NCBI RefSeq assembly: GCF_014529625.1
Contig: NZ_CP076039.1
Span: 3,658,001-3,722,000 of the forward strand
DNA length: 64,000 bases
Reading direction: 5' to 3'
Source of the DNA: Candidatus Pelagisphaera phototrophica
GTDB taxonomy: Bacteria > Verrucomicrobiota > Verrucomicrobiia > Opitutales > Opitutaceae
Below, one piece after another: positions 1 to 64,000 of the stretch. Positions within the stretch are counted from its first letter, which is position 1; each line of letters starts with the position of its first letter. A program made the position numbers and the translations under genes. The notes beneath the pieces were generated by a model. It was given only the letters and a program-made list of their open reading frames with translations. It was not told where the DNA came from and did not search any database.

Positions 1-146
1 ATACTTTCTCTGGGCGGGGTCAAACCATCGAGGTGCATCGATCCGCAAAGCTCGATGGTATCCGCTCCGCCCTGGAATGCGGCCTTCGCAAATAGAACAG
101 TCTCTTCAACTGCGTCGCCTCGAATGCACGCTTCTACCTTTACCAT
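1..146 (-). CDS. cutC: CutC family protein, N-terminal part (runs off the window)
   Basis: Reading from an ATG at 146 towards base 1 gives 48 codons without a stop. The peptide has the CutC N-terminal pattern: a short beta strand (MVKVEACI), then GGADTIELC and a nearby GLTP. CutC proteins are TIM-barrel proteins historically linked to copper homeostasis; their biochemical role is unsettled. A purine-rich GAGGGG lies about 8 bases before the ATG and supports this start. The gene is cut by the window edge, so about 200 residues are not visible. It is too short for most ORF finders, but the motif match is specific. Confidence 0.8.
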   Translation of the reverse strand, partial: MVKVEACIRGDAVEETVLFAKAAFQGGADTIELCGSMHLDGLTPPRES

Positions 147-180
147 GCCAGAATCCCCTCTTGATTTTTCCTATTATCGA

Positions 181-618
181 TCATTGAAGCCGCTTCTCCA
201 TTTTCTGATGCGGAATCGTAACTTCTACAAATTCATCACCAACCGAATGATACCCAAGACTCTGGTAAAATCCGAGCGCGGTGACCCGTGCATTCAAACT
301 GATTTTTACGCCGCCCTTCCCTGCCAATTCAGATTCGACCTTTCGCATTAGCTTCGAGCCAATCCCCTGCCCTTGTATTTCCTTCTTTGTCGCCATCTGC
401 CTAATACGGTAACAATGATCGCGCTCTGGAATGGCGATCACGCAGGCAATGGCTTCATTTCCTTGAAAAACCGCGTAGTGGTGAGAGGACGCTTCCCAAG
501 AGAGGTCTTCCAAACGGAAATCCAGCCCAAATGGCTCTCTCAAGATTTGGTTGCGAAGCAAGAACACCTTTTCGTATTCAGGAGAACCGTAAGCAATTTC
601 ACAAAAATGGCGTTTCAT
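181..618 (-). CDS. GNAT family N-acetyltransferase
   Basis: A 145-residue single-domain GNAT protein that would transfer an acetyl group from acetyl-CoA to an unknown amine substrate. The acetyl-CoA pyrophosphate loop is visible as QGQGIGSKLM, preceded by the usual beta-4 strand (RIRQMATKKE), and the C-terminus has the ALGFYQSLGY motif typical of the fold. The start at the ATG at 618 matches the family N-terminus (MKRHFCEIAYGSPEY). A longer reading to 714 would run through the transketolase terminator and overlap that gene. Oddly, only six bases separate the T-tract of that terminator from this ATG, so the gene depends on read-through or an unseen promoter. Substrate not predictable. Confidence 0.85.
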   Translation of the reverse strand: MKRHFCEIAYGSPEYEKVFLLRNQILREPFGLDFRLEDLSWEASSHHYAVFQGNEAIACVIAIPERDHCYRIRQMATKKEIQGQGIGSKLMRKVESELAGKGGVKISLNARVTALGFYQSLGYHSVGDEFVEVTIPHQKMEKRLQ

Positions 619-624
619 GGGCTG

Positions 625-658
625 AAAAAAAGCCTCAACCGCAGAACGCGACTGAGGC
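625..658 (-). terminator. Intrinsic terminator after transketolase
   Basis: On the minus strand GCCTCA (658-653) pairs with TGAGGC (637-632), an inner CGC/GCG extends the stem, and seven T follow (631-625). It lies 33 bases past the transketolase stop and directly before the acetyltransferase start codon at 618. Confidence 0.85.
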
Positions 659-691
659 CAAATAATTAAATCAATCAGACGTTCGCCTTCA

Positions 692-2668
692 TCAGCCTGC
701 TGCCGAAACAACATTCGATCCCGTCATTCCCAATTCGGCCATGACCGTATTCCCAGGAGCGCTAATACCGAATCGGTCGATTCCTAGGACTGTTCCTTCC
801 AAGCCGACATACTTGTACCAAAGCCCCGTGACACCTGCTTCAATCGCGATCCGTTTCGTACAGGAAGAAGGTAAAACACTCTCTTTGTATTCATCGCTTT
901 GGCCATCAAATCTCAGCATTGAAGGCATCGACACGACACGGGCACCGGGACCTATTTCATCCGCTGCGGCAATGGCATGCTGCACTTCCGAACCGGTTCC
1001 GATTAAGATGACTTCCAAAGGTCCGGTCTCTTTTTTTATCACGTACCCTCCCTTGAGAACTCCGTGGCGGCGTTCTTCAGAAGTCACCGTATTGATATTG
1101 GGCACACCTTGCCGCGTGAGCGAAAGCACAGTTGGACCGTCTTGACGCTCCACGGCCGCCACAAACGCTCCCGCGGTCTCTTCCGTATCACAAGGGCGAA
1201 TCACGTCCAGATTGGGTATAACTCTTAGACCAGAAACCGTTTCAACCGGTTGATGTGTCGGACCGTCCTCACCCACTCCAACCGAATCGTGGGTGAAAAT
1301 GTAGATCACAGGAAGACCCGCCAAGGAAGCCAATCGGATCGAAGGTCGCAAATAATCCGCAAACACCATGAAGGTAGCTCCCGAAGCTCTCCAAATCCCA
1401 TCGTAAGCCACCCCGTTAAGCAAGGCGCCCATGGCGTGCTCGCGAATCCCAAAGAGCAAGTTTCGTCCCGATTCGTTTCCAGGCAGAAAATCGCCTCCAT
1501 CTTTAATGTAGTTCTTCGTAGATCCGTGGAGGTCCGCAGAACCGCTAATCAATTCGGGACGGGCCTGTGCGATAGGCTGCAGGACATTCGACCCTGCCGC
1601 TCGCGTTGCCAGTTTCGCGTCTACTTCCGCTACCGGAATTTTCGACAAAAGATCGTCAACGTCCACCGGAGCTGACCCTCCCGCCTCCAACGCAGCTGCT
1701 AGCTCACCATTGGCCTCGGCCCACTCATCATAGGTCGTTTTCCAAGTATTATAAACTTCAGTACGCACTTGCTTCAGTTCAGCGAAATAAGCTCGAACAT
1801 CCTCGGAAACGTGGAAACGCTCTTCTGGTAGCCCTAAAATCTGGTGGGCGTTTTCAGAATGCTTGATCGCGCCGCTCTCCCCATGGCCGGCACTCGTCCC
1901 GGCAACTTCCGGAATCCCTCGAGCAATCTCGGTCTTGGCAATAATCAACTGAGGCTTACCCTTCGCTGCCTTGGCATCGCTAAACGCTGCTGCCACAGCA
2001 TCGAGATCATGTCCATCGATTGTGACAACACCCCATCCCAACGCTTCATATCGCATAGCGGTGTCTTCGCTCTGAGACCTATCCGCCATCGCATCGAGCG
2101 TGACGTCATTACTGTCATAGAAAACAATCAAATTATCGAGGTGCAGATGCCCCGCGAGCGCAGATGCTTCCTGGGCAACCCCCTCCTGAATGCAACCATC
2201 GCCCGCCAAGGCCACGATGTGGTTGTTCAATATAGTATGGGTGTCCGTGTTGAATTTTGCTGACGCCATTTTCTGGGAGACGGCAAACCCAACCGCGTTG
2301 CCAATTCCCTGTCCCAAGGGACCCGTTGTGCTTTCAACCCCTGCGGTTTCCTTGAATTCTGGATGCCCTGGAGTCTTGCTGTGAAGTTGGCGGAAATTCT
2401 TGAGTTCCTCCAAATCCAGATCAAATCCCGCCAAATGTAGCCAACTATAGAGGAACATGCTTCCATGACCGCCCGAGAGGATGAAACGGTCGCGGTTTAG
2501 CCAACGCGGCTCGTCCGGATTAACACTCAGCGCATGCCCATACAGGACCGCACCAATCTCGGCTGATCCGAGTGGCAAGCCCACGTGTCCTGAGTGGCAG
2601 GCGTGAACCGCATCGATGGCGAGCCCGCGGGCTTGATTGGCAGCTATTTGAAGGATATCTTTATTCAT
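692..2668 (-). CDS. tkt: Transketolase
   Basis: A 658-residue transketolase, which moves two-carbon ketol units between sugar phosphates in the non-oxidative pentose phosphate pathway using thiamine diphosphate. Visible features are the N-terminal AxxSGHxGxPLG pattern with an active-site His (about 27), HGSM at 68-71, TTGPLGQG near 115, the thiamine-binding GDGCIQEG at 156-163, and the second-domain GIREHAMG and FVFADYLRP-like segments. The ATG at 2668 gives the normal family length. The reading frame continues up to a TTG at 2797, but that extension has no conserved residues and begins inside the rplS terminator. Single transcription unit ended by the hairpin at 625-658. Confidence 0.96.
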
Positions 2669-2795
2669 TTCAGATTGCGAAAATTCGAACAAGGTTTCGA
2701 AGGCCCCACGTCTATCTTGCCTGTCCAAGGGCTCAAGGGTAAAATGGCCGTTTAATTCTTTCACGGGGGATTGAGACAGCGACGATCCCGAGCAC

Positions 2796-2821
2796 AAAAA
2801 AGGCTGCCCAAAAGGGCAGCC
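2796..2821 (-). terminator. Intrinsic terminator after rplS
   Basis: On the minus strand a perfect 8-bp stem GGCTGCCC / GGGCAGCC (2821-2814 with 2809-2802) with loop TTTT, followed by six T (2801-2796). It lies 28 bases after the rplS stop. Confidence 0.95.
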
Positions 2822-2849
2822 TGATTAAAATCAAACATTCGGGCAGATA

Positions 2850-3212
2850 TCAGTGGCCGCGGGCCAGACGCTTTTCCTTCACCTGCATGGCCTTCTTGCC
2901 AACGAGTCCCCTAAGGTAGTACATGCGGGCACGCATTGTCTTTGATTCCTTCTCGATCTCAATCTTGGAAACGTTGGGGCTGTGGACCGGGAACACTTTT
3001 TCAACGCCTTCACCGTAGGAAATACGACGAACCGTGAATGCCTCCTGAATGCCCGAACCCTTTCGTGCAATTACGATACCAGAGAATATCTGGACGCGAC
3101 GCTTGTCACCCTCTCTCACCAAAGTGTGCACTTTAACACCATCACCTACCTTGAAAGGGGGAATATCAGTCTTGAGCTGGTCTTGATTCAAATCTTTAAC
3201 AATCTGGTTCAT
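2850..3212 (-). CDS. rplS: 50S ribosomal protein L19
   Basis: A 120-residue L19 protein located at the 30S/50S interface of the ribosome. Family signatures are GDGVKVHTLVREGDKRR, FSGIVIARKGSG, the ERVFPVHSP-like segment (EKVFPVHSPNVSKIEI) and the C-terminal YYLRGLVGKKA. It begins four bases after trmD and the two are clearly co-transcribed, followed by a strong terminator at 2796-2821. Confidence 0.98.
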   Translation of the reverse strand: MNQIVKDLNQDQLKTDIPPFKVGDGVKVHTLVREGDKRRVQIFSGIVIARKGSGIQEAFTVRRISYGEGVEKVFPVHSPNVSKIEIEKESKTMRARMYYLRGLVGKKAMQVKEKRLARGH

Positions 3213-3216
3213 TATA

Positions 3217-3888
3217 TTAATCCTCTAGTAAATCCGGTCTTCGCTTGTGCGTTCTTTCCTCCCGTTTCCTTTGGCGCCACATCTCGATTTCTGCATGGTT
3301 TCCGGACAAAAGAACCTCCGGAATTGGCATATCTCGAAACACCGCGGGACGCGTGAATTGAGGAAAGTCGAGCAAACTGCCTTGGAAACTTTCGCTAGTC
3401 AATGATTTTTCTTCGCCTAAAAAACCGGGTAAAAATCGACACAAACAGTCGATCAAAACCGCCGCTGCCAAGGTGCCATTGGTCAGTACATAGTCGCCGA
3501 TACTGATCTCCTGATCGATCAGGTTTTTACGCGCTCGCTCATCAATTCCCTCGTAATGGCCGCTCAGCAAAATCAGGTGCGATTTCCGGGAGAGCGACTC
3601 GGCAATCGAAGGCGTCAAAGGTTCACCGTCCGGAGCAAGGCATATGCGGTGGCTTTGCGGAGTCTGCAGTGTCTCGAAGGCATCGAAGATCGGCTCCGGC
3701 ATCAGGACCATGCCCGCTCCGCCGCCAAACGGGCGGTCATCGACCTGTTTGTGCTTACCCTTGGCCCAGTCCCGAAGGTTGTGGCCATTGACCTCCACCA
3801 ATCCGCTCGCCTGCGCCCGTCCCATCATGCTCTCAGATAGAAATCCATCCAGCATTTGCGGGAAGAGCGTGAGTACGTCAATTTTCAT
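3217..3888 (-). CDS. trmD: tRNA (guanine-N1)-methyltransferase TrmD
   Basis: A 223-residue SPOUT-fold methyltransferase that makes m1G37 in tRNAs reading CNN-type codons, which prevents +1 frameshifting. It starts at the ATG at 3888 (MKIDVLTLFPQML), the canonical N-terminus; the reading frame extends nine codons upstream without homology. Trefoil-knot S-adenosylmethionine motifs are seen: LLSGHYEGIDER and the EISIGDYVLTNG loop. The N-terminal DDRPFGGGAGMV is also typical. rplS follows immediately. rimM, which normally precedes trmD, is absent here. Confidence 0.97.
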   Translation of the reverse strand: MKIDVLTLFPQMLDGFLSESMMGRAQASGLVEVNGHNLRDWAKGKHKQVDDRPFGGGAGMVLMPEPIFDAFETLQTPQSHRICLAPDGEPLTPSIAESLSRKSHLILLSGHYEGIDERARKNLIDQEISIGDYVLTNGTLAAAVLIDCLCRFLPGFLGEEKSLTSESFQGSLLDFPQFTRPAVFRDMPIPEVLLSGNHAEIEMWRQRKREERTHKRRPDLLED

Positions 3889-3950
3889 GGGTGTCCAACT
3901 AAGACAAAGGGGCAATCCGCTAATCGATTCAAGGCAAGTCTCTGGGGACT

Positions 3951-3976
3951 AAAAAACCCGGCTCGAAAACCGGGTT
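3951..3976 (-). terminator. Intrinsic terminator between rpsP and trmD
   Basis: On the minus strand AACCCGG (3976-3970) pairs with CCGGGTT (3961-3955), then T continues to 3951. It sits 28 bases after the rpsP stop and about 60 bases before trmD, partly uncoupling rpsP from trmD-rplS. Confidence 0.9.
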
Positions 3977-4004
3977 AGAAATTCAAAGGACAAGCGCTCT
4001 TGAT

Positions 4005-4280
4005 TTAAGCTTCTGCTTCGACAGAAGCTGGCGCTTCTTTACGAGCTCTCTTAATGAGGCCTCCAACCGTTTCCGTTGCCTTTGCACCAACGGAAGTCCA
4101 ATAGTCAGCACGCTCCACATCCAAAGTGAGTTCAATCTGCTGGCCCTGTGCTCTCGGGGTATAGGTGCCGAGCTTCTCGACGAAGCGTCCATCGCGGCGT
4201 CCGCGAGCCTCTGCGACCACTATGCGGTATATGGGATTGTGGGTAGCTCCACCCCTCTGAAGTTTGATCTTTAAGGCCAT
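4005..4280 (-). CDS. rpsP: 30S ribosomal protein S16
   Basis: A 91-residue S16 protein, an early-binding small-subunit ribosomal protein. The start at the ATG at 4280 gives MALKIKLQRGG, and the signature RIVVAEARGRRDGRFVEKLG follows. The acidic Ala/Glu-rich tail is a normal variable region. Divergent from ychF, with 95 bases between the start codons. It is followed by its own terminator at 3951-3976. Confidence 0.97.
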   Translation of the reverse strand: MALKIKLQRGGATHNPIYRIVVAEARGRRDGRFVEKLGTYTPRAQGQQIELTLDVERADYWTSVGAKATETVGGLIKRARKEAPASVEAEA

Positions 4281-4316
4281 ATTTCGGTGTCCTGGAAAAT
4301 TCGGAAATAGACGAGG

Positions 4317-4344
4317 AAGATTTACCAAAATTGGGTCTTGTCAA
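4317..4344 (-). promoter_or_regulatory. Candidate promoter for rpsP
   Basis: The minus strand carries a perfect -35 box TTGACA at 4344-4339 in the short divergent gap between rpsP and ychF. The -10 is weak: AAATCT after a 16-bp spacer. Assignment rests mainly on the -35 and the position. Confidence 0.35.
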
Positions 4345-4375
4345 GCAACATCCGATTGAATGTTGTTCGTCGCCT

Positions 4376-5479
4376 ATGCTCAAAGCAGGTATCGTCGGTC
4401 TCCCCAATGTTGGCAAGTCTACGCTTTTCAATGCGTTGACTCGAACCCGCAAAGCAGAGTCGGCCAACTACCCTTTCTGCACCATTGATCCCAATATCGG
4501 CGTTGTGAACGTACCAGACAAGCGTCTCGCCGTTCTTAAGCAGATCGCGAAAACCGAGGTGGTCATTCCCGCCGCGATTGAGTTTGTCGACATCGCGGGA
4601 CTCGTTGAGGGGGCGAGCAAAGGAGAAGGACTCGGAAACAAGTTTCTCGCGAATATCCGAGAAGTTGACGCAATTGTGCAAGTCGTCCGTTGCTTTGAGA
4701 ACGATGACATCATTCATAGCATGGGATCAGTGGATCCCATTCGGGATATCGAAATTATAAATACAGAGCTTGTACTCGCAGACTTGGAATCGGTGGAGCG
4801 GCAGCGAGAAAAAGCGATGAAGAAGGCCCGGGGCAACGACAAGGAGGCCCAAGCCGTATGCACGATGATCGACAAACTCCTTCCCCACCTGAATGAAGGT
4901 AAGCCCGCCAATACCCTCGAGGTCTCTGAAGATGAAGACTTGGTGATGAAGGGACTTCATTTGTTGTCCTCAAAATCCGTGATTTACGCCGCGAATGTAA
5001 TGGAAGACGACTTGGCAGACTCTGAGAGCAACGATCTCGTCTCCAAGGTAAAAGCCTATGCAAAGGAAAGCCAAGACGCTGAATGCGTGGTCATCAGCGC
5101 CCAAATTGAGTCTGAGCTAATCGACCTTAGTTCGGAGGAAGCCGCGGAATTTCTGGCAGATCTTGGAGTTGAAGACTCGGGCATTTCCTTACTAATCAAA
5201 GCCACCTACGCCTTGCTGGGTCTCGAAACCTATTTCACCGCGGGCGAGAAAGAAGTCCGAGCGTGGACTTTCACTCACGGCATGAAGGCTCCTCAAGCCG
5301 CCGGAGTCATACACACGGATTTCGAAAAGGGGTTTATTAAAGCGGAAGTCGTGTCCTACGACGACCTGTCAGAGCTGGGAAGTGTCGCCGCAGCTCGGGA
5401 TGCCGGTAGATACCGTCTCGAAGGCAAGGAATACCCGTTCAAAGACGGTGATGTCGCCTTGTTCCGGTTCAACAACTAG
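4376..5479 (+). CDS. ychF: Redox-regulated ATPase YchF (OBG family)
   Basis: A 367-residue P-loop protein of the YchF/OLA1 branch, which binds ribosomes and prefers ATP over GTP in characterised members. Seen: G1 GLPNVGKST near the N-terminus, the [11 protein letters not shown] switch region, [20 protein letters not shown] (G3 and family signature), and a C-terminal TGS-like domain ending [16 protein letters not shown]. The ATG at 4376 gives the canonical [13 protein letters not shown] start; upstream in-frame codons are not conserved. Monocistronic, divergent from rpsP. Confidence 0.97.
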
Positions 5480-5732
5480 CGCCTCGCTGCTAGATCGCCA
5501 AAATTCCGATCGATTTCATTGAACCATTTGAACCTAATAGGGTCTCGGATGGACCATGAATGCAATTTATGCAAACTGCCGAAAATCAACGATTTCATCG
5601 TCAAAAGGGCGAACAACGTGGGTAAAAGAACCCAATCGCAGCAAAACCCCTAATAGAAACATAATAACTAGCGATAATTTACGCGATAGCTTCCTTGTAA
5701 TTCCCCAAAAAATGATGATCCTAAATTAACGC

Positions 5733-6584
5733 ATGCTTTACGATCGACCCTACATGCAGCAAAATGGCAGTACCCGGTCCCGGAACTTGGTACTTGGTAT
5801 CATCATTTTCAATGTGGTCATTTATGCGGTGCAGCTAACCGGCGGTGAAAGGTTTTTCCGTTTTTTCGCGCTGACGACAAGCGAGCTAGGAGGGCCGTAC
5901 ATCTGGAGTTTCATAACCTACTCTTTCCTCCATAGCACCCAAAGCGTTTTCCACCTAGTAGGAAACATGATCGGTGTTTTCTTCCTCGGGAGGGCGCTTC
6001 TTCCAGAACTCGGCGAAAAGCGATTCGTCAGTCTATACCTTATTTCTACCTTAGTGGGAGGGATTCTATGGTATATTGTCAGTTTCGCCACGCCATCGCA
6101 CGCCGTCTATGGCGCGTCCGGAGCGGTCTTCGGCCTAATCACCTGTTTCGGGCTGATGTACGCGGAAAGCGATATTTACTTCATGATGGTCATCCGCATG
6201 AAAGCGAAGGTCCTGCTCTACATCTCATTGGGTATCGCTGCGTTTGGTCTAATTTTCTTCGAACTCCTAAATGGGCACGGCACGGCCCATTCAGCCCACC
6301 TTGGGGGGATGATCGGTGGTTACCTTTTCTACAAGTTAATCTACCTGCGAAACCCTGAGCCCGGAAAAGCGGAAGATTTCAAGATGCCAGACTGGTTTAA
6401 ACCCAAACCTAAGAGGGCTACCACCAAAACTTTTCCCTACAAAATTAACATCAGTCCTCCTGGCAATCTCAAAAAAGAAGTCGACCGCATTTTGGACAAG
6501 ATCAACAGCCAAGGCTTCGGAGCGCTGACTGATAGCGAAAAGAAAATACTCGATGAAGCAGGAGATCTCCTGAAGAAAAGATAA
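5733..6584 (+). CDS. Rhomboid family intramembrane serine protease
   Basis: A 283-residue polytopic membrane protein. The catalytic dyad is visible: Ser129 in YGASGAVFG and His189 in the AHLGG segment of the last core helix. The oxyanion-site pattern HLVGNM (His74, Asn78) is also present. About six hydrophobic segments cover residues 18-200. A soluble tail of about 80 residues follows, with basic and then helical character (KKEVDRILDKINSQGFGALTDSEKKILDEA), a segment often found at the C-terminus of rhomboids in this phylum. Substrates are unknown. The prc-like gene starts 66 bases downstream on the same strand. Confidence 0.92.
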   Translation: MLYDRPYMQQNGSTRSRNLVLGIIIFNVVIYAVQLTGGERFFRFFALTTSELGGPYIWSFITYSFLHSTQSVFHLVGNMIGVFFLGRALLPELGEKRFVSLYLISTLVGGILWYIVSFATPSHAVYGASGAVFGLITCFGLMYAESDIYFMMVIRMKAKVLLYISLGIAAFGLIFFELLNGHGTAHSAHLGGMIGGYLFYKLIYLRNPEPGKAEDFKMPDWFKPKPKRATTKTFPYKINISPPGNLKKEVDRILDKINSQGFGALTDSEKKILDEAGDLLKKR

Positions 6585-6650
6585 ACGGTACGAGACCAGA
6601 TATTTTCCAGACGCGTCATAGACAATTAAAGAACCAGCCATAAACGCGAG

Positions 6651-8990
6651 ATGCTTAAACGATACGCTTTCCTAACCACCATCACCCTCTTATCCGCAAT
6701 AACGATCAGCTACGCGCTTACCGACAAGGAGCCCTTGATCGATCCCGCAGAGCTGCCAGTCTTGGCGCCAACGGATCTCATGTCACAGGAAACGATGCGG
6801 GTAATCGAAATGCTGGAAACCTTGCACTTCAACAACGAGGAAATCTCAGACGAGGCCTTTATCGAATTGATTCGCGAGTTCATGAGCAAGCTCGACTACA
6901 ACCACCTCTATTTCCTCCAGTCTGACCAAGACCAATTCATCGACACCTACGCCTCACGTCTCAGCATGCAAATGCGACACAAAGGAAACCTGGACGCCGC
7001 CTTCAACATCTACAGTAAATACCGGGAAATCTCACTCGAGCGAATTCAGTGGGTCCTAGAAAAGCTCGAACAGGAATGGACATTCGACGGCGAAGACGAG
7101 TACGAGTACGATCGGAGCAAGAGCCCATGGCCGGCTTCCGAGGAGGAGGCAAACGATCTGTGGGTAAAGCGGCTTAAGCAGGAAATGCTGCAAGAGCTTC
7201 TAAATGACAAGACGACTGAGGAGGCAAAAGAACGCATTACCAAACGGTACGAGCGTCAGCTTCGCAGCATCAAAGAATTCGGCTCGAGTGACGTGCAGGA
7301 GGTCTTCCTAACGAGCCTCACCCACATCTTCGACCCCCATTCCACCTTTTTCTCCTCGGATACGTTCGAGGATTTCAGTATTCACATGAGACTGTCCCTT
7401 GTTGGAATCGGAGCCCTGCTCAGTGAAGAGGATGGCTACTGCGTGATTCGTGAATTAATACCCGGCGGACCGGCGAAGAATACGACCGATCTCAAACCCA
7501 ACGACCGGATCGTAGCAGTCGCCCAGGGGGATGGAGAGCCAGTTGACATTATCGACATGGGCTTGCGTAAGGTGGTCGATCAAATTCGGGGCGAAAAAGG
7601 CTCCGTCGTAAATCTCACGATAATCCCTGCAGATGCTGTCGACGAATCGGAACGACGGGTCGTGAGTATTATTCGCGATACCGTCCGCATCAACTCGAGC
7701 CGCTGTGAAGGAGAGATCTTCACCGTCCCGACCGCTTCTGGATCTACCATGTCAATGGGTGTCATCGACATTCCCGGGTTTTATGGCTCCGATGAAATCG
7801 ACGATCAAGGAAATCGGGTTATAACCAGTGTCACGACTGATGTCGAAGAGCTCGTCCTGAAAATGAAGGATGCGGGGGTACAAGGGATCGTCCTAGATCT
7901 TAGAAGAAACGGAGGGGGATTACTCAACGAAGCCGTCGACATGACCGGGCTGTTCATTTCGAGAGGACCGGTTGTTCAAGTGAAAGATTCCTACGGAAAG
8001 ATCCTCGCCCGATCAGACCGCAACCCGAAAGTCGTTTATAATGGTCCCCTGGCAGTCCTAACTTCGCGCCACAGTGCGTCCGCATCGGAGATCCTAGCCG
8101 GAGCTCTGCAAAATTATGGCCGCGCATTGATAATAGGCAATGACAGCACGCATGGAAAAGGAACCGTCCAACAGGTCCTCCCGCTCGAAGACTATGTCCT
8201 CCGTGCTTACAATTCTAGCAACAAGGCCGGTGCGGCAAAGTTAACGATCCAAAAGTACTACCTGCCAAACGGGTTTTCCGTTCAGAGAAAAGGTGTCGTA
8301 TCAGATATTTCATTACCTTCAGTTGCTGACATCACTGCGGTGGGTGAAGCCGACTTGGACAACGCCCTCGCTTGGGACTATATAAAACCTGCGCGCTTCT
8401 TCGTGGAAATGACTCTCAAAAAACCGTTCATTGAAACCCTGCAAGAACAGAGTAAACAAAGGCGCTTGCAGTTGGAGGAATTCGGGTTCTTGAAGCAGCG
8501 AATCGGCTGGTATGAGGAACGAGAGGAGCAGAAGACGATTTCCCTCAATCTGGAAAAACGTAAACTCATCATGGAAGAGGACAAAGAGTTCATCGACCAA
8601 ATGAAGGAGAAACAGCGCCAATTGGCCGAAATAAACTTCGATTCAACTGAGGTAAAACTCGATACCGTTCTAAAAGAGGAAGCTGAGAACGAAGAGGAGG
8701 AAGAACCCGATTTAGCGAGTTCCGAAGTGGTTCTCCTAGAAGAAGACGGCGAACTCGCTCAGACTGAACTCACTCCCAGTGAAGATTCGGACATCGAAGT
8801 TGCCGAAAATGAAGCGGGCGACGAGGAGGAAGAGGACGAAGAACCTGTTCCAGATTTTGATATACAGCTTAGGGAAACCCTTCGCATTATGGTAGATGCG
8901 GTGAATGCGTCTCCAAATATCAACGACTGGAAACAGCCCGCGCTTCCACTGGCTTCTTCTAAATCGCGTTTCGAAAAGCTGATTAACTAA
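6651..8990 (+). CDS. Tail-specific / carboxy-terminal processing protease (S41A, Prc-like)
   Basis: A 779-residue periplasmic protease. An N-terminal hydrophobic export signal (residues 1-22) is followed by the long helical Prc N-terminal region, a PDZ domain (about 235-320), and the S41 peptidase core. The catalytic Ser is about 479 in HSASASEILAG and the Lys about 503 in HGKGTVQ. Family enzymes cleave the C-terminus of envelope proteins and act in peptidoglycan enzyme turnover. The Prc C-terminal region is interrupted at about 676-736 by a strongly acidic, Glu-rich stretch not seen in the textbook enzyme. The last 40 residues look like normal Prc. Confidence 0.93.
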   Translation: MLKRYAFLTTITLLSAITISYALTDKEPLIDPAELPVLAPTDLMSQETMRVIEMLETLHFNNEEISDEAFIELIREFMSKLDYNHLYFLQSDQDQFIDTYASRLSMQMRHKGNLDAAFNIYSKYREISLERIQWVLEKLEQEWTFDGEDEYEYDRSKSPWPASEEEANDLWVKRLKQEMLQELLNDKTTEEAKERITKRYERQLRSIKEFGSSDVQEVFLTSLTHIFDPHSTFFSSDTFEDFSIHMRLSLVGIGALLSEEDGYCVIRELIPGGPAKNTTDLKPNDRIVAVAQGDGEPVDIIDMGLRKVVDQIRGEKGSVVNLTIIPADAVDESERRVVSIIRDTVRINSSRCEGEIFTVPTASGSTMSMGVIDIPGFYGSDEIDDQGNRVITSVTTDVEELVLKMKDAGVQGIVLDLRRNGGGLLNEAVDMTGLFISRGPVVQVKDSYGKILARSDRNPKVVYNGPLAVLTSRHSASASEILAGALQNYGRALIIGNDSTHGKGTVQQVLPLEDYVLRAYNSSNKAGAAKLTIQKYYLPNGFSVQRKGVVSDISLPSVADITAVGEADLDNALAWDYIKPARFFVEMTLKKPFIETLQEQSKQRRLQLEEFGFLKQRIGWYEEREEQKTISLNLEKRKLIMEEDKEFIDQMKEKQRQLAEINFDSTEVKLDTVLKEEAENEEEEEPDLASSEVVLLEEDGELAQTELTPSEDSDIEVAENEAGDEEEEDEEPVPDFDIQLRETLRIMVDAVNASPNINDWKQPALPLASSKSRFEKLIN

Positions 8991-9033
8991 GCCTCAGCAG
9001 GCACATAGTTTTCAGATTCTTGGAGATAGCCCG

Positions 9034-9894
9034 CTAACGCTTCGCACGGACAAACCGAGGCCGACCGCTCCAGTCGTTGATTCCTTCACTCTCACTGTAC
9101 CCATACCGGTTACAGGAATCCAGCAGAGCCGAATGCTGTTCTATTCCAGTTTCGAGCCAGAGCGTTCCCCCTTCTTCAAGGTGTTTAAAGGCTCCTTCAA
9201 TGATAATTAGCAAATCCTCTAAACCTGCGTTATCAGCAACGAGCGCGATCACCGGCTCGAAATCCTTTACCTCGCTTTCCGCATAAGACAGCTCCTCTTT
9301 CGTCAAATACGGGGGGTTCGCGACAATCAAATCGAATAAGTCCGCCTCTCCCAATTTCTCAAACCAGTCTGACTGGACAAACTCGACTCTGTTCTGAAGT
9401 CCGCAATGTAAGGCGTTATCCTTCGCCAGATCGATAGCTTTGATGCTTTCATCAATCGCAACCACCTGTGAACGCGGGAAGTGCATCGCCAAAGCAAGCG
9501 CAATCGCCCCTGAGCCTGTACCCAAATCCAGTATACGCACTTCTTCATCGATCTCTGATCCAAGATCAATGATTTGTTCAACCAATTGCTCTGTTTCCGG
9601 TCTCGGGATCAGTGCTCTGTGATCGCATTTAATCGTTAGATTGAGAAACGGAGTTTGACCAATAATGTACTGCAACGGTTCACGCTTTCCTCTTCGGGCA
9701 ACATATTCCCTCATCTTCCCGAGTTCCGGCTCCTGCAAAGGCCGATCAAACTGCAGGTAGAGTTGCATTCGGCCCATTCCCAACACGTGGGCGATGAGCC
9801 ACTCCGCATTTAATCGCGGGTTCTCTACTTGCTTACGTTCGAGAAAGTCCGCACTTTTTCGAACTACATCCAAAACTGTAAGTGCCTTACCCAC
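9034..9894 (-). CDS. prmC: Peptide chain release factor N5-glutamine methyltransferase
   Basis: A 286-residue class I methyltransferase that methylates the Gln of the GGQ motif in release factors. The S-adenosylmethionine loop DLGTGSGA is at 123-130 and the catalytic NPPY at 193-196, followed by LTKEE. The N-terminal helical release-factor-binding domain is complete (LNAEWLIAHVLG, REPLQYIIG). The start is a GTG at 9894; no better ATG lies nearby and the resulting N-terminus matches the family. It lies 16 bases after prfA, its substrate, on the same strand. Confidence 0.96.
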   Translation of the reverse strand: MGKALTVLDVVRKSADFLERKQVENPRLNAEWLIAHVLGMGRMQLYLQFDRPLQEPELGKMREYVARRGKREPLQYIIGQTPFLNLTIKCDHRALIPRPETEQLVEQIIDLGSEIDEEVRILDLGTGSGAIALALAMHFPRSQVVAIDESIKAIDLAKDNALHCGLQNRVEFVQSDWFEKLGEADLFDLIVANPPYLTKEELSYAESEVKDFEPVIALVADNAGLEDLLIIIEGAFKHLEEGGTLWLETGIEQHSALLDSCNRYGYSESEGINDWSGRPRFVRAKR

Positions 9895-9910
9895 GGGTTT
9901 TCTACAATTT

Positions 9911-11008
9911 CTAAACCTGAGATTGACCGCTCATTAGACTCTCGATTTTCAGTTTCTGATCTTCCTTCTGAAGCGCTTCAATCACTTCGTCGAGCTCGCC
10001 CTCCATCACCTGATTCAAGCTGTGGATGGTGAGTCCAATTCGATGATCAGTCAGTCGGCTTTGAGGAAAGTTGTAGGTTCGAATTCGCTCGCTTCTGTCT
10101 CCAGTGCCCACTTGCTTTTTGCGATTTTCGGCGTACTTGGCTCTTTCTTCGTCCTCCTTCGCCTGAAGCAATCGAGACCGCAAAACCGTCATCGCCTTCG
10201 CCTTATTCTTAATCTGCGAACGTTCGTCAGAACAAAGCACGATAATCCCGGTCGGTTTGTGAAGGATTTGTACGGCAGAATCGGTCGTATTGACGCCTTG
10301 CCCACCTGGACCGCTGGCTCGGGTAACGGTTATCTCCAGCTCTTGAGTATCAATTTGAATATCCACTTCCTCGGCTTCGGGAAGCACGGCGACTGTTACA
10401 GTGGAAGTGTGTATGCGCCCTTGAGACTCTGTTTCAGGCACCCGCTGAACGCGATGAACTCCACTCTCAAACTTCATTTGCTTGTAAGCTTCCTCCCCTC
10501 GAATGAGAAAGGAAACTTCCTTGAATCCACTGATGCCACTTTCGCTCGAACCGAGCTGTTCGATCGACCAGCCACGACGTTCCGCCAATCTAGTATACAT
10601 TCGGTAAAGGCTTCCCGCAAACAAGGACGCTTCGTCACCTCCCGCTCCCGCACGAATTTCAACGATCGTATTCCGCGAATCAGAATCATCAGGGGGTATC
10701 ATGGAAACGAGGATCTTGCTTTCTAAACTCGCTACTTGCTCCTCCAACTCAGGAAGCTCTTCCAAGGCAAGCTCCTTGAGCTCTTCATCTCCATTGGGAT
10801 CTTCCAGCAGCCCTTTGTGCTCCACTAAGGCAGCCTTGGCCGATTCCAGAGCAGCATGGTCCTCGAGTAGCTGACGCAATTTTATTTGCTCTCTAGATAG
10901 TGCTGCCGAACGGCGGGTATCATTGAAAAAGTCAGGCTGATTCATAAACCCGTCGATTTCTTCAACGCGTTTTTGAAATGTGGAAATATCTGGAAGCTCG
11001 ATCGCCAT
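9911..11008 (-). CDS. prfA: Peptide chain release factor 1
   Basis: A 365-residue RF1, which releases peptides at UAA and UAG. The catalytic GGQ is at 235-237 (SGPGGQGVN). The stop-codon tripeptide is PET at 191-193, the PxT pattern of RF1 rather than the SPF of RF2. The domain 1 coiled coil and EIRAGAGGDEASLFA are complete. The start at the ATG at 11008 gives a normal length. It forms a two-gene operon with prmC, a classical pairing. Confidence 0.97.
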   Translation of the reverse strand: MAIELPDISTFQKRVEEIDGFMNQPDFFNDTRRSAALSREQIKLRQLLEDHAALESAKAALVEHKGLLEDPNGDEELKELALEELPELEEQVASLESKILVSMIPPDDSDSRNTIVEIRAGAGGDEASLFAGSLYRMYTRLAERRGWSIEQLGSSESGISGFKEVSFLIRGEEAYKQMKFESGVHRVQRVPETESQGRIHTSTVTVAVLPEAEEVDIQIDTQELEITVTRASGPGGQGVNTTDSAVQILHKPTGIIVLCSDERSQIKNKAKAMTVLRSRLLQAKEDEERAKYAENRKKQVGTGDRSERIRTYNFPQSRLTDHRIGLTIHSLNQVMEGELDEVIEALQKEDQKLKIESLMSGQSQV

Positions 11009-11194
11009 AGGAAAGGAAGCAGCAATGCCGACTCGATCTTAAAACTGCAAATCTCAATTTAACGAAGATGCAGGAAGAGATAAGACAACCACTGAAAAAT
11101 CGATAGGTTCGTTTCTCCTCTTAGTCCAACGTGATTACTTCGCTCTCATCGAAATTGGCAATTGCAGTCGCAACCTTAAGGCGTTTTTTTTCCT

Positions 11195-12214
11195 ATGGCA
11201 CAAGGACTATTCACCCAAAACAGAATAGCCCTCATCTGGGATTTCGACAAAACGCTGATACCCGGCTACATGCAGCAGCCTATTTTCGAGCGATATCAAA
11301 TCGACGAAGATCGCTTTTGGAAGGAAACCAACGCCATGGCGGAACGCTACAAGGAGCGCGGTTATCACGTGTCAGGCGAGAGCGTATACCTTAATCACAT
11401 CCTCACTCACGTTCGCAACGGCCAGATGAAAGGCCTCAACAACGAACTGCTCCGAACCCTAGGGGCTGAAATCGAGTTTTACAAGGGGCTGCCGAAATTC
11501 TTCAGCGAGTTGAGAGCGGAAGCGCGCTCCAAACCTGAATACGAAAAGCACGAAATCGAAATCGAGCACTACATTGTCAGTACGGGCTTGGCAGAGATGA
11601 TTCGCGGCAGCGAAATAGCCCCCTACATCGACGGGATTTGGGGATCGGAGTTCATCGAGAAACCCCTTTTGCCAGGTTTTCTCTCCCAAGACGAACTAGC
11701 GATGGAGACTGACAAGGAAATCAGCCAAATCGGCATGATGATCGACAATACGACCAAGACTCGGGCCCTGTTCGAGATCAACAAGGGCTCTAACAAAGAC
11801 GGCGCGATCGACGTGAACGCTAAACTGGCCCACGAAGACCGTCGCATTCCTTTTCAAAACATGATTTACATCGCCGATGGGCCAAGCGACGTACCGAGCT
11901 TCTCCGTCGTTCGCAAATTTGGAGGAAAGGCTTACGCCGTCTATAAACCGAGCAACGAGGCCGAGTTCGCCCAGAACGACCTCCTTTTGCAAACAAATCG
12001 CATTCATGCCTACGGTCCGGCACGGTATTCCGAGGATTCCAATACTTCTATGTGGCTTCGTTTACACGTTCAGAAAATCTGCGACCGAATCGTCGCCGAT
12101 CGGGAAGCGAATTTCGCTAAACGTATCGCAGAGCCCCCGAGGCATCTAAAGGACGAGGTCGAGACTCCCGAAGCCGAAGCGGATATTGCGGAGCAGGATT
12201 CGCTAGAGATCTGA
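11195..12214 (+). CDS. HAD superfamily hydrolase, unknown substrate
   Basis: A 339-residue cytoplasmic protein with HAD motif I DFDKTL near residue 16, a predicted nucleophile Asp, and a late acidic motif ADGPSDVPSF that fits motif IV (aspartates binding Mg). The middle section, about 100 residues around LRTLGAEIEFYKGLPKFFSEL, is a helical cap. This resembles the uncharacterised phosphoserine phosphatase-like branch of the superfamily. Stands alone: prfA is divergent, and the downstream ABC operon starts 200 bases later. The C-terminal 25 residues are acidic and likely disordered. The true substrate cannot be read from sequence. Confidence 0.85.
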   Translation: MAQGLFTQNRIALIWDFDKTLIPGYMQQPIFERYQIDEDRFWKETNAMAERYKERGYHVSGESVYLNHILTHVRNGQMKGLNNELLRTLGAEIEFYKGLPKFFSELRAEARSKPEYEKHEIEIEHYIVSTGLAEMIRGSEIAPYIDGIWGSEFIEKPLLPGFLSQDELAMETDKEISQIGMMIDNTTKTRALFEINKGSNKDGAIDVNAKLAHEDRRIPFQNMIYIADGPSDVPSFSVVRKFGGKAYAVYKPSNEAEFAQNDLLLQTNRIHAYGPARYSEDSNTSMWLRLHVQKICDRIVADREANFAKRIAEPPRHLKDEVETPEAEADIAEQDSLEI

Positions 12215-12239
12215 AGTTCAGCCATTGAGCTTTAGCCGT

Positions 12240-12260
12240 CTAGAATCATTCGAATTCTAG
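12240..12260 (+). repeat. Inverted repeat after the HAD gene
   Basis: CTAGAAT (12240-12246) is repeated inverted as ATTCTAG (12254-12260) around a 7-base loop, 26 bases after the stop codon. No T-tract follows, so it may be an mRNA 3' hairpin or a weak terminator rather than a classical intrinsic terminator. Confidence 0.35.
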
Positions 12261-12413
12261 TAGAACTTCCAACGAAATACTTGAAATCTCTCGATTCGTT
12301 CGCTAGACGCATCGCCCTCAAGATCAAAAAATCTAAAAACCCTGATTCAACCCGGAACTTGAGCCGGTAAAACAAATCTATTCTCACCCTAAACTTAAAA
12401 AACTGATCCTCTA

Positions 12414-13142
12414 ATGGTAATTGTAGATAATATAGTCAAAGACTATGGCGACTTACGAGCCGTCGACGGCGTGTCCTTCGAGGTCAAGAAAGGCGATATT
12501 CTAGGCTTTCTTGGACCTAACGGAGCAGGCAAGTCTACCACGATGAAAATGATAGCAGGCTACCTTTCACCGACTGCTGGGACCGCCTCAGTAGCGGGAT
12601 TCGACGTGCAGAAAAATCCGATGGAAGCGAAAAGACGCATCGGATATTTGCCAGAAAGCAGCCCTGCCTACCCAGAGATGACGGTTGTCGAGTTCCTGAC
12701 CTATGTCGCGGAAACCAGAGGCTATCGCACGAAGGACAAAATTCACGACCGCCTAGCCGACGTCATCGTAAAGTGCCACCTGCAAACTGTACAAAATCAG
12801 GCTATTGAAACGCTTTCCAAGGGATACCGTCAAAGAGTCGGTGTCGCCCAAGCCATCCTGCACGATCCACCGGTTCTCATACTCGACGAACCTACCGATG
12901 GTCTCGATCCAAACCAAAAGCACGAGGTGAGGAACTTGATAAAGGCAATGGCTGAGGAAAAAGCTATCATCCTATCTACTCATATTCTCGAGGAAGTCGA
13001 AGCGATCTGCAATCGCATCATCGTCATCGACCAAGGAAAAGTACGCGTGAACGAAACTCCTGAGGAATTCAAAACACGACTACCCGGATCTTCCATCGAC
13101 GAAATTTTCCGTGAAATCACCAACAGTAAGGCATACGCATGA
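12414..13142 (+). CDS. ABC transporter ATP-binding protein (GldA-like)
   Basis: A 242-residue ABC-2-type ATPase. Walker A GPNGAGKS is at 34-41, the signature variant LSKGYRQRVGVAQA and Walker B VLILDEPTDGLDP follow, and the H-loop His is in LSTHILEEVE. The closest familiar relatives are GldA of the Bacteroidota gliding/secretion-associated ABC system and NosF/CcmA-type ATPases. It overlaps the permease gene by four bases (ATGA), showing coupling. The four-gene order (ATPase, permease, GldG-like, DUF4340) is a recurring module outside gliding bacteria; its cargo is not established. Confidence 0.93.
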   Translation: MVIVDNIVKDYGDLRAVDGVSFEVKKGDILGFLGPNGAGKSTTMKMIAGYLSPTAGTASVAGFDVQKNPMEAKRRIGYLPESSPAYPEMTVVEFLTYVAETRGYRTKDKIHDRLADVIVKCHLQTVQNQAIETLSKGYRQRVGVAQAILHDPPVLILDEPTDGLDPNQKHEVRNLIKAMAEEKAIILSTHILEEVEAICNRIIVIDQGKVRVNETPEEFKTRLPGSSIDEIFREITNSKAYA

Positions 13143-13858
13143 ACCAGATTGCTCCTATATTTAAGAAAGAGTTCTTCGGCTATTTCCGTTCACCCGTCGG
13201 CTACGTGATTCTGGCCGTTTTCCATATCGTCCTAATTGGGCTAGCCATTTTCGCCGGCTACTATGAAAGCAACCAGGCAAGTCTAGACACCATCTGGACC
13301 TTCCTTCCCTGGACCTTCCTCATTTTCATTCCTGCCACAGGAATGCGGCTTTGGTCCGAAGAGAAAAGGTCGGGCAGTATCGAGCTTCTCTTTACACTCC
13401 CAATCCCAACCGTCAGCGCTGTCCTCGGAAAGTTTCTCGCAGCCTGGGCGTTCATCGGGATCGCTCTGGCACTGACCTTTTCCCTGGCCCTGACCACCAG
13501 CTACCTTGGCAATCCGGATTGGGGAATCATCTTCTCCGGCTATTTCGGATCCGTTCTCATGGCCGCTGCCTATCTGTCTATTAGCTCAGTTTGCTCGGCT
13601 TTGACAAAAAACCAAGTGATCGCCTTTGTCATCAGCGTATTGATTTGCGTGCTGGTCACACTCTTCGGTTCGCAAATCTTGCTAACGATCTTCGAGAATA
13701 TTGCTTCCCCTGGGCTCCTAGACTTCCTAGGCAACTTCAGTTTTCTCAATCACTTTCAGACGATGACTCGTGGACTCATTGAACTAAGCGCCGTATCGTT
13801 CTTCATTGTCCTGACCATCGCCTTCCTGGGCATCAATATAATCGTTTTGGAAAATTAG
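13139..13858 (+). CDS. ABC-2 type permease (GldF-like)
   Basis: A 239-residue integral membrane protein with six hydrophobic segments (roughly residues 20-42, 57-75, 100-125, 135-158, 165-185, 215-236). The N-terminal IFKKEFFGYFRSPVGYVI and the middle RLWSEEKRSGSIELLFTLPI are typical of ABC-2 permeases of the GldF group. It is the partner of the upstream ATPase (4-base overlap) and is followed after 18 bases by the GldG-like gene. Substrate unknown. Confidence 0.9.
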   Translation: MNQIAPIFKKEFFGYFRSPVGYVILAVFHIVLIGLAIFAGYYESNQASLDTIWTFLPWTFLIFIPATGMRLWSEEKRSGSIELLFTLPIPTVSAVLGKFLAAWAFIGIALALTFSLALTTSYLGNPDWGIIFSGYFGSVLMAAAYLSISSVCSALTKNQVIAFVISVLICVLVTLFGSQILLTIFENIASPGLLDFLGNFSFLNHFQTMTRGLIELSAVSFFIVLTIAFLGINIIVLEN

Positions 13859-13876
13859 AAACGGGGATACACTGAC

Positions 13877-15745
13877 ATGAAAACGAGTACAAAAATTCAC
13901 GCCGCCATTCTCATCCTCGTAAATTTTCTCCTGCTACACTACGTCCTTTCATCCATACCACTAAGGATTGATATGACAGCGGGAAATTCTTTTACGCTCT
14001 CGGACAGTGCCAAATCGCTGCTCTCCAAAGTCGAAGAACCGGTTCGGTTCGACTTTTACCGGACCCGATCAGTCGAGGGGCTTTCACCTCAAATCAAGAT
14101 GCACATCCAGAACTTTGGAGATCGCGTAGAACAGATGCTCCTTCAGTTCGAGCGGGCCGCCAATGGAAAGGTCATTTTAGATCGGATCGACCCTGAACCC
14201 GATACGCCTGCGGAGGAAAACGCGATCGCCGCAGGTGTCCATGGCCAAAGCCTGCCAAATGGAGACACCATTTTCCTTGGATTGGTGATCAGCCAGGGGG
14301 ATTCCGAACACGTGATTCCCTTCTTCGATTGGAATAAAGAAGGCTCTATTGAATACGACATCGCAAAAGCGGTCCATGAAGCGCAGCAGTTGTCCAAGCC
14401 AAAATTGGGCTTGATCAGCACGCTGCCGCTGAAGGCACCTCCGATGCCGATGATGCCCGGACAACCGCCACAAGAGGACCAATACATCATCAGCGAGCTC
14501 GAGAGCTCGTTCAATGTTGAGGTTATCGAGCCTACAGCTTCGGAATTGCCACAAGACCTAGATATGCTGATGGTGGTCCATCCCATCGGGCTTCCGGAAA
14601 CGCTTCTCTTTGACATCGACCAGTTCACGCTGTCAGGAAAGCCTATGTTCTTAGCAGTCGATCCCTCATCGCTCTTTTTCAGAAGCCAACAGCAACAGAA
14701 TCAGATGATGATGGGTCGCCCCAATCCGAATACTTCGAGCGATTTCCAACCGTTCTTCTCTACTTGGGGTATCAGCTACTCCGCTAGTGAAGCGCTCGCC
14801 GATCCTGACATCGCATATACTCAACAGAATACCATGCAGCCAGCCTGGCTCATTTTTCGCGAAGACAACGTAGCCGAAGACTTCCTTCCGGCCGCTGAGC
14901 TCAATGCTGTCTTGCTTCTCGAAGCGGGGAGCCTCGGCTTGGACGAAAGCTCTAAGCTCACTATCGAGCCGATTTTGCAGACAACTGAAAGTGCCGGCAG
15001 CGTCGCCGGGATGATGCTTCAGTTTGCCCAGCAAGGAGCGCTCTTGAATCAGTTGGAAGCCTCTAACGAAAAACAGACTGTAGCCGGATTGCTCAGCGGA
15101 GAGTTTACGACGGCGTTTCCCAATGGAAAGCCCTCCGATCCGAGTGCTTCGCCAGAAAGTGGAGAAACCACAGGGGGATCCGATCAACTCTACACGGGAG
15201 AAGGCAATGTATTCATAATTACTGACACCGACTGGCTACTCGACCAGTTTTCCATCCAGCGTCAAAACTTCCTCGGCATGATGACCATTCAGCCAATCAA
15301 TGACAACTTGACCATGGGTACAAACGTCATCGAGTTCCTTGGCGGAAGTCAGGATCTGATTGGCATCCGCAGCAAAGGAGAAGAGGCCAGATCGTTCGAC
15401 CGCGTCCAAGCGATGGAAGTTGAAGCTCAGAAACAATATCAAATCAAGCTTCAGGAAGTTGAGGAAAAGATCTCCGAAATGAATCAGGAGATACAGCAAC
15501 TAGTAACCCAACAACAGGGCACAGGATTAATCGTTGCGGGCCCAGAGCTTACAAACGCCTTGCAGGAGCTTCGGGAAAACGAAGCGAACATGAGAGCAGA
15601 AAGACGTGTCATTCGGCGTGAACTACGAAAAGACATCGACGCCCTCAAGTGGAAGCTAGTATCCTTGAATATCGGATACTCGCCCATTGGTCTCGTCATA
15701 TTCGGTTTTATTTTCTACCGCATGCGTAAACAAAAAGCACGCTAA
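13877..15745 (+). CDS. GldG-like ABC transporter auxiliary protein
   Basis: A 622-residue protein anchored by a transmembrane helix at each end (about 10-30 and 595-615), with a large extracytoplasmic part. The N-terminal region (RIDMTAGNSFTLSDSAKSLL, then VRFDFYRTRS) is the hallmark of the GldG / intraflagellar-transport-like family. The middle contains low-complexity Met/Pro/Gln stretches (about 190-205 and 270-285), and a helical Glu/Gln-rich coiled coil precedes the last helix (about 520-590). Together with the ATPase and permease it probably forms an envelope complex. Function unproven outside Bacteroidota gliding. Confidence 0.85.
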   Translation: MKTSTKIHAAILILVNFLLLHYVLSSIPLRIDMTAGNSFTLSDSAKSLLSKVEEPVRFDFYRTRSVEGLSPQIKMHIQNFGDRVEQMLLQFERAANGKVILDRIDPEPDTPAEENAIAAGVHGQSLPNGDTIFLGLVISQGDSEHVIPFFDWNKEGSIEYDIAKAVHEAQQLSKPKLGLISTLPLKAPPMPMMPGQPPQEDQYIISELESSFNVEVIEPTASELPQDLDMLMVVHPIGLPETLLFDIDQFTLSGKPMFLAVDPSSLFFRSQQQQNQMMMGRPNPNTSSDFQPFFSTWGISYSASEALADPDIAYTQQNTMQPAWLIFREDNVAEDFLPAAELNAVLLLEAGSLGLDESSKLTIEPILQTTESAGSVAGMMLQFAQQGALLNQLEASNEKQTVAGLLSGEFTTAFPNGKPSDPSASPESGETTGGSDQLYTGEGNVFIITDTDWLLDQFSIQRQNFLGMMTIQPINDNLTMGTNVIEFLGGSQDLIGIRSKGEEARSFDRVQAMEVEAQKQYQIKLQEVEEKISEMNQEIQQLVTQQQGTGLIVAGPELTNALQELRENEANMRAERRVIRRELRKDIDALKWKLVSLNIGYSPIGLVIFGFIFYRMRKQKAR

Positions 15746-15753
15746 GACTTACA

Positions 15754-16869
15754 ATGAATATAAAGCATTTATACATCAGCGCTGGAGTCCTTGCTGTCCT
15801 TGCAATCATCACCAGCATTTTAACTCGCACTAGCAGTGCCCCCTTGCTCGACGAACGCGTGGGCTCTAATGTAGTCGACCCCGCGAATCTTCGCGACACC
15901 GCAAAAATCGTTGTCGAAACCGATGGCGAGAAGATCACGCTTGTCAATGACGAGGAAAAAAAGGCCTGGGTACTGGAAGAGAAACACAGTCTTCCCACCA
16001 GTTATAATCGTATCTCACAACTAGCCCGGAATGTTTCCGAAGCGAAGCTTCAAAGACTTGTGAGTGAAAACCCGGATAGGATCGCTACCTTAGGCTTTGA
16101 GGGAGGTGACCGCATTCAGTTCATCGACAAACTCGATAACGATATCGTTGCCTTCGGGCTCGGCAAGGAGACCGAAAACGGACGCCAGTTCCTCCGCTTC
16201 AATGGCGAGGAAAAGGCATTTCTAGTGAATACGACCTTCTACATTGACTCCAATCTCGACTCTTGGCTGGAGAAAAAACTGGTTACCTTCGAAGCGAGCG
16301 ACGTGACAGCGATCACCGCTACAATGCAAAACGGAGACAAGCTTTCGGCAACTCGCGACAATGCCGACTCGGACTGGACCACAGATGACTCGCTTCCGGA
16401 AAAGAAAATCCTGAACCAGAGCTCTGTTGGACAAATAGCGTCGAAATTTGCCGGGCTCAGCTTCACCGCCACCGCAGACAAAGATGGACCCAACGTAGTC
16501 GCTGCTCGTGAGAACAGCCATCAATTCGATCTCCAACTGAACAACGGCAAAAGCTATCAGTTTAAAATCGGACGCCAACCGGAAGTGAAGATAGAGAAGG
16601 AAGTCGAAAAGGAAGACGAGAACGGGGAGAAGACTACGGAAATGGAAGAAGAGGTGGTGACACCAGAAGGCCCGGTCTACTTCTTTATTTCACCCAGTGA
16701 TGCAAGCGATCCAGTTAACGAATACATGAGCCGATCTGCATTCGAAGTGAGTTCTTACCAATTCACCAGTCTGCCAGAATCTTTGGATGCCCTGATCTCT
16801 GACGCCCCTGAACCGGTTGAAGAGACGCCCGCCCCCTTAGTGGTTCCTCGTGCCGAGGAATCGCCCTAA
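15754..16869 (+). CDS. DUF4340 domain-containing protein
   Basis: A 371-residue protein with one N-terminal transmembrane segment (about 5-24) and an extracytoplasmic region built of repeated beta-rich DUF4340 units (for example EKKAWVLEEKHSLPTSYNRISQLARNV around 70-95). A charged Glu/Lys insertion lies near 275-300 and a Pro/Glu-rich tail ends the protein. It begins eight bases after the GldG-like gene and ends the operon. In many genomes DUF4340 genes directly follow GldG-like genes, so a shared complex is likely; the molecular role is unknown. Confidence 0.85.
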   Translation: MNIKHLYISAGVLAVLAIITSILTRTSSAPLLDERVGSNVVDPANLRDTAKIVVETDGEKITLVNDEEKKAWVLEEKHSLPTSYNRISQLARNVSEAKLQRLVSENPDRIATLGFEGGDRIQFIDKLDNDIVAFGLGKETENGRQFLRFNGEEKAFLVNTTFYIDSNLDSWLEKKLVTFEASDVTAITATMQNGDKLSATRDNADSDWTTDDSLPEKKILNQSSVGQIASKFAGLSFTATADKDGPNVVAARENSHQFDLQLNNGKSYQFKIGRQPEVKIEKEVEKEDENGEKTTEMEEEVVTPEGPVYFFISPSDASDPVNEYMSRSAFEVSSYQFTSLPESLDALISDAPEPVEETPAPLVVPRAEESP

Positions 16870-16896
16870 GCCGGGTTTAAAACCAATTAATTTGCC

Positions 16897-16930
16897 AAGG
16901 CCGGTCCTCACCAGAGAGTCGGCCTTTTAT
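16897..16930 (+). terminator. Intrinsic terminator ending the ABC operon
   Basis: AAGGCCG (16897-16903) pairs with CGGCCTT (16920-16926) around a 16-base loop, followed by a short T-rich run (to 16930). It lies 27 bases after the DUF4340 stop codon. Confidence 0.8.
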
Positions 16931-17293
16931 TGTATTGTGCCCATTGACACCTCGATTTCCTAATCCTCGATGAGCTGCTTCTTTAGCCCCAAGACATCTG
17001 TTTGCAATTCCTTAGCCAAAGCCTTGCGATCACTTCGAGCGAGCCTTACAGAGTAAGCTGATGTCGGCTAAGGAGGAATAAATTCCTTAACCCGGGAATT
17101 CCGAGTTGATTCACTTTGGAAGGTCGATATGGGTACAAGAGAAACGCTAAAATGCGATCTTTAAACGAAAAAATTTACAACGATACCCAACTGTCTATCT
17201 AGTCGAAAACGCCGACCTGAAATATTGCCCATTCGTGCCGCAAATTTCGCAACCACCTAGGCTAAAGAGAGCTTAGATGCTGAATCGCGGAAA
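16931..17293. other. Intergenic stretch, no supported gene
   Basis: No convincing gene. On the minus strand about 30 codons ending at a TAG at 16962-16960 read like a protein tail (LAKELQTDVLGLKKQLIED) but are preceded by a stop, so this is at best a relic. Nothing else seen. Confidence 0.5.
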
Positions 17294-18067
17294 CTAAAAC
17301 TGCATTTCTTTCGCCTTCTCGAATGCTTCCATGGCTTCCGGCAAATAAGAGTGGAGCGCATCCAACCGCTCTTGGGAAGACGGGTGAGTCGAGTTCCAAG
17401 GCGTACCTCCGCCGCCGCCCGGACTCATCTCAGCCATTTTTTCCATAACCTTGATCGCCGCATTGGGATTATAACCCGCGCGAGCCATATACATAATTCC
17501 GATTTGGTCCGCTTCGGATTCTTTTGCCCGGTCCCATGCAGCAAGTTGACCCGTCAAGGAGGGGTCTAACACTAGTCCGCTCAGTCCTCCCGAAAAAATC
17601 GATGAGACGCCTGAACCGGCTTTCATTATCCCAGCCTGAGACATCCGTTCGTGCGTATGACGCGCGGTCACATGGGCGATTTCATGAGCAATCACCGACG
17701 CCAGTTCGTCTTCGGACTGGACCATGCCGAACAGACCCGAAAATACTCCGACCTTACCGCCTGGCATCGCGAAAGCGTTAATCTGGCCTGGAACGTCAAA
17801 GACAATGAACTCCCACTCCGCTAGTGGCATGTCCCAGAACACTTGCTGTGAAATCCGTTCAGAAACGTTCAGCAACCAATCGTTCATGCGCGGATCGTTC
17901 GACTTCGGATACTGCGCTTTCATTTGTTCAAACGCCACCTTGGTCATCTTCACCACCTCGGTATCCGACATGAGGTTGATTTGACGGCGCCCCGTCACTG
18001 GCACAGTGCTGCAGCTTGAAAAGGTTATGGCTACTAGCGACGCGATCGCTATCATTCGCAGTTTCAT
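17294..18067 (-). CDS. M48 family metalloprotease, lipoprotein
   Basis: A 257-residue zinc protease. The ATG at 18067 gives a lipoprotein signal peptide with the lipid-attachment Cys at 19 (TFSSC). The zinc site HEIAH is at 128-132 and the third ligand Glu is about 185 in ESEADQIG. The TGRRQINLMSD segment after the Cys is typical of the periplasmic M48C group (YcaL/LoiP/BepA-like), which degrades or matures outer-membrane proteins. There is no TPR domain, so it resembles LoiP/YcaL more than BepA. An upstream in-frame ATG at 18079 is possible. Stands alone, facing the DUF4340 operon. Confidence 0.92.
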   Translation of the reverse strand: MKLRMIAIASLVAITFSSCSTVPVTGRRQINLMSDTEVVKMTKVAFEQMKAQYPKSNDPRMNDWLLNVSERISQQVFWDMPLAEWEFIVFDVPGQINAFAMPGGKVGVFSGLFGMVQSEDELASVIAHEIAHVTARHTHERMSQAGIMKAGSGVSSIFSGGLSGLVLDPSLTGQLAAWDRAKESEADQIGIMYMARAGYNPNAAIKVMEKMAEMSPGGGGGTPWNSTHPSSQERLDALHSYLPEAMEAFEKAKEMQF

Positions 18068-18464
18068 TATCGAGTCCATAGATTGTTCAATCACGCCTTA
18101 TAGTACGGACGAAGCTCACTTTCGGATTAACTAACTTACCTTTCGACCCGTCAACCGCAATAGGGATCCAAGGAGACCAATCTCGGTCTAATTCAATAAA
18201 ATTTAAATCGTTTCCCTGTTATAAATCCCTGCGAAGCGAACCAAACGTAAAATTCGAAAAACTCCGTTTATCAAAAATGGGGCTCAAAGCGAATGCAGCG
18301 TAAAAATAGATGAATCCAAACACCCCGTAAAATCGTAACTTTACCCTGGGAGGCTTTGCAATTAAGCCTTCCCAGCTGCAATATTTGAACGTAGAGTACT
18401 CTTGAGGTAGATTGACCTGTATCAAAGCCGTTCACGCGATCAGTAAAAGGAGAAGAAAATCAGT
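18068..18464. other. Intergenic stretch, probably holds divergent promoters
   Basis: Separates the divergent M48 protease gene and the TPR/PEGA protein gene. I see no conserved coding sequence or RNA structure. The only clear element is AAGGAG about 12 bases before the ATG at 18465. Confidence 0.5.
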
Positions 18465-20177
18465 ATGCCGGACATGGAAGAGAACCATCAAAACCCTCGG
18501 AAGCACAGAGTTATCCACTGGAATCCAGAGGATGAGGATGCGGCTGAAAGAGCACGGTCCTCAAAACGTAAATTGATAGCGGTAGGCGTATCAGCCGCCG
18601 TTTTCGTTGTCCTGCTAGTCAGCGTGATCGCATTGTGGGAAAATCCGGACGAAGACGCCAAGGCCCTGACAGACCGACTCGGGCTTACTGACGAGACCGT
18701 GCCGGAAGTCACTTTCCAGCAAGCGTTCGCAAGCCGGTCCAAAGCGGATCTTGAGCTTGAAACCTCCAACAGTGGATTGGAGAAAATTCGCCAAATGCGG
18801 GTCAATCACCCGGTTCTCACAACAAAATTAGTCGCGGTGGAACGCGAGTTCTTGCAGGGCGAAGACCTCATGAAGCGAAAAGCCTTCGATCGGGCGTTTG
18901 AAACCTTCAAAGGGGTCAACGTGCAAATCGAGGACTTTTCGAATTTGGTGGAGGCAAAGCTCGCTACCCAGGAGATGTACGACAACTTCTTGACTCGTGT
19001 CGACGAGCTAAAGCCTTCTAAACACCTGAATCAAGAAGCCTATGACGATGCTTTCGACGCCGCCAGCGCCGGGAAGCAGTTTCTCACTGAAGGCTCGTTC
19101 ACCGCATCTAAAACTAAATTAACGGAGGCAACGGACAAACTCCAGGCACTTGCGGACTCCATATCCAACTACATACGCGAAAACGCGGCCTTGGGGCATC
19201 GATACATCGCGCAAGGACAGGGGGCCAAAGCAATCGAAGCCTTCACGAATCTTCTCTCGATCGATCCCCAAAACGAAAATGCCATCCTTCAAATCGAACG
19301 AGCGAAGACTGCCGACGACGTTTTCAATCTCGTCAAGAAAGGTGAGGTACAGGAACGCAGCGAAGCGTTCGAGGAGGCTCTCGTTGCCTATCAGCAAGCA
19401 TTCCGAAAAGACCAGAAATCTGCGAAGGCTCAGAACGGGGTTTCCCGGGTGCGGCGCAAAATTGAGAACCGTGACTTCAGCAAGTATCTCACGATTGCCC
19501 AGAACGCAGAGCAGTCCTACCGCTATGATGAAGCGATCGAGAATTTTCAGCTAGCTCTCGCTATTTTTCCAGATCGCAAGGAATTGGCCGATTCCATCGT
19601 CAGGGCCCGAAAAGACAAGCGCCAGAGCGACATCACGACGTTGGTTACACGGGCTTATGCTTTGGAAAGTGAAAATCGGGATTGGGAAGGAGCACGAGTG
19701 ATCTACCAGCAATTGATCGACATGGAGCCCAGCCTCCAGGAAGCCAAAGATGGGCTTTTACGAACCGGGAAAGTGATTCGTAGCATACTTCGTTACGAAA
19801 AGTACTTGGAAATCGCAGCGATTGAGGCAAAGCGGCTTCAGTATCAGCTCGCCCGCCAATCCTGGGACCAGGCGATGCGGTCCAAGCCCGACTATCTTGA
19901 ACTAACCGATGAAGCAAAGCGCTTGCAGCAACACCTCATCACCCAAAGTAGACCCGTTCAGGTTCTTTTTATCTCCGACATGGCGACATGGGTCAGCGTA
20001 CAGGGTCCGACTGCCAAAAAGCCTACTAAGCTTAAAGAATCTACCATGAACCTATTGCCCGGCGACTATCGTATTATTGGTCGTAAAAAAGGATACGAAG
20101 ATATTCAATATAGACTCCAAGTCAGGGGAGGGGTCGCCCAATCGCCACTCAAGGTGATATGCGATGAAAAACTGTAA
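18465..20177 (+). CDS. Membrane-anchored tetratricopeptide protein with C-terminal PEGA-like domain
   Basis: A 570-residue protein. An acidic cytoplasmic N-terminus (1-33) leads into one transmembrane helix (37-58). A long helical region (about 85-490) follows, with TPR-like helical pairs such as GHRYIAQGQGAKAIEAFTNLLSIDPQN and EQSYRYDEAIENFQLALAIFPD. The last 70 residues form a small beta domain (MNLLPGDYRIIGRKKGYEDIQY) that fits the PEGA fold. The topology implies an extracytoplasmic scaffold that binds other envelope proteins. It is first of three closely spaced genes; the next starts 19 bases later. No specific function recognised. Confidence 0.82.
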   Translation: MPDMEENHQNPRKHRVIHWNPEDEDAAERARSSKRKLIAVGVSAAVFVVLLVSVIALWENPDEDAKALTDRLGLTDETVPEVTFQQAFASRSKADLELETSNSGLEKIRQMRVNHPVLTTKLVAVEREFLQGEDLMKRKAFDRAFETFKGVNVQIEDFSNLVEAKLATQEMYDNFLTRVDELKPSKHLNQEAYDDAFDAASAGKQFLTEGSFTASKTKLTEATDKLQALADSISNYIRENAALGHRYIAQGQGAKAIEAFTNLLSIDPQNENAILQIERAKTADDVFNLVKKGEVQERSEAFEEALVAYQQAFRKDQKSAKAQNGVSRVRRKIENRDFSKYLTIAQNAEQSYRYDEAIENFQLALAIFPDRKELADSIVRARKDKRQSDITTLVTRAYALESENRDWEGARVIYQQLIDMEPSLQEAKDGLLRTGKVIRSILRYEKYLEIAAIEAKRLQYQLARQSWDQAMRSKPDYLELTDEAKRLQQHLITQSRPVQVLFISDMATWVSVQGPTAKKPTKLKESTMNLLPGDYRIIGRKKGYEDIQYRLQVRGGVAQSPLKVICDEKL

Positions 20178-20196
20178 TCCACCAAACGCCTAAGAA

Positions 20197-21177
20197 ATGG
20201 AGAATCGACGCCATCCAACCTTGCTTCTTTCCGTAGTCGGAGCCGCCGCGCTCTTTTGCCAGAGCGGAATGGCGCAGTTCGATCCAGACCCCAGGATTTT
20301 CGAAGGAGAGGCCAATGGGGCCGGCCCCAACAGCGGATCCAATCAAAGTCGTAGCGGGCGTCCTTCCATTTCCGCAGGCGGCATTCCCATTGGCGGTGAT
20401 GTTTCGATTTTAGACGAGTCCACCCTTCCACCGTTAGGTACAATCGATATACCGGGCAGAACCGGTTTAAACATTCCCATTAACACCCCAGGGATGCCCG
20501 GAGGCATGCAAGGCGGGATGTCCGGAGGCTCCTCCGGAAGCAGTGGCATGCCGATCCCCATGGGTGGAGGAAGCTCAGGCGGAGGGCAACAAAGCCAAAG
20601 CAGTTTGGGACTGCCTCCCAAAGGTGGCTCTAGCGGCGGACAACAAGGACAGAGCAGCTCGGGAATGCCTCCCATGAGCAGCTCTCGCAGTCAAGGGAGT
20701 CAAGGTTCCCAAAGCAACAACACTCCCCTTATACCTATGCCCCCTTCCAACGCAGGGCAACAGGGACAGATGGGGCAAATGGGCTCCCAAGGAGAACAGG
20801 GCGAGCAGGGGCAACAAGGTCAGCAGGGACAACAGGGACCTCAAGGGCAAGCAGGAGAAGGGGGACAAGCAGGTGAATCGCCTCTCGGACAATTGCCTCC
20901 TCCCCCTCCGGACGTTCAGATTGGAAGCACTTCTGATCAAATCGGAGGACCCATCGGAGACTTGACCGGGAACGACCCCGATACGCAAACTTCAGACGGT
21001 GCAAGCGACGGAGAATCCGGCGACCAGAACAAGGCCAAGAGTGGTGGAGAATCAGGGGGTGACAACGGCAAGAAAGTTACTGAATCCGATGGCCAGCAAG
21101 TAGGGGGTGGCGGAAGCCAAGGATCTAACCGAGCTAAAGGCACCGAAGAAGGCGGCAAAATGTCCAGCAACTTGTAG
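20197..21177 (+). CDS. Secreted Gly/Gln/Ser-rich protein with collagen-like triplets
   Basis: A 326-residue protein with a signal peptide (cleavage near AMA/Q, residues 24-27) and almost no predicted globular domain. Residues 100-180 are Gly/Ser/Met/Pro-rich. From 187 to 226 glycine occupies every third position, 14 triplets in a row, most with Gln or Glu between, which is a collagen-like Gly-X-Y run with little proline. A PPPPP stretch is near 235 and the last 90 residues are Gly/Asp/Ser-rich and hydrophilic. It lies 19 bases after the TPR/PEGA gene. Possible surface or matrix fibre; function unknown. Confidence 0.75.
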   Translation: MENRRHPTLLLSVVGAAALFCQSGMAQFDPDPRIFEGEANGAGPNSGSNQSRSGRPSISAGGIPIGGDVSILDESTLPPLGTIDIPGRTGLNIPINTPGMPGGMQGGMSGGSSGSSGMPIPMGGGSSGGGQQSQSSLGLPPKGGSSGGQQGQSSSGMPPMSSSRSQGSQGSQSNNTPLIPMPPSNAGQQGQMGQMGSQGEQGEQGQQGQQGQQGPQGQAGEGGQAGESPLGQLPPPPPDVQIGSTSDQIGGPIGDLTGNDPDTQTSDGASDGESGDQNKAKSGGESGGDNGKKVTESDGQQVGGGGSQGSNRAKGTEEGGKMSSNL

Positions 21178-21207
21178 GTCAAGACACCGCGCCTCCGCAC
21201 AACGACA

Positions 21208-21588
21208 ATGACTCGAATTCTTTGCATATCTTCGCTGACGCTGACTCTACTTGTGGGAACGGCATGGGCTCAGAGCACGCCTACCAAGGTAATCGTTTAT
21301 CCACTAGAAGCCGTCATCGATAGCGGGGCCATGAGTCACGGCCAATTCAGGAAACGGTATCCAGGAATCGATGTCACGGACTTTGGTTTAACCGACGAGG
21401 GCTGGTACATTCGGTACACTCACCAAAAGCTGGTCTACATGTTTGGACCCAGTGACGATCTCGAGTACACAAGAGAGCTGAAAGCCGTTTTAGAAGAAAT
21501 CCGTCTTTCCGCAGTACTCAAGGATTCAAAATTGAGCTCGAGCAAAATCGAAATCGTCAAATTCGAATTTTCCTTTGCCTCCAACTAG
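21208..21588 (+). CDS. Small secreted protein of unknown function
   Basis: A 126-residue protein with a signal peptide (cleavage after TAWA, about residue 21). The mature part of about 105 residues contains GLTDEGWYIRYTHQKLVYMFGPSDDLEY followed by a long amphipathic helix (TRELKAVLEEIRLSAVL). No family recognised. It lies 30 bases after the collagen-like gene and is the last gene before the convergent nadK, so it probably belongs to the same transcript as the two genes before it. Confidence 0.7.
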   Translation: MTRILCISSLTLTLLVGTAWAQSTPTKVIVYPLEAVIDSGAMSHGQFRKRYPGIDVTDFGLTDEGWYIRYTHQKLVYMFGPSDDLEYTRELKAVLEEIRLSAVLKDSKLSSSKIEIVKFEFSFASN

Positions 21589-21608
21589 TGATCATTAGGA
21601 TTGGTATC

Positions 21609-22448
21609 TCAGATGTACCCACCGCTCCACTTCAGCTTCCTTCGTACCACATCAAAATGGCAGTAGTCCACTTTTTGGGCCATCTGTAAACTCTGGGATG
21701 ATAATTTAATGGCGATCGTACCGTCCTCAGAAGTTGACAAATTTCTTTGCCCATCAACCGCTACTACCAGTCGACCGTTTGGCACTGCATTCTCTACTCG
21801 CAGTTGAACATTATCCGGCAATATTATCGAGCGATTGCTGAGCGCATGAGGGCAAATCGGCGTAAGGGAAATCACTTTTGAATCGGGATGAATCAATGGA
21901 CCACCTGCGGAGAGCGTGTAAGCGGTCGACCCAGTGGGGGTACTGAATATCAATCCGTCACAAATATAGGTCGTCACAAACTCTTCATCCGCGAAAACGT
22001 TCAAATGAACGATTCCACTGACCGAAGCGGATTTGATGACCACGTCGTTCAACGCAACATCCACTAAATTGTCATGGGTACAGCACTCGAGCAATCCTCG
22101 CCGACGTAAGTCATAGGCACCCTCCAAAATTGATGGAAATAAAGAATCGATTTCCTCAGCAGTATAGGTTGTCAGAAATCCGAGCGTTCCTCGATTCACG
22201 CCGATCAAGGGCACCTGATACTTGGTCGATTCAGAAGCCGCGCTCAAAAAGGTGCCGTCACCTCCGATCACACAACAGGCGTCCATACCCTCTAAAAATC
22301 CATTGGGAACGGGAAATTCGAACGTCTCCCGAGTCGAGACCCCCATGTCCTCCGCGATCTCCCGCAACTGCCCAAACAATTTGAAGGTTCCCGATTTGGA
22401 CTGATTCAAAACGAATCCGAGGTTCTTAATGGCCTTATTATTGAGCAC
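21609..22448 (-). CDS. nadK: NAD(+)/NADH kinase
   Basis: A 279-residue NAD kinase, making NADP(+) from NAD(+). The diagnostic GGDGT is at 62-66, followed by FLSAA. The NE/D substrate motif appears as ALNDVVIKSA, and the conserved GSTAYTLSAGGP loop is present. The start is a GTG at 22448, the best available start for the family N-terminus (KNLGFVLNQ). Last gene of the nusA operon on the minus strand, 27 bases after tlyA. Confidence 0.95.
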   Translation of the reverse strand: MLNNKAIKNLGFVLNQSKSGTFKLFGQLREIAEDMGVSTRETFEFPVPNGFLEGMDACCVIGGDGTFLSAASESTKYQVPLIGVNRGTLGFLTTYTAEEIDSLFPSILEGAYDLRRRGLLECCTHDNLVDVALNDVVIKSASVSGIVHLNVFADEEFVTTYICDGLIFSTPTGSTAYTLSAGGPLIHPDSKVISLTPICPHALSNRSIILPDNVQLRVENAVPNGRLVVAVDGQRNLSTSEDGTIAIKLSSQSLQMAQKVDYCHFDVVRRKLKWSGGYI

Positions 22449-22475
22449 AGCTATTAAATTCGCGCGGGACGCATT

Positions 22476-23222
22476 TTATTTCAACTTAGAAAGCCCGAGA
22501 AGAAATTCAACATTTCCTTCTGCTCCTTTAATCGGTGAAGGAATACAACCGATGCGGGATACGTTGACCAGATTCTCCATGGCAAACCGCTCGACCTCTA
22601 AGAGGACTTTATCCCGTTCATTCTGATCCTTAATCACTCCCCTAAATTTGTCCGCCACCTCCTTGCCCACCTCGAATTGAGGTTTAACTAGAGCAACTAA
22701 AATTCCCCCAATCGCGAGAAAGGGCCAGACAGCAGGCAGTACCGATTTGAGTGAAATAAAAGAAAGATCCATGACAATGCGATCGTATGAATCCAAAGGA
22801 AGGTCACCAGGTTGCAAATATCGAGCATTTACTTTCTCCAAATTGGCAATACGAGGATCGTCTCTCAACTTTCCGTGCAACTGCCCCTTCCCCACGTCTA
22901 CGCAAGTAACGCTAATCGCTCCATTCTGCAAGGCATAATCCGTAAATCCTCCTGTAGACGCTCCCACATCTAAAACGCTTTTTCCAAAAAACGAGAGGTC
23001 ATAAGCTTCGGAAAACCCTTCAATCTTTTCCCCCCCTCTGCTTACGAAACGTTTACCTGGTTCAACGTAAAATTCGATTTCTTCGCTAACTTTTACCCCC
23101 GGTTTGTCCAGTCTCCGATCCCGCTGCCTCACTCTGCCCGACATAATGAGGGCTTTGGCTTCGCTCCGACTGGAAGCAAGCCCCCGCTGGAGGACCAGCT
23201 CATCTAAGCGCAACTTACCCAT
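22476..23222 (-). CDS. TlyA family rRNA methyltransferase / S4-domain protein
   Basis: A 248-residue protein with an N-terminal S4 RNA-binding domain (about 1-60, RLDELVLQRGLASSRSEAKALIMSGRV) and an FtsJ-like methyltransferase domain with VLDVGASTGGFTDYAL as the S-adenosylmethionine loop. Characterised TlyA enzymes 2'-O-methylate rRNA; haemolysin annotations for this family are historical. The start at 23222 directly abuts the ribF stop (no spacer). Target nucleotide not predictable. Confidence 0.93.
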   Translation of the reverse strand: MGKLRLDELVLQRGLASSRSEAKALIMSGRVRQRDRRLDKPGVKVSEEIEFYVEPGKRFVSRGGEKIEGFSEAYDLSFFGKSVLDVGASTGGFTDYALQNGAISVTCVDVGKGQLHGKLRDDPRIANLEKVNARYLQPGDLPLDSYDRIVMDLSFISLKSVLPAVWPFLAIGGILVALVKPQFEVGKEVADKFRGVIKDQNERDKVLLEVERFAMENLVNVSRIGCIPSPIKGAEGNVEFLLGLSKLK

Positions 23223-24170
23223 TCACGGACTCTCGAAAAACAACTTAGCATCGCTAATATCGGTTTGAAGCTGCGTCTTTAATTTATCAATACCTTCGAA
23301 TTTCCTTTCTCGTCTAAGGAAACTCAACCACTCAACTCGCAATGAGTCTCCATAGGAGAACGGACAATCTCCTAACACGTGCACCTCCAACATGGGCTCC
23401 TTCAATGAGTTGACAGTGGGTCGGATTCCAAAATTAGCGACTGCGGGTAACCACTCCTCTCCACCCTCTCGGGAAACGTTGACACTATACACGCCTAACT
23501 TAGGTTTCAATTCACTATCAAATGGGATATTCAAGGTCGGGACTCCGATCGTCCTTCCAACTCGCTTGCCTTCTCTCACCGTTCCCCAGGTTTCGTAAGT
23601 ATACCCAAGAAGACGATTCGCTTCTTCAACTCTTCCGCCAATTAAAGCGTTCCGTATTCGAGTGCTGCTCACGCGTTCGCCATCTAGGAAAAGACATTCG
23701 AGTGATTCGGCAGAAATTCCTGCCTCCTCCGCCAATTTAACCAGCAGTTTAACATCGCCTTGCCGCCCCTTTCCGAACCTCCAGTTTTCTCCTGTATGCA
23801 TAGAAGCCAACGCCGGGATCTTGGACTTCAGCATGGCAACGAAATCGACTGAATCAACCGCCGCGAATTCAGGCGAAAAAGGCTCCTCAATCACAAAGTC
23901 AATTCGAAGTTTGCTGAGTTCGGACCGCTTCATCCTCGAATTGAGGATCATGGGCACCGGATTGTCCGGTTTAAAAAGATGGCTTGGATGGGGCCAGAAC
24001 GTCAGAACTCCCGCAAGACCACCCGAGTTTGCCGCAGAACGTATTGCTGATTCCACCACGAGTCGATGACCCTGATGAACGCCGTCAAACATGCCTATAG
24101 CCAAATGAATCGGATGATTTGTCTCCGAACGAAACGAGTCAAGTCCGTCAAATTGTTTGGGCTCTGGCAT
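23223..24170 (-). CDS. ribF: Bifunctional riboflavin kinase / FAD synthetase
   Basis: A 315-residue enzyme making FMN and then FAD. The N-terminal nucleotidyltransferase half carries GMFDGVHQGHR (HxGH-type motif) and the late SSTRIRNALIGGRVEEANRLLG. The C-terminal riboflavin kinase half has GRTIGVPTLNIPF and GVYSV followed by NFGIRPT. It lies between truB (11 bases upstream) and tlyA. The truB-ribF pairing within a nusA-infB operon is common in bacteria. Confidence 0.95.
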   Translation of the reverse strand: MPEPKQFDGLDSFRSETNHPIHLAIGMFDGVHQGHRLVVESAIRSAANSGGLAGVLTFWPHPSHLFKPDNPVPMILNSRMKRSELSKLRIDFVIEEPFSPEFAAVDSVDFVAMLKSKIPALASMHTGENWRFGKGRQGDVKLLVKLAEEAGISAESLECLFLDGERVSSTRIRNALIGGRVEEANRLLGYTYETWGTVREGKRVGRTIGVPTLNIPFDSELKPKLGVYSVNVSREGGEEWLPAVANFGIRPTVNSLKEPMLEVHVLGDCPFSYGDSLRVEWLSFLRRERKFEGIDKLKTQLQTDISDAKLFFESP

Positions 24171-24181
24171 GATTATTAAGC

Positions 24182-24904
24182 TTACAACACAGAATTGGGC
24201 AACGCTTCGGTTTTTCCGATTAGGGCCTTGGAAATTTCCTCTGGATTGGCTTCGAGAAATCGCTCCAATGTGATGGCATCATTTAAATTAAACTTGTCGG
24301 AAGCGATTCGGCGCAGTTCCGAAAGATAGCCCCCACAGCCAATTTTTTCCCCAATGTCATTCGCGAGGGAACGAACATAGGTCCCTTTTGTGCAATCTAG
24401 GCTGAAGTCCACCTCCGGTGAATCAAAGCGTGTTACGTCGAAGCGGGAGATTCTGATAAATCTTGGCTCTCGCTCCACCTCTTTGCCCTGGCGGGCCATC
24501 TTGTACAAGGGCTGGCCATTGATTTTCACTGCCGAAAACATTGGAGGCTTCTGGTACTGATCCCCCAGGTAGGAGGACACAACCGTAGCAACCTCTTCCA
24601 GCGTTAAACTGGGGACGGGGCGCTTAGTCATCACTTCACCTTCACCATCGTACGTATTCGTCGACTCTCCCAGCGTAATGCTTCCCTCATAAGTCTTATC
24701 CAAGCTCATCAGATACTGCGAAAGCTTGGTCGCTTTGCCCACTAGTATAATGAGAAGTCCTGTCGCCATCGGATCGAGTGTACCAGCATGCCCGATACGC
24801 TTCATTTTCAGTTTCCTGCGAACCTTATCCACCACATCGTGGGAAGTTAGTCCGCTCGGCTTGTCGATCAACAATACGCCCTCTAGCTCTCTATTCTCCT
24901 TCAT
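24182..24904 (-). CDS. truB: tRNA pseudouridine(55) synthase
   Basis: A 240-residue enzyme making pseudouridine 55 in the tRNA T-loop. The catalytic Asp is 44 in [12 protein letters not shown]. The nearby KPSGLTSHD and the C-terminal [13 protein letters not shown] are conserved. The ATG at 24904 overlaps the upstream stop codon by ATGA and is preferred over an in-frame TTG at 24910. Sits in its usual place in the infB-rbfA-truB-ribF order. Confidence 0.95.
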
Positions 24905-25902
24905 TTGCAATCAACCGTTTCAACACGTGTTCTTACCGCTTCGATCAAATTCTCCCGCAAGACTTTCAATGGAAGACTACTACTCGTCGCTGCCGCACAA
25001 GCATGTCCACCTCCCCCGAATTGGGATGCGACTTGATCCACTCGCAACTCTTTAATCTTTGCTCTCAAACTCGCCTTAGTCGTCGTTTTGCGTTCCTCGA
25101 GCAACACCCCAATTAAGACACCTTCCACGGAACGCGCATAATCCACAAATCCTTCCGTATCTTGATACGAGGTACCCGTTTCAACAAAATCCCTTTGCCG
25201 CAACATACCTATGCAAACTTTCTTGCCACATTCGAAAGCGAGCGAACCCAGGAATCGCTCAAGCAGTTTCAGCCTTGGTAGAGTCGCATTTTCATAGAGA
25301 CTTTCAGCCGCCAACCGAGGTGACGCTCCACAATCCACCAGTCTGCTACACAGCTCGAAAACTCGACTACTGGTGACTGCATAGCTGAATCGGCCCGTAT
25401 CTGTTAGGATGCCCGTATACAAGGCTTGAGCTGCGGACTCTGAGATTGGTAGAGCCAAGTCAAATGCTATGCCCGCCAGTATTTCACAGGTAGCGGAGGC
25501 ATCCGAATCAATCAAGTTTACCTCAGCGAACCGAGTATTGGTAATATGATGATCGATATTTCCCAAACGCCGCTGGTTCTCCAATGCGATAGAAGTTTTC
25601 GGGCCTACCCTTCCCTCGTCCGCGCAATCCAAATACAGTAGCCCTGTGTTTCCTAAAGACTCCGGCTCGACAATGCGAATGAGCTCGCTTCCCTTCAAAT
25701 AAGTTAGGGACGCGGGCACTTGATCAGCGTTCGCGACAAGGGGAACCACCCCAAAAGTTGAAATCATTTCCGCGACTGCGATTTGCGCCCCGACACAATC
25801 TCCATCAGGTCGGGCATGGCCAATAACGCACACCGATTGACCGGCGGCACTCGAAGCTAAGGCGCGAAATCCAGTGCTCAATTCTGGAAAAAACCCCCTC
25901 AA
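24901..25902 (-). CDS. DHH family phosphoesterase (NrnA-like nanoRNase / pAp phosphatase)
   Basis: A 333-residue DHH/DHHA1 protein. Mn-binding motifs are seen as GHARPDGDC (motif I) and NIDHHITN (motif III), with the C-terminal DHHA1 glycine-rich [12 protein letters not shown]. NrnA-type enzymes degrade 2-5 nucleotide RNA and the nucleotide pAp; such genes commonly sit between rbfA and truB. No ATG is available near the N-terminus. A TTG at 25902 overlaps the rbfA stop, and a second TTG at 25881 has a GAGGGGG about 12 bases upstream, so the exact start is unsure. Confidence 0.9.
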
Positions 25903-26255
25903 TCGACTGATTCGTTGATCGATTCATCGAGCCCGTCGATTAACTCGATGATGCGATTTCCTTTGGCGATGGACTCGTCGTACTTGAAGTTCAACGCGGG
26001 CAGTCGCTTAAGCACGATCCGCTTTCCCAACTCGAACCTGACTCGACCGCCTATTCTATCCAGGAATTTCTGGATCTTCCATCGCTCTTCTTCACTTGCC
26101 AAAAGCGTATAGAAAACGATCGCGTTGCTGTGATCCGGAGAAACATCGACGCCGGTAACCGTCACCGTAACAGTCTCACGTTGATAACGTGTGTGCAGAA
26201 TATCGCTCACCTCGCGCTTTAACAACTCAGATACTCTTATGTTTCGATTGCTCAT
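25899..26255 (-). CDS. rbfA: 30S ribosome-binding factor A
   Basis: A 118-residue RbfA, a small KH-like protein needed for late 16S rRNA 5'-end maturation. The N-terminal RVSELLKREVSDIL, the central TVTGVDVSPDHSNAIVFYTLL and the C-terminal RIVLKRLPALNFKYDESIAKG are family signatures. It follows infB by 81 bases and overlaps the NrnA-like gene. Confidence 0.95.
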   Translation of the reverse strand: MSNRNIRVSELLKREVSDILHTRYQRETVTVTVTGVDVSPDHSNAIVFYTLLASEEERWKIQKFLDRIGGRVRFELGKRIVLKRLPALNFKYDESIAKGNRIIELIDGLDESINESVD

Positions 26256-26336
26256 GTTTATCTAAATCTAAGCTATCGGTACAAGGCAACTGAACCTATG
26301 CTCATACATCGCAAAGGTTCCCCAAAAATGGGGAGA

Positions 26337-28667
26337 TTATAGTTCTGGGCGAATTTCGTGAATCTCGTAAACTTCAATAATATCGCCGACTTGATAGTCA
26401 TTCGTATTCGTGAGGTGCATACCACATTCCGTACCAGCCCGCACCTCTTTGACATCGTCTTTGACACGACGCAGGGCATCGATTTTGCGCTCCGCAACGG
26501 TTTTTCCATTACGAATCAATCGAGCGTGCTGCTTCGCAACCACGCGACCTTCGACAACCAAACAACCCGCAGCAAAACCTTTCGCGATCGGGAATACCGC
26601 CCGCACCTCGGCTGCTCCAATTTTGTTCTCCTCGTATTCCGGATCAAGCATTTCGACCATGTCTTCCCGGACACGGTCAAGGAGTTCGTAGATGATCTGG
26701 TGATAAGTAATCTTAACCGCATGGTGCTTAGCCAATGCCTGGACCCCATTCTCGGTCTTCACATTGAAACCGATAATCTCAGTCCCACCTGCACTGGCCT
26801 TTTGAACGTCGCTCTTACTGACAACTCCAATTCCCGATCGAACAACGTCCAACGCCACCTTGTCGCTCTTGATTTCCTTCAATGCACTCTCAATCGCTTC
26901 AACTGAACCGTAGGTGTCCCCTTTGATAATCAGACGGAGGGTCTTTTTCTGAGTAGCGGCAATCGCGGCAAAAAGTTTCTCCTGAGACGTTGGCATCCGG
27001 TCTTCGGCATCCGCCTTCTGATCTGCTCTAACGCCTACAAGATTTTCTTCTGCTTCACGCTTAGCGACTTTCTCGTTCTTGGCCGCATGGAAAATCGCTC
27101 CACAATCCGGCACGCCTGACCAGCCGATAATTCGCACCGGAGTCGAAGGGGGCGCATTCTTCAAGCTTTTGCCATACTCGTTGAAAAGGGCCTTCACCTT
27201 TGTGTGGTTAGGGCCGCAGACGAGCGCATCGCCTACCTTCAAAGTTCCTCCTTGAACGATCACGGTCGCAGTAGCCCCGCGACCGACCTCAACTTGTCCT
27301 TCGATAACAACGCCTTCCGCAGGTTTCTTTGGGTTGGCTTTCAATTCCAGAACCTCTGCCTGCAACTGAATCATATCCATCAACTCGTCGATACCATCGC
27401 CCTTTAAGGCTGAGATGGGAACCGCAATTGTCTCGCCGCCCCAATCCTCCGAAGGGATGCCTCGTTCCTGCATTTGGGTCTTAACCTTGTCGATATCTGC
27501 ACCGGGGGTATCAATCTTGTTGATCGCTACGATCGGCTGAACACCTGACTTTTGAATGAACTTCAATGCTTCATCGGTTTGAGGCATAAATCCGTCATCA
27601 GCCGCCACAATGAGAATGGCCACATCCGTAACATCTGCTCCACGAGCTCGCATCGCGTTGAAAGCCGCGTGGCCCGGCGTATCCAGAAACGTGATTTTAT
27701 TGTCGTTATGCGAAACTTGATAAGCACCGATGTGCTGCGTAATTCCACCCGCTTCGGAGGAGGCGACATTCTCTTTCCGAATGTAATCCAATAGTGAGGT
27801 CTTTCCGTGATCGACGTGTCCCAAAATACAAACTACAGCTGGGCGGCCCTCAAGAAACGCAGTTTCATCAACTTCCTTAACCTCTTGTTTCTTTTTCGCT
27901 TTGGCACCCTCGCCACGATGGCGGATTTCGAGAACGACACCTCTTTTCTCCGCTATCTTACTCGCCACATCCTCTTTGAGGCTTTGGTTAATGGATGCGA
28001 AAATGCCCATTTCCATAAGCTCGGAAATCAGCTTGAAAGGCTTTACTCCCAGCTCGGTCGCCAAATCACGAACGACGATAGGTGGCTTAAGGGTAATGGT
28101 ACGAATTTCTTCTGTTTTTTCCGCAGGGTCATTCGCGCTTGCTGGAGAAACGGGCGCGCCAACTCCGGCGGGCGCAGAGGGAGCCGCTACAGGAGGTGGT
28201 GCCGCTTGCGAAGGTGCCGCTGGCTGAGGAGGGCCCGTATTAGCGGGACTCGCGACCGGAGGAGGAACAGGGGCTTTGGAAACCGCAGGAGGAGAGACCG
28301 GGCCGGGCGATGGCGGTGCCATTTCTTTGGGAGCTGAGGGCGGCGGCGAAGCAGGAGGCGGAGGGGCGGCTTTTGTCGCAACCGGTTCTTTCGCCGTTTC
28401 TTTTTCCTCTTCGATTTGCTCTTTGGTTCGGACGAAGGCATTAACCGAAGGCACCGCAACCGGTTTCTCTTCCGCTGGCTCTGAGGTCTCCGTTTTTGCG
28501 GTATCCGCAGACTTTTTAGCAAACTCTTCTTTCAAAGATTCCGCCGAAATGTTGTCGACCGTGCTGGAAGCACTCTTCACTTGAAAGCCACGTTCGCGGA
28601 GAAGTTCGAGGAGTTCGGAATTGTCCATTCCAATCTCTTTAGAAAGCTGATAGATTCGTACGCTCAT
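26337..28667 (-). CDS. infB: Translation initiation factor IF-2
   Basis: A 776-residue IF-2. An N-terminal IF2_N domain (1-50, [19 protein letters not shown]) is followed by a Pro/Ala-rich linker at about 95-180, and a second IF2_N-like segment near 195-245 ([20 protein letters not shown]). The GTPase domain carries G1 GHVDHGKT at 283-290, DTPGH, and NKID. Domains II-IV follow and end with [17 protein letters not shown]. Delivers initiator tRNA to the ribosome. Lies 69 bases after nusA. The low-complexity linker is unusually proline-rich but the protein is complete. Confidence 0.97.
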
Positions 28668-28736
28668 GCGATAGGTTTAGGGTGCTGAAATTTTATGTAG
28701 GTGCAGTGCCTTTCCAATTAGATACGATATCCAGTT

Positions 28737-29996
28737 TTAAGACGAAATATTCTGCTTCTCCAAGAAAGCATTCACTTTTGCCAAAATATCATCCGCTTGT
28801 TCCGCGTCAAAGCCAAGATCCTGCAAGTCGGAAGACTCCACATCGAGGAACACTTCGGGACTGATCAGTCCATTCTGAACGAGGCGAGCCGCGACTTCAT
28901 CGTCGATTCCTTCGATCTGGTTTAAGCCTTCCGCGGCTTGTTGCTGCTTCGCTTCCAGGCTGACCTCGTGCACCTCTTCTTTGACGATGTCTATTTTCCA
29001 TCCGACCAGTTTAGAAGTGAGGCGGGCATTCTGACCCTTGCGCCCAATAGCGATCGCTAAGTCGTCTTCCGAAACTTCGACGCGAAGGCGCTTGTTCACT
29101 TCATCCAACTCTACGTTGCGAGGGATCGCCGGCTTGAGCGCTTCGAGCGCCAGTTCCTTCGGGCCTTCGACGTAGCGAATAATGTCGACTTTTTCGCCAC
29201 CCAGCTCACGAACGATGCTCTTGACACGGGCCCCTCGAGCTCCGACGCAAGCACCCACTGGATCCACTTTAGGATCAGAGGAAGATACGGCGATCTTGGT
29301 GCGGTAGCCAGGCTCCCTAGCGAACGCTTCAATCTTGACCGTACCATCAGCGATTTCGGTCACTTCTAAATCGAACAGTCTGCGAACAAATCTGGGGCTT
29401 GAACGGGTCAATATCAACTCGGGCCCTCTGGTAGAGGCCTCTATTTTCAGCAGGAAGCAGCGAATGCGTTCACCTGGAGCGTAATCCTCCCCTGGAACTT
29501 GCTCGCGTGATGGCATAATGGCCTCCGCTTTCCCGAGATCGATGCATAAGTCGCCGCGCTCACGTCTTCTCACGATGCCGCTGACGATGTCTCCGACTTG
29601 GTCTTTAAAATCGTCATAAATGCGCTCTTTCTCAAACTGCCGCAGACGTTGCATGATCGCTTGACGAGCGGTTTGGGCTGCAATTCGACCCAAATAGGCC
29701 GGATCCATCTCCTTTTCATACATATCCCCTAGCTGGATATCCGGCTGGTTCAAACGGGCCTTTTCCAAAGGAATCTCATTCCTTGGATCACTAACGGAAT
29801 CTACCACTTCCAGTAGGGCCCAAGCCTGCATTTTTCCATTTTTCGGATCAATTTCGACTTTGAGCTCTTGGCCTGCATTTACCCCTTTCGCGGCGGCATT
29901 CTTGATGGCGGTAACGATCGCAGAAATCATGTCTTCACGACCGATCCCTTTTTCCCTCTCCATGTACTCCAATACAGATAAAATTTCGCTGCTCAT
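28737..29996 (-). CDS. nusA: Transcription termination/antitermination factor NusA
   Basis: A 419-residue NusA. The N-terminal RNA polymerase-binding domain (1-125), S1 domain (about 130-200, [21 protein letters not shown]) and two KH domains (about 225-345, containing [25 protein letters not shown] and [11 protein letters not shown]) are complete. A C-terminal helix-hairpin-helix-like acidic segment of about 70 residues ends the protein. First gene of the infB operon. rimP, usually upstream, is missing here. An intrinsic terminator lies 16 bases before the start codon, and no Shine-Dalgarno sequence is evident. Confidence 0.96.
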
Positions 29997-30012
29997 GATT
30001 GCTATGCTGATG

Positions 30013-30038
30013 AAAAAAAAAGCGGGTCAAAGACCCAC
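30013..30038 (-). terminator. Intrinsic terminator in the nusA leader (possible attenuator)
   Basis: On the minus strand GTGGGTC (30038-30032) pairs with GACCCGC (30028-30022, one G-T pair) around a 3-base loop, followed by nine T (30021-30013). It ends 16 bases before the nusA ATG and lies downstream of a good promoter candidate at 30067-30095. Confidence 0.85.
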
Positions 30039-30066
30039 TTTTCATAAAATGAAAATTAATGCAGGG

Positions 30067-30095
30067 AGTAAATTTCTCAGCCTTCTAAAAGTCAA
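30067..30095 (-). promoter_or_regulatory. Candidate sigma-70-type promoter for nusA
   Basis: On the minus strand TTGACT (30095-30090), a 17-base spacer, then TTTACT (30072-30067). Predicted transcription start is near 30060, upstream of the hairpin at 30013-30038, so transcripts would have to pass the terminator to reach nusA. Confidence 0.5.
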
Positions 30096-30215
30096 GCGTC
30101 TCCTCATAGAAGGAGAAGGCGCTTTTACAGGCGGAATATCCACTGACGGAAACCTCGATCCTAGGCCTATTCCACTGGCTAGGAAAGGCCTTGAAAGCGA
30201 TGGGGTGAACTCGAT

Positions 30216-31409
30216 TTATCCCATTGAATGCCTGATTTTGAGCAATCCCTGAAGCCAGCCATTGGACTTGGGGAACCGGCGCGTTTCGAGAATTTCTAGC
30301 CCTTTCAGAGTCTTCCCTAAAATTTCAGGCGCATTCCCCGCGAACCAGTGGAACCAAAGCCCACTCAAATCGGCTCCGGAACGGGCTGACAAAAGAGGTA
30401 GAAATCCGTCACATATCAGCGTATCCAGCTTCGAACCGCTTATTCGACCACTCACCACGCGATCGGAAAAAGTACGCTGAAGCCCAGAAAGATCTGCTTT
30501 TTTTCGAAACTGAGCGGTGGACTCGTCAGACATCTGACCCATCGGAAGTCTATTCACCAATTCTAAGAGCACCTCCTGCCAGTAAGGTTGGGCCGAAATC
30601 CATTGGAAAAACTGCTCAAGCCGGATTTTGGGATGGTTTGCGGGACGAACGCCAGAGGTGCTCCACAAACCACGTCCCGCTTCCCAAAGATCCCCAAAAT
30701 GCAGACTATCCGCACGACATCTTTTGGCCGGGAATGCTACTGCCACATGCAGCATTGGAATACGATTAGCCGCAAAACCCATGATTTCAAGTGCGGTCAT
30801 ATGGCATGCTTCGTCCCAGCCGAGTCGCTCAATACGCATTTTCGCGAAGTCCCGCTTCACCTTCCACCGATCTGCAGCCGCTTCGATCAAGCGGTTACGG
30901 CGCTGCGTAATACTTAAGTCCAGCAGGGAGAGAAACGCATCCTCAACAAAACCCCCAGTAGACTCTATGATAGAGTCTTCAATCGAATACTCCTCCAAGT
31001 CATACCAAAGCAATTCCATCAAAGAAACCGTAGGTACCGATCCTCCAGAAACCGTAAGCACCGGTTTTTCACCCCCCCTAATCGGATGGTAAACCACATG
31101 AAGCACAACCCTATCAAAATTGGGGTTTTTGTGGTGTCCATGGGCTCTCCAGTCAGATTGTGAGAAGTGAATCTCGACATCACCCTCCACTCTATCCCCA
31201 TCGATTCGGAAAATGGCGTCTTTAAAATCGGGACCAGCCAAGCGATTCCAGCGCCCGGGATTTAGCACTTCTATCTGCCGCCCTCTGGAGTCCTTCATCC
31301 GTGCAGAGTCAAAGGCGATTTTCTGCCAGATCTTTTGCAGAACCAGTTCACTGACTTGATAAGGTCCGTACAAGCCTTGGAATTCCTCTACGCCTTGGGT
31401 AACATTCAT
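30216..31409 (-). CDS. DUF2851 family protein
   Basis: A 397-residue cytoplasmic protein that I recognise as the DUF2851 family, by the N-terminal ELVLQKIWQ and the motif GRWNRLAGPDFKDAIFRIDG followed by GDVEIHFSQSDWRAHGHHKNP and VVLHVVYH. The acidic/His pattern in that region resembles a nuclease-like fold, but no activity is established. It is mainly found in Bacteroidota and Verrucomicrobiota. It starts 302 bases after, and is presumably co-transcribed with, nothing upstream except the YacP-like gene, which lies 17 bases downstream of its start side on the same strand (31427-31915). Confidence 0.85.
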   Translation of the reverse strand: MNVTQGVEEFQGLYGPYQVSELVLQKIWQKIAFDSARMKDSRGRQIEVLNPGRWNRLAGPDFKDAIFRIDGDRVEGDVEIHFSQSDWRAHGHHKNPNFDRVVLHVVYHPIRGGEKPVLTVSGGSVPTVSLMELLWYDLEEYSIEDSIIESTGGFVEDAFLSLLDLSITQRRNRLIEAAADRWKVKRDFAKMRIERLGWDEACHMTALEIMGFAANRIPMLHVAVAFPAKRCRADSLHFGDLWEAGRGLWSTSGVRPANHPKIRLEQFFQWISAQPYWQEVLLELVNRLPMGQMSDESTAQFRKKADLSGLQRTFSDRVVSGRISGSKLDTLICDGFLPLLSARSGADLSGLWFHWFAGNAPEILGKTLKGLEILETRRFPKSNGWLQGLLKIRHSMG

Positions 31410-31426
31410 CGTAGCGTACCTCTAAT

Positions 31427-31915
31427 TTACAAAGGAATCTGGTTGGTGAAAGTGTTTTTTGAATCACCAAAGGAATTTTTTATCCGGGATCGCTTCAGTC
31501 GACGAGCCGCTAGAACTTCGTCTTTCAAGGTAGCCGGTGAGATCGCCTCCGCTCCGCCCGCCTCGATTGAATGCAAAACCGCCCGATCTTCCGTGCCAAC
31601 ACGAATCAGCTCAGGTCGGGCATCGCCACTCACCATTTGTTCAATCACGGCATCCGCAGTCAGGGAACTGGGTGAATAAAGAAGCTCAAAAGAGTCGTCG
31701 CCAAACGGATGCAGTCGATCGATCTTCCTGCCCTTTCCATCCATTGCGATCGTTACTCTCCACCCTTTCTCATCGTGGATTTCCTTCAGCTCCTCCTGAA
31801 GCGTGCGGACGATCTCGTTTATCCAATCCCCTGAGCACTTTTTAACCAAACCCCAAGCGTGGGCGACATTGAATCCATCGACTATCAAGTGAATCTGCTC
31901 TCCTGCTTTACCCAT
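31427..31915 (-). CDS. YacP-like NYN domain protein (putative RNase)
   Basis: A 162-residue protein of the NYN/PIN-like fold. The signature IVDGFNVAH at the N-terminus carries the first catalytic Asp. ITAMDGKG-like (TIAMDGKGRKID) and SPSSLTADAVIEQMV supply further acidic residues, and the GTEDRAVLHSIEAGGAEAIS segment matches the YacP/DUF901 C-terminal half. Rae1 of Bacillus, in this family, is a ribosome-associated endoribonuclease. The start at the ATG at 31915 is preceded by GGACGGGAG; the longer frame to 32059 lacks similarity. Seventeen bases upstream of the DUF2851 gene, likely one transcript. Confidence 0.87.
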   Translation of the reverse strand: MGKAGEQIHLIVDGFNVAHAWGLVKKCSGDWINEIVRTLQEELKEIHDEKGWRVTIAMDGKGRKIDRLHPFGDDSFELLYSPSSLTADAVIEQMVSGDARPELIRVGTEDRAVLHSIEAGGAEAISPATLKDEVLAARRLKRSRIKNSFGDSKNTFTNQIPL

Positions 31916-31989
31916 CTCCCGTCCTTTACACGTTGACCTCTCCACCGAGCACTCCAATACCAATCCTACAAAAACATTGAATCCGTCAC

Positions 31990-32250
31990 ATGAAAAACAA
32001 TGACGATCCAGAATGGGAAATCGTCGATTCCCTCCCAAACAAAAAGAAGACCCGTACAAAGAAGACGGTCAAGCTTCGCCTATCCAAAAAGTTTGTCATC
32101 GGAGCCATTATCGGAATCGGCATCGCCATTCTCTACCCGCCATCGATTGTCAACCTCGTCCGCACCTTGTTCGCCTGGAAATGGCTGGTTCTGCTCATAG
32201 CCCTGTATTGGCTTGCCCGTTGGTTAATCCGGCGTAATACGCGTCGATAG
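31990..32250 (+). CDS. Small membrane protein of unknown function
   Basis: An 86-residue protein: acidic first 15 residues, a Lys/Arg-rich patch (KKKTRTKKTVKLRLSKK), then two hydrophobic helices (about 35-55 and 62-78) separated by a short loop, with a basic end RWLIRRNTRR. The positive-inside rule puts both ends in the cytoplasm. No family recognised. It lies 64 bases before the D,D-carboxypeptidase gene on the same strand. Confidence 0.65.
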   Translation: MKNNDDPEWEIVDSLPNKKKTRTKKTVKLRLSKKFVIGAIIGIGIAILYPPSIVNLVRTLFAWKWLVLLIALYWLARWLIRRNTRR

Positions 32251-32314
32251 TTTATTGAGAAATTTCGTTTGCGAGCAGCAACCACAATAGACTAACTCAC
32301 TTCGATTCAAGATT

Positions 32315-33346
32315 ATGTACAAGAAGCTGTTCGGTATCGCTCTGCTCGCCCACATTCTCGTGTTCGCCTATCTAGGGCTTCGACCAGGAACCGAGCCCGC
32401 AGCCACTAATGGGTCTGAAAAACTGGATACTCCCGCCTCTCCTTTTTCAGGGAGCAAAGCAGAGAGAGAAATCGAAGAGGACGATCTGCTGGAGGAAATC
32501 GAACCAAAACTGGAACTCGCAGTTGTCGAAGAATTTCCGGATGCCGCCTTCGAGGTCTTACCAGGAAATATTCGTACCGACGATCTCAAATCTGGTTTCC
32601 TTTACGACTTCTCCAACCAACGGCTTCTTTGGGAAAAAGATAGTGCTAAGCCAGTTCGGATCGCATCGATGACGAAAATGATGACCGCCCTCCTCGCGTT
32701 CGAAGACGAAGAGTCGAAATCAGACTTATCGATGGATACCGTCATCCAGGTGACCACCGCCGCTTTTAAGATTGGAGGGAGCCAAGTGTGGCTAGATCCT
32801 CGGGAAAGCTTCACCCTCGAGGAACTGCTTATCTCAATCATGGTAAAGAGCGCGAACGACTCCTCGTACTTGGCTGGCGAATACCTAGCCGAGGGAAGTA
32901 TGGACGGTTTTGTCGAACGAATGAACGAGCGAGCAGTTGAGCTCAACATGGATTCCACCCACTTTTTCAATGCCCACGGACTTCCCGAGGGCGACACGGG
33001 AAACACGGCCTCTTGCCAAGACCTCGCTCGACTGGCCATCGCACTCATGCGATACGACAAAGCTCTCGAATGGGCATCTATTCCCACCTACGACTTCCGG
33101 GCGGATAGCGGCAAGCCAACCGTACTTACAAACCACAATCGTCTCATACTCACAACTGAAGGGGTCGATGGATTGAAAACCGGATACACAAAAGGAGCCG
33201 GCTTCTGCGTCACAGCTACTTGCCTGCGGGACGGACGTCGCCTCATCGCAGTAACTACTGGATTCAAGTCCAGCAAGCGCCGCGACACCTTCACGCAGGA
33301 GCTGATCAACTGGGGCTACAGTCAGCTTGTTAAAAACAACGCGTAA
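32315..33346 (+). CDS. D-alanyl-D-alanine carboxypeptidase (S11, PBP5/6-like)
   Basis: A 343-residue penicillin-binding protein that trims the terminal D-Ala of peptidoglycan stems. The active-site triads are all present: SMTK at 118-121 with catalytic Ser118, SAN at 179-181, and KTG at 287-289. An N-terminal signal/anchor (about 5-23) is followed by an unusual acidic linker (REIEEDDLLEEIEPKLE, 51-67) before the catalytic domain. The protein ends soon after the catalytic domain, so the C-terminal beta domain and amphipathic anchor of E. coli PBP5 are absent. Membrane attachment would then rely on the N-terminal helix. Confidence 0.92.
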   Translation: MYKKLFGIALLAHILVFAYLGLRPGTEPAATNGSEKLDTPASPFSGSKAEREIEEDDLLEEIEPKLELAVVEEFPDAAFEVLPGNIRTDDLKSGFLYDFSNQRLLWEKDSAKPVRIASMTKMMTALLAFEDEESKSDLSMDTVIQVTTAAFKIGGSQVWLDPRESFTLEELLISIMVKSANDSSYLAGEYLAEGSMDGFVERMNERAVELNMDSTHFFNAHGLPEGDTGNTASCQDLARLAIALMRYDKALEWASIPTYDFRADSGKPTVLTNHNRLILTTEGVDGLKTGYTKGAGFCVTATCLRDGRRLIAVTTGFKSSKRRDTFTQELINWGYSQLVKNNA

Positions 33347-33362
33347 CTGGTCGAAAAATCAC

Positions 33363-33581
33363 CTAGCCACATGGCGACACGTCTATTCCCAACATTTCAG
33401 TATCAATCCCTTGCTCTGCAAAGTAACGGTTGAATAAGTCGGGGGATTTAACCTGTTTTATAGGACTTCCAATAATTGGATACAAGGATCGAGTTGACTT
33501 CTCAAATGCTTCGACCATCAATGTAAATCCTAAGCAAAAAGCGGCGGCCCCTAAATGACAATCCTTGCGAATCGCCTTCAT
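33363..33581 (-). pseudogene. Shikimate dehydrogenase, N-terminal fragment
   Basis: 72 codons on the minus strand. The second half, YPIIGSPIKQVKSPDLFN followed by RYFAEQGIDTEMLGIDV, matches the substrate-binding N-terminal domain of AroE-type dehydrogenases (the xGxPixxxKSP motif). It stops after 72 residues, right at the end of the carboxypeptidase gene, and the NADP-binding domain is missing. It is opposite in direction to both neighbours. I read it as a deletion relic; expression as a small protein cannot be excluded. Confidence 0.65.
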
Positions 33582-33673
33582 TGAGTTTATTCATCTAAAA
33601 AGCCTCGAAATCATTCTACAATCAACCAATGTCCTAGCACATACTGATAATTCTTTATAATTCTTGAATCACA

Positions 33674-34801
33674 ATGCCCATCGTTCGACTCAATGGTCTT
33701 CAAAAAATCTATCCTGGGAAGGGCAAGAATCCGCCGATCGAAGCGGTAAAGAAAATCGATCTCGAAATTCAAGACCGGGAATTCATGGTTCTAGTCGGAC
33801 CATCGGGGTGCGGGAAGTCGACGACCCTTCGGATGATTGCCGGACTGGAGGAAGTCAATGATGGGACAATCGCGATTGATGACCACATAATCAACGAGCT
33901 CCCGCCGAAAGATCGCGATATCGCCATGGTGTTTCAGAACTACGCGCTCTACCCTCACATGACGGTTTTTGAGAACATCGCCTTCGGACTCAAGTTGCGA
34001 AAATTCCCCAAAACAGAGATCCAAAACCGAGTCGAGGAAGCCGCTCGCATCCTAGGCATCGAAGATTTGCTTAACCGGAAGCCCAAAGCCCTCTCGGGGG
34101 GACAACGCCAACGGGTCGCCGTTGGGCGGGCCATTGTTCGCAAACCCAAAGTCTTTCTCTTTGACGAACCGCTATCGAATCTCGATGCCAAAACTCGAGC
34201 ATTCACACGCATGGAGATATCCAAGCTCCATTGCCGGCTAGACGCTACCATGATCTACGTAACTCACGACCAGATTGAGGCCATGACGATGGGTGATCGC
34301 ATTTGCGTAATGAATGAGGGAGAAATAATGCAGACCGCTAATCCACTCGAGCTCTACAACAAGCCCGCCAATCTTTTCGCAGCCGGATTTATTGGTAGCC
34401 CCTCCATGAACTTCATTAAAGGCCGCGTAGGACGAAAAGACGGAAAAGTGCTGCTTATTGAAATCTGCACGAGTGAAGACGTCATGCAAATCGAACTGGG
34501 ACCTCGCCTTTCCAGCCTAGCCGAGTCTCATGTAGGTAAAGAGCTGATACTTGGGATTCGGCCTGAAAATTTAATAATCAGCCCCGATAAAATCCAGGCG
34601 GGTAATGGAGTCGACCTCGACATAGAAGTTATCGAGCCGATGGGAAATGAAACCCTGCTTTATTTGTCCAATGGGGCAACTTCCGTTACTGCCCGGGCAG
34701 CGAGTGATTCCCAATTTAAGATCGGCGAGCAATTAAAAGTCGGATTTGATCTAGGACACGCTCACTTATTTGATCCGACAACTGAGCTATCATTATCCTA
34801 G
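33674..34801 (+). CDS. ugpC: Sugar ABC transporter ATP-binding protein (UgpC/MalK type)
   Basis: A 375-residue ATPase of the CUT1 carbohydrate uptake family. Walker A GPSGCGKST is near 43, Q-loop MVFQNYALYPHMTV, signature LSGGQRQRVAVGRA, Walker B VFLFDEPLSNLDA, and H-loop YVTHDQIEAMTMGDR. The C-terminal regulatory beta domain (TOBE/OB-like, 240-375) is complete. No binding protein or permease genes are nearby, so this is an orphan ATPase, which in many bacteria energises several CUT1 systems encoded elsewhere. The symbol is by class, not by proven substrate. Confidence 0.92.
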   Translation: MPIVRLNGLQKIYPGKGKNPPIEAVKKIDLEIQDREFMVLVGPSGCGKSTTLRMIAGLEEVNDGTIAIDDHIINELPPKDRDIAMVFQNYALYPHMTVFENIAFGLKLRKFPKTEIQNRVEEAARILGIEDLLNRKPKALSGGQRQRVAVGRAIVRKPKVFLFDEPLSNLDAKTRAFTRMEISKLHCRLDATMIYVTHDQIEAMTMGDRICVMNEGEIMQTANPLELYNKPANLFAAGFIGSPSMNFIKGRVGRKDGKVLLIEICTSEDVMQIELGPRLSSLAESHVGKELILGIRPENLIISPDKIQAGNGVDLDIEVIEPMGNETLLYLSNGATSVTARAASDSQFKIGEQLKVGFDLGHAHLFDPTTELSLS

Positions 34802-34897
34802 ACCTCGCGCTTTTTGTTATTATCGACTTACAGAATACCTTTCCCGGTTATCTGAAGCCGAAACGAAATTCTTTCCTCTGAATACGATCCCTCCAGC

Positions 34898-36538
34898 ATG
34901 AATTCTACTTTAAAAATTGACCCGAAAGACACCGTCTCAGTAGCCCTCGAAGACCTGCCTGCTTCTACTCCAATAGAGAAGGGTGTAACCACCCAAGCAA
35001 CCATTCCCGCAAAACATAAAGTCGCTCTCAGGGATTTGAAAAAGGGTGATAGGATCTACATGTATGGCGTAACAGTCGGAGTGGCAATCGAATCCATTCC
35101 AGAAGGCGGCTTGCTGACGACAGAAAATGTCGCCCACGAAATTGATCGTTTCTCGGCAGCAGACCGAAAGAGTGACACTACTTGGTCAGCTCCAGACGTA
35201 TCAAACTGGCAAGGAAAGACTTTCATGGGCTATCATCGCTCTAATGGCCGTGTCGGTACGCAAAATATTTGGCTCGTGGTGCCCATGGTTTTTTGCGAAA
35301 ACCGAAACCTCGCCGTCATGCGCGAAGCAATCGCGGAAACTCTGGGCAAGGGCCAAAGAAGCAAATACGAAAGCCTATTCAAACGCATGGCCTATCTGCG
35401 TGCTCAGGGTGCCTCCAAGGAACAATGGCTTGCCGAAGAACTCGAATTGGAGTCCGACGATTTTCTGAGTCCGTTCCCTAACGTGGACGGAGTGAAGTTT
35501 CTCCTGCACGGACTAGGATGTGGGGGAACCCGCGACGATGCCAATGCGCTATGCGGTCTGCTTGCGGGATACATCACCCATCCCAATGTTGCCGGCGCCA
35601 CCGTTTTAAGTCTGGGTTGTCAAAACGCCGAAGTACGTATCCTTGAGCAGGAGATCGCCAAGCGGGATCCTAGCTTCGATCGACCGCTACACATTCATGT
35701 TCAACAGGAAAGTCCTTCCGAAGAGGCGATGATCAGCAGGGCGCTGAAGGAGATTTTTGTCGGACTGGACCAAATCAATCGCCTGGAGAGACAGCCGGCT
35801 CCTTTATCCGAGCTGGTTGTCGGTATGGAATGCGGTGGTTCCGACGGCTTTTCCGGCATATCCGCTAATCCCATACTCGGCAATGTTTCCGACAAACTCG
35901 TCACTCTGGGAGGAACTCCCATACTAGCAGAGTTCCCAGAACTGTGCGGGGTTGAGGGTGAACTCATGAATCGTTGTGTATCCGATTCCACCGCACATAG
36001 ATTCGAGAAACTAATGAAAGTATATGCCACTCGTGCCGAAGCGGTCGGCTCAGGTTTCCATGCCAATCCATCCCCGGGGAATATAGCTGACGGACTAATT
36101 ACAGATGCGATCAAGTCAGCCGGTGCGGCCAAAAAAGGAGGAACCTCTCCCGTAGTCGATGTTCTCGACTATCCAGAACAGGTAACGAACCCAGGACTGA
36201 ACTTATTGTGCACACCCGGCGGTGATGTAGAATCCACTACAGCACTAGCAGGAGCCGGGGCCAACGTGATCATCTTCACCACTGGCCTTGGAACGCCCAC
36301 CGGAAATGCGATTACGCCGACTTTGAAGGTAGCAACCAATTCAATTCTCGCCAAACGCATGAGCGATATTATCGACTTCGACTCAGGCCCGGTTATCTAT
36401 GGCCAGAAATCGATCGAAGCCATGGGAGGCGAATTACTGGATCTAGTCGTTCGCACCGCAAGCGGTGAATTTACTCCAGCAGCTGTTCGACTAGGACAAG
36501 ATGACTTTCTTCCCTGGAAAAGGGGCATCTCGTTATAG
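34898..36538 (+). CDS. uxaA: Altronate dehydratase (UxaA family)
   Basis: A 546-residue enzyme expected to convert D-altronate to 2-keto-3-deoxygluconate in galacturonate breakdown. An N-terminal SAF-like domain (about 35-85, PAKHKVALRDLKKGDRIYMYGVTVG) is followed by the GD/altronate dehydratase region, with GYHRSNGRVGTQN, HGLGCGGTRDDAN and the C-terminal VIFTTGLGTPTGNAITP. Both conserved parts are in a single polypeptide as in E. coli UxaA. No uxaB/uxaC neighbours are visible; the gene is followed by decayed DNA. Related substrates such as galactarate cannot be excluded. Confidence 0.9.
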   Translation: MNSTLKIDPKDTVSVALEDLPASTPIEKGVTTQATIPAKHKVALRDLKKGDRIYMYGVTVGVAIESIPEGGLLTTENVAHEIDRFSAADRKSDTTWSAPDVSNWQGKTFMGYHRSNGRVGTQNIWLVVPMVFCENRNLAVMREAIAETLGKGQRSKYESLFKRMAYLRAQGASKEQWLAEELELESDDFLSPFPNVDGVKFLLHGLGCGGTRDDANALCGLLAGYITHPNVAGATVLSLGCQNAEVRILEQEIAKRDPSFDRPLHIHVQQESPSEEAMISRALKEIFVGLDQINRLERQPAPLSELVVGMECGGSDGFSGISANPILGNVSDKLVTLGGTPILAEFPELCGVEGELMNRCVSDSTAHRFEKLMKVYATRAEAVGSGFHANPSPGNIADGLITDAIKSAGAAKKGGTSPVVDVLDYPEQVTNPGLNLLCTPGGDVESTTALAGAGANVIIFTTGLGTPTGNAITPTLKVATNSILAKRMSDIIDFDSGPVIYGQKSIEAMGGELLDLVVRTASGEFTPAAVRLGQDDFLPWKRGISL

Positions 36539-36575
36539 ATAACAACAAGTCGTTGCACACACTTTGCCTGGGTTG

Positions 36576-36881
36576 CCCGTGAATAAAGCATCCCCGAAGT
36601 ATTTGAGGCAGCAAACGGTCGCCGGTTACGACCTCCACTCCGGATCTTCGCAAGCATTCTCCCACCGCCTGTGCCGTCGCGGTCGCTCGATCGCCAGACA
36701 GTCCCTCTGCCGGAGAAAAGTCGGCCGGACGATGGACTTGCGTGACGCGAGCCTGCTGCTTCGCCCGTTCCATTTCAATATCGCGCAATATGAGAATTCG
36801 CTCCGCTCCCTCATCCAGTTCAATCAGGGCCACCGGATCGTGCACGGAAAACTGAATCCTCCTAAACAGAGACGCATGGTC
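36576..36881 (-). pseudogene. M24 (Xaa-Pro aminopeptidase-like), N-terminal domain fragment
   Basis: On the minus strand, codons after an in-frame TAG (36884-36882) read HASLFRRIQFSVHDPVALIE, then ILILRDIEMERAKQQARV and CLRRSGVEVVTGDRLLP. This is the creatinase-like N-terminal domain pattern of M24 peptidases. The homology ends at about 36576, after which the frame runs antisense into uxaA. The pita-bread catalytic domain is absent and the 5' end is interrupted by a stop. A clear relic. Confidence 0.65.
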
Positions 36882-37105
36882 CTACGTCTTTCCAGCCATC
36901 ACAATTGCGGATCTCCGATTCGTCGCCATACTTTCAATTGATTCACTCAATAAGGTATTTCAAGAGTAACCCATCTGGGACAGGCGTTAAGAACTACCTC
37001 CTTGCACGTCTTCCGCCAAGGCTTAGCTCCTTTAAGTCGAACACCCGGGACTCCTCTACCTCAAAAAAGCTAAATAAAATGATAGGGTTGAGAGTTTCGA
37101 GTGGC

Positions 37106-37330
37106 TGGATGGCAGGCGGGGGAGTTAGGGAAGGCCAAGTGATTGGAGCTACCGATGATATAGGTTTCCGAGCGGGTTAGGATAAGGTTCGTCTTCACGA
37201 TTTCCAATCGACGATTCTCAAGTTGATGGAACTGGATCACCCGTCCCTAAGCGTGAATCACAATGGTCTTGAAATGCGCTTGACCGATCTTCACGTCTAC
37301 CACGACATATACGACCGCTTAGTAGGATGA
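37106..37330 (+). pseudogene. DUF1501 protein, C-terminal fragment with an in-frame stop
   Basis: The frame reads WMAGGGVREGQVIGATDDIG, then a TAG at 37178-37180, then LHDFQSTILKLMELDHPSL and LTDLHVYHDIYDRLV ending at a TGA (37328-37330). Both parts are the typical C-terminus of DUF1501 (sulfatase-like) proteins, which carry WMAGGGVxGG and HDLHATIL-type motifs. The N-terminal 350 or so residues are missing. One nonsense mutation sits inside otherwise intact C-terminal coding sequence, consistent with recent decay. Confidence 0.75.
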
Positions 37331-37441
37331 TTGTTTGGAGCCCCGGATGGTGAATTCGGATTCTAAAACATTTGTCCCAGCTGACAAAGCGGGCCTAAAT
37401 GCAAGGTAAACCCCATTAAGAAATTGTCCAATAAACAGCAC

Positions 37442-38884
37442 ATGAATAAGAGCTCCCGAATTTCGCGCCGCGCGTTCCTAGGAAAATCAGCGACAACGGC
37501 ATTTAGTTTCACCGTTTTACCCTCTTACCTGGCATTGGGTAAGAAGGATTCGGCAGGCAACGTGCCGCCAAGCCAAAGGCTCAATCTTGGCTGTGTCGGT
37601 GTCGGCAATCGCGCGAACTCGGTAATTACGAGCATGTGCAAACAAAAGAACGCCATGCCCGTGGCGTTTGCAGACGTCGACTACTACAATTCCGAACGCG
37701 CTGCCCAAACGCTGGCCGCGTTCCCCGATGTCCGACGGTTTGACGATTTTCGCGTGATGCTGGATACTGTGGGGGGTGATATTGATGCCGTCACCGTCGT
37801 TACACCGGATCATACCCACTTTGTCATCGCGCTAGAGGCAATGCGTCGCGGGAAACATGTTTACGTAGAGAAACCGCTCACCCATACATTCCGCGAATCC
37901 GAATTATTGATACAGGCCGAGAAAAAGTACAAGTTGATTACCCAAATGGGCAACCAGGGGCACACCTCTGGTGGAGCTAGCCAGTTTCAGCAGCTTGTAA
38001 AGGGCGGCGCAATAAAGGACATCAACAAAATCGAAGCGTTCTTCAAACCATTCAAACACCCAGGTATCTGGTTCTATGAAAAGGGCCAAAGGGTAGAGAA
38101 GTATCCCAATGCCGAGAAAATCCCTTCAACCCTGAACTGGGATCTCTGGTGTGGACCGGCGGAGATGAAACCGTTTAACAGCTTATATCATCCACAAACC
38201 TGGCGAGCATTCTTTCTGTACGGATGCGGGATCTTTGGCGACTGGGGGGCCCACATTCTTGATTTCCCCCACGACTACCTGAAGCTTGGCCTGCCGACTC
38301 GAGTTGAGAAACTGGAGATGCTGGATCATAATAAGATCATCTTTCCGCGGCTCTCCAAACTATCCATGCAATTTCCGAAACGCGGGAAGAACCTGCCGGC
38401 AGTCGATCTCACTTGGACCGACGGTTATGGAACGAAACCCGTCTTAGACGAACAATACTGGGACAAAAACGAAGACGGAACCAGCGTGCATCCGAACTTA
38501 AATGACACAGGCTCCACCTTGCTCCACCGCAAGGATGGCAAATTCGTCATTTACCGGGCCAGTCACGCGAAACCGTCGAGCCTGCTGCCGAGAATGACCA
38601 TGAGAGAGTACGAAGCGTACGTGAAGCCGCCAAGAGTGACCCAGAACCACCAGGAGAGTTTTGTACAGGCGTGCCTTGGTAATGGGAAAACCACTTCACC
38701 GTTTAGTATTTCCGGCGAACTGACCCAGTTATTGCATCTCGGAGTCACATGCCAGTATTTGAACGAGAGCTTCGACTTCGACCGCAAAAAGAAGCGAGTC
38801 CGAGGGAACGCCCGAGCTCAAGCGGTCCTCGACGGCCCAGAGCCCCGAAAAGGATGGACCGAATACTACAAACCAATCGTTTAA
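37442..38884 (+). CDS. Gfo/Idh/MocA family oxidoreductase with Tat signal
   Basis: A 480-residue NAD(P)-dependent oxidoreductase. A Tat signal with twin arginines at 9-10 (SRRAFLG) is followed by a hydrophobic stretch to about 32. The Rossmann motif is GCVGVGNRA (50-58), and the active-site EKP is at 143-145 in YVEKPLTH. The C-terminal domain has CGIFGDWGAHILD. Exported members in this phylum are thought to act on sugars or glycosides in the periplasm with a tightly bound cofactor. The ATG at 37442 starts the Tat motif; an in-frame TTG lies six codons upstream. The substrate is unknown. It is flanked on both sides by gene relics. Confidence 0.9.
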   Translation: MNKSSRISRRAFLGKSATTAFSFTVLPSYLALGKKDSAGNVPPSQRLNLGCVGVGNRANSVITSMCKQKNAMPVAFADVDYYNSERAAQTLAAFPDVRRFDDFRVMLDTVGGDIDAVTVVTPDHTHFVIALEAMRRGKHVYVEKPLTHTFRESELLIQAEKKYKLITQMGNQGHTSGGASQFQQLVKGGAIKDINKIEAFFKPFKHPGIWFYEKGQRVEKYPNAEKIPSTLNWDLWCGPAEMKPFNSLYHPQTWRAFFLYGCGIFGDWGAHILDFPHDYLKLGLPTRVEKLEMLDHNKIIFPRLSKLSMQFPKRGKNLPAVDLTWTDGYGTKPVLDEQYWDKNEDGTSVHPNLNDTGSTLLHRKDGKFVIYRASHAKPSSLLPRMTMREYEAYVKPPRVTQNHQESFVQACLGNGKTTSPFSISGELTQLLHLGVTCQYLNESFDFDRKKKRVRGNARAQAVLDGPEPRKGWTEYYKPIV

Positions 38885-39042
38885 TGGACTCGATAAATCC
38901 CAACAAAACCGTAGCGGAATCCAGAATATAATACCATCGATTCATTCGAGCCAGGCGGATGATTCTAGACCATGTAGCTCGATGGCCAATATCGGTTTTA
39001 TTCGTGGAAATCGAAAAACGGAAAACCCAAAGGACTGTAACG

Positions 39043-39441
39043 ATGAAACTGCTAACGATTCTATTGTGCCTATTGAGTGCGACGATTTACGCCGCTGAAA
39101 GGCCAAATGTAGTAATCCTATACGCCGACGATATGGGAGTCGCAGACGTTTCCTATGGCGACAAGACTGTGAAGATCCAGACGCCGCACCTGGATCGGCT
39201 AGCGGCCGAAGGCATGACCTTTACCGATGGGCACAGTTCTTCCGGTATTTGCACGCCGAGCCGTTTCGCGATGCTGACCGGGCAGCATCACTGGCGACGC
39301 TTTCATGGGATTGCTCAGGCATTCGGCGGACCCGTTTTCGAGCCAGGCGATTTTACCATCGCTGAGATGTTCAAGAAAAAGGGATACCGCACCGCTGAGC
39401 GGGTAGATTGTATCGCGATACATGAAGAACAACTGAATTAG
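39043..39441 (+). pseudogene. Sulfatase, truncated after the formylglycine motif
   Basis: The first 117 or so residues are a normal exported type I sulfatase: signal peptide (1-18), [12 protein letters not shown] with metal-binding Asp29-Asp30, and CTPSR at 70-74, whose Cys would become formylglycine. After KKKGYRTA the sequence leaves the family (where an IGKWHLG-like segment is expected) and stops after 132 residues, against the usual 450-550. No downstream remainder was found before the next gene at 39541. A deletion product; an active enzyme is not expected. Confidence 0.8.
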
Positions 39442-39540
39442 GGCGTGGTTTATCAAAAGACAGCGATCCAAATAATAGGCTTATTTGATTGGCATTCCGA
39501 CTATGCTATCTTCAATCACTGCGTTTAAATAAATTACTCT

Positions 39541-41556
39541 ATGAACTATTCTCTTTCCCGATCCCTTCGGGTTTCCTTGCTCCTCATTGCCTCAGTCTTT
39601 TGCCCGACAATAACCCTAGCGGAGCATCACCAGCCCAATATTATTTTCATTCTAGTTGACGACCTCGGCTGGGGAGACCTAGGCGTCTTTTATCAAAACG
39701 ACCGCAAGCAAGGCCGCAAACATGCTACGCCGAAGCTCGATCAGTTTGCCGCAGAGGGCATGCAATTACGCCAGCACTATTGCCCAGCGCCGGTCTGCGC
39801 CCCGTCTCGTGCATCTCTCCTTTCAGGGCGACACCAGGGGCATGAGCCTATTCGGGACAACCAATTTGATAAAGCCCTGGCCGACTCCCACAATCTGGGG
39901 ACCGTTCTCAAGCAAGCGGGTTACCGCACCGCCTTGGTCGGTAAATATGGTCTGCCTGGAGGGGATCGTGAAACGTACGATCGGGACCAATGGGTAGCCT
40001 ATCCCACCCTTCGGGGATTCGACGAATTTTTCGGGTACGTAAAACACCGCGATGGCCACACTCAATACCCGGGCAACGACTATCCCCGAGGCGACTCGGA
40101 GCTACACCGCAAAGGCAAACCCGTCTTTCACAACGAACAGCGTCTGGATAAGGAATTGGCTGGCTCCTACACTACGGACTTGTTCACCGCGTTTGCTAAG
40201 AAATGGATTGCAGAGCACCGAGAGGCCAAACCTGAACAACCCTTCTTCATGTATTTGGCACACAGCACTCCTCACGCTGCCTTGCATGTTCCTTCCACAT
40301 CGTACCCAGAAGGTGGAGGCATCGAGGGCGGTGTGCAATGGATCGGCAAAGCCGGAAAAATGATCAATACCATCGGGGATACAATTGATTCCTGGGTTCA
40401 CCCGGACTATGCCAAGCAGGACTGGACTGAGCAGGAGAAGCGCTTCGCCACCATGGTTCGTCGAATTGACTCTTCGGTAGCCGACGTGATTCAAACCCTG
40501 AAGGATCTCGGCATCGATGACGATACGCTGGTGGTGTTTACCAGCGACAATGGCCCGCATCGCGAAAGCTACATCGAAGGTCTTACCTACAAAGCCAGCT
40601 CCTTCGATTCCTTCGGACCTTTCCACGGCATCAAACGAGATGTACTGGAAGGGGGTATACGCATGCCGACTCTGGTTCGTTGGCCTGGACGTATTCCAGC
40701 ACAATCCATCAACTCCACCCCTTCCCAATTTCATGATTGGCTGCCTACTCTGGCCAACGTATCGGGCCTGGCAGCGCCAGCCATTTCCGATGGCGTTTCC
40801 CTCCTCCCGTTTCTATCTGGCGAAGGGACCGCTCGCGAGAGTACTGTATACGTAGAGTACCTGAACACTCGCAATACCCCCGCTTATGCTGAGTTTGATC
40901 CGTACCACCAGGATCGAGTGCGCCAGCAAATGCAGGTTGTATTCGTTGACGGATACAAAGGAATCCGTACAGGCATTGAAAGCCACGCGGATGATTTTAT
41001 GATTTTCGATGTCGGAAACGACGTGCGTGAAAGCATGGATCTTTCAGGAAGCAATGAGTACTTCACCACACTCCAACAGCGGATGAAGGATCGAGTGCTG
41101 CGAATTCGTCGACCAAGTGAAGGCGCCCCTCGTCCTTACGACAATGCTCCCATCCCCGGAATCGATACAGATCGGAATATAAACCGTGTAGAATGGAAAA
41201 CCTACCAAGGCCCCTTTAACTGGGTTCCTCAAACCTTTGGCCTCGAAGTAGCAAAAAGTGGATCATCGCCCAATATAGATGTTTCCAATCTGGATATTGA
41301 TAAAGGAGCGGTAGCAGAGTTCAAAGGCTTGCTAACCATCGAAGCTTTAGGAGAATACAAATTCAACGTTGAGTCAGATGGTGGGGCTATTCTTCGTCTA
41401 CACGATGCAGTAGTAGTCGACAATGAATCGGTTGCCAATGGCATCCGCGCAACCCAAGGAAAGGCGCTTTTAGAGAAAGGGACGCATCCCTATACATTGA
41501 CCTATCTTCGAGGTTCAGAGCAGATAGCAAAGCTGTCATTTTCTCATTCGAAGTAA
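39541..41556 (+). CDS. Exported type I sulfatase with C-terminal beta domain
   Basis: A 671-residue formylglycine sulfatase. A signal peptide (1-27) is followed by metal-binding Asp40-Asp41 in ILVDDLGWGD, the modification motif CAPSR at 86-90, LVGKYG (KxG/H active-site loop), and FTSDNGPH later in the domain. After about residue 540 a second domain begins; EALGEYKFNVESDGGAILRL and the following DAVVVDN resemble a PA14-like carbohydrate-binding fold. Likely removes sulfate from polysaccharides such as algal glycans; the exact glycan is unknown. Activity needs a formylglycine-generating enzyme, not in this window. Confidence 0.93.
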   Translation: MNYSLSRSLRVSLLLIASVFCPTITLAEHHQPNIIFILVDDLGWGDLGVFYQNDRKQGRKHATPKLDQFAAEGMQLRQHYCPAPVCAPSRASLLSGRHQGHEPIRDNQFDKALADSHNLGTVLKQAGYRTALVGKYGLPGGDRETYDRDQWVAYPTLRGFDEFFGYVKHRDGHTQYPGNDYPRGDSELHRKGKPVFHNEQRLDKELAGSYTTDLFTAFAKKWIAEHREAKPEQPFFMYLAHSTPHAALHVPSTSYPEGGGIEGGVQWIGKAGKMINTIGDTIDSWVHPDYAKQDWTEQEKRFATMVRRIDSSVADVIQTLKDLGIDDDTLVVFTSDNGPHRESYIEGLTYKASSFDSFGPFHGIKRDVLEGGIRMPTLVRWPGRIPAQSINSTPSQFHDWLPTLANVSGLAAPAISDGVSLLPFLSGEGTARESTVYVEYLNTRNTPAYAEFDPYHQDRVRQQMQVVFVDGYKGIRTGIESHADDFMIFDVGNDVRESMDLSGSNEYFTTLQQRMKDRVLRIRRPSEGAPRPYDNAPIPGIDTDRNINRVEWKTYQGPFNWVPQTFGLEVAKSGSSPNIDVSNLDIDKGAVAEFKGLLTIEALGEYKFNVESDGGAILRLHDAVVVDNESVANGIRATQGKALLEKGTHPYTLTYLRGSEQIAKLSFSHSK

Positions 41557-42094
41557 ACCGAATCTCCAACGAGGTTCGCCCATTTGGCCATTTCCGAGCC
41601 TCAAGTTAATGGCAAGAATCGTATAATCACCGAGAGTGAATTAGATCAGGCACTTAGCAATGCGGTTGCAAGTGATCACGTGTCTGTGATTCGTGTGATA
41701 CTTTACAAACATGCACGCAGTCCAGCACTGCTTCGCCTAGAAGCAGCATTGGCAGCCAAAGCTTAAAGTAAAGATTTTCTACCATCCGAATCAAATCGTT
41801 GAGTATCGTCTACGATTTTAAATCGTCAGACGTCCTCATAGAAAAACACTTGAAAAACTTAAGAAAGATTATGGGTGAGATACTTCCAATTGGAAAATTT
41901 GACGACAGTAAAGTATCCCTGACACAAGCCATTGACTTGACGATCAACTGTCATTCCGCACCAGCAAGATATTTAAGAATCTAGATGCAAAATCCTGCCT
42001 GAGCTAACATGAACTTAGGCGGTTGGTGTACCACAGAACCGTTCGTTAAATTCAATTTAACTTGCAACCTTATTACCGACAGATACTTAGAAGA
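41557..42094. other. Intergenic stretch with two unrecognised short frames
   Basis: Two frames of about 60 codons lie here (41584-41766 and 41799-41984, both with TTG starts). Neither has a ribosome-binding site or a family I recognise. The first ends LLRLEAALAAKA; the second contains VLIEKHLKNLRKIMGEIL. They may be relics, as the neighbouring DNA is decayed. No terminator after the sulfatase gene was seen. Confidence 0.4.
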
Positions 42095-42182
42095 TGGCGG
42101 AGAGAGAGGGATTCGAACCCCCGGTACCTTTCGGTACAACGGTTTTCAAGACCGCCGCATTCGACCACTCTGCCATCTCTCC
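42095..42182 (-). tRNA. tRNA-Ser (anticodon UGA)
   Basis: An 88-base class II tRNA on the minus strand, including an encoded CCA end. The acceptor stem is GGAGAGA / TCTCTCC. The anticodon loop CTTGAAA gives UGA, reading UCA and related serine codons. A variable arm hairpin (GTACCGAAAGGTAC) and the T-loop GGTTCGAATCC are present. A perfect -35 box lies upstream. The only RNA gene recognised in the window. Confidence 0.97.
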
Positions 42183-42204
42183 GTAGTTAGGTCTGGATTC
42201 GAAA

Positions 42205-42232
42205 GGCATAGGCACAGAATCCCGACTGTCAA
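42205..42232 (-). promoter_or_regulatory. Candidate promoter of tRNA-Ser
   Basis: On the minus strand TTGACA (42232-42227), a 16-base spacer, then TATGCC (42210-42205), 22 bases before the mature tRNA 5' end. The -35 is perfect and the -10 weak. Confidence 0.5.
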
Positions 42233-42290
42233 CGCTCCGTTTTAGATAATCCGACACCAACAAAGTATTTCAGGAAACCAACGATTTCCA

Positions 42291-42881
42291 ATGGCAGAAA
42301 CCCTTCCCATCTCCCGAAATCGGGATGTGGTTATTTTGACCCGGCTGGTGCCCCGCTTGATTATTCAAGTATTAGTATCAAGGTTTCAGATCTTGAGTCG
42401 TGCACCACTCGACCAGCCTGACGGCTTTATCAATGGAGTCCTACTTTCGTCCATTGCGGTATCCCTGAAAAATATTGATACCGATCAGCGGTTCGGCACC
42501 GACTTGCCTACAAATACTCAGAAAAACTTGCAGACCCATGCGATTTGCATTCTCCGCTTGAAGCTCATCTTTCCGCTCTTCCGTCAATTGATCGAGATAT
42601 GATGGATATCAAAAATTCGCATAAGCGTTGTGGTAAGGAAATTCCCTGTCCCGAAGAGACACCAGATGACCACCGGGATACCTCAGGTTGTTAATTACGG
42701 AATCAATCAGAGCCTGGATCTCCTCACCATCCTGCCAGCTACCAATACCCTCGTGCGAATAAACGACATTGGCTCCGACCAGCAACGGTCCGTATTGCCC
42801 GCCTGAAGGGGTCCCGATATCAATCACCAAATCGGCCGCGGAAACGGTCAACGGTGAAAAAGCTCCCATCAACAAACGCAA
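42291..42881 (-). pseudogene. Secreted glycoside hydrolase relic with four in-frame stops
   Basis: Beginning at 42881, one frame reads a signal-like start, then GGQYGPLLVGANVVYSHEG and NNLRYPGGHL, which are N-terminal strands of TIM-barrel glycosidases of arabinofuranosidase/GH39-like type. Past a TGA (42611-42609) the same frame continues with FLSICRQVGAEPLIGINIF, then a TAG (42443-42441), DSIDKAVRLVEWC, a TGA (42380-42378), a TAA (42374-42372), and YLNNQAGHQP. This last segment matches the acid/base region, normally YLGNE-like, with the catalytic Glu lost. The C-terminal part is missing. Homology is from recalled family patterns; the exact GH family is uncertain. Confidence 0.65.
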
Positions 42882-43401
42882 GCAAAGTGTCAGGCACGAT
42901 TAAGAGAATGCAGTTTCATGAGAGATCGAGTGATGCTTATGGAGCATTTTTATGGCAGCGAGGTTTTCGTCCGCCATGCCGCAAAACAGGTACGGCTAGA
43001 GATATACCTACTCCGTGTGCCATTCGACCAGATGGATGCGGTCAAGGCATACCCGAAACCGATGAAATAAACCCGCTGGCGACCAAGACGTCTCATTACC
43101 ATAGCGGCCGGAACATTCGACACGGCCGTTCCCCACTATCATTCCGGTCAAGGGCACGGTCGCCCATTGGGGCGACGGAGCGAGCTCCTTACCCAGAAAA
43201 CCGTCAACAAAAAACGAACAAGGGGGAAGTCGACATGGAGAGTGCATTACATATCGACAGGATCCAGACATTTCTAGGAAGGCAAGCGAGAGACAATAGT
43301 CCCCAGTAGTGAGGCCTAAAGAAATTTTAGCGAATCAATTGTGAGCGCGATCAGCCCTCAAGAACGGATCCAATCCGATCCATCTAAAGTGCCTAGACCG
43401 A
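42882..43401. other. Unassigned stretch, probably decayed DNA
   Basis: Several overlapping short frames exist: plus-strand frames within 42854-43309, and a 51-codon frame at 42918-43070 with MRDRVMLMEHFYGSEVFVRH. None matches a family I know, and none has codon or ribosome-site support. A weak minus-strand hairpin CGGAT/ATCCG near 43365-43377 could help end the flagellar transcript. Confidence 0.35.
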
Positions 43402-43608
43402 TCAACACGAGGCAATGAACATGCGACTGTTCGTGCCCTTCTCCCCTACCAAGACTTGATACCTCTTGCCACATCGAGGACAGCATCCCACATAAGCCTT
43501 TTTTTCGTCGTTCAGGTACAAGCGACCATACGTTTGGCAGTTTACGTATCGAACTCCAAGAAAGGGCTTTCCCTTTTCAGTCGTACGATATGAAACACTC
43601 AAAGCCAT
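43402..43608 (-). CDS. Small cysteine-containing protein at the end of the flagellar cluster
   Basis: A 68-residue protein with CCPRCGKRY near residues 42-50, plus Cys24 and a terminal Cys68. The CxxC-type knuckle suggests a zinc-ribbon half-site or redox site. The rest is beta-strand-like (VSYRTTEKGKPFLGVRYVNC). It starts nine bases after the preceding gene and is the last gene of the flagellar transcript. No family recognised. Real because of the tight spacing and good composition. Confidence 0.65.
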   Translation of the reverse strand: MALSVSYRTTEKGKPFLGVRYVNCQTYGRLYLNDEKKAYVGCCPRCGKRYQVLVGEKGTNSRMFIASC

Positions 43609-43617
43609 CTATAGATA

Positions 43618-44121
43618 CTATAGTTCAGAATCGGCAACCGCGTATTCGTACTGACTAGATAGGACCTCCATTGATCCAATAAGCGAGATCCAATCCTCGT
43701 CATTGCGACCATAGGGCTCCCAGCACTCCGTTACGGAGGCGTGACCGGACTTTTGCCACATAAGCATGCAGTACTCCAATCCAGGACCTCCATCACTACG
43801 ATTCTCACATCCTGTCAACAGGTTTTCGTCAAGAATCTCGAATACTGGATGGCTCGTCTCAACTTCTGCCTGCAAAACATTAACCTGCGGCGACGGATCT
43901 CCGTTCATTCCCAAACTCATGTATTCCCAAATCGTTTCCCGGTAACGGGCGACCGTGAGAATATTGACTTCACCTCCGAAGGCGACGGAATAAACTTTTT
44001 CAGGTCCGGTTACAGGAATGTGGATCAAACTCACATAATCCCCTCCTATTCGGCTTGTCCGACTGGGTCCCGGAGCAAACGAAAGGAGCGTCGAAAGATA
44101 GCGATCGATTTCCGTATTCAT
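43618..44121 (-). CDS. Unknown protein downstream of flagellin
   Basis: A 167-residue soluble acidic protein with no signal peptide or membrane segment. It starts 18 bases after flagellin on the same strand, so it is almost certainly co-expressed with it. Size and acidity would suit a secretion chaperone-like or regulatory protein, but this is only an inference from context. No motif recognised. Confidence 0.7.
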   Translation of the reverse strand: MNTEIDRYLSTLLSFAPGPSRTSRIGGDYVSLIHIPVTGPEKVYSVAFGGEVNILTVARYRETIWEYMSLGMNGDPSPQVNVLQAEVETSHPVFEILDENLLTGCENRSDGGPGLEYCMLMWQKSGHASVTECWEPYGRNDEDWISLIGSMEVLSSQYEYAVADSEL

Positions 44122-44139
44122 ATTTAAAGCACTTTTAAC

Positions 44140-45036
44140 TTAAGAGTTGAGCAATCGCAAGGCGAGGCGGGGAAGATCATTGGCTTGCTGCAGCATTGAT
44201 GTGCTCGCCTCAGTCAAAATTTGGTTCTTCGCTAGTCGCGTCGTCTCGACTGCAACGTCGACGTCCCGAATCCGAGAGTTCGCCGCGCTAAGATTCTCTT
44301 CTTGGACTTGCAATTGAGCTTCCACCAAACCGAGACGCGACAAGTCAGCCCCAACATTCGCTCGTTCGTCGGCTAATTGCTCGATCGCACTATTGATCTT
44401 CGAAATAGCCGATGGGCTGTCCATATTAAGGCCAGGCTGAGATCCATCGACAGAATTATCCCAAAGAAGATCTGACATCGCTCCGCCAATTCGTCTTAAA
44501 TTGATTTCGCTCACTTCCATGGTTTGGGATCCCGTCGTGCCCACTACAATCGTCATGTCCGCTCGAGCCCCAAATAGAACGATTCCATTAAAGCTTCCTG
44601 AAGGATCCGTACTGCCCATATTCCAGTTTGGGTCGCCGTCGGTTCCATTGTCTCCGTTTCCGATTACGTCCCTAAGGTGCTCCTTTAGCTTCTCGAACTC
44701 AGTATTGTACAGAGCCTGATCGCCGGCCGACTTGGTAACATCTTGCGCTAAAACGGACAGCTCACTCATTCGATTGAGCACATCATTCATGGAACTTAAA
44801 AATCCGTCTGCAGTCTGGGTCAGTGAAACCGCATTCTGTATATTGACTCGAGCTGCTTCAATCCGCGACCCTTGAGCCAACATTTTCTCAGAGTTCGACA
44901 ATCCTGCGACGTCATCTGACGGCTGCACAATTTTACTCCCAGTACTCAATCGCGCGATCGAGCGATTCATCGCAGCGTGACTTTTTTGCAAGGTGGAAGT
45001 TGCTTCCACCGCATTTTGATTTGTATTAATGACCAT
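44140..45036 (-). CDS. fliC: Flagellin
   Basis: A 298-residue filament protein. The N-terminal D0/D1 region (MVINTNQNAVEA, then MNRSIARLSTGSKI) and the C-terminal D1/D0 region (ENLSAANSRIRDVDVA, TSMLQQANDLPRLALRLL) are classical. The middle is short, with about 100 residues of variable domain (GNGDNGTDGDPNWNMG...), so the filament surface is minimal. The ATG at 45036 has a strong GGAAGAGG site; the longer frame to 45132 overlaps csrA and is not used. It is exported by the flagellar type III apparatus. Downstream of fliW-csrA, implying CsrA/FliW control of its translation. Confidence 0.95.
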   Translation of the reverse strand: MVINTNQNAVEATSTLQKSHAAMNRSIARLSTGSKIVQPSDDVAGLSNSEKMLAQGSRIEAARVNIQNAVSLTQTADGFLSSMNDVLNRMSELSVLAQDVTKSAGDQALYNTEFEKLKEHLRDVIGNGDNGTDGDPNWNMGSTDPSGSFNGIVLFGARADMTIVVGTTGSQTMEVSEINLRRIGGAMSDLLWDNSVDGSQPGLNMDSPSAISKINSAIEQLADERANVGADLSRLGLVEAQLQVQEENLSAANSRIRDVDVAVETTRLAKNQILTEASTSMLQQANDLPRLALRLLNS

Positions 45037-45043
45037 ATTACGA

Positions 45044-45054
45044 CCTCTTCCTTG
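45044..45054 (-). promoter_or_regulatory. Ribosome-binding site of flagellin with overlapping CsrA-type GGA motif
   Basis: On the minus strand CAAGGAAGAGG covers the Shine-Dalgarno sequence seven bases before the flagellin ATG and contains AAGGA, the core of CsrA sites. A second CAGGA lies upstream at 45106-45102 inside the csrA tail. CsrA binding is inferred from motif and gene order. Confidence 0.45.
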
Positions 45055-45076
45055 GTTTTCTAGAAACGTTCGGACC

Positions 45077-45352
45077 TTAACTAAAACGCGTCTTGTCTTT
45101 TTCCTGATTCTGACTCGCCAGCTTTTGGGCAAGTCCTGAAAGTTTTGGAACCGCCGTAGAACTCACAGCAGGAGCAACTGATTCGCGATTCGTCGCGGAA
45201 ACCTCTTCCACGAGCTCTTTTCGAATGATTGGCACCGATCGCGGAGCGTCGATTCCGATCTTAACAACATCTCCGTCGATCCGTGTTATTCGAATTTCGA
45301 TGTTGTCGGCGATTACAATCGCCTCGTTTACCTTCCTGGATAAAATGAGCAT
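45077..45352 (-). CDS. csrA: Carbon storage regulator / translational repressor CsrA
   Basis: A 91-residue RNA-binding protein. The core 1-50 has [34 protein letters not shown] and the VPIIRKEL strand that binds GGA motifs. A C-terminal extension of about 35 residues ([16 protein letters not shown]...) makes it longer than the usual 60-75; extensions of this kind carry the FliW contact in B. subtilis CsrA. Lies between fliW and flagellin with gaps of 19 and 40 bases. Confidence 0.95.
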
Positions 45353-45371
45353 GGCTGTTTCCTTCCTGGTT

Positions 45372-45821
45372 TTAGCCGTTAGCGTTGCTTGAGAGAATAG
45401 GATGTTTCGTAGAGTACTTCATGTAGTTCGAAACAATCACTTGCTTGCCCACTTGAGAATTTCGATTCATCACGATCGGACCAACAAGGTTGGCGGTTGC
45501 TGACTCGAGATTCTCTTCACCGCGTATCGTAACAATGTTAAGGACCAAAGCATCGTCGAAAGAAGTGATGCCCAACTCTTCCGCGTCGTCGTCCGCTATT
45601 TCAATCTCGTAGTCAGTCAGAAACTGTGCCGGTTCCAATACGACGAAACCCAGCTCATGTTTCTTCGTCGAGCGTATCCACATAAATGGGAGCTCTTCCG
45701 TATTCACGATTAACTCGAATTCGTTTTCATCCGGAAATCCGACTAAACCTTTAGTGAGCCGAAACTCCATCGGCTTAACCCAGACGTCCTTGCTCTTTTG
45801 GGATTCCGTAACTATTTTCAT
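45372..45821 (-). CDS. fliW: Flagellar assembly factor FliW
   Basis: A 149-residue beta-barrel protein that binds both flagellin and CsrA and relieves CsrA repression while flagellin is low. Family signatures: [37 protein letters not shown], and [26 protein letters not shown]. Directly precedes csrA (19 bases) and follows flgL (27 bases), the arrangement known from Bacillus and Campylobacter. Confidence 0.95.
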
Positions 45822-45848
45822 GACTATTAAAACTTTAACTGCTCACTC

Positions 45849-46772
45849 TTAGATGTAATTGAGGAGAGACGAATTAAGGACCCGTCCCGCACTCTGTAGA
45901 GAGGCCTGATAAGCATTCTGAACCTGGGTTAGTCTCACAATCGTCTGAGAAAGATCTACATCTGCTTCAGATGATATGTTCTCCTCCAGATCCGTATACC
46001 GTTGCTGGTTCAAATTGATGTCGAACTCGATTCTCAACTGGACGGAGCCCTGACGGCTGAGGGCGAAAATCAAGTCATCCTCCGATATTTCCAGATCTGC
46101 GCGAATCGTCTCGTTGACCGCATTTAGACTACCGCTCTCCATCGCGTCTCTCAATGTGACCATTCTATTGATAAAGTCCGCAAACTGCTGATTTGTTGAA
46201 GCGTCGGTAAATGGCGCTACCTTGCCGGATTCGGAGAGGTGGAATTCCGGCCCTTCACTCGCACCGGTATAGGTAACCGCTGGACCTGCTCCCGCCCCAT
46301 CGGGGGCTTGAATTTTGCCTGATGCGTCTAAATTTACTGCGAAGGGTTCCGATCCACTTGCGGTTCCTCCAAAAATGTATTCACCATTGAACTTCGCATT
46401 CGCTCCGCGAACGGCCTGCTCAATCATTTCGTCGAGTTCTTCCGCATAAGCTTTTAAACCCGCTTCACCTTGCAAGTCATTTGCCAGAACCGCGATCTCA
46501 TTCACGCGATCGGATATTTTGACGAAGTTCTGCAATTGGGAAATAGTAGTATTGTTTATGTTCTGGGCCCGGGATGCGTTTTTGGAGAACTGGGCAATTT
46601 TCTCCTTCTCCTCCTGCATGTTGAGGATACGGTTGCTCGCAGCCGAATCGTCAGAGATTTTAGTGATGCGTTGCCCGCTGACAGCCTGTGTCTGCAACGT
46701 ATTCATCTGCTTCGTTATGTGCTGCAGATGATTCAAAAGCGTATCGGGATAGGTGTTATTTGTGACTCTCAT
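45849..46772 (-). CDS. flgL: Flagellar hook-associated protein 3 (FlgL)
   Basis: A 307-residue hook-filament junction protein. The N-terminal flagellin-like helices (MRVTNNTYPDTLLNHLQ, QAVSGQRITKISDDSAASNRILN) and the C-terminal RLTQVQNAYQASLQSAGRVLNSSLL are typical, with the GEYIFGGTASGSEPF segment in the middle. Thirty-three bases after flgK and 27 bases before fliW, same strand. Confidence 0.95.
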   Translation of the reverse strand: MRVTNNTYPDTLLNHLQHITKQMNTLQTQAVSGQRITKISDDSAASNRILNMQEEKEKIAQFSKNASRAQNINNTTISQLQNFVKISDRVNEIAVLANDLQGEAGLKAYAEELDEMIEQAVRGANAKFNGEYIFGGTASGSEPFAVNLDASGKIQAPDGAGAGPAVTYTGASEGPEFHLSESGKVAPFTDASTNQQFADFINRMVTLRDAMESGSLNAVNETIRADLEISEDDLIFALSRQGSVQLRIEFDINLNQQRYTDLEENISSEADVDLSQTIVRLTQVQNAYQASLQSAGRVLNSSLLNYI

Positions 46773-46805
46773 GGCAGGGATAGAATGGATTTTCGAAGCT
46801 CATCA

Positions 46806-48254
46806 CTAGATCAGACGGTTGATGATAACATCCAGCATTTCGTCGATCGCGCGAATGTGCCTACCGGTTGCTTCAAACGCTCTTTGATACTTCATCATAT
46901 CCGTCATTTCTTCATCGATGGAAACACCCGAAACAGAATCCTGCTGTACTTTTAGCAGCTTCAGAACGATTCCTTCGTCTTCTAAGCGAGAATCGACGGT
47001 AGAAACTTTCTGAGCTAAATCGGAGATCGTCGACCGATAGAATCCGCTAAAGGAACGGTCACCCAAATTTGAGATCTGGGAGCTATCAAGTTCGGCGATC
47101 GCTAAAATAAGGGAGTTGTCACCCAGTTCCTGAGCGGCGGCATTCGTGGTGCGAAGATTAAGCACATCGAGCGACGTTTCGAGCGAGATGCCTCGAGCTG
47201 TTTTTTCCGCTGGATCTCCGGTATCGGTAAAGAAATTCGTGTTTCCTGGAGCGGTTCCCGCATTGTAAAGATCGTTCAATTGCCCCACGAGTTCGGATGC
47301 GAGTTGATCGAGGGAATTCATGAATCCCTCAATTCCTCCATCCCGTGCGGCCATCAATCCATGGATACTTCCTCCCTTTACGAGTGCGGCATCACCAGTT
47401 CGATCAATGGAAAACGAGGGGAGTCCGGGTTGAGAGTCATCAAATGCGATTTGCTCAGATTGGCCACGATCGACAATATCGATACTTCCTGTGGGTGTGG
47501 CGATCGAGACTCTGATCTGTCCACCACTATCAGGAATGTTGGATACTTGAATTTTGACGAGCTCCGAGAGTTGTTCGAGACGGGATTGACGATTGTCACG
47601 CAAGGTTCGAGCTTGCCCCGCATTGCCTGCCTCAGAGCGAGCGATCTCAACATTGAGTCGAGCGATCTCTTCGATCAGTCGATTCGCATTTTCCAAGTCG
47701 GTTTGAGCTTCCAGTGAGATGTCTGCTTTCAATTCCTCGAACCGTTCTGAAGTAACGTTAAGCTTCTGTACTAGCATCTCAGACTTTTGCAGCAACGACT
47801 CTTTTTCCGCATCGGATGCGGGATTAGCTGAAAGAGAGTGAGACGCGTTAAAGAAGTCGTTTAACACTTCTGCCAGTCCACCGGATCCAGTCCCATCATT
47901 CGACGCCCCGTCAATAAATGCGGAATCACCCGTGCGGTTGATTTCCTGGCCCATATAGGCTTCTGCCTTACGCAGCACATCGCTCTGCGCTTCCAGAGAG
48001 CTGCTGATGCTAGACTCCCTTAAAATTTCTCGGTCAAGAATCTGATCGCGCATTTGGGTAAAGCCCAAAACCTCTACGCCAAGGCCTTGGGGGCCAACCA
48101 GCGTTTGCACTGTTCCACGATCTCCTAGTACCGCACGTTGTCGGGAATACTCGGGATTGTTCACGTTCGCAATGTTCGTGCCAGCCGTGGTCACGCCAAA
48201 GCGGTGAGCATTGAGCGCTTTCGTAGCATTGGCTAGATCTCCCAATATACTCAT
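46806..48254 (-). CDS. flgK: Flagellar hook-associated protein 1 (FlgK)
   Basis: A 482-residue junction protein between hook and FlgL. The N-terminal ALNAHRFGVTTAGTNIANVNNPEYSRQ is the flagellar rod/hook Asn-rich signature. The central heptad-rich segment (ENANRLIEEIARLNVEI) and the C-terminal QAFEATGRHIRAIDEMLDVIINRL-like end are complete. It follows flgN by 38 bases. Confidence 0.95.
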   Translation of the reverse strand: MSILGDLANATKALNAHRFGVTTAGTNIANVNNPEYSRQRAVLGDRGTVQTLVGPQGLGVEVLGFTQMRDQILDREILRESSISSSLEAQSDVLRKAEAYMGQEINRTGDSAFIDGASNDGTGSGGLAEVLNDFFNASHSLSANPASDAEKESLLQKSEMLVQKLNVTSERFEELKADISLEAQTDLENANRLIEEIARLNVEIARSEAGNAGQARTLRDNRQSRLEQLSELVKIQVSNIPDSGGQIRVSIATPTGSIDIVDRGQSEQIAFDDSQPGLPSFSIDRTGDAALVKGGSIHGLMAARDGGIEGFMNSLDQLASELVGQLNDLYNAGTAPGNTNFFTDTGDPAEKTARGISLETSLDVLNLRTTNAAAQELGDNSLILAIAELDSSQISNLGDRSFSGFYRSTISDLAQKVSTVDSRLEDEGIVLKLLKVQQDSVSGVSIDEEMTDMMKYQRAFEATGRHIRAIDEMLDVIINRLI

Positions 48255-48292
48255 TTGATGTATTCGCTAGATTCTTACGCTTAGCAGCGATT

Positions 48293-48802
48293 CTACACAA
48301 ACGTCTTGTAAGTCGCCGGAACCGTTCCCGACATACCGACATAACCTTTGCGCGAGTAGGTCTTAGAGTAATTCTCCGGCTCAGTCATGCTGAGCGCCTT
48401 TTGCGAGATTTCCATCATTCGCGAAAGGAGCAGATAGTTCTGTCGGGCCTTGCGACGAGTCCTTGTAACCATTGTATTCACCTCGTCAATCAAGGCTTCA
48501 AGCATGGGGCGGATGAAGTCAGGGAAATGTGGCAGCATGTTTCTCAGAGACAACTCTGGGTCGCAATCGTATTGGCTCGCCATCGAGCACACCTTGGATT
48601 CTCGCCTTTCCCTAAGGGTTTTCATCATGCCCATGTGTCTTTCCACATCCTCGTTGGTGAGCATCACCAAGTCCGATTCGCGGTTAAAAATTTCACTCTG
48701 CTGACGTTCCAGCAAATTGTGTAATCCCCCGTATTCCTGCACCTCTTCGCGCAGCAGGTCAACTAGCGGATCCCAATCTTTCTGTTCAAAAATACCGTTC
48801 AT
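48293..48802 (-). CDS. flgN: FlgN-like flagellar chaperone
   Basis: A 169-residue helical protein. The heptad pattern DLLREEVQEYGGLHNLLERQQSEIFNRESDL and the later RRKARQNYLLLSRMMEISQKALSM fit the FlgN/YvyG family, which holds FlgK and FlgL before export. The identity rests as much on its place directly upstream of flgK as on weak sequence pattern. It overlaps the flgJ stop by one base. Confidence 0.8.
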   Translation of the reverse strand: MNGIFEQKDWDPLVDLLREEVQEYGGLHNLLERQQSEIFNRESDLVMLTNEDVERHMGMMKTLRERRESKVCSMASQYDCDPELSLRNMLPHFPDFIRPMLEALIDEVNTMVTRTRRKARQNYLLLSRMMEISQKALSMTEPENYSKTYSRKGYVGMSGTVPATYKTFV

Positions 48803-49131
48803 TATATATCTCGTTTCTGAGGCACTCCTTCGGCTCCACTGTGCAGTTGTGCTTGCAGAACTGACGATAGCCCGAGGGACGTCCCTTTGGTAATACTGGT
48901 AGCGAGCGTGTCTTTAATGATGTGGTCGTACATCGGTATCGAAGAACCTAAGAGGCCCCCTTCTCCATCTGCCGTCTTCAACGCTTCATCTAGAAACTGT
49001 CGCATTAAGATTCCCTCAAACTGTTTGGCCGCTTCATCAATCTGCTGCTGTTCACCCATTTGGCCGTCTCGCATGCTCTGTTTCCACTGCATGCTGTCGA
49101 GAGCGGTTGGGGCTGTCGTTATTGGATCCAT
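48802..49131 (-). CDS. flgJ: Rod-binding protein FlgJ (N-terminal domain only)
   Basis: A 109-residue protein holding the FlgJ rod-scaffold domain: AAKQFEGILMRQFLDEALKTADGEGGLLGSSIPMYDHIIKDTLA is the family pattern. The muramidase domain of gammaproteobacterial FlgJ is missing, as in many other phyla, so peptidoglycan opening must be done by another enzyme. Two bases after flgI, one-base overlap with flgN. Confidence 0.9.
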   Translation of the reverse strand: MDPITTAPTALDSMQWKQSMRDGQMGEQQQIDEAAKQFEGILMRQFLDEALKTADGEGGLLGSSIPMYDHIIKDTLATSITKGTSLGLSSVLQAQLHSGAEGVPQKRDI

Positions 49132-49133
49132 AC

Positions 49134-50237
49134 TTATTTGATTATGAGTTCCGCTTGAAGGGCTCCTACGCTTTTCATCTCCTGCAAAATCGACATCATT
49201 TCTCTGGTGGTCACCCCCACCGCATTCAAAGCTGAGGTCACTTGCTGAATCGTAGGAAATTCATTCACGATCTTGAATCCGCCCGACATCTCAGTCACAT
49301 CGGTTTCAGTTGCGGGCGTCACTACCGTATCTCCCGCATCCCCAAATCCGTTTGGCTGGGATACATTCAAGTCATTCGAGATTGAGATCGTTAGCGCTCC
49401 ATGGCTGATCGCCACGGTAGATACTCGAACCTCAGCTGTGGCGACAATGACCCCAGTACGTTCGTTAATAACCACTTTAGCGGGCGTATCCGGATTAACA
49501 TTAATTGCACCAATTGATGAGATGAAATCCACTTCCCTTCCTTCATAAATCTCTGGAATCGCCACTTTCACTGCAGCTGAATCCAATGCCATCGTGCTAG
49601 CAGGGAAAATTTCGTTGATGGCTTCCGCCATTCGGGAGGCCGTATTGTAATCCGGATTGATGAGAAGCCAATTTACGTATCCACGCTCTGAGATATCCAT
49701 TTGAATCTCACGCTCGACAATCGCTCCATTTGAAATCATTCCAACCGTTGGATGGTTCTTTTGCACAGTCGCACCTCCAGGTCCTGCTGTTCCTCCGATA
49801 AATCCACCGACCGCGATCTGGCCCTGTGCGACCGCATAAACTTCCTGGTCCGCACCATACAATGGTGTTTGCAGAAGGACACCTCCTTGAAGGCTTTCAG
49901 CATCTCCGATGGAAGATACGGTTACGTCAATCCGAGTACCTTCGCGAGCAAAAGGGGGTATGTCCGCAGTTATCATGACCGCTGCTACATTGTCTGAACG
50001 CAGAGTGGTCGGGTCTACTGTAAGACCAAAGTTTTTGAGAGAGTTTACCAAACTGTTGACCGTAACATCTGACGTGCTGTCACCGTCGCCCGCTAAACCG
50101 ACGACCAGTCCATAGCCGACGAGCTGATTGTCCCGGCTTCCTTCAAGGGAAGCGAGATCCTTGATGCGGCCCGCATTCGAGACCGAAATCGCCAATACAG
50201 CGAAAAGTAAGAGTAAATGTGAGTATTTTAGCCTCAT
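49134..50237 (-). CDS. flgI: Flagellar P-ring protein FlgI
   Basis: A 367-residue periplasmic ring protein. A signal peptide (about 1-22, ending SNAGRIKD) is followed by the family opening IKDLASLEGSRDNQLVGYGLVVGLAGDGD. Later VRIIGA-type strands and IVATAEVRVSTVAISHGALTI are conserved. The ATG at 50237 is used; an in-frame TTG at 50252 overlaps flgH and gives a worse signal. The presence of P- and L-ring genes shows a Gram-negative flagellum with an outer membrane. Confidence 0.96.
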   Translation of the reverse strand: MRLKYSHLLLLFAVLAISVSNAGRIKDLASLEGSRDNQLVGYGLVVGLAGDGDSTSDVTVNSLVNSLKNFGLTVDPTTLRSDNVAAVMITADIPPFAREGTRIDVTVSSIGDAESLQGGVLLQTPLYGADQEVYAVAQGQIAVGGFIGGTAGPGGATVQKNHPTVGMISNGAIVEREIQMDISERGYVNWLLINPDYNTASRMAEAINEIFPASTMALDSAAVKVAIPEIYEGREVDFISSIGAINVNPDTPAKVVINERTGVIVATAEVRVSTVAISHGALTISISNDLNVSQPNGFGDAGDTVVTPATETDVTEMSGGFKIVNEFPTIQQVTSALNAVGVTTREMMSILQEMKSVGALQAELIIK

Positions 50238-50245
50238 GTCTTTAG

Positions 50246-50857
50246 TTACCAAATGTTGGCTACGTTAAGAAGCTGAGCAATCCACCCTTGTTTTTGGGCC
50301 GAGGCGATTGCTCCCTTCTCGAGGAACTCGACGTGTGCACTCGCGATTTTACTAGATATAATCGTGTTGTCTTTATCGATATCATCTCGTCTTACGATTC
50401 CTCGAATTATTACGTATTGCGTTTCTCCTGACACAGAAAGTTCTCGAGCTCCTTCAATAATAAGATTCCCATTTGGCAATCTATCAATCACTAGCACTGA
50501 CGCAGACGATGAAACCGACTGCGCATTAGTAATGTTTCCTCCACCGGAACTGGAAATGCCAGGACCAGAATACTCTACATTTGGATACTCTCCTCCGTTC
50601 GCAGTAGCAAATCCTGAATAGAAAAAGTTACTGATAGAAGCATTGGCTGATCCTGATTTATTGGTCGACTTGTTAACCGAACTGCTGACTGAAGAGCTTT
50701 CATCTACAACAATCGTGAGAATGTCACCGATTCTTCCTGCAGTACGGTCCGCAAAAATACTATTTTCAGGGTTTGCCTTTGAAAGCCAAAGAGATTCTCC
50801 CGCAACAACCGTTGCAGAGATCAATACAAGTCCAAAACTTAAAGCTGCTTTTTTCAT
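50246..50857 (-). CDS. flgH: Flagellar L-ring protein FlgH
   Basis: A 203-residue outer-membrane ring protein. The conserved SLWLSKANPENSIFADRTAGRIGDILTIVVDESS opening and VLVIDRLPNGNLIIEGARELSVSGETQYVIIRGIVRRDDI are present. The signal peptide ends SATVVAGES and has no lipobox cysteine, unlike the lipoprotein FlgH of enterobacteria. The ATG at 50857 with GAGG nine bases upstream is preferred over an in-frame TTG at 50872. Fifteen bases after flgA. Confidence 0.95.
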   Translation of the reverse strand: MKKAALSFGLVLISATVVAGESLWLSKANPENSIFADRTAGRIGDILTIVVDESSSVSSSVNKSTNKSGSANASISNFFYSGFATANGGEYPNVEYSGPGISSSGGGNITNAQSVSSSASVLVIDRLPNGNLIIEGARELSVSGETQYVIIRGIVRRDDIDKDNTIISSKIASAHVEFLEKGAIASAQKQGWIAQLLNVANIW

Positions 50858-50872
50858 ATTTAGAATCCTCAA

Positions 50873-51760
50873 TTAGAATGTTACTTGAACTCGGCCTTCG
50901 CCGATCACTTCACCCGAGAAATTTTTGTTTGATTCGAGATTGCTGAGAAAAACCATTTCGCCTCTGACACCGTCTTGCTGAGCTTTAGCCCGCATCGAGA
51001 TGCCAATCATTCCTTGGTAAGCGATCACATCTACTACCTGGCCTTTTCTGACCAGCGAACGCTCGGCGAGATCGCCCCACTTTAGCGGCTGCCCAGGCCT
51101 GATATCCCGGTTGTATTCATGCTGCTGTAGCACTTCTAAAGTAGCTACCACTGCGTCTGGTTCATAGAGAAGATCGACTTGGCGTGCTTCAAAATCTGAT
51201 GCCGCTGCTAACTCGCGCTCGCGCAGGTAGCGCTTCGCAAACCATACTTCGCTATAGAGGGCCGGCCTGAAGGGAATGTCCCAGTTGCCTAGAACGCCTT
51301 CTTCATTTTCAGCCTGGATTGAAAGATAAATGGTGTTTTTGGAAAGTCTACCCGGAAGGCGGGAAAGCTTAACTTCGTAGGGCTCGCTGTGATTCGACAG
51401 GTCCGGCAAAGCTCTGAGCGGAGTCAAAGTAATCTTACCGGCAGGTCGAAGATGCACATGCATTTGCCCTTCGATCGCTGTCAATAAGCTGCTTTCGGTA
51501 ATAGGATAGAATGGTTTTTGAACCGTTGCTGCCAGCGGACGACCTTCCACAGCTGGAATATTCACAGCACCTTCAGGCACCTCTGTCGCAACCTCGGATT
51601 TCAACGGAACCAGTGTATTCTCCTCAGACTTGCTAACGACAAACACTGGACTGGCTTCCGCCAGAATTGGCAATGGAGCAAGTATGTCCTCCAAAGAAGC
51701 ACGAATCGTTAAACTGGATACAATCAAAAATGCGGCGCAAAATGTAAATTTGATTTTCAT
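50873..51760 (-). CDS. flgA: Flagella basal body P-ring formation protein FlgA
   Basis: A 295-residue periplasmic chaperone for the P-ring. A signal peptide (1-22) precedes a poorly conserved first half; the second half has the SAF-type domain, RDIRPGQPLKWGDLAERSLVRKGQVVDVIAYQGMIGISMRAKAQQDGVRGEMVFLSNLESNKNFSGEVIGEGRVQV, the FlgA signature. Longer than the usual 220-240 residues because of the N-terminal part. The ATG at 51760 is chosen over a TTG inside flgG. Between flgG and flgH. Confidence 0.92.
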   Translation of the reverse strand: MKIKFTFCAAFLIVSSLTIRASLEDILAPLPILAEASPVFVVSKSEENTLVPLKSEVATEVPEGAVNIPAVEGRPLAATVQKPFYPITESSLLTAIEGQMHVHLRPAGKITLTPLRALPDLSNHSEPYEVKLSRLPGRLSKNTIYLSIQAENEEGVLGNWDIPFRPALYSEVWFAKRYLRERELAAASDFEARQVDLLYEPDAVVATLEVLQQHEYNRDIRPGQPLKWGDLAERSLVRKGQVVDVIAYQGMIGISMRAKAQQDGVRGEMVFLSNLESNKNFSGEVIGEGRVQVTF

Positions 51761-51764
51761 AACA

Positions 51765-52544
51765 CTATCGTTTAATTTGTCCAATTTGCTGCATCATTTG
51801 GTCTGACGTCTGAATGGACTTTGAATTTATTTCGTAAGCTCGCTGGGCAACGATCATATTAACCATTTCCTGAACGATGTTTACGTTTGAGTTTTCCAAG
51901 AAGCCTTGTCGGATCGTTCCAAAACTCTCAGTTCCTGGAATACCGCCCGTTGGAGTCCCGCTCGCAGTAGTTTCTCTAAAAAGGTTGCCGCCCAAGGCGG
52001 CGAGTCCCGATGGATTGTTAAAGCGAAAAAGCTGAAGTGATTCAGTGCCCACTGGTTCGGAATCTTTTAGAAACGTTATGGTGCCTCCTTCGCTCACTAC
52101 GATGCTGTTCGCTTCCTGGGGGATGGTAATTCCTGGCTCAAGGGCCATGCCTTGGCTCGTTGTCAACTGCCCATTGGGACCACGCTTGAAGCCGCCATCT
52201 CTTGTGTAGAGCGTGTCTCCATTTTGATCCGTGACAGAGAAAAACCCTTCACCCACGATCGCTACGTCTAGCTCCTCATCCGTACGATTTACTTGACCTT
52301 GCGTAAAGACCTTAGATGTCGCCACAACTTGGGTACCGCTACCTACTTGAATACCAGTGGGAAGGATACTTCCTCCAGAATCTGCCCCAACCGACTTCGG
52401 CACCTGGTAAAACATATCTTGAAACTCAACTTTGCTCTTTTTGAATCCCGTCGTATTAACGTTCGCAATATTGTTGGAGATCACATTCAGATTCGTCTGT
52501 TGCGCCTCCATACCACTTGCTGCAGAATATAATGATATGCTCAT
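51765..52544 (-). CDS. flgG: Flagellar distal rod protein FlgG
   Basis: A 259-residue rod protein. The N-terminal SLYSAASGMEAQQTNLNVISNNIANVNTTGFKK and the C-terminal EMVNMIVAQRAYEINSKSIQTSDQMMQQIGQI are textbook FlgG, with the inner DGFFSVTDQNGDTLYTRDGGFKRG-type domain. Thirty-six bases after flgF; four bases before flgA. Confidence 0.97.
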   Translation of the reverse strand: MSISLYSAASGMEAQQTNLNVISNNIANVNTTGFKKSKVEFQDMFYQVPKSVGADSGGSILPTGIQVGSGTQVVATSKVFTQGQVNRTDEELDVAIVGEGFFSVTDQNGDTLYTRDGGFKRGPNGQLTTSQGMALEPGITIPQEANSIVVSEGGTITFLKDSEPVGTESLQLFRFNNPSGLAALGGNLFRETTASGTPTGGIPGTESFGTIRQGFLENSNVNIVQEMVNMIVAQRAYEINSKSIQTSDQMMQQIGQIKR

Positions 52545-52580
52545 GTCGTGTTTTGGTTTCTATTAAAATTGGTTTAAGTT

Positions 52581-53342
52581 CTAGAATCTGCCACCGAGTG
52601 TCTGGATCGCCTTACCGAGAAGCTCATCCTTTCCTCGAATAACCTGTTGATTCAGTTGAAAGGCGCGAGAGACGCTTATCATGTTAACCATCTCAGATGT
52701 GTTAGATACATTACTCTGCTCGAGAGCTCCGTGCCTGATTGTGATTTTGTCTGAATCCAAATGGTAGGGATCACCCGAAACCTTTGGATCAACCACGAAT
52801 CCACCATGGGTGCGCACCATCTGTGCTGGGTCGTCAACATTACGAACCCCGATGATGGCAACCTGTTGCCCTTTCTGGCTAATCGATCCATCGGCCATAC
52901 CATTGACTTCACCTCCATCAGGCAGTAGCTGGATAATCCCCCGCTCGCCATCCAAAACGTGGTAGCCTTGCTTGCTGACGAGTTCTCCTTGATCGTTTAT
53001 TCTAAATTGACCATCTCGAGTGTAGATAAGTTGACCCTCTGGTGTGCGCAGTTCGAAGAAACCTTCCCCTTCGATAGCAAAATCCGTTTTAATGTCGGTG
53101 TTTTGGATGCTTCCGGTTGAAAAATCGATGCCATCCTTTCCCGCAGCCATCACTGACTCGCGGAATAGCGTCTTATCAAACGATCCTTCATACCCGATCA
53201 TTCCATTCCCCTGTCCTTCAAACGAGAGGATCGCCTTCTTGTATCCCGGTGTAGAGGACTGGGCTAGATTCTGAGCGATCGCGTTATTCCAAGTTTCAAG
53301 CCCAGACATGGAAGCCGCGTTTTGATAGATACCGTTCAACAT
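52581..53342 (-). CDS. flgF: Flagellar proximal rod / hook-basal body protein FlgF
   Basis: A 253-residue rod protein. It has the same domain plan as FlgG with the opening LNGIYQNAASMSGLETWNNAIAQNLAQSSTPGYKK, FFELRTPEGQLIYTRDGQF in the middle, and EMVNMISVSRAFQLNQQVIRG at the end. The NxxNxxTxG motif is altered (NLAQSSTPG in place of NIANVNTTG). The start at 53342 is needed for the family N-terminus. Probably first gene of a rod/ring transcript, with a sigma-54-like element just upstream. Confidence 0.92.
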   Translation of the reverse strand: MLNGIYQNAASMSGLETWNNAIAQNLAQSSTPGYKKAILSFEGQGNGMIGYEGSFDKTLFRESVMAAGKDGIDFSTGSIQNTDIKTDFAIEGEGFFELRTPEGQLIYTRDGQFRINDQGELVSKQGYHVLDGERGIIQLLPDGGEVNGMADGSISQKGQQVAIIGVRNVDDPAQMVRTHGGFVVDPKVSGDPYHLDSDKITIRHGALEQSNVSNTSEMVNMISVSRAFQLNQQVIRGKDELLGKAIQTLGGRF

Positions 53343-53356
53343 TTGGCAAATGACTT

Positions 53357-53374
53357 AGCAGTCGACATGCCAAA
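53357..53374 (-). promoter_or_regulatory. Candidate sigma-54 promoter before flgF
   Basis: On the minus strand TTTGGCATG, TCGA, CTGCTA: GG (53371-53370) and GC (53359-53358) are separated by exactly 10 bases, matching the -24/-12 spacing. The predicted transcript would begin at about 53346, only about four bases before the flgF ATG, which is unusually short. Confidence 0.4.
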
Positions 53375-53472
53375 AACATAAACTACTGCTCAATAGCTAT
53401 TTACGAAATAGCACTAACCGGCAGGTACTTTTTGCCCTTCTTTACCCGGCAATTCTATCCCTCAAATCCCGA

Positions 53473-53724
53473 CTAGGCTTCGTAATTGCAGTCAATCTCA
53501 GTGACTTGACCACAAGCGCAAGTAACCACGATCTTCGTCACCCGTCCCTCTTCCGTAACGTAAGACACATTACTTCCCGATTCGCCTTCAGACTCTTCCA
53601 CCAGACAGCTATCAGAGTCCTTGTCCCCCTCAGGCTCAATCCCTCGGACCGCACTTTTCGAGACGTCTTTGGACTTTTTTGGCGCTTCGCCTAGGTTCTC
53701 GCGGCCTGAAAGAAAGTTATCCAT
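53473..53724 (-). CDS. Small acidic cysteine-containing protein in the flagellar cluster
   Basis: An 83-residue protein. The first 50 residues are acidic and probably disordered (EPEGDKDSDSCLVEESEGE). The last 30 form a likely beta unit ending VVTCACGQVTEIDCNYEA, with a CxC and a further Cys that could bind metal. It follows motB by 18 bases, and 130 non-coding bases separate it from flgF. No family recognised. Confidence 0.6.
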   Translation of the reverse strand: MDNFLSGRENLGEAPKKSKDVSKSAVRGIEPEGDKDSDSCLVEESEGESGSNVSYVTEEGRVTKIVVTCACGQVTEIDCNYEA

Positions 53725-53742
53725 CTGAGATTATCGGTTCGC

Positions 53743-54510
53743 TTACTTGAACGAGGGTTGTTCGTCCTCATCAGTCTCGAGAATGTTAAAGGTTTCCGAT
53801 AAAACAAGGCTTATTGATATCCGGTCGTTTGCATCCGCAGAAGGATGCATAAACGGAAGGGGCTTAGTTTCTCCAAAGGCGCTGATTTCCTCGAACTGCT
53901 CACCATCCACGCCATAGAATTCCATCATTCTCCGCGTAGAGTTTGCCCGATCGCTAGAGAGCTCCCAAGAGGTGTAGTCACTTCCACGTCCCCCGTATCC
54001 TTCAGATACATATCCGTCGACGCTTACTTTGAAATAATGCCGATGCACAAGCCAAGACATCTGCTCGATGACGAACTCTCCCCAGTCAGTATAGGTCGCC
54101 GTATTCTCCACAAAGAAAGGATGGGCATCCCGATCATACAAAGTGACTCTCAGCCCGTCTGAAGTCACCTCCAGCTCAATCGATTTTTCGGGGTCGGCGC
54201 TATCTACGTTCAAGAGTTCCATGAATGCCTGGGCCATATTCATGAGTACCTTGATATCCGAAATCTTCGCTTTGCCCTTCTTCTCCCCTTCCGTGTCATT
54301 CTGCGAATTGCCCTCTTGCGGAAGGACACCCATCGAAGCATCCAATGGAGTATTGTAGGGATCCTGGAAGAATTGGGCCATCTGAATGCGGTCCTCCTCG
54401 CTCTGGGAAGTGAGCCACAATACCATAAAGAGGGCCATCATTGCAGTTACGAAGTCCGCATATGCGACCTTCCAAGCGCCTCCATGGTGTTGATTATGTT
54501 GCTGCGACAT
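53743..54510 (-). CDS. motB: Flagellar motor stator protein MotB
   Basis: A 255-residue protein. Its single transmembrane helix (about 12-34) carries the essential proton-binding Asp19 in the AYADFVTAMMALFMVLW motif. A periplasmic plug/linker with LP-rich and acidic parts leads to an OmpA-like peptidoglycan-binding domain (WELSSDRANSTRRMMEFYGV, about 185-205). Overlaps the same module as motA, 18 bases upstream. The Asp is consistent with proton rather than sodium coupling only weakly; both ion types use it. Confidence 0.95.
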   Translation of the reverse strand: MSQQHNQHHGGAWKVAYADFVTAMMALFMVLWLTSQSEEDRIQMAQFFQDPYNTPLDASMGVLPQEGNSQNDTEGEKKGKAKISDIKVLMNMAQAFMELLNVDSADPEKSIELEVTSDGLRVTLYDRDAHPFFVENTATYTDWGEFVIEQMSWLVHRHYFKVSVDGYVSEGYGGRGSDYTSWELSSDRANSTRRMMEFYGVDGEQFEEISAFGETKPLPFMHPSADANDRISISLVLSETFNILETDEDEQPSFK

Positions 54511-54528
54511 CAGACTGTGGGGATCGGT

Positions 54529-55389
54529 CTATCCACTGGTGGACGACTTCAGGATGTTCTCCAGATCATCGGCATTCGGAACGAGACCTGCCTCAATACT
54601 CCGTCGAGCTAGCTCTACCGCCATAATAGGAGCGAGTCCTCGCGCAAAAGCGCCAATGGCACGAGACATGCAAATGTAGTAGCTTTCCTCGGACTCATTG
54701 TTGAACTCGATCAAGTTACAGAGAGGATTGACAAAGCCGTAAGCCGCAAAAATTCCATAGAAGGTGCCACTCAACGCAGCCGATACCTTGTATCCAATCA
54801 TCATCGGTCCCTGGTCAATAACGCCCATCGTTACGATGATACCCATAACCGCCGCGATAATTCCAATACCAGGGAGCGAGTCTCCAACGAGATGGAGAAC
54901 GTTAATCGGTCCGTTAGCGGCATGCTTTTTCGCATCGATCTCCGCTTTGAGAAGCGGCTCCAACTGGTCCGGCTTTATCTTGCCATCAATGATTGGACGC
55001 AAAGCCGAACACAAGAAAGTGACCTTGTCTTCGCTCCCCAAAAACTTCGGGTAATTTTGAAAAATTGAGCTCGATTCGGGGGTACTCACATGCTCGTCCA
55101 AGGCCAAAAGCCCGTTACGACGACCCAGCATGAACATTTCGTACAAGATCTTCATCAGATCCAGATAGTCATCTTTATTCGGACCACCGCCCTTCAACGC
55201 CCCTAATAACGCCCCGATTGTCTTAATCAGAACCGTTTTAGGCGCACAGATAAGCATCACTCCTAAAGTAATCCCCCCGATGGCAATTACTTCAGACAAA
55301 TGAAACAGCGAGAGTGGCTTGCCGCCCGCAAGGATGAACGCAGTAAGCGTCGAAGCGATGACGACTATATATCCGATAATGATAAACAT
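54529..55389 (-). CDS. motA: Flagellar motor stator protein MotA
   Basis: A 286-residue, four-helix membrane protein. Residues known from E. coli MotA align by position: Arg90 in the cytoplasmic loop, Pro173 in DSLPGIG and Pro222 in FVNPL. Members of this group form the ion channel with MotB. The conserved SLFHLSEVIAIGGITLG and ARGLAPIMAVELARRSIE are also present. It is followed 18 bases later by motB and preceded, after 59 bases, by fliA. Confidence 0.96.
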   Translation of the reverse strand: MFIIIGYIVVIASTLTAFILAGGKPLSLFHLSEVIAIGGITLGVMLICAPKTVLIKTIGALLGALKGGGPNKDDYLDLMKILYEMFMLGRRNGLLALDEHVSTPESSSIFQNYPKFLGSEDKVTFLCSALRPIIDGKIKPDQLEPLLKAEIDAKKHAANGPINVLHLVGDSLPGIGIIAAVMGIIVTMGVIDQGPMMIGYKVSAALSGTFYGIFAAYGFVNPLCNLIEFNNESEESYYICMSRAIGAFARGLAPIMAVELARRSIEAGLVPNADDLENILKSSTSG

Positions 55390-55448
55390 AACTCTGGATC
55401 TCCTCTATCGACTGAAATCCTGAGAGCTTAACGCTCGCTTTACGGCTC

Positions 55449-56264
55449 TTACTTATGCATCACACTCGTAATATAGCTTCGTAAGCTTATGATGGCCTGA
55501 GAGTGAATCTGACAAATCCGAGATTCCGTAAGGCTAAATACCTCCGCGATTTCCGCTAGTCGCATGTCTTGGAAATAGTACATGGCGAGAACCTTACGAG
55601 GAACCTCAGGCAATTGGTTGATTCTTTCGGCTACCAGCTGAGTAACTTCGTCCTTCTCCATCTTCGATGTCACCGGGACAACTCCTTCGTCAGGAATGAT
55701 CTCGCTAAGGTCGGCCGAGTCTGAATCGTCACCGCCTGAATTGGACGTGTTGTCCAGTGGCAAGAAGCTGATAGGGCGGACTTCCGCCATTAAAGAATTG
55801 TACTCCTTATGAGTTAAGCCTAACTCCAACCGAATCTCTTCCTCCTCTGCAGGACGCCCTAGTTTTTGCTCAAGCTCTTCAACCGTTTTTCGAAGTTTTT
55901 TGAAATTTGTACGAGCATTCCGGGGCATCCAGTCCATCCGGCGCAATTCGTCCAGGATCGCTCCTCGTATGCGCATGGCGGCATAAGATCCAAACGACTT
56001 TTTCTGCTCTGGGTCGTATTTCTTCAGCGCACTGATCAATCCTGTGATCCCAACGCTGTGTAGGTCCTGCTCATCAATGTGAGGAGGCAAATTGATTTTT
56101 ATACGAGTGACAATCGACTTAACCAAGGGAAGGTAGGTCTCGAAGAGGGCTTCCTGCTGAACCGGCGGTTTCGACGATTCATCGTTTTTCGCGTATACCT
56201 TGGCTACTTTCGCCTTGTCCATTTTAACTTCTGTTTTGGGGCTCTTAACTATCGTTTGGTTCAT
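55449..56264 (-). CDS. fliA: RNA polymerase sigma factor for flagellar genes (sigma-28, FliA)
   Basis: A 271-residue sigma-28. A non-conserved N-terminus of about 35 residues is followed by region 2 (FETYLPLVKSIVTRIKINLP, DLHSVGITGLISALKKYDPE, FGSYAAMRIRGAILDELRRMDWMPR), region 3, and region 4 (RKVLAMYYFQDMRLAEIAEVFSLTESRICQIHSQAI). Directs late flagellar transcription, probably of flagellin. Lies between the 90-residue membrane protein and motA. No flgM gene was recognised in the window. Confidence 0.95.
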   Translation of the reverse strand: MNQTIVKSPKTEVKMDKAKVAKVYAKNDESSKPPVQQEALFETYLPLVKSIVTRIKINLPPHIDEQDLHSVGITGLISALKKYDPEQKKSFGSYAAMRIRGAILDELRRMDWMPRNARTNFKKLRKTVEELEQKLGRPAEEEEIRLELGLTHKEYNSLMAEVRPISFLPLDNTSNSGGDDSDSADLSEIIPDEGVVPVTSKMEKDEVTQLVAERINQLPEVPRKVLAMYYFQDMRLAEIAEVFSLTESRICQIHSQAIISLRSYITSVMHK

Positions 56265-56276
56265 GGTGTTTTGTCC

Positions 56277-56549
56277 CTATACGGGTTTCGCTGCTTGCTC
56301 TTTAGCTTCTTGTCTATTGCGCTCTTCAGCTTCGACCATCGCCGCAACGGCGGTCTGATGCTTCTCCATGAGCATTTCCTTTACATTCCTTATCCAAATA
56401 TATGCGATCCATCGGAACAGTATTCCGAGGACAACGCTGCCAATACTCGCCTGAAATAGACCCTCTGTCGGCGTCTTGCCGGAAAGTAGCGCCATTACGA
56501 ATACAACGGTAAAACCGATCAGTCCTCCAAGTATAATCGCGAACTTCAT
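56277..56549 (-). CDS. Small membrane protein between flhF and fliA
   Basis: A 90-residue protein with two transmembrane helices (about 3-22 and 33-55) and a charged helical tail rich in Glu, Lys and Ala (KEMLMEKHQTAVAAMVEAEERNRQEAKEQ). Its ATG overlaps the flhF stop (ATGA), so it is translationally coupled to flhF. In most flhF-fliA clusters this place is taken by the MinD-like flhG, which is absent. No family recognised. Confidence 0.72.
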   Translation of the reverse strand: MKFAIILGGLIGFTVVFVMALLSGKTPTEGLFQASIGSVVLGILFRWIAYIWIRNVKEMLMEKHQTAVAAMVEAEERNRQEAKEQAAKPV

Positions 56550-57844
56550 GCGGTTGCCATTTCCTCGCTCTTAGAGTTTTCTACGGGTCCCCTGGGTGCA
56601 TTTCTTCTCGCCGAGGCAAGTTCGCGCCCGCGAGGAAATGTCTTTTCCAGCAGATAGCTGAAAGGGTCCATTGTATAGTCGCCAGCCGGGTTGGGTCCGT
56701 AGCTAAAAAACAATGGGCAAACTGATTTTCCCAACGCGAACTTCCAGAGTTTTCCTGCCTTTCGAGTTTCATCCAAATGCGTGAATACAACGTGAGTAGC
56801 TCCCATTCGATTCCCCGCGAGCAAAGCGTCGGAAATTGATTCCGTTTCGTACGCGGCATTCACCACTAGAATTCTCTCATCCGCACCCATTTCGTCGAGC
56901 AGTTCTCGACAGCTATCCACGGCGTCAGCGTCGCCAAGATTTAGGCCTGGCAAATCGGCGTATATCGGCTTCCGGTTGGAACGCTCTTCAACTTCGTCCA
57001 ACGACCGATACAACGGCGCCCCCATGATTTCACAAAAGGCTTCTAGCCCGTCTGAGGAATTCGGAACAGAACCATCGACCTTGAGAACGACCGGTTCCAG
57101 TCCATTAATAAATACGTCGGCTGACAGCGCTTTGCTCAACGCGCTGGTCTTGCCCACACCGCTAGCTCCTATAAAGGCACGGCAGTCTCCTTTGAGCTTG
57201 GAAGGTGCATCAGGAAATTGATTACGCAGCCAATCACATATACGGCTGTAAATTTCCAAGTTGGGGACTTCTCCCATCTCTCGAAATCCCAACTCGTAGC
57301 AAATGCGTTCAACCATCGAGTCATCGAACCCAACGGAACGAAGCATCGACACAGCCCGCTCCACATACTCAATGGTTCCTCGTCTTACAGGGTTTGCTGC
57401 GGATCCCAGTCTGGGACTTGCACCAGTAGCTAGACCGTCCTCTAAACTTGAAAAATAACCGTCACTGCTCACTTCCTCAGAAGCCTTGGAATACAAGCTG
57501 GCAATCGGATTCTTTGAACTGGGTTTCCTAGACTTTGCGTCCAGGTCTCCATCAGCAGGCATTTTCTTCTCAACAGATATTTCCTCCTTCGATTCACCCT
57601 CTCCAGTCGTTTTAGCTGCTCCCGGCTTTTTCTTTGTGGGCACTTCTACGACGATTTCCAAACGAGGACTCTTAAGAAATCCTGCGATGCCGTTGTTGAC
57701 CTGCTGTTTAACTGCAATTACTTTAGCCGACTCTCCAAACTTCTGCTTAATCGCGTTAACCGCTTTAGAGGCATCGTCGGCGACGATTTTAAATTGTACT
57801 GTATCCGCTGACACGGTTTCGTTTTTCAGATTGGGGGTGCTCAT
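56546..57844 (-). CDS. flhF: Flagellar SRP-like GTPase FlhF (divergent)
   Basis: A 432-residue protein. The N-terminal B domain has VQFKIVADDASKAVNAIKQKFGESAKVIAVKQ, the FlhF hallmark. The linker (70-150) is charged. The NG domain has a normal P-loop GASGVGKT at 226-233. Later motifs deviate: where FlhF usually has DTAGR there is ADLPGL, and the TKLDE specificity motif reads THLDE. This may affect GTP hydrolysis or selectivity. FlhF places the flagellum, usually at a pole. Nineteen bases after flhA. Confidence 0.88.
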   Translation of the reverse strand: MSTPNLKNETVSADTVQFKIVADDASKAVNAIKQKFGESAKVIAVKQQVNNGIAGFLKSPRLEIVVEVPTKKKPGAAKTTGEGESKEEISVEKKMPADGDLDAKSRKPSSKNPIASLYSKASEEVSSDGYFSSLEDGLATGASPRLGSAANPVRRGTIEYVERAVSMLRSVGFDDSMVERICYELGFREMGEVPNLEIYSRICDWLRNQFPDAPSKLKGDCRAFIGASGVGKTSALSKALSADVFINGLEPVVLKVDGSVPNSSDGLEAFCEIMGAPLYRSLDEVEERSNRKPIYADLPGLNLGDADAVDSCRELLDEMGADERILVVNAAYETESISDALLAGNRMGATHVVFTHLDETRKAGKLWKFALGKSVCPLFFSYGPNPAGDYTMDPFSYLLEKTFPRGRELASARRNAPRGPVENSKSEEMATA

Positions 57845-57863
57845 AGCTATTTAATTCTGAAAT

Positions 57864-60074
57864 CTAGTTACTTTGAGCCATCCCTACGAGCTCCTCCCTT
57901 GGAGCCGTTTTCGCATCTTCCGATATCTTTCGTATTTGATCCTGAACAAATTCCGGGAACACAATAATCGAGTAATTCTGTATCTCCGTAGCCGCCGGCA
58001 ACTCTTGGTAACTTAGAATATTCAGCTTTGGCAAAGACGGCTCAAAGAAGCGCTTGAATGGCAGGCGTATTTCCGCTGCGGTTACAAATACTGGCATTAG
58101 TCCGTTCTCAATCATGTCATTCGCTTTCAATGCTAATTCACGTAGCAGGTGCTGTGCCAACTGCGGATCCAGTGATAAAGTATAATCTGTATTCGTTCTC
58201 TGGATTTTGGTAGCTATGACCTGCTCTAGTCGAGGATCCATTGTTATCCCCTTGAGAACGCCTTTTTCCGATTCATACGCAGGAACGAAGAACTCTCCTA
58301 ACTTTCTCCTTACGTACTCGGACAGATCATCAGGATTTTTGGATATCGAAGCAAAATCTGCAATCGCTTCCAAAACCAAGTTTATGTTTCGTATGGATAC
58401 ATTTTCCTTTAGCAAATTCTGTAATACTCGATGAATGACCCCAATGTTGACGAGATCTGGAAGCAACTCGGAAATTAATGCCGGGTGGTCTTCTTGAACG
58501 TGGTCGATGAGTTTCTGCACATCCTGCCGTCCCACGAGATACATCGCGTTGTTTTTAAGAACCTCAGATAGATGTGTCACAAGTACGGAATTGGAATCGA
58601 CAATCGAGAAGCCATTCATTTCCGCATTCTTCTTTTCGTCTTCATCGACCCAAACGGATTCGATTCCAAAGACAGGTTCTACGGTTGGGATACCATTGAT
58701 TGGAATCTCACTGTTCGATACATTCATGGCCAGCCAACGGTTGGGCATGACCTCTCCGCGAACAATCTCCTTATTATGCAAGAGAAAACGGTACTCGTTG
58801 CTTTCCAGTTCCAAATTGTCCCTAACAGCAATCGGTGGAACAACGATGCCTAGCTCCCTCGCTATGGTCTTCCGAACGCCCGTGACTCGTTCCAAGAGAT
58901 CCCCTCCTTGAACTTTATCCGCTAGAGACAGTAGGTTGTATCCTATCTCCAAAGCGAATACGTCCACTTCGATGAGTTTTTCAAACTCCGCGGGCATACT
59001 CTTCCCGTCGTCTTGCTCACCGCTCGAACCGGACTCCATTTCCGCGCGTCTTTCATCCTCCATTTTAACTGCCTTCTCTCGTTCCTTAACTTTCTCCGCT
59101 TTCCGTAAACTAAACATAAGGGCAGCAAATACTCCCGCCACCATCATGAATGGCATTTTAGGCATCCCAGGAATAAACCCTACTCCAACCAGCATCAAAG
59201 CAAGAAGGCCCATTGCTTTCGGATAAGCTGAGAGCTGGCCTCCGATTTGGTCTCCAAGATTATCAGAGTTTCCAGATGTCCGAGTTACCAGAACACCAGC
59301 GGCGAGTGATACAATCAGTCCCGGTATCTGAGAGACAAGACCATCCCCGATAGACAACAGAGTAAACTTCTGCACGGCATCTCCAAACACTAAACCATGC
59401 TGAATCATCCCGATAGCGATTCCTCCCAATACATTAATCGCAGTGATCAATATCGCAGCGACCGCATCTCCTCTAACAAACTTGCTAGCACCGTCCATCG
59501 CCCCGTAAAAGTCGGCTTCCTTTTGAATTTTCTCGCGTCGCTCGGTCGCCTTAAGCTCATCAATAATTCCCGCATTAAGCTCAGCATCGATCGCCATTTG
59601 CTTACCGGGCATCGCATCCAAGGTAAATCGGGCGGCCACCTCCGCGATACGGCCCGAACCCTTAGTGATGACCATAAAGTTGATCGCCACCAAAATTAGG
59701 AATACAACCGCTCCTACTAGGTAATTATTTCCGACTACAAACGTGCCAAAAGACTCGATTACGTTGCCAGCATCCCCCTTTAAGAGAATGAGCTTCGTAG
59801 ATGCTACGTTCAGCCCAAGCCGGTAAATGGTAAGTCCAAGAAGTATCGTCGGAAAACCGGTAAATTCAGATGGCTCCTTGACATAGATGATCACGAGCAT
59901 TACCAGGAGAGAGGCCCCTATGCTCCCCACCAACAATAGGTCTAGCATCACTGCCGGCAATGGCATAAACAGCAGCAATACTGTACCGAACATGCCGAGC
60001 GTTACAACCGTATCACCCTTCTTCAAAAATCCTAGAATTTTGCCTAGGTCAAAATTTCCTTTTGCCGATTCCAT
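57864..60074 (-). CDS. flhA: Flagellar export gate protein FlhA
   Basis: A 736-residue protein with eight N-terminal transmembrane helices (to about 330). The conserved FHIPEP-like stretch reads as VTKGSGRIAEVAARFTLDAMPGKQMAIDAELNAG. The large cytoplasmic export domain has VPPIAVRDN and the later LVNIGVIHRVLQNLLKENVSIRN. Slightly longer than usual (about 690) because of a charged linker (MEDERRAEMESGSSGEQDD) near 345. Start overlaps the flhB stop by one base (TAATG). Confidence 0.97.
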   Translation of the reverse strand: MESAKGNFDLGKILGFLKKGDTVVTLGMFGTVLLLFMPLPAVMLDLLLVGSIGASLLVMLVIIYVKEPSEFTGFPTILLGLTIYRLGLNVASTKLILLKGDAGNVIESFGTFVVGNNYLVGAVVFLILVAINFMVITKGSGRIAEVAARFTLDAMPGKQMAIDAELNAGIIDELKATERREKIQKEADFYGAMDGASKFVRGDAVAAILITAINVLGGIAIGMIQHGLVFGDAVQKFTLLSIGDGLVSQIPGLIVSLAAGVLVTRTSGNSDNLGDQIGGQLSAYPKAMGLLALMLVGVGFIPGMPKMPFMMVAGVFAALMFSLRKAEKVKEREKAVKMEDERRAEMESGSSGEQDDGKSMPAEFEKLIEVDVFALEIGYNLLSLADKVQGGDLLERVTGVRKTIARELGIVVPPIAVRDNLELESNEYRFLLHNKEIVRGEVMPNRWLAMNVSNSEIPINGIPTVEPVFGIESVWVDEDEKKNAEMNGFSIVDSNSVLVTHLSEVLKNNAMYLVGRQDVQKLIDHVQEDHPALISELLPDLVNIGVIHRVLQNLLKENVSIRNINLVLEAIADFASISKNPDDLSEYVRRKLGEFFVPAYESEKGVLKGITMDPRLEQVIATKIQRTNTDYTLSLDPQLAQHLLRELALKANDMIENGLMPVFVTAAEIRLPFKRFFEPSLPKLNILSYQELPAATEIQNYSIIVFPEFVQDQIRKISEDAKTAPREELVGMAQSN

Positions 60075-61183
60075 TATCTATTCTTCGACTTAACGCCCCT
60101 TCTCACCTTTAGTTTGTGAAAGTAGTATTTGTGTACTCGATACACATACGCAAGAATCTCGGCGACGGACTGATACATTTCAGCCGGAATCGCCTTGCCT
60201 GGCTGGCCGGCCTTATAAAGCATTCGTGCAACCAGCTTGTTCTCAACAATCGGCACTCCGTTCTCCTTAGCTACTTGCTTGATTCGCTGAGCAAATAGAT
60301 TTTCACCTTTAGCCAGAACCATAGGAGCTTCATCTACTCCCCGTTCATACTTCATGGCTATCGCGTAGTGGGTTGGATTTGTGACGACTACATCGGCCGT
60401 GGGAACATCATCAAGCATTTGTGTCTGCATCAGACGCATAGCCATGGCATATCGCGCTTTACGAATCTCCGGGCTCATGTCCGCGTCTTTTCTTTCCTGC
60501 TTAACCTCTTCTTTTGTCATCTTGAGGTCATTTGCAGTCTTCACCTTCTGGTAGATGTAACTGATGATTGCAATTATCGCGACGAATATAATAAGCCGGA
60601 TAAATGCGTAAACCATCGTATCTATGATAAACACACCTATATGATTGAAATCTATTACCGCATAGAAAATTGGATCATTAACGATTTTTCCAATCGCTCC
60701 ATAAAGAATTGCTCCGATCGCAATCAGCTTCAGCAGATCAATCCCAAATTTTACTAGAGTATCCTTGGATACCAGCCGCTTCGTTCCCGAAATCGGGTTA
60801 AGTTTTTCAAAACCGAACTTGAGAGCTTTTGGCGTCAACCGAAACCCGGACTGGATGCCTCCTGCTACAATCGCTCCAACCATCCCAGCTATCAGAAAGG
60901 GCCCCGAAAAACGGGACAAGGCAGTCATCGTTTGCATGGACCAATACTCGATGCCATCCTCATTGATGTCTATCGTTGCCAAATTGCCAAAGATGGAGAC
61001 GGACAGATTCATCACATTCATGGCTAAATCCTGTCCGTACCAGAGAACTACAAGTAGTCCCGCAAAGAGAGTGAATACGACTCCAATTTCCTGAGCTTGG
61101 GCAAAGTTTCCCTTTTGGAGAGCCTCGTTGAGTCTCTTTGACGAAGCTTTTTCTGTCTTTGAATCTTTATCTGTATCTGCCAT
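60074..61183 (-). CDS. flhB: Flagellar export switch protein FlhB
   Basis: A 369-residue membrane protein with four hydrophobic helices (about 33-52, 92-112, 145-168, 188-212) and a cytoplasmic domain. The self-cleavage motif NPTH is at 269-272, the same residue numbers as in Salmonella FlhB, followed by YAIAMKY. It begins one base after fliR and ends overlapping flhA. Switches export from rod/hook to filament substrates. Confidence 0.97.
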   Translation of the reverse strand: MADTDKDSKTEKASSKRLNEALQKGNFAQAQEIGVVFTLFAGLLVVLWYGQDLAMNVMNLSVSIFGNLATIDINEDGIEYWSMQTMTALSRFSGPFLIAGMVGAIVAGGIQSGFRLTPKALKFGFEKLNPISGTKRLVSKDTLVKFGIDLLKLIAIGAILYGAIGKIVNDPIFYAVIDFNHIGVFIIDTMVYAFIRLIIFVAIIAIISYIYQKVKTANDLKMTKEEVKQERKDADMSPEIRKARYAMAMRLMQTQMLDDVPTADVVVTNPTHYAIAMKYERGVDEAPMVLAKGENLFAQRIKQVAKENGVPIVENKLVARMLYKAGQPGKAIPAEMYQSVAEILAYVYRVHKYYFHKLKVRRGVKSKNR

Positions 61184-61184
61184 C

Positions 61185-61952
61185 TTAGAATGCCGGTCGG
61201 AACATGATAAAGCGCATCATCACCTCGGTTGTATTGTTGGAGTAGTTGATAATATACCCAACAACCAACAATACCGAGAAAGAGAAAATCGAAATGCCAG
61301 CAAGAATACGGGCAGAGAAACTTAGTATGAATACATTCAGTTTCGGCACCACTTTACCCAGCACAGCAAACACTAGGTTTACCAGAAAGTTGACTGCAAT
61401 CACCGGAGCGGCCATAAGTATCCCAATTTTGAATATCCCCGCCGTCTGTTTTATTATGAATTCAGCCGCATAGTGATTAACTTCCATGAACCCAACAGGA
61501 GCAACCTCATAACTCGCGATGTAAGCTCTGAGGATATCGTACTCACTTCCTGAAAGAATAACAATCACGCCGAGAAAATACATGATTGTACCAATCGGAT
61601 TTGCTCCCCGAGAGGTGGAAGGATCAAACTCGGCTCCGGGTGCCAAACCGATCTCAACTGTCAGAATATGTGAAGCAAAGTCTATCAGGAAAAACAACAT
61701 TCGGACGGCAAATCCCATCGATAACCCAACTGCCATTTCCTTTGCCATCCAGATAATCAGAACCAAGAGTGAGTCGGGTAAAGCAACATTCACATCCACC
61801 AACGGTAAAACGATTAAGGCGAAGGCCATAGAGAATCCACCCTTTGCGATAAACGGAATCGTCTTATGGGCGAAGAATGGAATGTACAGGAAAAGCCCAA
61901 CCATTCGGGTCAGGATCAATATAAAAGCAAATATGTCGTCGGGGGCGAACAT
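61185..61952 (-). CDS. fliR: Flagellar export gate protein FliR
   Basis: A 255-residue polytopic membrane protein (six helices) with the conserved FILILTRMVGLFLYIPFF opening and the VIVLSGSEYDILRAYIASYEVAP segment in the centre. Part of the FliPQR core of the export channel. Four bases after fliQ, one base before flhB. Confidence 0.96.
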   Translation of the reverse strand: MFAPDDIFAFILILTRMVGLFLYIPFFAHKTIPFIAKGGFSMAFALIVLPLVDVNVALPDSLLVLIIWMAKEMAVGLSMGFAVRMLFFLIDFASHILTVEIGLAPGAEFDPSTSRGANPIGTIMYFLGVIVILSGSEYDILRAYIASYEVAPVGFMEVNHYAAEFIIKQTAGIFKIGILMAAPVIAVNFLVNLVFAVLGKVVPKLNVFILSFSARILAGISIFSFSVLLVVGYIINYSNNTTEVMMRFIMFRPAF

Positions 61953-61956
61953 CGAT

Positions 61957-62226
61957 TTAGAAAGGGATCTCCGTGATCTTAGAAAATACGGTAATCGTGA
62001 AATTCATCAGCGTCTTCATTAGCCAAGAGGCGGAAAAAACAAGCACTCCACCAACCGCGAACAGTTTAGGGGCAAATGAGAGCGTTTGCTCTTGTATACT
62101 CGTAACCGCTTGAACAAGCGAAACCGTAAGCCCAACCGCAATTGTCGTGAGCAAGATCGGACTCACAAGCGTCAGGGCGTTGTAAATCGCCTGACGAAAT
62201 AGTTCTATAGCCATTTCCAAACTCAT
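61957..62226 (-). CDS. fliQ: Flagellar export gate protein FliQ
   Basis: An 89-residue two-helix membrane protein with the family pattern ALTLVSPILLTTIAVGLTVSLVQAVTSIQEQTLSFAPKL. The ATG overlaps the fliP stop by four bases (ATGA). Part of the export gate core. Confidence 0.96.
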   Translation of the reverse strand: MSLEMAIELFRQAIYNALTLVSPILLTTIAVGLTVSLVQAVTSIQEQTLSFAPKLFAVGGVLVFSASWLMKTLMNFTITVFSKITEIPF

Positions 62227-62984
62227 AACTGAAAGCTTTGTACCAAAGATTTAATGACCAGTGTCCATCCATCCACTAAGACGAACAAAAGCAATTTAAA
62301 GGGGAGAGAGATCACAATCGGAGGCATCATCATCATACCCATTGCCATGAGCGTGGTACCTACGAGAAAATCGATTAGAATGAATGGCAGAAAGATCAGA
62401 AAACCCATCTGAAAGGCGGTTCTAATTTCACTCATAACAAACGCTGGGACTACAACACGCATGGGCAACTCGCTCGTAGCGGTCGGCCCCATTTTCGCCA
62501 AGTCTAGGAAGAACTCCACATCGTCTAGCTTTGTCTGCTTTAGCATAAAGTCCCGTAACGGATCTGAACCTTTCTCCAAAGCTTCCGCGGTCGTAATAGT
62601 CTTATCGAAGAGCGGTTGTAACGCTGTTGTATTCACTTCCTGAAAAACGGGCTGCATTACAAAAAATGTGATGACGAGCGCTAATCCCACGATCAGCTGA
62701 TTGGAAGGGGCCTGGTGCACACCTAGGGCTGTCCGCACAAATCCAAGCACAATAATGATTCGCGTAAAGCTCGTCATCAGTACCACAATAGACGGCCCAA
62801 GCGTCAGAAGGGTCATCAGTAACAAGATCTGAATAGCAGCTCCTACATCTTGGCCCCCTTCTTCACTGTCGCCCATATTAATACTCAAATTCAGGCCCTG
62901 TGGGCTTGCCGCCTGCCCATAGACAGCGTCAGAGACGCTTAGACAGAAAATTGTAATGAGGAATATGGATACGATTTTCTTCAT
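62223..62984 (-). CDS. fliP: Flagellar export gate protein FliP
   Basis: A 253-residue protein with a signal peptide (1-23), the long membrane region starting LLMTLLTLGPSIVVLMTSFTRIIIVLGFVRTALG, and the C-terminal GFLIFLPFILIDFLVGTTLMAMGMMMMPP, both strongly conserved. Overlaps fliO and fliQ by four bases each, so the three are translationally coupled. Confidence 0.97.
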   Translation of the reverse strand: MKKIVSIFLITIFCLSVSDAVYGQAASPQGLNLSINMGDSEEGGQDVGAAIQILLLMTLLTLGPSIVVLMTSFTRIIIVLGFVRTALGVHQAPSNQLIVGLALVITFFVMQPVFQEVNTTALQPLFDKTITTAEALEKGSDPLRDFMLKQTKLDDVEFFLDLAKMGPTATSELPMRVVVPAFVMSEIRTAFQMGFLIFLPFILIDFLVGTTLMAMGMMMMPPIVISLPFKLLLFVLVDGWTLVIKSLVQSFQL

Positions 62985-63532
62985 GCGAGTTCTCGCACTG
63001 GTCCGCGCTCCACTTCTGGTTCAATCTTAGGGAAGTCACTCTTGTAGCCATCTAGAGACGTAAGGTAGTCAATTTTGCCGGGTCCCACACCCAAGAGGAT
63101 CTTTTTATCTTCATACTCGACAACCATGATGTACTGCCGATTTCCAAGCATTCTGCTTTCCGCAACCTTTAGCTTACCCTCATTTGAAGAAAATGGCTTT
63201 CGAATGACACCCCGTTTGAAAAGGTACCAAGCCGCTACACACATCCCCCCAATAATGACTAAATATCCAAGTATCGTAACCGCCATTCCGACTCCGGACC
63301 CTTTGTCAGGCATTAAGTCTTCATACAATTCACTCTGACCCTCAGCACCTTCAACATCAGAGGCGGAGCTAGGATAGACCATCTGAGAATCTTCAGACTC
63401 CTCCACCTGACCCATCAAGTCCGTTGCTCCTACAAGCAGGCAGGCTATCACGATCGCGAAGCCAAGTGAGGATTTACAAAGACGATCTGCTATAAGAGAC
63501 GCTATGTACCGAAAACCCAACGCCTCCGGCAC
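62981..63532 (-). CDS. fliO: Flagellar biosynthesis protein FliO
   Basis: About 183 residues if started at the GTG at 63532: a signal-like segment (SLGFAIVIACLLVGA), an acidic periplasmic stretch, a transmembrane helix (VTILGYLVIIGGMCVAAWYLF) and a cytoplasmic FliO domain with KLKVAESRMLGNRQYIMVVEYEDKKILLGVGPGKIDYL. FliO helps FliP assemble. The frame stays open to a GTG at 63655 with an ATG at 63646, but a sigma-54 element at 63658-63673 would place the transcript start at about 63647, and the extra residues precede the signal sequence. The start is therefore uncertain. Confidence 0.85.
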   Translation of the reverse strand: MPEALGFRYIASLIADRLCKSSLGFAIVIACLLVGATDLMGQVEESEDSQMVYPSSASDVEGAEGQSELYEDLMPDKGSGVGMAVTILGYLVIIGGMCVAAWYLFKRGVIRKPFSSNEGKLKVAESRMLGNRQYIMVVEYEDKKILLGVGPGKIDYLTSLDGYKSDFPKIEPEVERGPVRELA

Positions 63533-63657
63533 ACGAGACGCACCGTGATTTACAGTATCGGATGCTCCTTGGATCCTTCCGCTTGAGAAAATCTCACCTT
63601 TTCTCCGAGGAGCTCCATTTTCTTGATCCAGGTAATGTACGAACATGCCGTACACCT

Positions 63658-63673
63658 AGCAAGGCTTGTGCCT
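63658..63673 (-). promoter_or_regulatory. Candidate sigma-54 promoter before fliO
   Basis: On the minus strand AGGCACA, AGCC, TTGCTA: GG (63672-63671) and GC (63660-63659) are exactly 10 bases apart, giving a good match to TGGCAC-N5-TTGCW. It stands at the head of the flagellar gene cluster. Confidence 0.55.
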
Positions 63674-64000
63674 GTTCCAACAAACGGAAACTTAAGTTAT
63701 TGTTATACAATATGATAAAATTAAGAAAAAGATTCTTAGCAATTTCGATTGAGCCTCTGAAAGCACTTATTGCCTACCCTCTAACCCTCTGGAGAACTCC
63801 TGAAACTGGTCGAAAAATGAGTAGTTATGGCATTACAGCCTTAGGTTACATAACGTACACCGCTCCCAAAACTTTAATAAACGAGCCCAGAAATTGACGC
63901 TTACTCGTTAAAACAGGAAACCCGATCGCTTACACCGCCTGGCAATAGCAAGATTTCTTGCCATTTCTACACCCTTTCAGGGCCGCATCGCTCAAATTCA
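63674..64000. other. Stretch upstream of the flagellar cluster, no supported gene
   Basis: AT-rich near 63690-63730. A plus-strand frame of 61 codons from an ATG at 63711 to 63897 (MIKLRKRFLAISIEPLKAL...) has basic and hydrophobic residues but no ribosome site and no family. The region would hold the activator sites expected for a sigma-54 promoter; none is recognisable by eye. Confidence 0.4.

Follow-up and report, generated by a model that had tools for sequence, protein, structure and literature searches.

What stands between flhF and fliA where flhG might be expected, and what has become of FlhF beside it, are the questions raised by a flagellar gene cluster of Candidatus Pelagisphaera phototrophica. 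The window, i.e., the whole stretch of 64,000 nucleotides analyzed here, belongs to a genome of one contig (4.09 Mb, completeness 97.87%), and its minus strand carries, in this order, flhA, flhF, an open reading frame (ORF) of 90 codons, fliA, and genes of the motA/motB type, the last pair being read from the ORF list. The first-pass annotation had described a two-helix membrane protein of 90 residues in this place, overlapping flhF by 4 bases, and both points are borne out by the ORF coordinates and the hydropathy profile. The features of the locus are the following, with the evidence for each in brackets.

56277 to 56549, minus strand: candidate FlgV-like two-helix membrane protein, 90 aa, ATG start (ORF, conservation, and structure model)
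56484 to 56540, minus strand: its first membrane helix, residues 4–22, with GGxxGF including the GxxxG spacing (hydropathy, alignment)
56391 to 56447, minus strand: its second membrane helix, residues 35–53, with LFRW (hydropathy, alignment)
56546 to 56549, minus strand: ATGA overlap of the flhF stop and the small-protein start, 4 bases (ORF coordinates)
56546 to 57844, minus strand: flhF, divergent, with the NG fold kept in the model (TIGR03499 score, profile, structure model)
57146 to 57169, minus strand: FlhF P-loop GASGVGKT, with the Lys kept in the window (alignment)
57044 to 57076, minus strand: FlhF G2 segment DGSVPNSSDGL, which replaces DT[FY]R.....Q, with Arg and Gln lost (alignment)
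55449 to 56264, minus strand: fliA, sigma-28 (family scan)
57864 to 60074, minus strand: flhA (family scan)

An ORF of 83 aa with a Cys-containing end, CACGQ, was also observed after the motB-type gene (window positions 53473 to 53724, minus strand). Phylum, class, order, and family of the relatives refer throughout to the kinship labels attached to the sampled genomes.

The small protein has two membrane segments by hydropathy, at residues 4–22 and 35–53, and its AlphaFold2 model, computed with 11 rows of FlgV-position proteins (see below), consists of helices 2–22 and 27–87 (mean pLDDT 88.9, pTM 0.52). Scans against Pfam and NCBIfam gave no family above the cut-off, only weak matches to DUF3021 (E 0.042) and DUF350 (E 0.15). 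Of 100 genomes sampled from the family, 47 gave a match in a search with the single sequence, the window genome among them; a G128 match of the alignment described below was dropped because of three internal stops, its open frame being 10 aa. Reading the loci of the best 30 of these 47 matches (window included) placed flhF directly upstream of the small-protein gene in all 30, at 20 bases or less in 26 and with a widest gap of 160, the 4-base overlap being common to 11; a fliA match is present in 27. The alignment of 28 of these proteins (L009 and L019 were left out) contains six invariant columns and, apart from the start Met, all five lie within the two helices. In helix 1, G8, G9, and F13 are found in 28/28 and G12 in 26/28; in helix 2, L44 and W47 in 28/28 and R46 in 24/28. 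Residue 33, just ahead of helix 2, is D in 17, Q in 8 (as in the window), E in 2, and N in 1. The tail varies in both length and letters, so that the charged, coiled tail of the first-pass annotation holds for the closest relatives but not elsewhere, where it is shorter, Ala-rich, and unconserved. Comparison with a same-genus copy of the gene gives dN ~0.18 and dS ~0.97 (dN/dS ~0.2). The gene is therefore real and under purifying selection: its shortness might suggest a chance ORF, yet this ratio, the five invariant residues besides the start, and the same slot in 30/30 loci reduce that reading to practically nothing.

Its distribution follows that of FlhF. In a sample of 132 genomes of the order, 40 are FlhF-positive (lineage FlhF profile at 242 bits or more), and 29 genomes with matches of at most 25 bits, mostly in frames of 700–900 aa, were dropped from this class. 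The small-protein profile matches 30 of the 40 FlhF genomes and none of the 92 others, with profile contributors accounting for 9 of the 40 FlhF genomes and 4 of the 30 small-protein genomes. Among the ten FlhF genomes negative for the profile, eight carry a diverged ORF of 72–118 aa between flhF and fliA (E 0.0075 to 7.7e-10 against the small-protein profile in a local search), seven of which pass the two-helix filter; of the other two, one is cut off by a contig edge, and G493 (~1 Mb) has no small-protein ORF nearby. The co-occurrence proposed as a check in the first-pass annotation is found in this order sample.

A further proposal was to look for flhG elsewhere in the genome, and none was found. 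Searches of the window genome with PF13614 (AAA_31) and PF01656 (CbiA) returned the same three genes each, Soj/ParA, an orphan ParA, and Mrp/ApbC, none of them near flagellar genes, and an FlhG profile gave nothing at E <= 1e-20, the best score (41 bits) falling on the Soj gene. The open frame that holds the orphan ParA-like gene (G000:C1:2353996-2354553) spans 349 aa. In the 132 genomes of the order, with up to 18 candidates scored per genome, the best match of the FlhG profile has 58 bits and covers part of the model. Across 387 genomes of the phylum, where up to 6 candidates per genome were scored in both the FlhF and the FlhG scans, 32 match at E <= 1e-20, none of them in the window's class. 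Fourteen of the 32 exceed 390 bits, with no other genome of the 387 near them, and these coincide with the 14 genomes in which FlhF is canonical, an agreement that is partly by construction because the profile was built from 13 of the 14, with the FlhG genes found beside canonical flhF, which leaves G315 as the only independent genome. Six further matches score 320–342 bits, five of them starting at model position 15 or beyond, past the DQAxxLR region, and that of G396 at position 6; the last 12 matches lie between 75 and 223 bits. The six FlhG/MinD-like ATPases at 320–342 bits, from G132, G146, G243, G327, G396, and G451, lie outside the 14 canonical-FlhF genomes and are possibly MinD paralogues. 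FlhG, then, seems to have been lost in the lineage of the window. An flhG gene elsewhere, combined with a small protein not conserved beside flhF, had been named as the outcome that would speak against the first-pass annotation; what we find is the opposite on both counts, since no flhG was detected and the small protein accompanies FlhF.

The relatives that still hold flhG indicate where the small protein comes from. Fourteen canonical-FlhF loci of the phylum were read, 12 of which extend past flhG, and in all 12 an ORF of 77–119 aa with two hydrophobic helices directly follows flhG. In 9 of these, fliA comes next, and in the stretch read for the other 3 there is no fliA match. A second two-helix ORF of L107, of 89 aa, was dropped, as its start lies inside the end of flhG. 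Taken singly, the 12 flhG-side proteins are matched by the window-family profile at E < 0.001 in 4 cases, at 0.018 to 2.3 in 6, and not at all in 2; compared profile to profile, the window family and the flhG-side set of the phylum match at E 2e-7 (probability 90). The first-pass annotation had seen in the small protein a new element taking the flhG slot, but in the loci that hold flhG a two-helix protein stands directly behind it, which contradicts a straight replacement of FlhG. Because such a protein follows flhG in these relatives, the small protein looks like an old member of the operon, left beside flhF upon the loss of flhG.

FlhF itself has changed in the same lineage. The window FlhF scores 52.6 bits with TIGR03499, against a cut-off of 174.15 that is exceeded in only 3 of the 387 genomes of the phylum; of the 14 canonical-FlhF genomes, 13 reach at least 151 bits and G205 reaches 131. 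Because the score is so far below the curated cut-off, the FlhF of this lineage may be missed in annotation. Nevertheless, it has the NG fold of SRP GTPases with FlhF as best relative by the lineage profile, whose best solved relative is FlhF (2px0/3syn, E 1.2e-19). The model of the window protein (mean pLDDT 77.9, with a poor linker) matches SRP GTPases, the SRP54/FtsY chain 5l3s ranking first by E-value and FlhF 2px0 and 2px3 following with the highest target TM scores, 0.81 and 0.82. The motifs differ sharply between the two groups. The 14 FlhF rows of FlhG-holding genomes all keep the P-loop Lys, DT[FY]R.....Q, and the G3 Arg, and the 13 rows that reach it keep the G4 Lys, whereas among 50 lineage rows (window included) the P-loop Lys is present in 27 and replaced by Arg (22 rows) or Cys (1 row) in the others, the G2 Gln is kept in 2, Arg stands at +3 in 20, and neither the G3 Arg nor the G4 Lys is found in any. 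The altered positions are those of the SRP-GTPase motifs, which we take to be catalytic. The G3 Asp is kept in 50/50. The new letters are themselves mostly conserved, usually [DE]xxxPN, and T/S-H-x-D in 48 of 50 (His in place of the G4 Lys in 48), and for this reason the alignment suggests remodeling rather than plain decay.

These 50 rows leave out L166, at a contig end, and L172, whose FlhF was not picked up. In none of their loci does flhG adjoin flhF; 32 are from genomes searched whole for FlhG that gave no full match, and the other 18 were read locally. FlhG loss and the FlhF motif change go together. In a quick tree of 103 FlhF rows, the 50 lineage rows form one clade (SH-aLRT 100, stem 2.46), which makes a single origin of the altered FlhF likely but not proven, because long stems can attract. 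The coupling of this motif change with the loss of FlhG is a stronger and more surprising finding than the small protein itself. Among the open-access matches listed, judged by titles and the starts of abstracts, there is no paper on an FlhG-less lineage with a motif-altered FlhF, and the one paper listed for Opitut bacteria (PMC7203096) does not name FlhF in the accessible part of its main text.

It could be argued that the hairpin is a dedicated partner or membrane anchor of FlhF, recruiting or holding the altered protein and having taken over part of the FlhG job. In this regard, the small protein lies at most 130 bases from flhF in 29 of the 30 genomes of the order in which its profile matches, overlaps it in the 11 of 30 loci mentioned above, and shares its lineage with a strongly altered FlhF, and FipA provides a precedent for a small membrane protein partnering FlhF (PMC11620751). 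FipA, however, has 163 aa, one helix, and the domain DUF2802, which was not found above the Pfam cut-off in the small protein. Moreover, a two-helix protein is older in the slot than the loss of flhG, and the tail of the small protein, the part that could reach FlhF, is unconserved. Two genomes in which the operon is broken also point away from flhF: in G471 (L169) the small protein lies 2 bases from fliA and ~7 kb from flhF, and in G212 (L055/L172), from another order, 3 bases from fliA, with flhF ~13 kb away on the opposite strand. Weighing these points, we consider a dedicated FlhF partner improbable.

As the small protein stays with fliA, and not with flhF, in both of these genomes, the possibility that it regulates FliA (sigma-28) from the membrane, in the place of FlgM, also has to be considered. 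FlgM (PF04316) has no match in the whole window genome despite the presence of fliA, but this says little because PF04316 matches in just 3 of 14 control genomes. Conservation, moreover, lies in the membrane helices and not in the cytoplasmic part, and Borrelia is reported to keep flgV without sigma-28 (PMC11607428), so that a role as a FliA regulator appears even more doubtful.

A number of reports describe a protein encoded in the same place. Type-1 FlgV (BB0268) comprises two helices, the second of which carries an intramembrane Arg; the tail is polar, and there is a C-terminal peptide (Zamba-Campero et al. 2024, PMC11607428). According to the same source, flgV lies between flhF/flhG and sigma-28, FlgV ranges over spirochaetes, Firmicutes, PVC bacteria including Verrucomicrobia, and others, and in Borrelia the MS/C-ring junction carries a ring of FlgV, whose loss leads to fewer and shorter filaments (PMC11607428). 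In the case of H. pylori, a ring at the same MS/C place has been reported, with GFFxG in helix 1 modeled against FliF (Botting et al. 2023, PMC10655999). In the window family, GGxxGF occupies this place. In a wider survey of the best 80 named FlhG loci among the matches listed, 54 have a fliA match downstream, and a stricter hydropathy cut finds a two-helix ORF in 4 of these, three from planctomycetes and one from a record titled deltaproteobacterium; in most proteobacterial loci with a fliA match, fliA abuts or nearly abuts flhG, with no room for an ORF. A looser cut, applied to 26 loci selected because they show a gap or no fliA match, finds a two-helix ORF in 11, 7 of them from spirochaetes, and none in two Treponema loci and all Bacillota loci among those 26; FlgV is reported from Bacillota (PMC11607428).

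FlgV-position proteins, a set assigned by gene position in this analysis and not taken from the published FlgV alignment, were compared with ours profile to profile. The full set (spirochaete, planctomycete, and one further) matches the window family at E 3.1e-6 (probability 75) and the flhG-holding relatives at E 2.1e-6, both single-comparison values. When columns were permuted within 10-column blocks, 0 of 100 permutations reached the real score in each of three comparisons, the real and highest permuted scores being 33.2 vs 24.9, 34.1 vs 15.7, and 39.7 vs 31.9, and a FliQ control (single sequence) gave nothing. The probability is 51 for the window family against spirochaetes alone, 52 against planctomycetes alone, and 19 for the flhG-holding set against planctomycetes alone. 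That an unrelated two-helix protein merely landed in the FlgV position might account for the low identity (14–24%) with FlgV-position proteins from other phyla and for the failure of 8 of the 12 flhG-side proteins to score alone, and hairpin proteins can resemble one another, which weighs against FlgV-likeness. The Arg column of the FlgV-position proteins, too, aligns with Q33 of the window (across the family D, Q, E, or N), a different Arg, R46, standing further along TM2. The C-terminal peptide that ends all 7 spirochaete proteins read is absent from the window protein, as it is from the planctomycete rows. A strict Type-1 assignment fails on the C-terminal peptide and is ambiguous at the TM2 Arg, and these two features are the reason why we use the name FlgV-like and not FlgV. 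An unrelated origin is nonetheless unlikely, given that the slot is constant through the flhG-holding relatives and that the profile scores exceed all permuted controls.

We therefore prefer to regard the small protein as a divergent, FlgV-like inner-membrane protein of the basal body, a reading that the sequence comparisons make reasonably probable. Observation covers the existence and conservation of the gene, the two-helix protein encoded behind flhG in the relatives, and the profile similarity to FlgV-position proteins. Better established than the FlgV-like identity are the lack of flhG beside flhF in the lineage, or elsewhere in the genomes searched, and the loss of canonical GTPase residues from FlhF. 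As an FlgV-like protein, it would form a helical hairpin with both ends probably cytoplasmic. Helix 1, through GxxxG and Phe, would pack against another basal-body membrane helix, for which the C-terminal FliF helix is the likeliest candidate, and the cytoplasmic helical tail would reach towards the C-ring. The protein would build a ring, or be part of one, where the MS- and C-rings meet, and would aid filament assembly, as does FlgV in Borrelia and Helicobacter. The FlhF of the lineage probably works without the FlhG switch.

FlhF and FlhG are described as a conserved switch for the place and number of flagella (PMC12826062), in which the Gln of the FlhG motif DQAxxLR stimulates FlhF (PMC12826062). 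A bolder proposal, which we hold to be unlikely although worth stating, is that this switch has been dismantled, FlhG having been lost once, FlhF persisting as a GTP-binding or nucleotide-blind scaffold, and the FlgV-like hairpin serving as its membrane docking site. If so, flagella would be placed and counted without GTPase cycling driven by FlhG. A lineage that has FlhF with altered canonical motifs, and no FlhG, is a natural experiment on which functions of FlhF need GTP hydrolysis, and it suggests that FlhG is not needed for an FlgV-like protein to function.

Compared with known systems, the small protein resembles FlhG/FleN/YlxH in its gene position after flhF, but these are MinD-type ATPases of ~300 aa with DQAxxLR, and it has nothing of the kind. 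FipA (PMC11620751) is likewise a small membrane protein encoded near flhF; beyond its length, single helix, and DUF2802, it differs in being encoded downstream of the operon and, as reported, found only with both FlhF and FlhG. Type-1 FlgV shares with the small protein the two helices, a gene between the flhF/flhG position and sigma-28, and the profile similarity of the FlgV-position proteins, although the window has no flhG, its TM2 Arg column holds Q, the C-terminal peptide is missing, and the tail is shorter than in the 7 spirochaete proteins. In the case of Type-2 FlgV (Helicobacter/Campylobacter), which is encoded between flhG and fliA, the likeness is one of features and not of sequence comparison: it is also a small two-helix protein before fliA, with a GxxxG-type motif and a Phe in helix 1.
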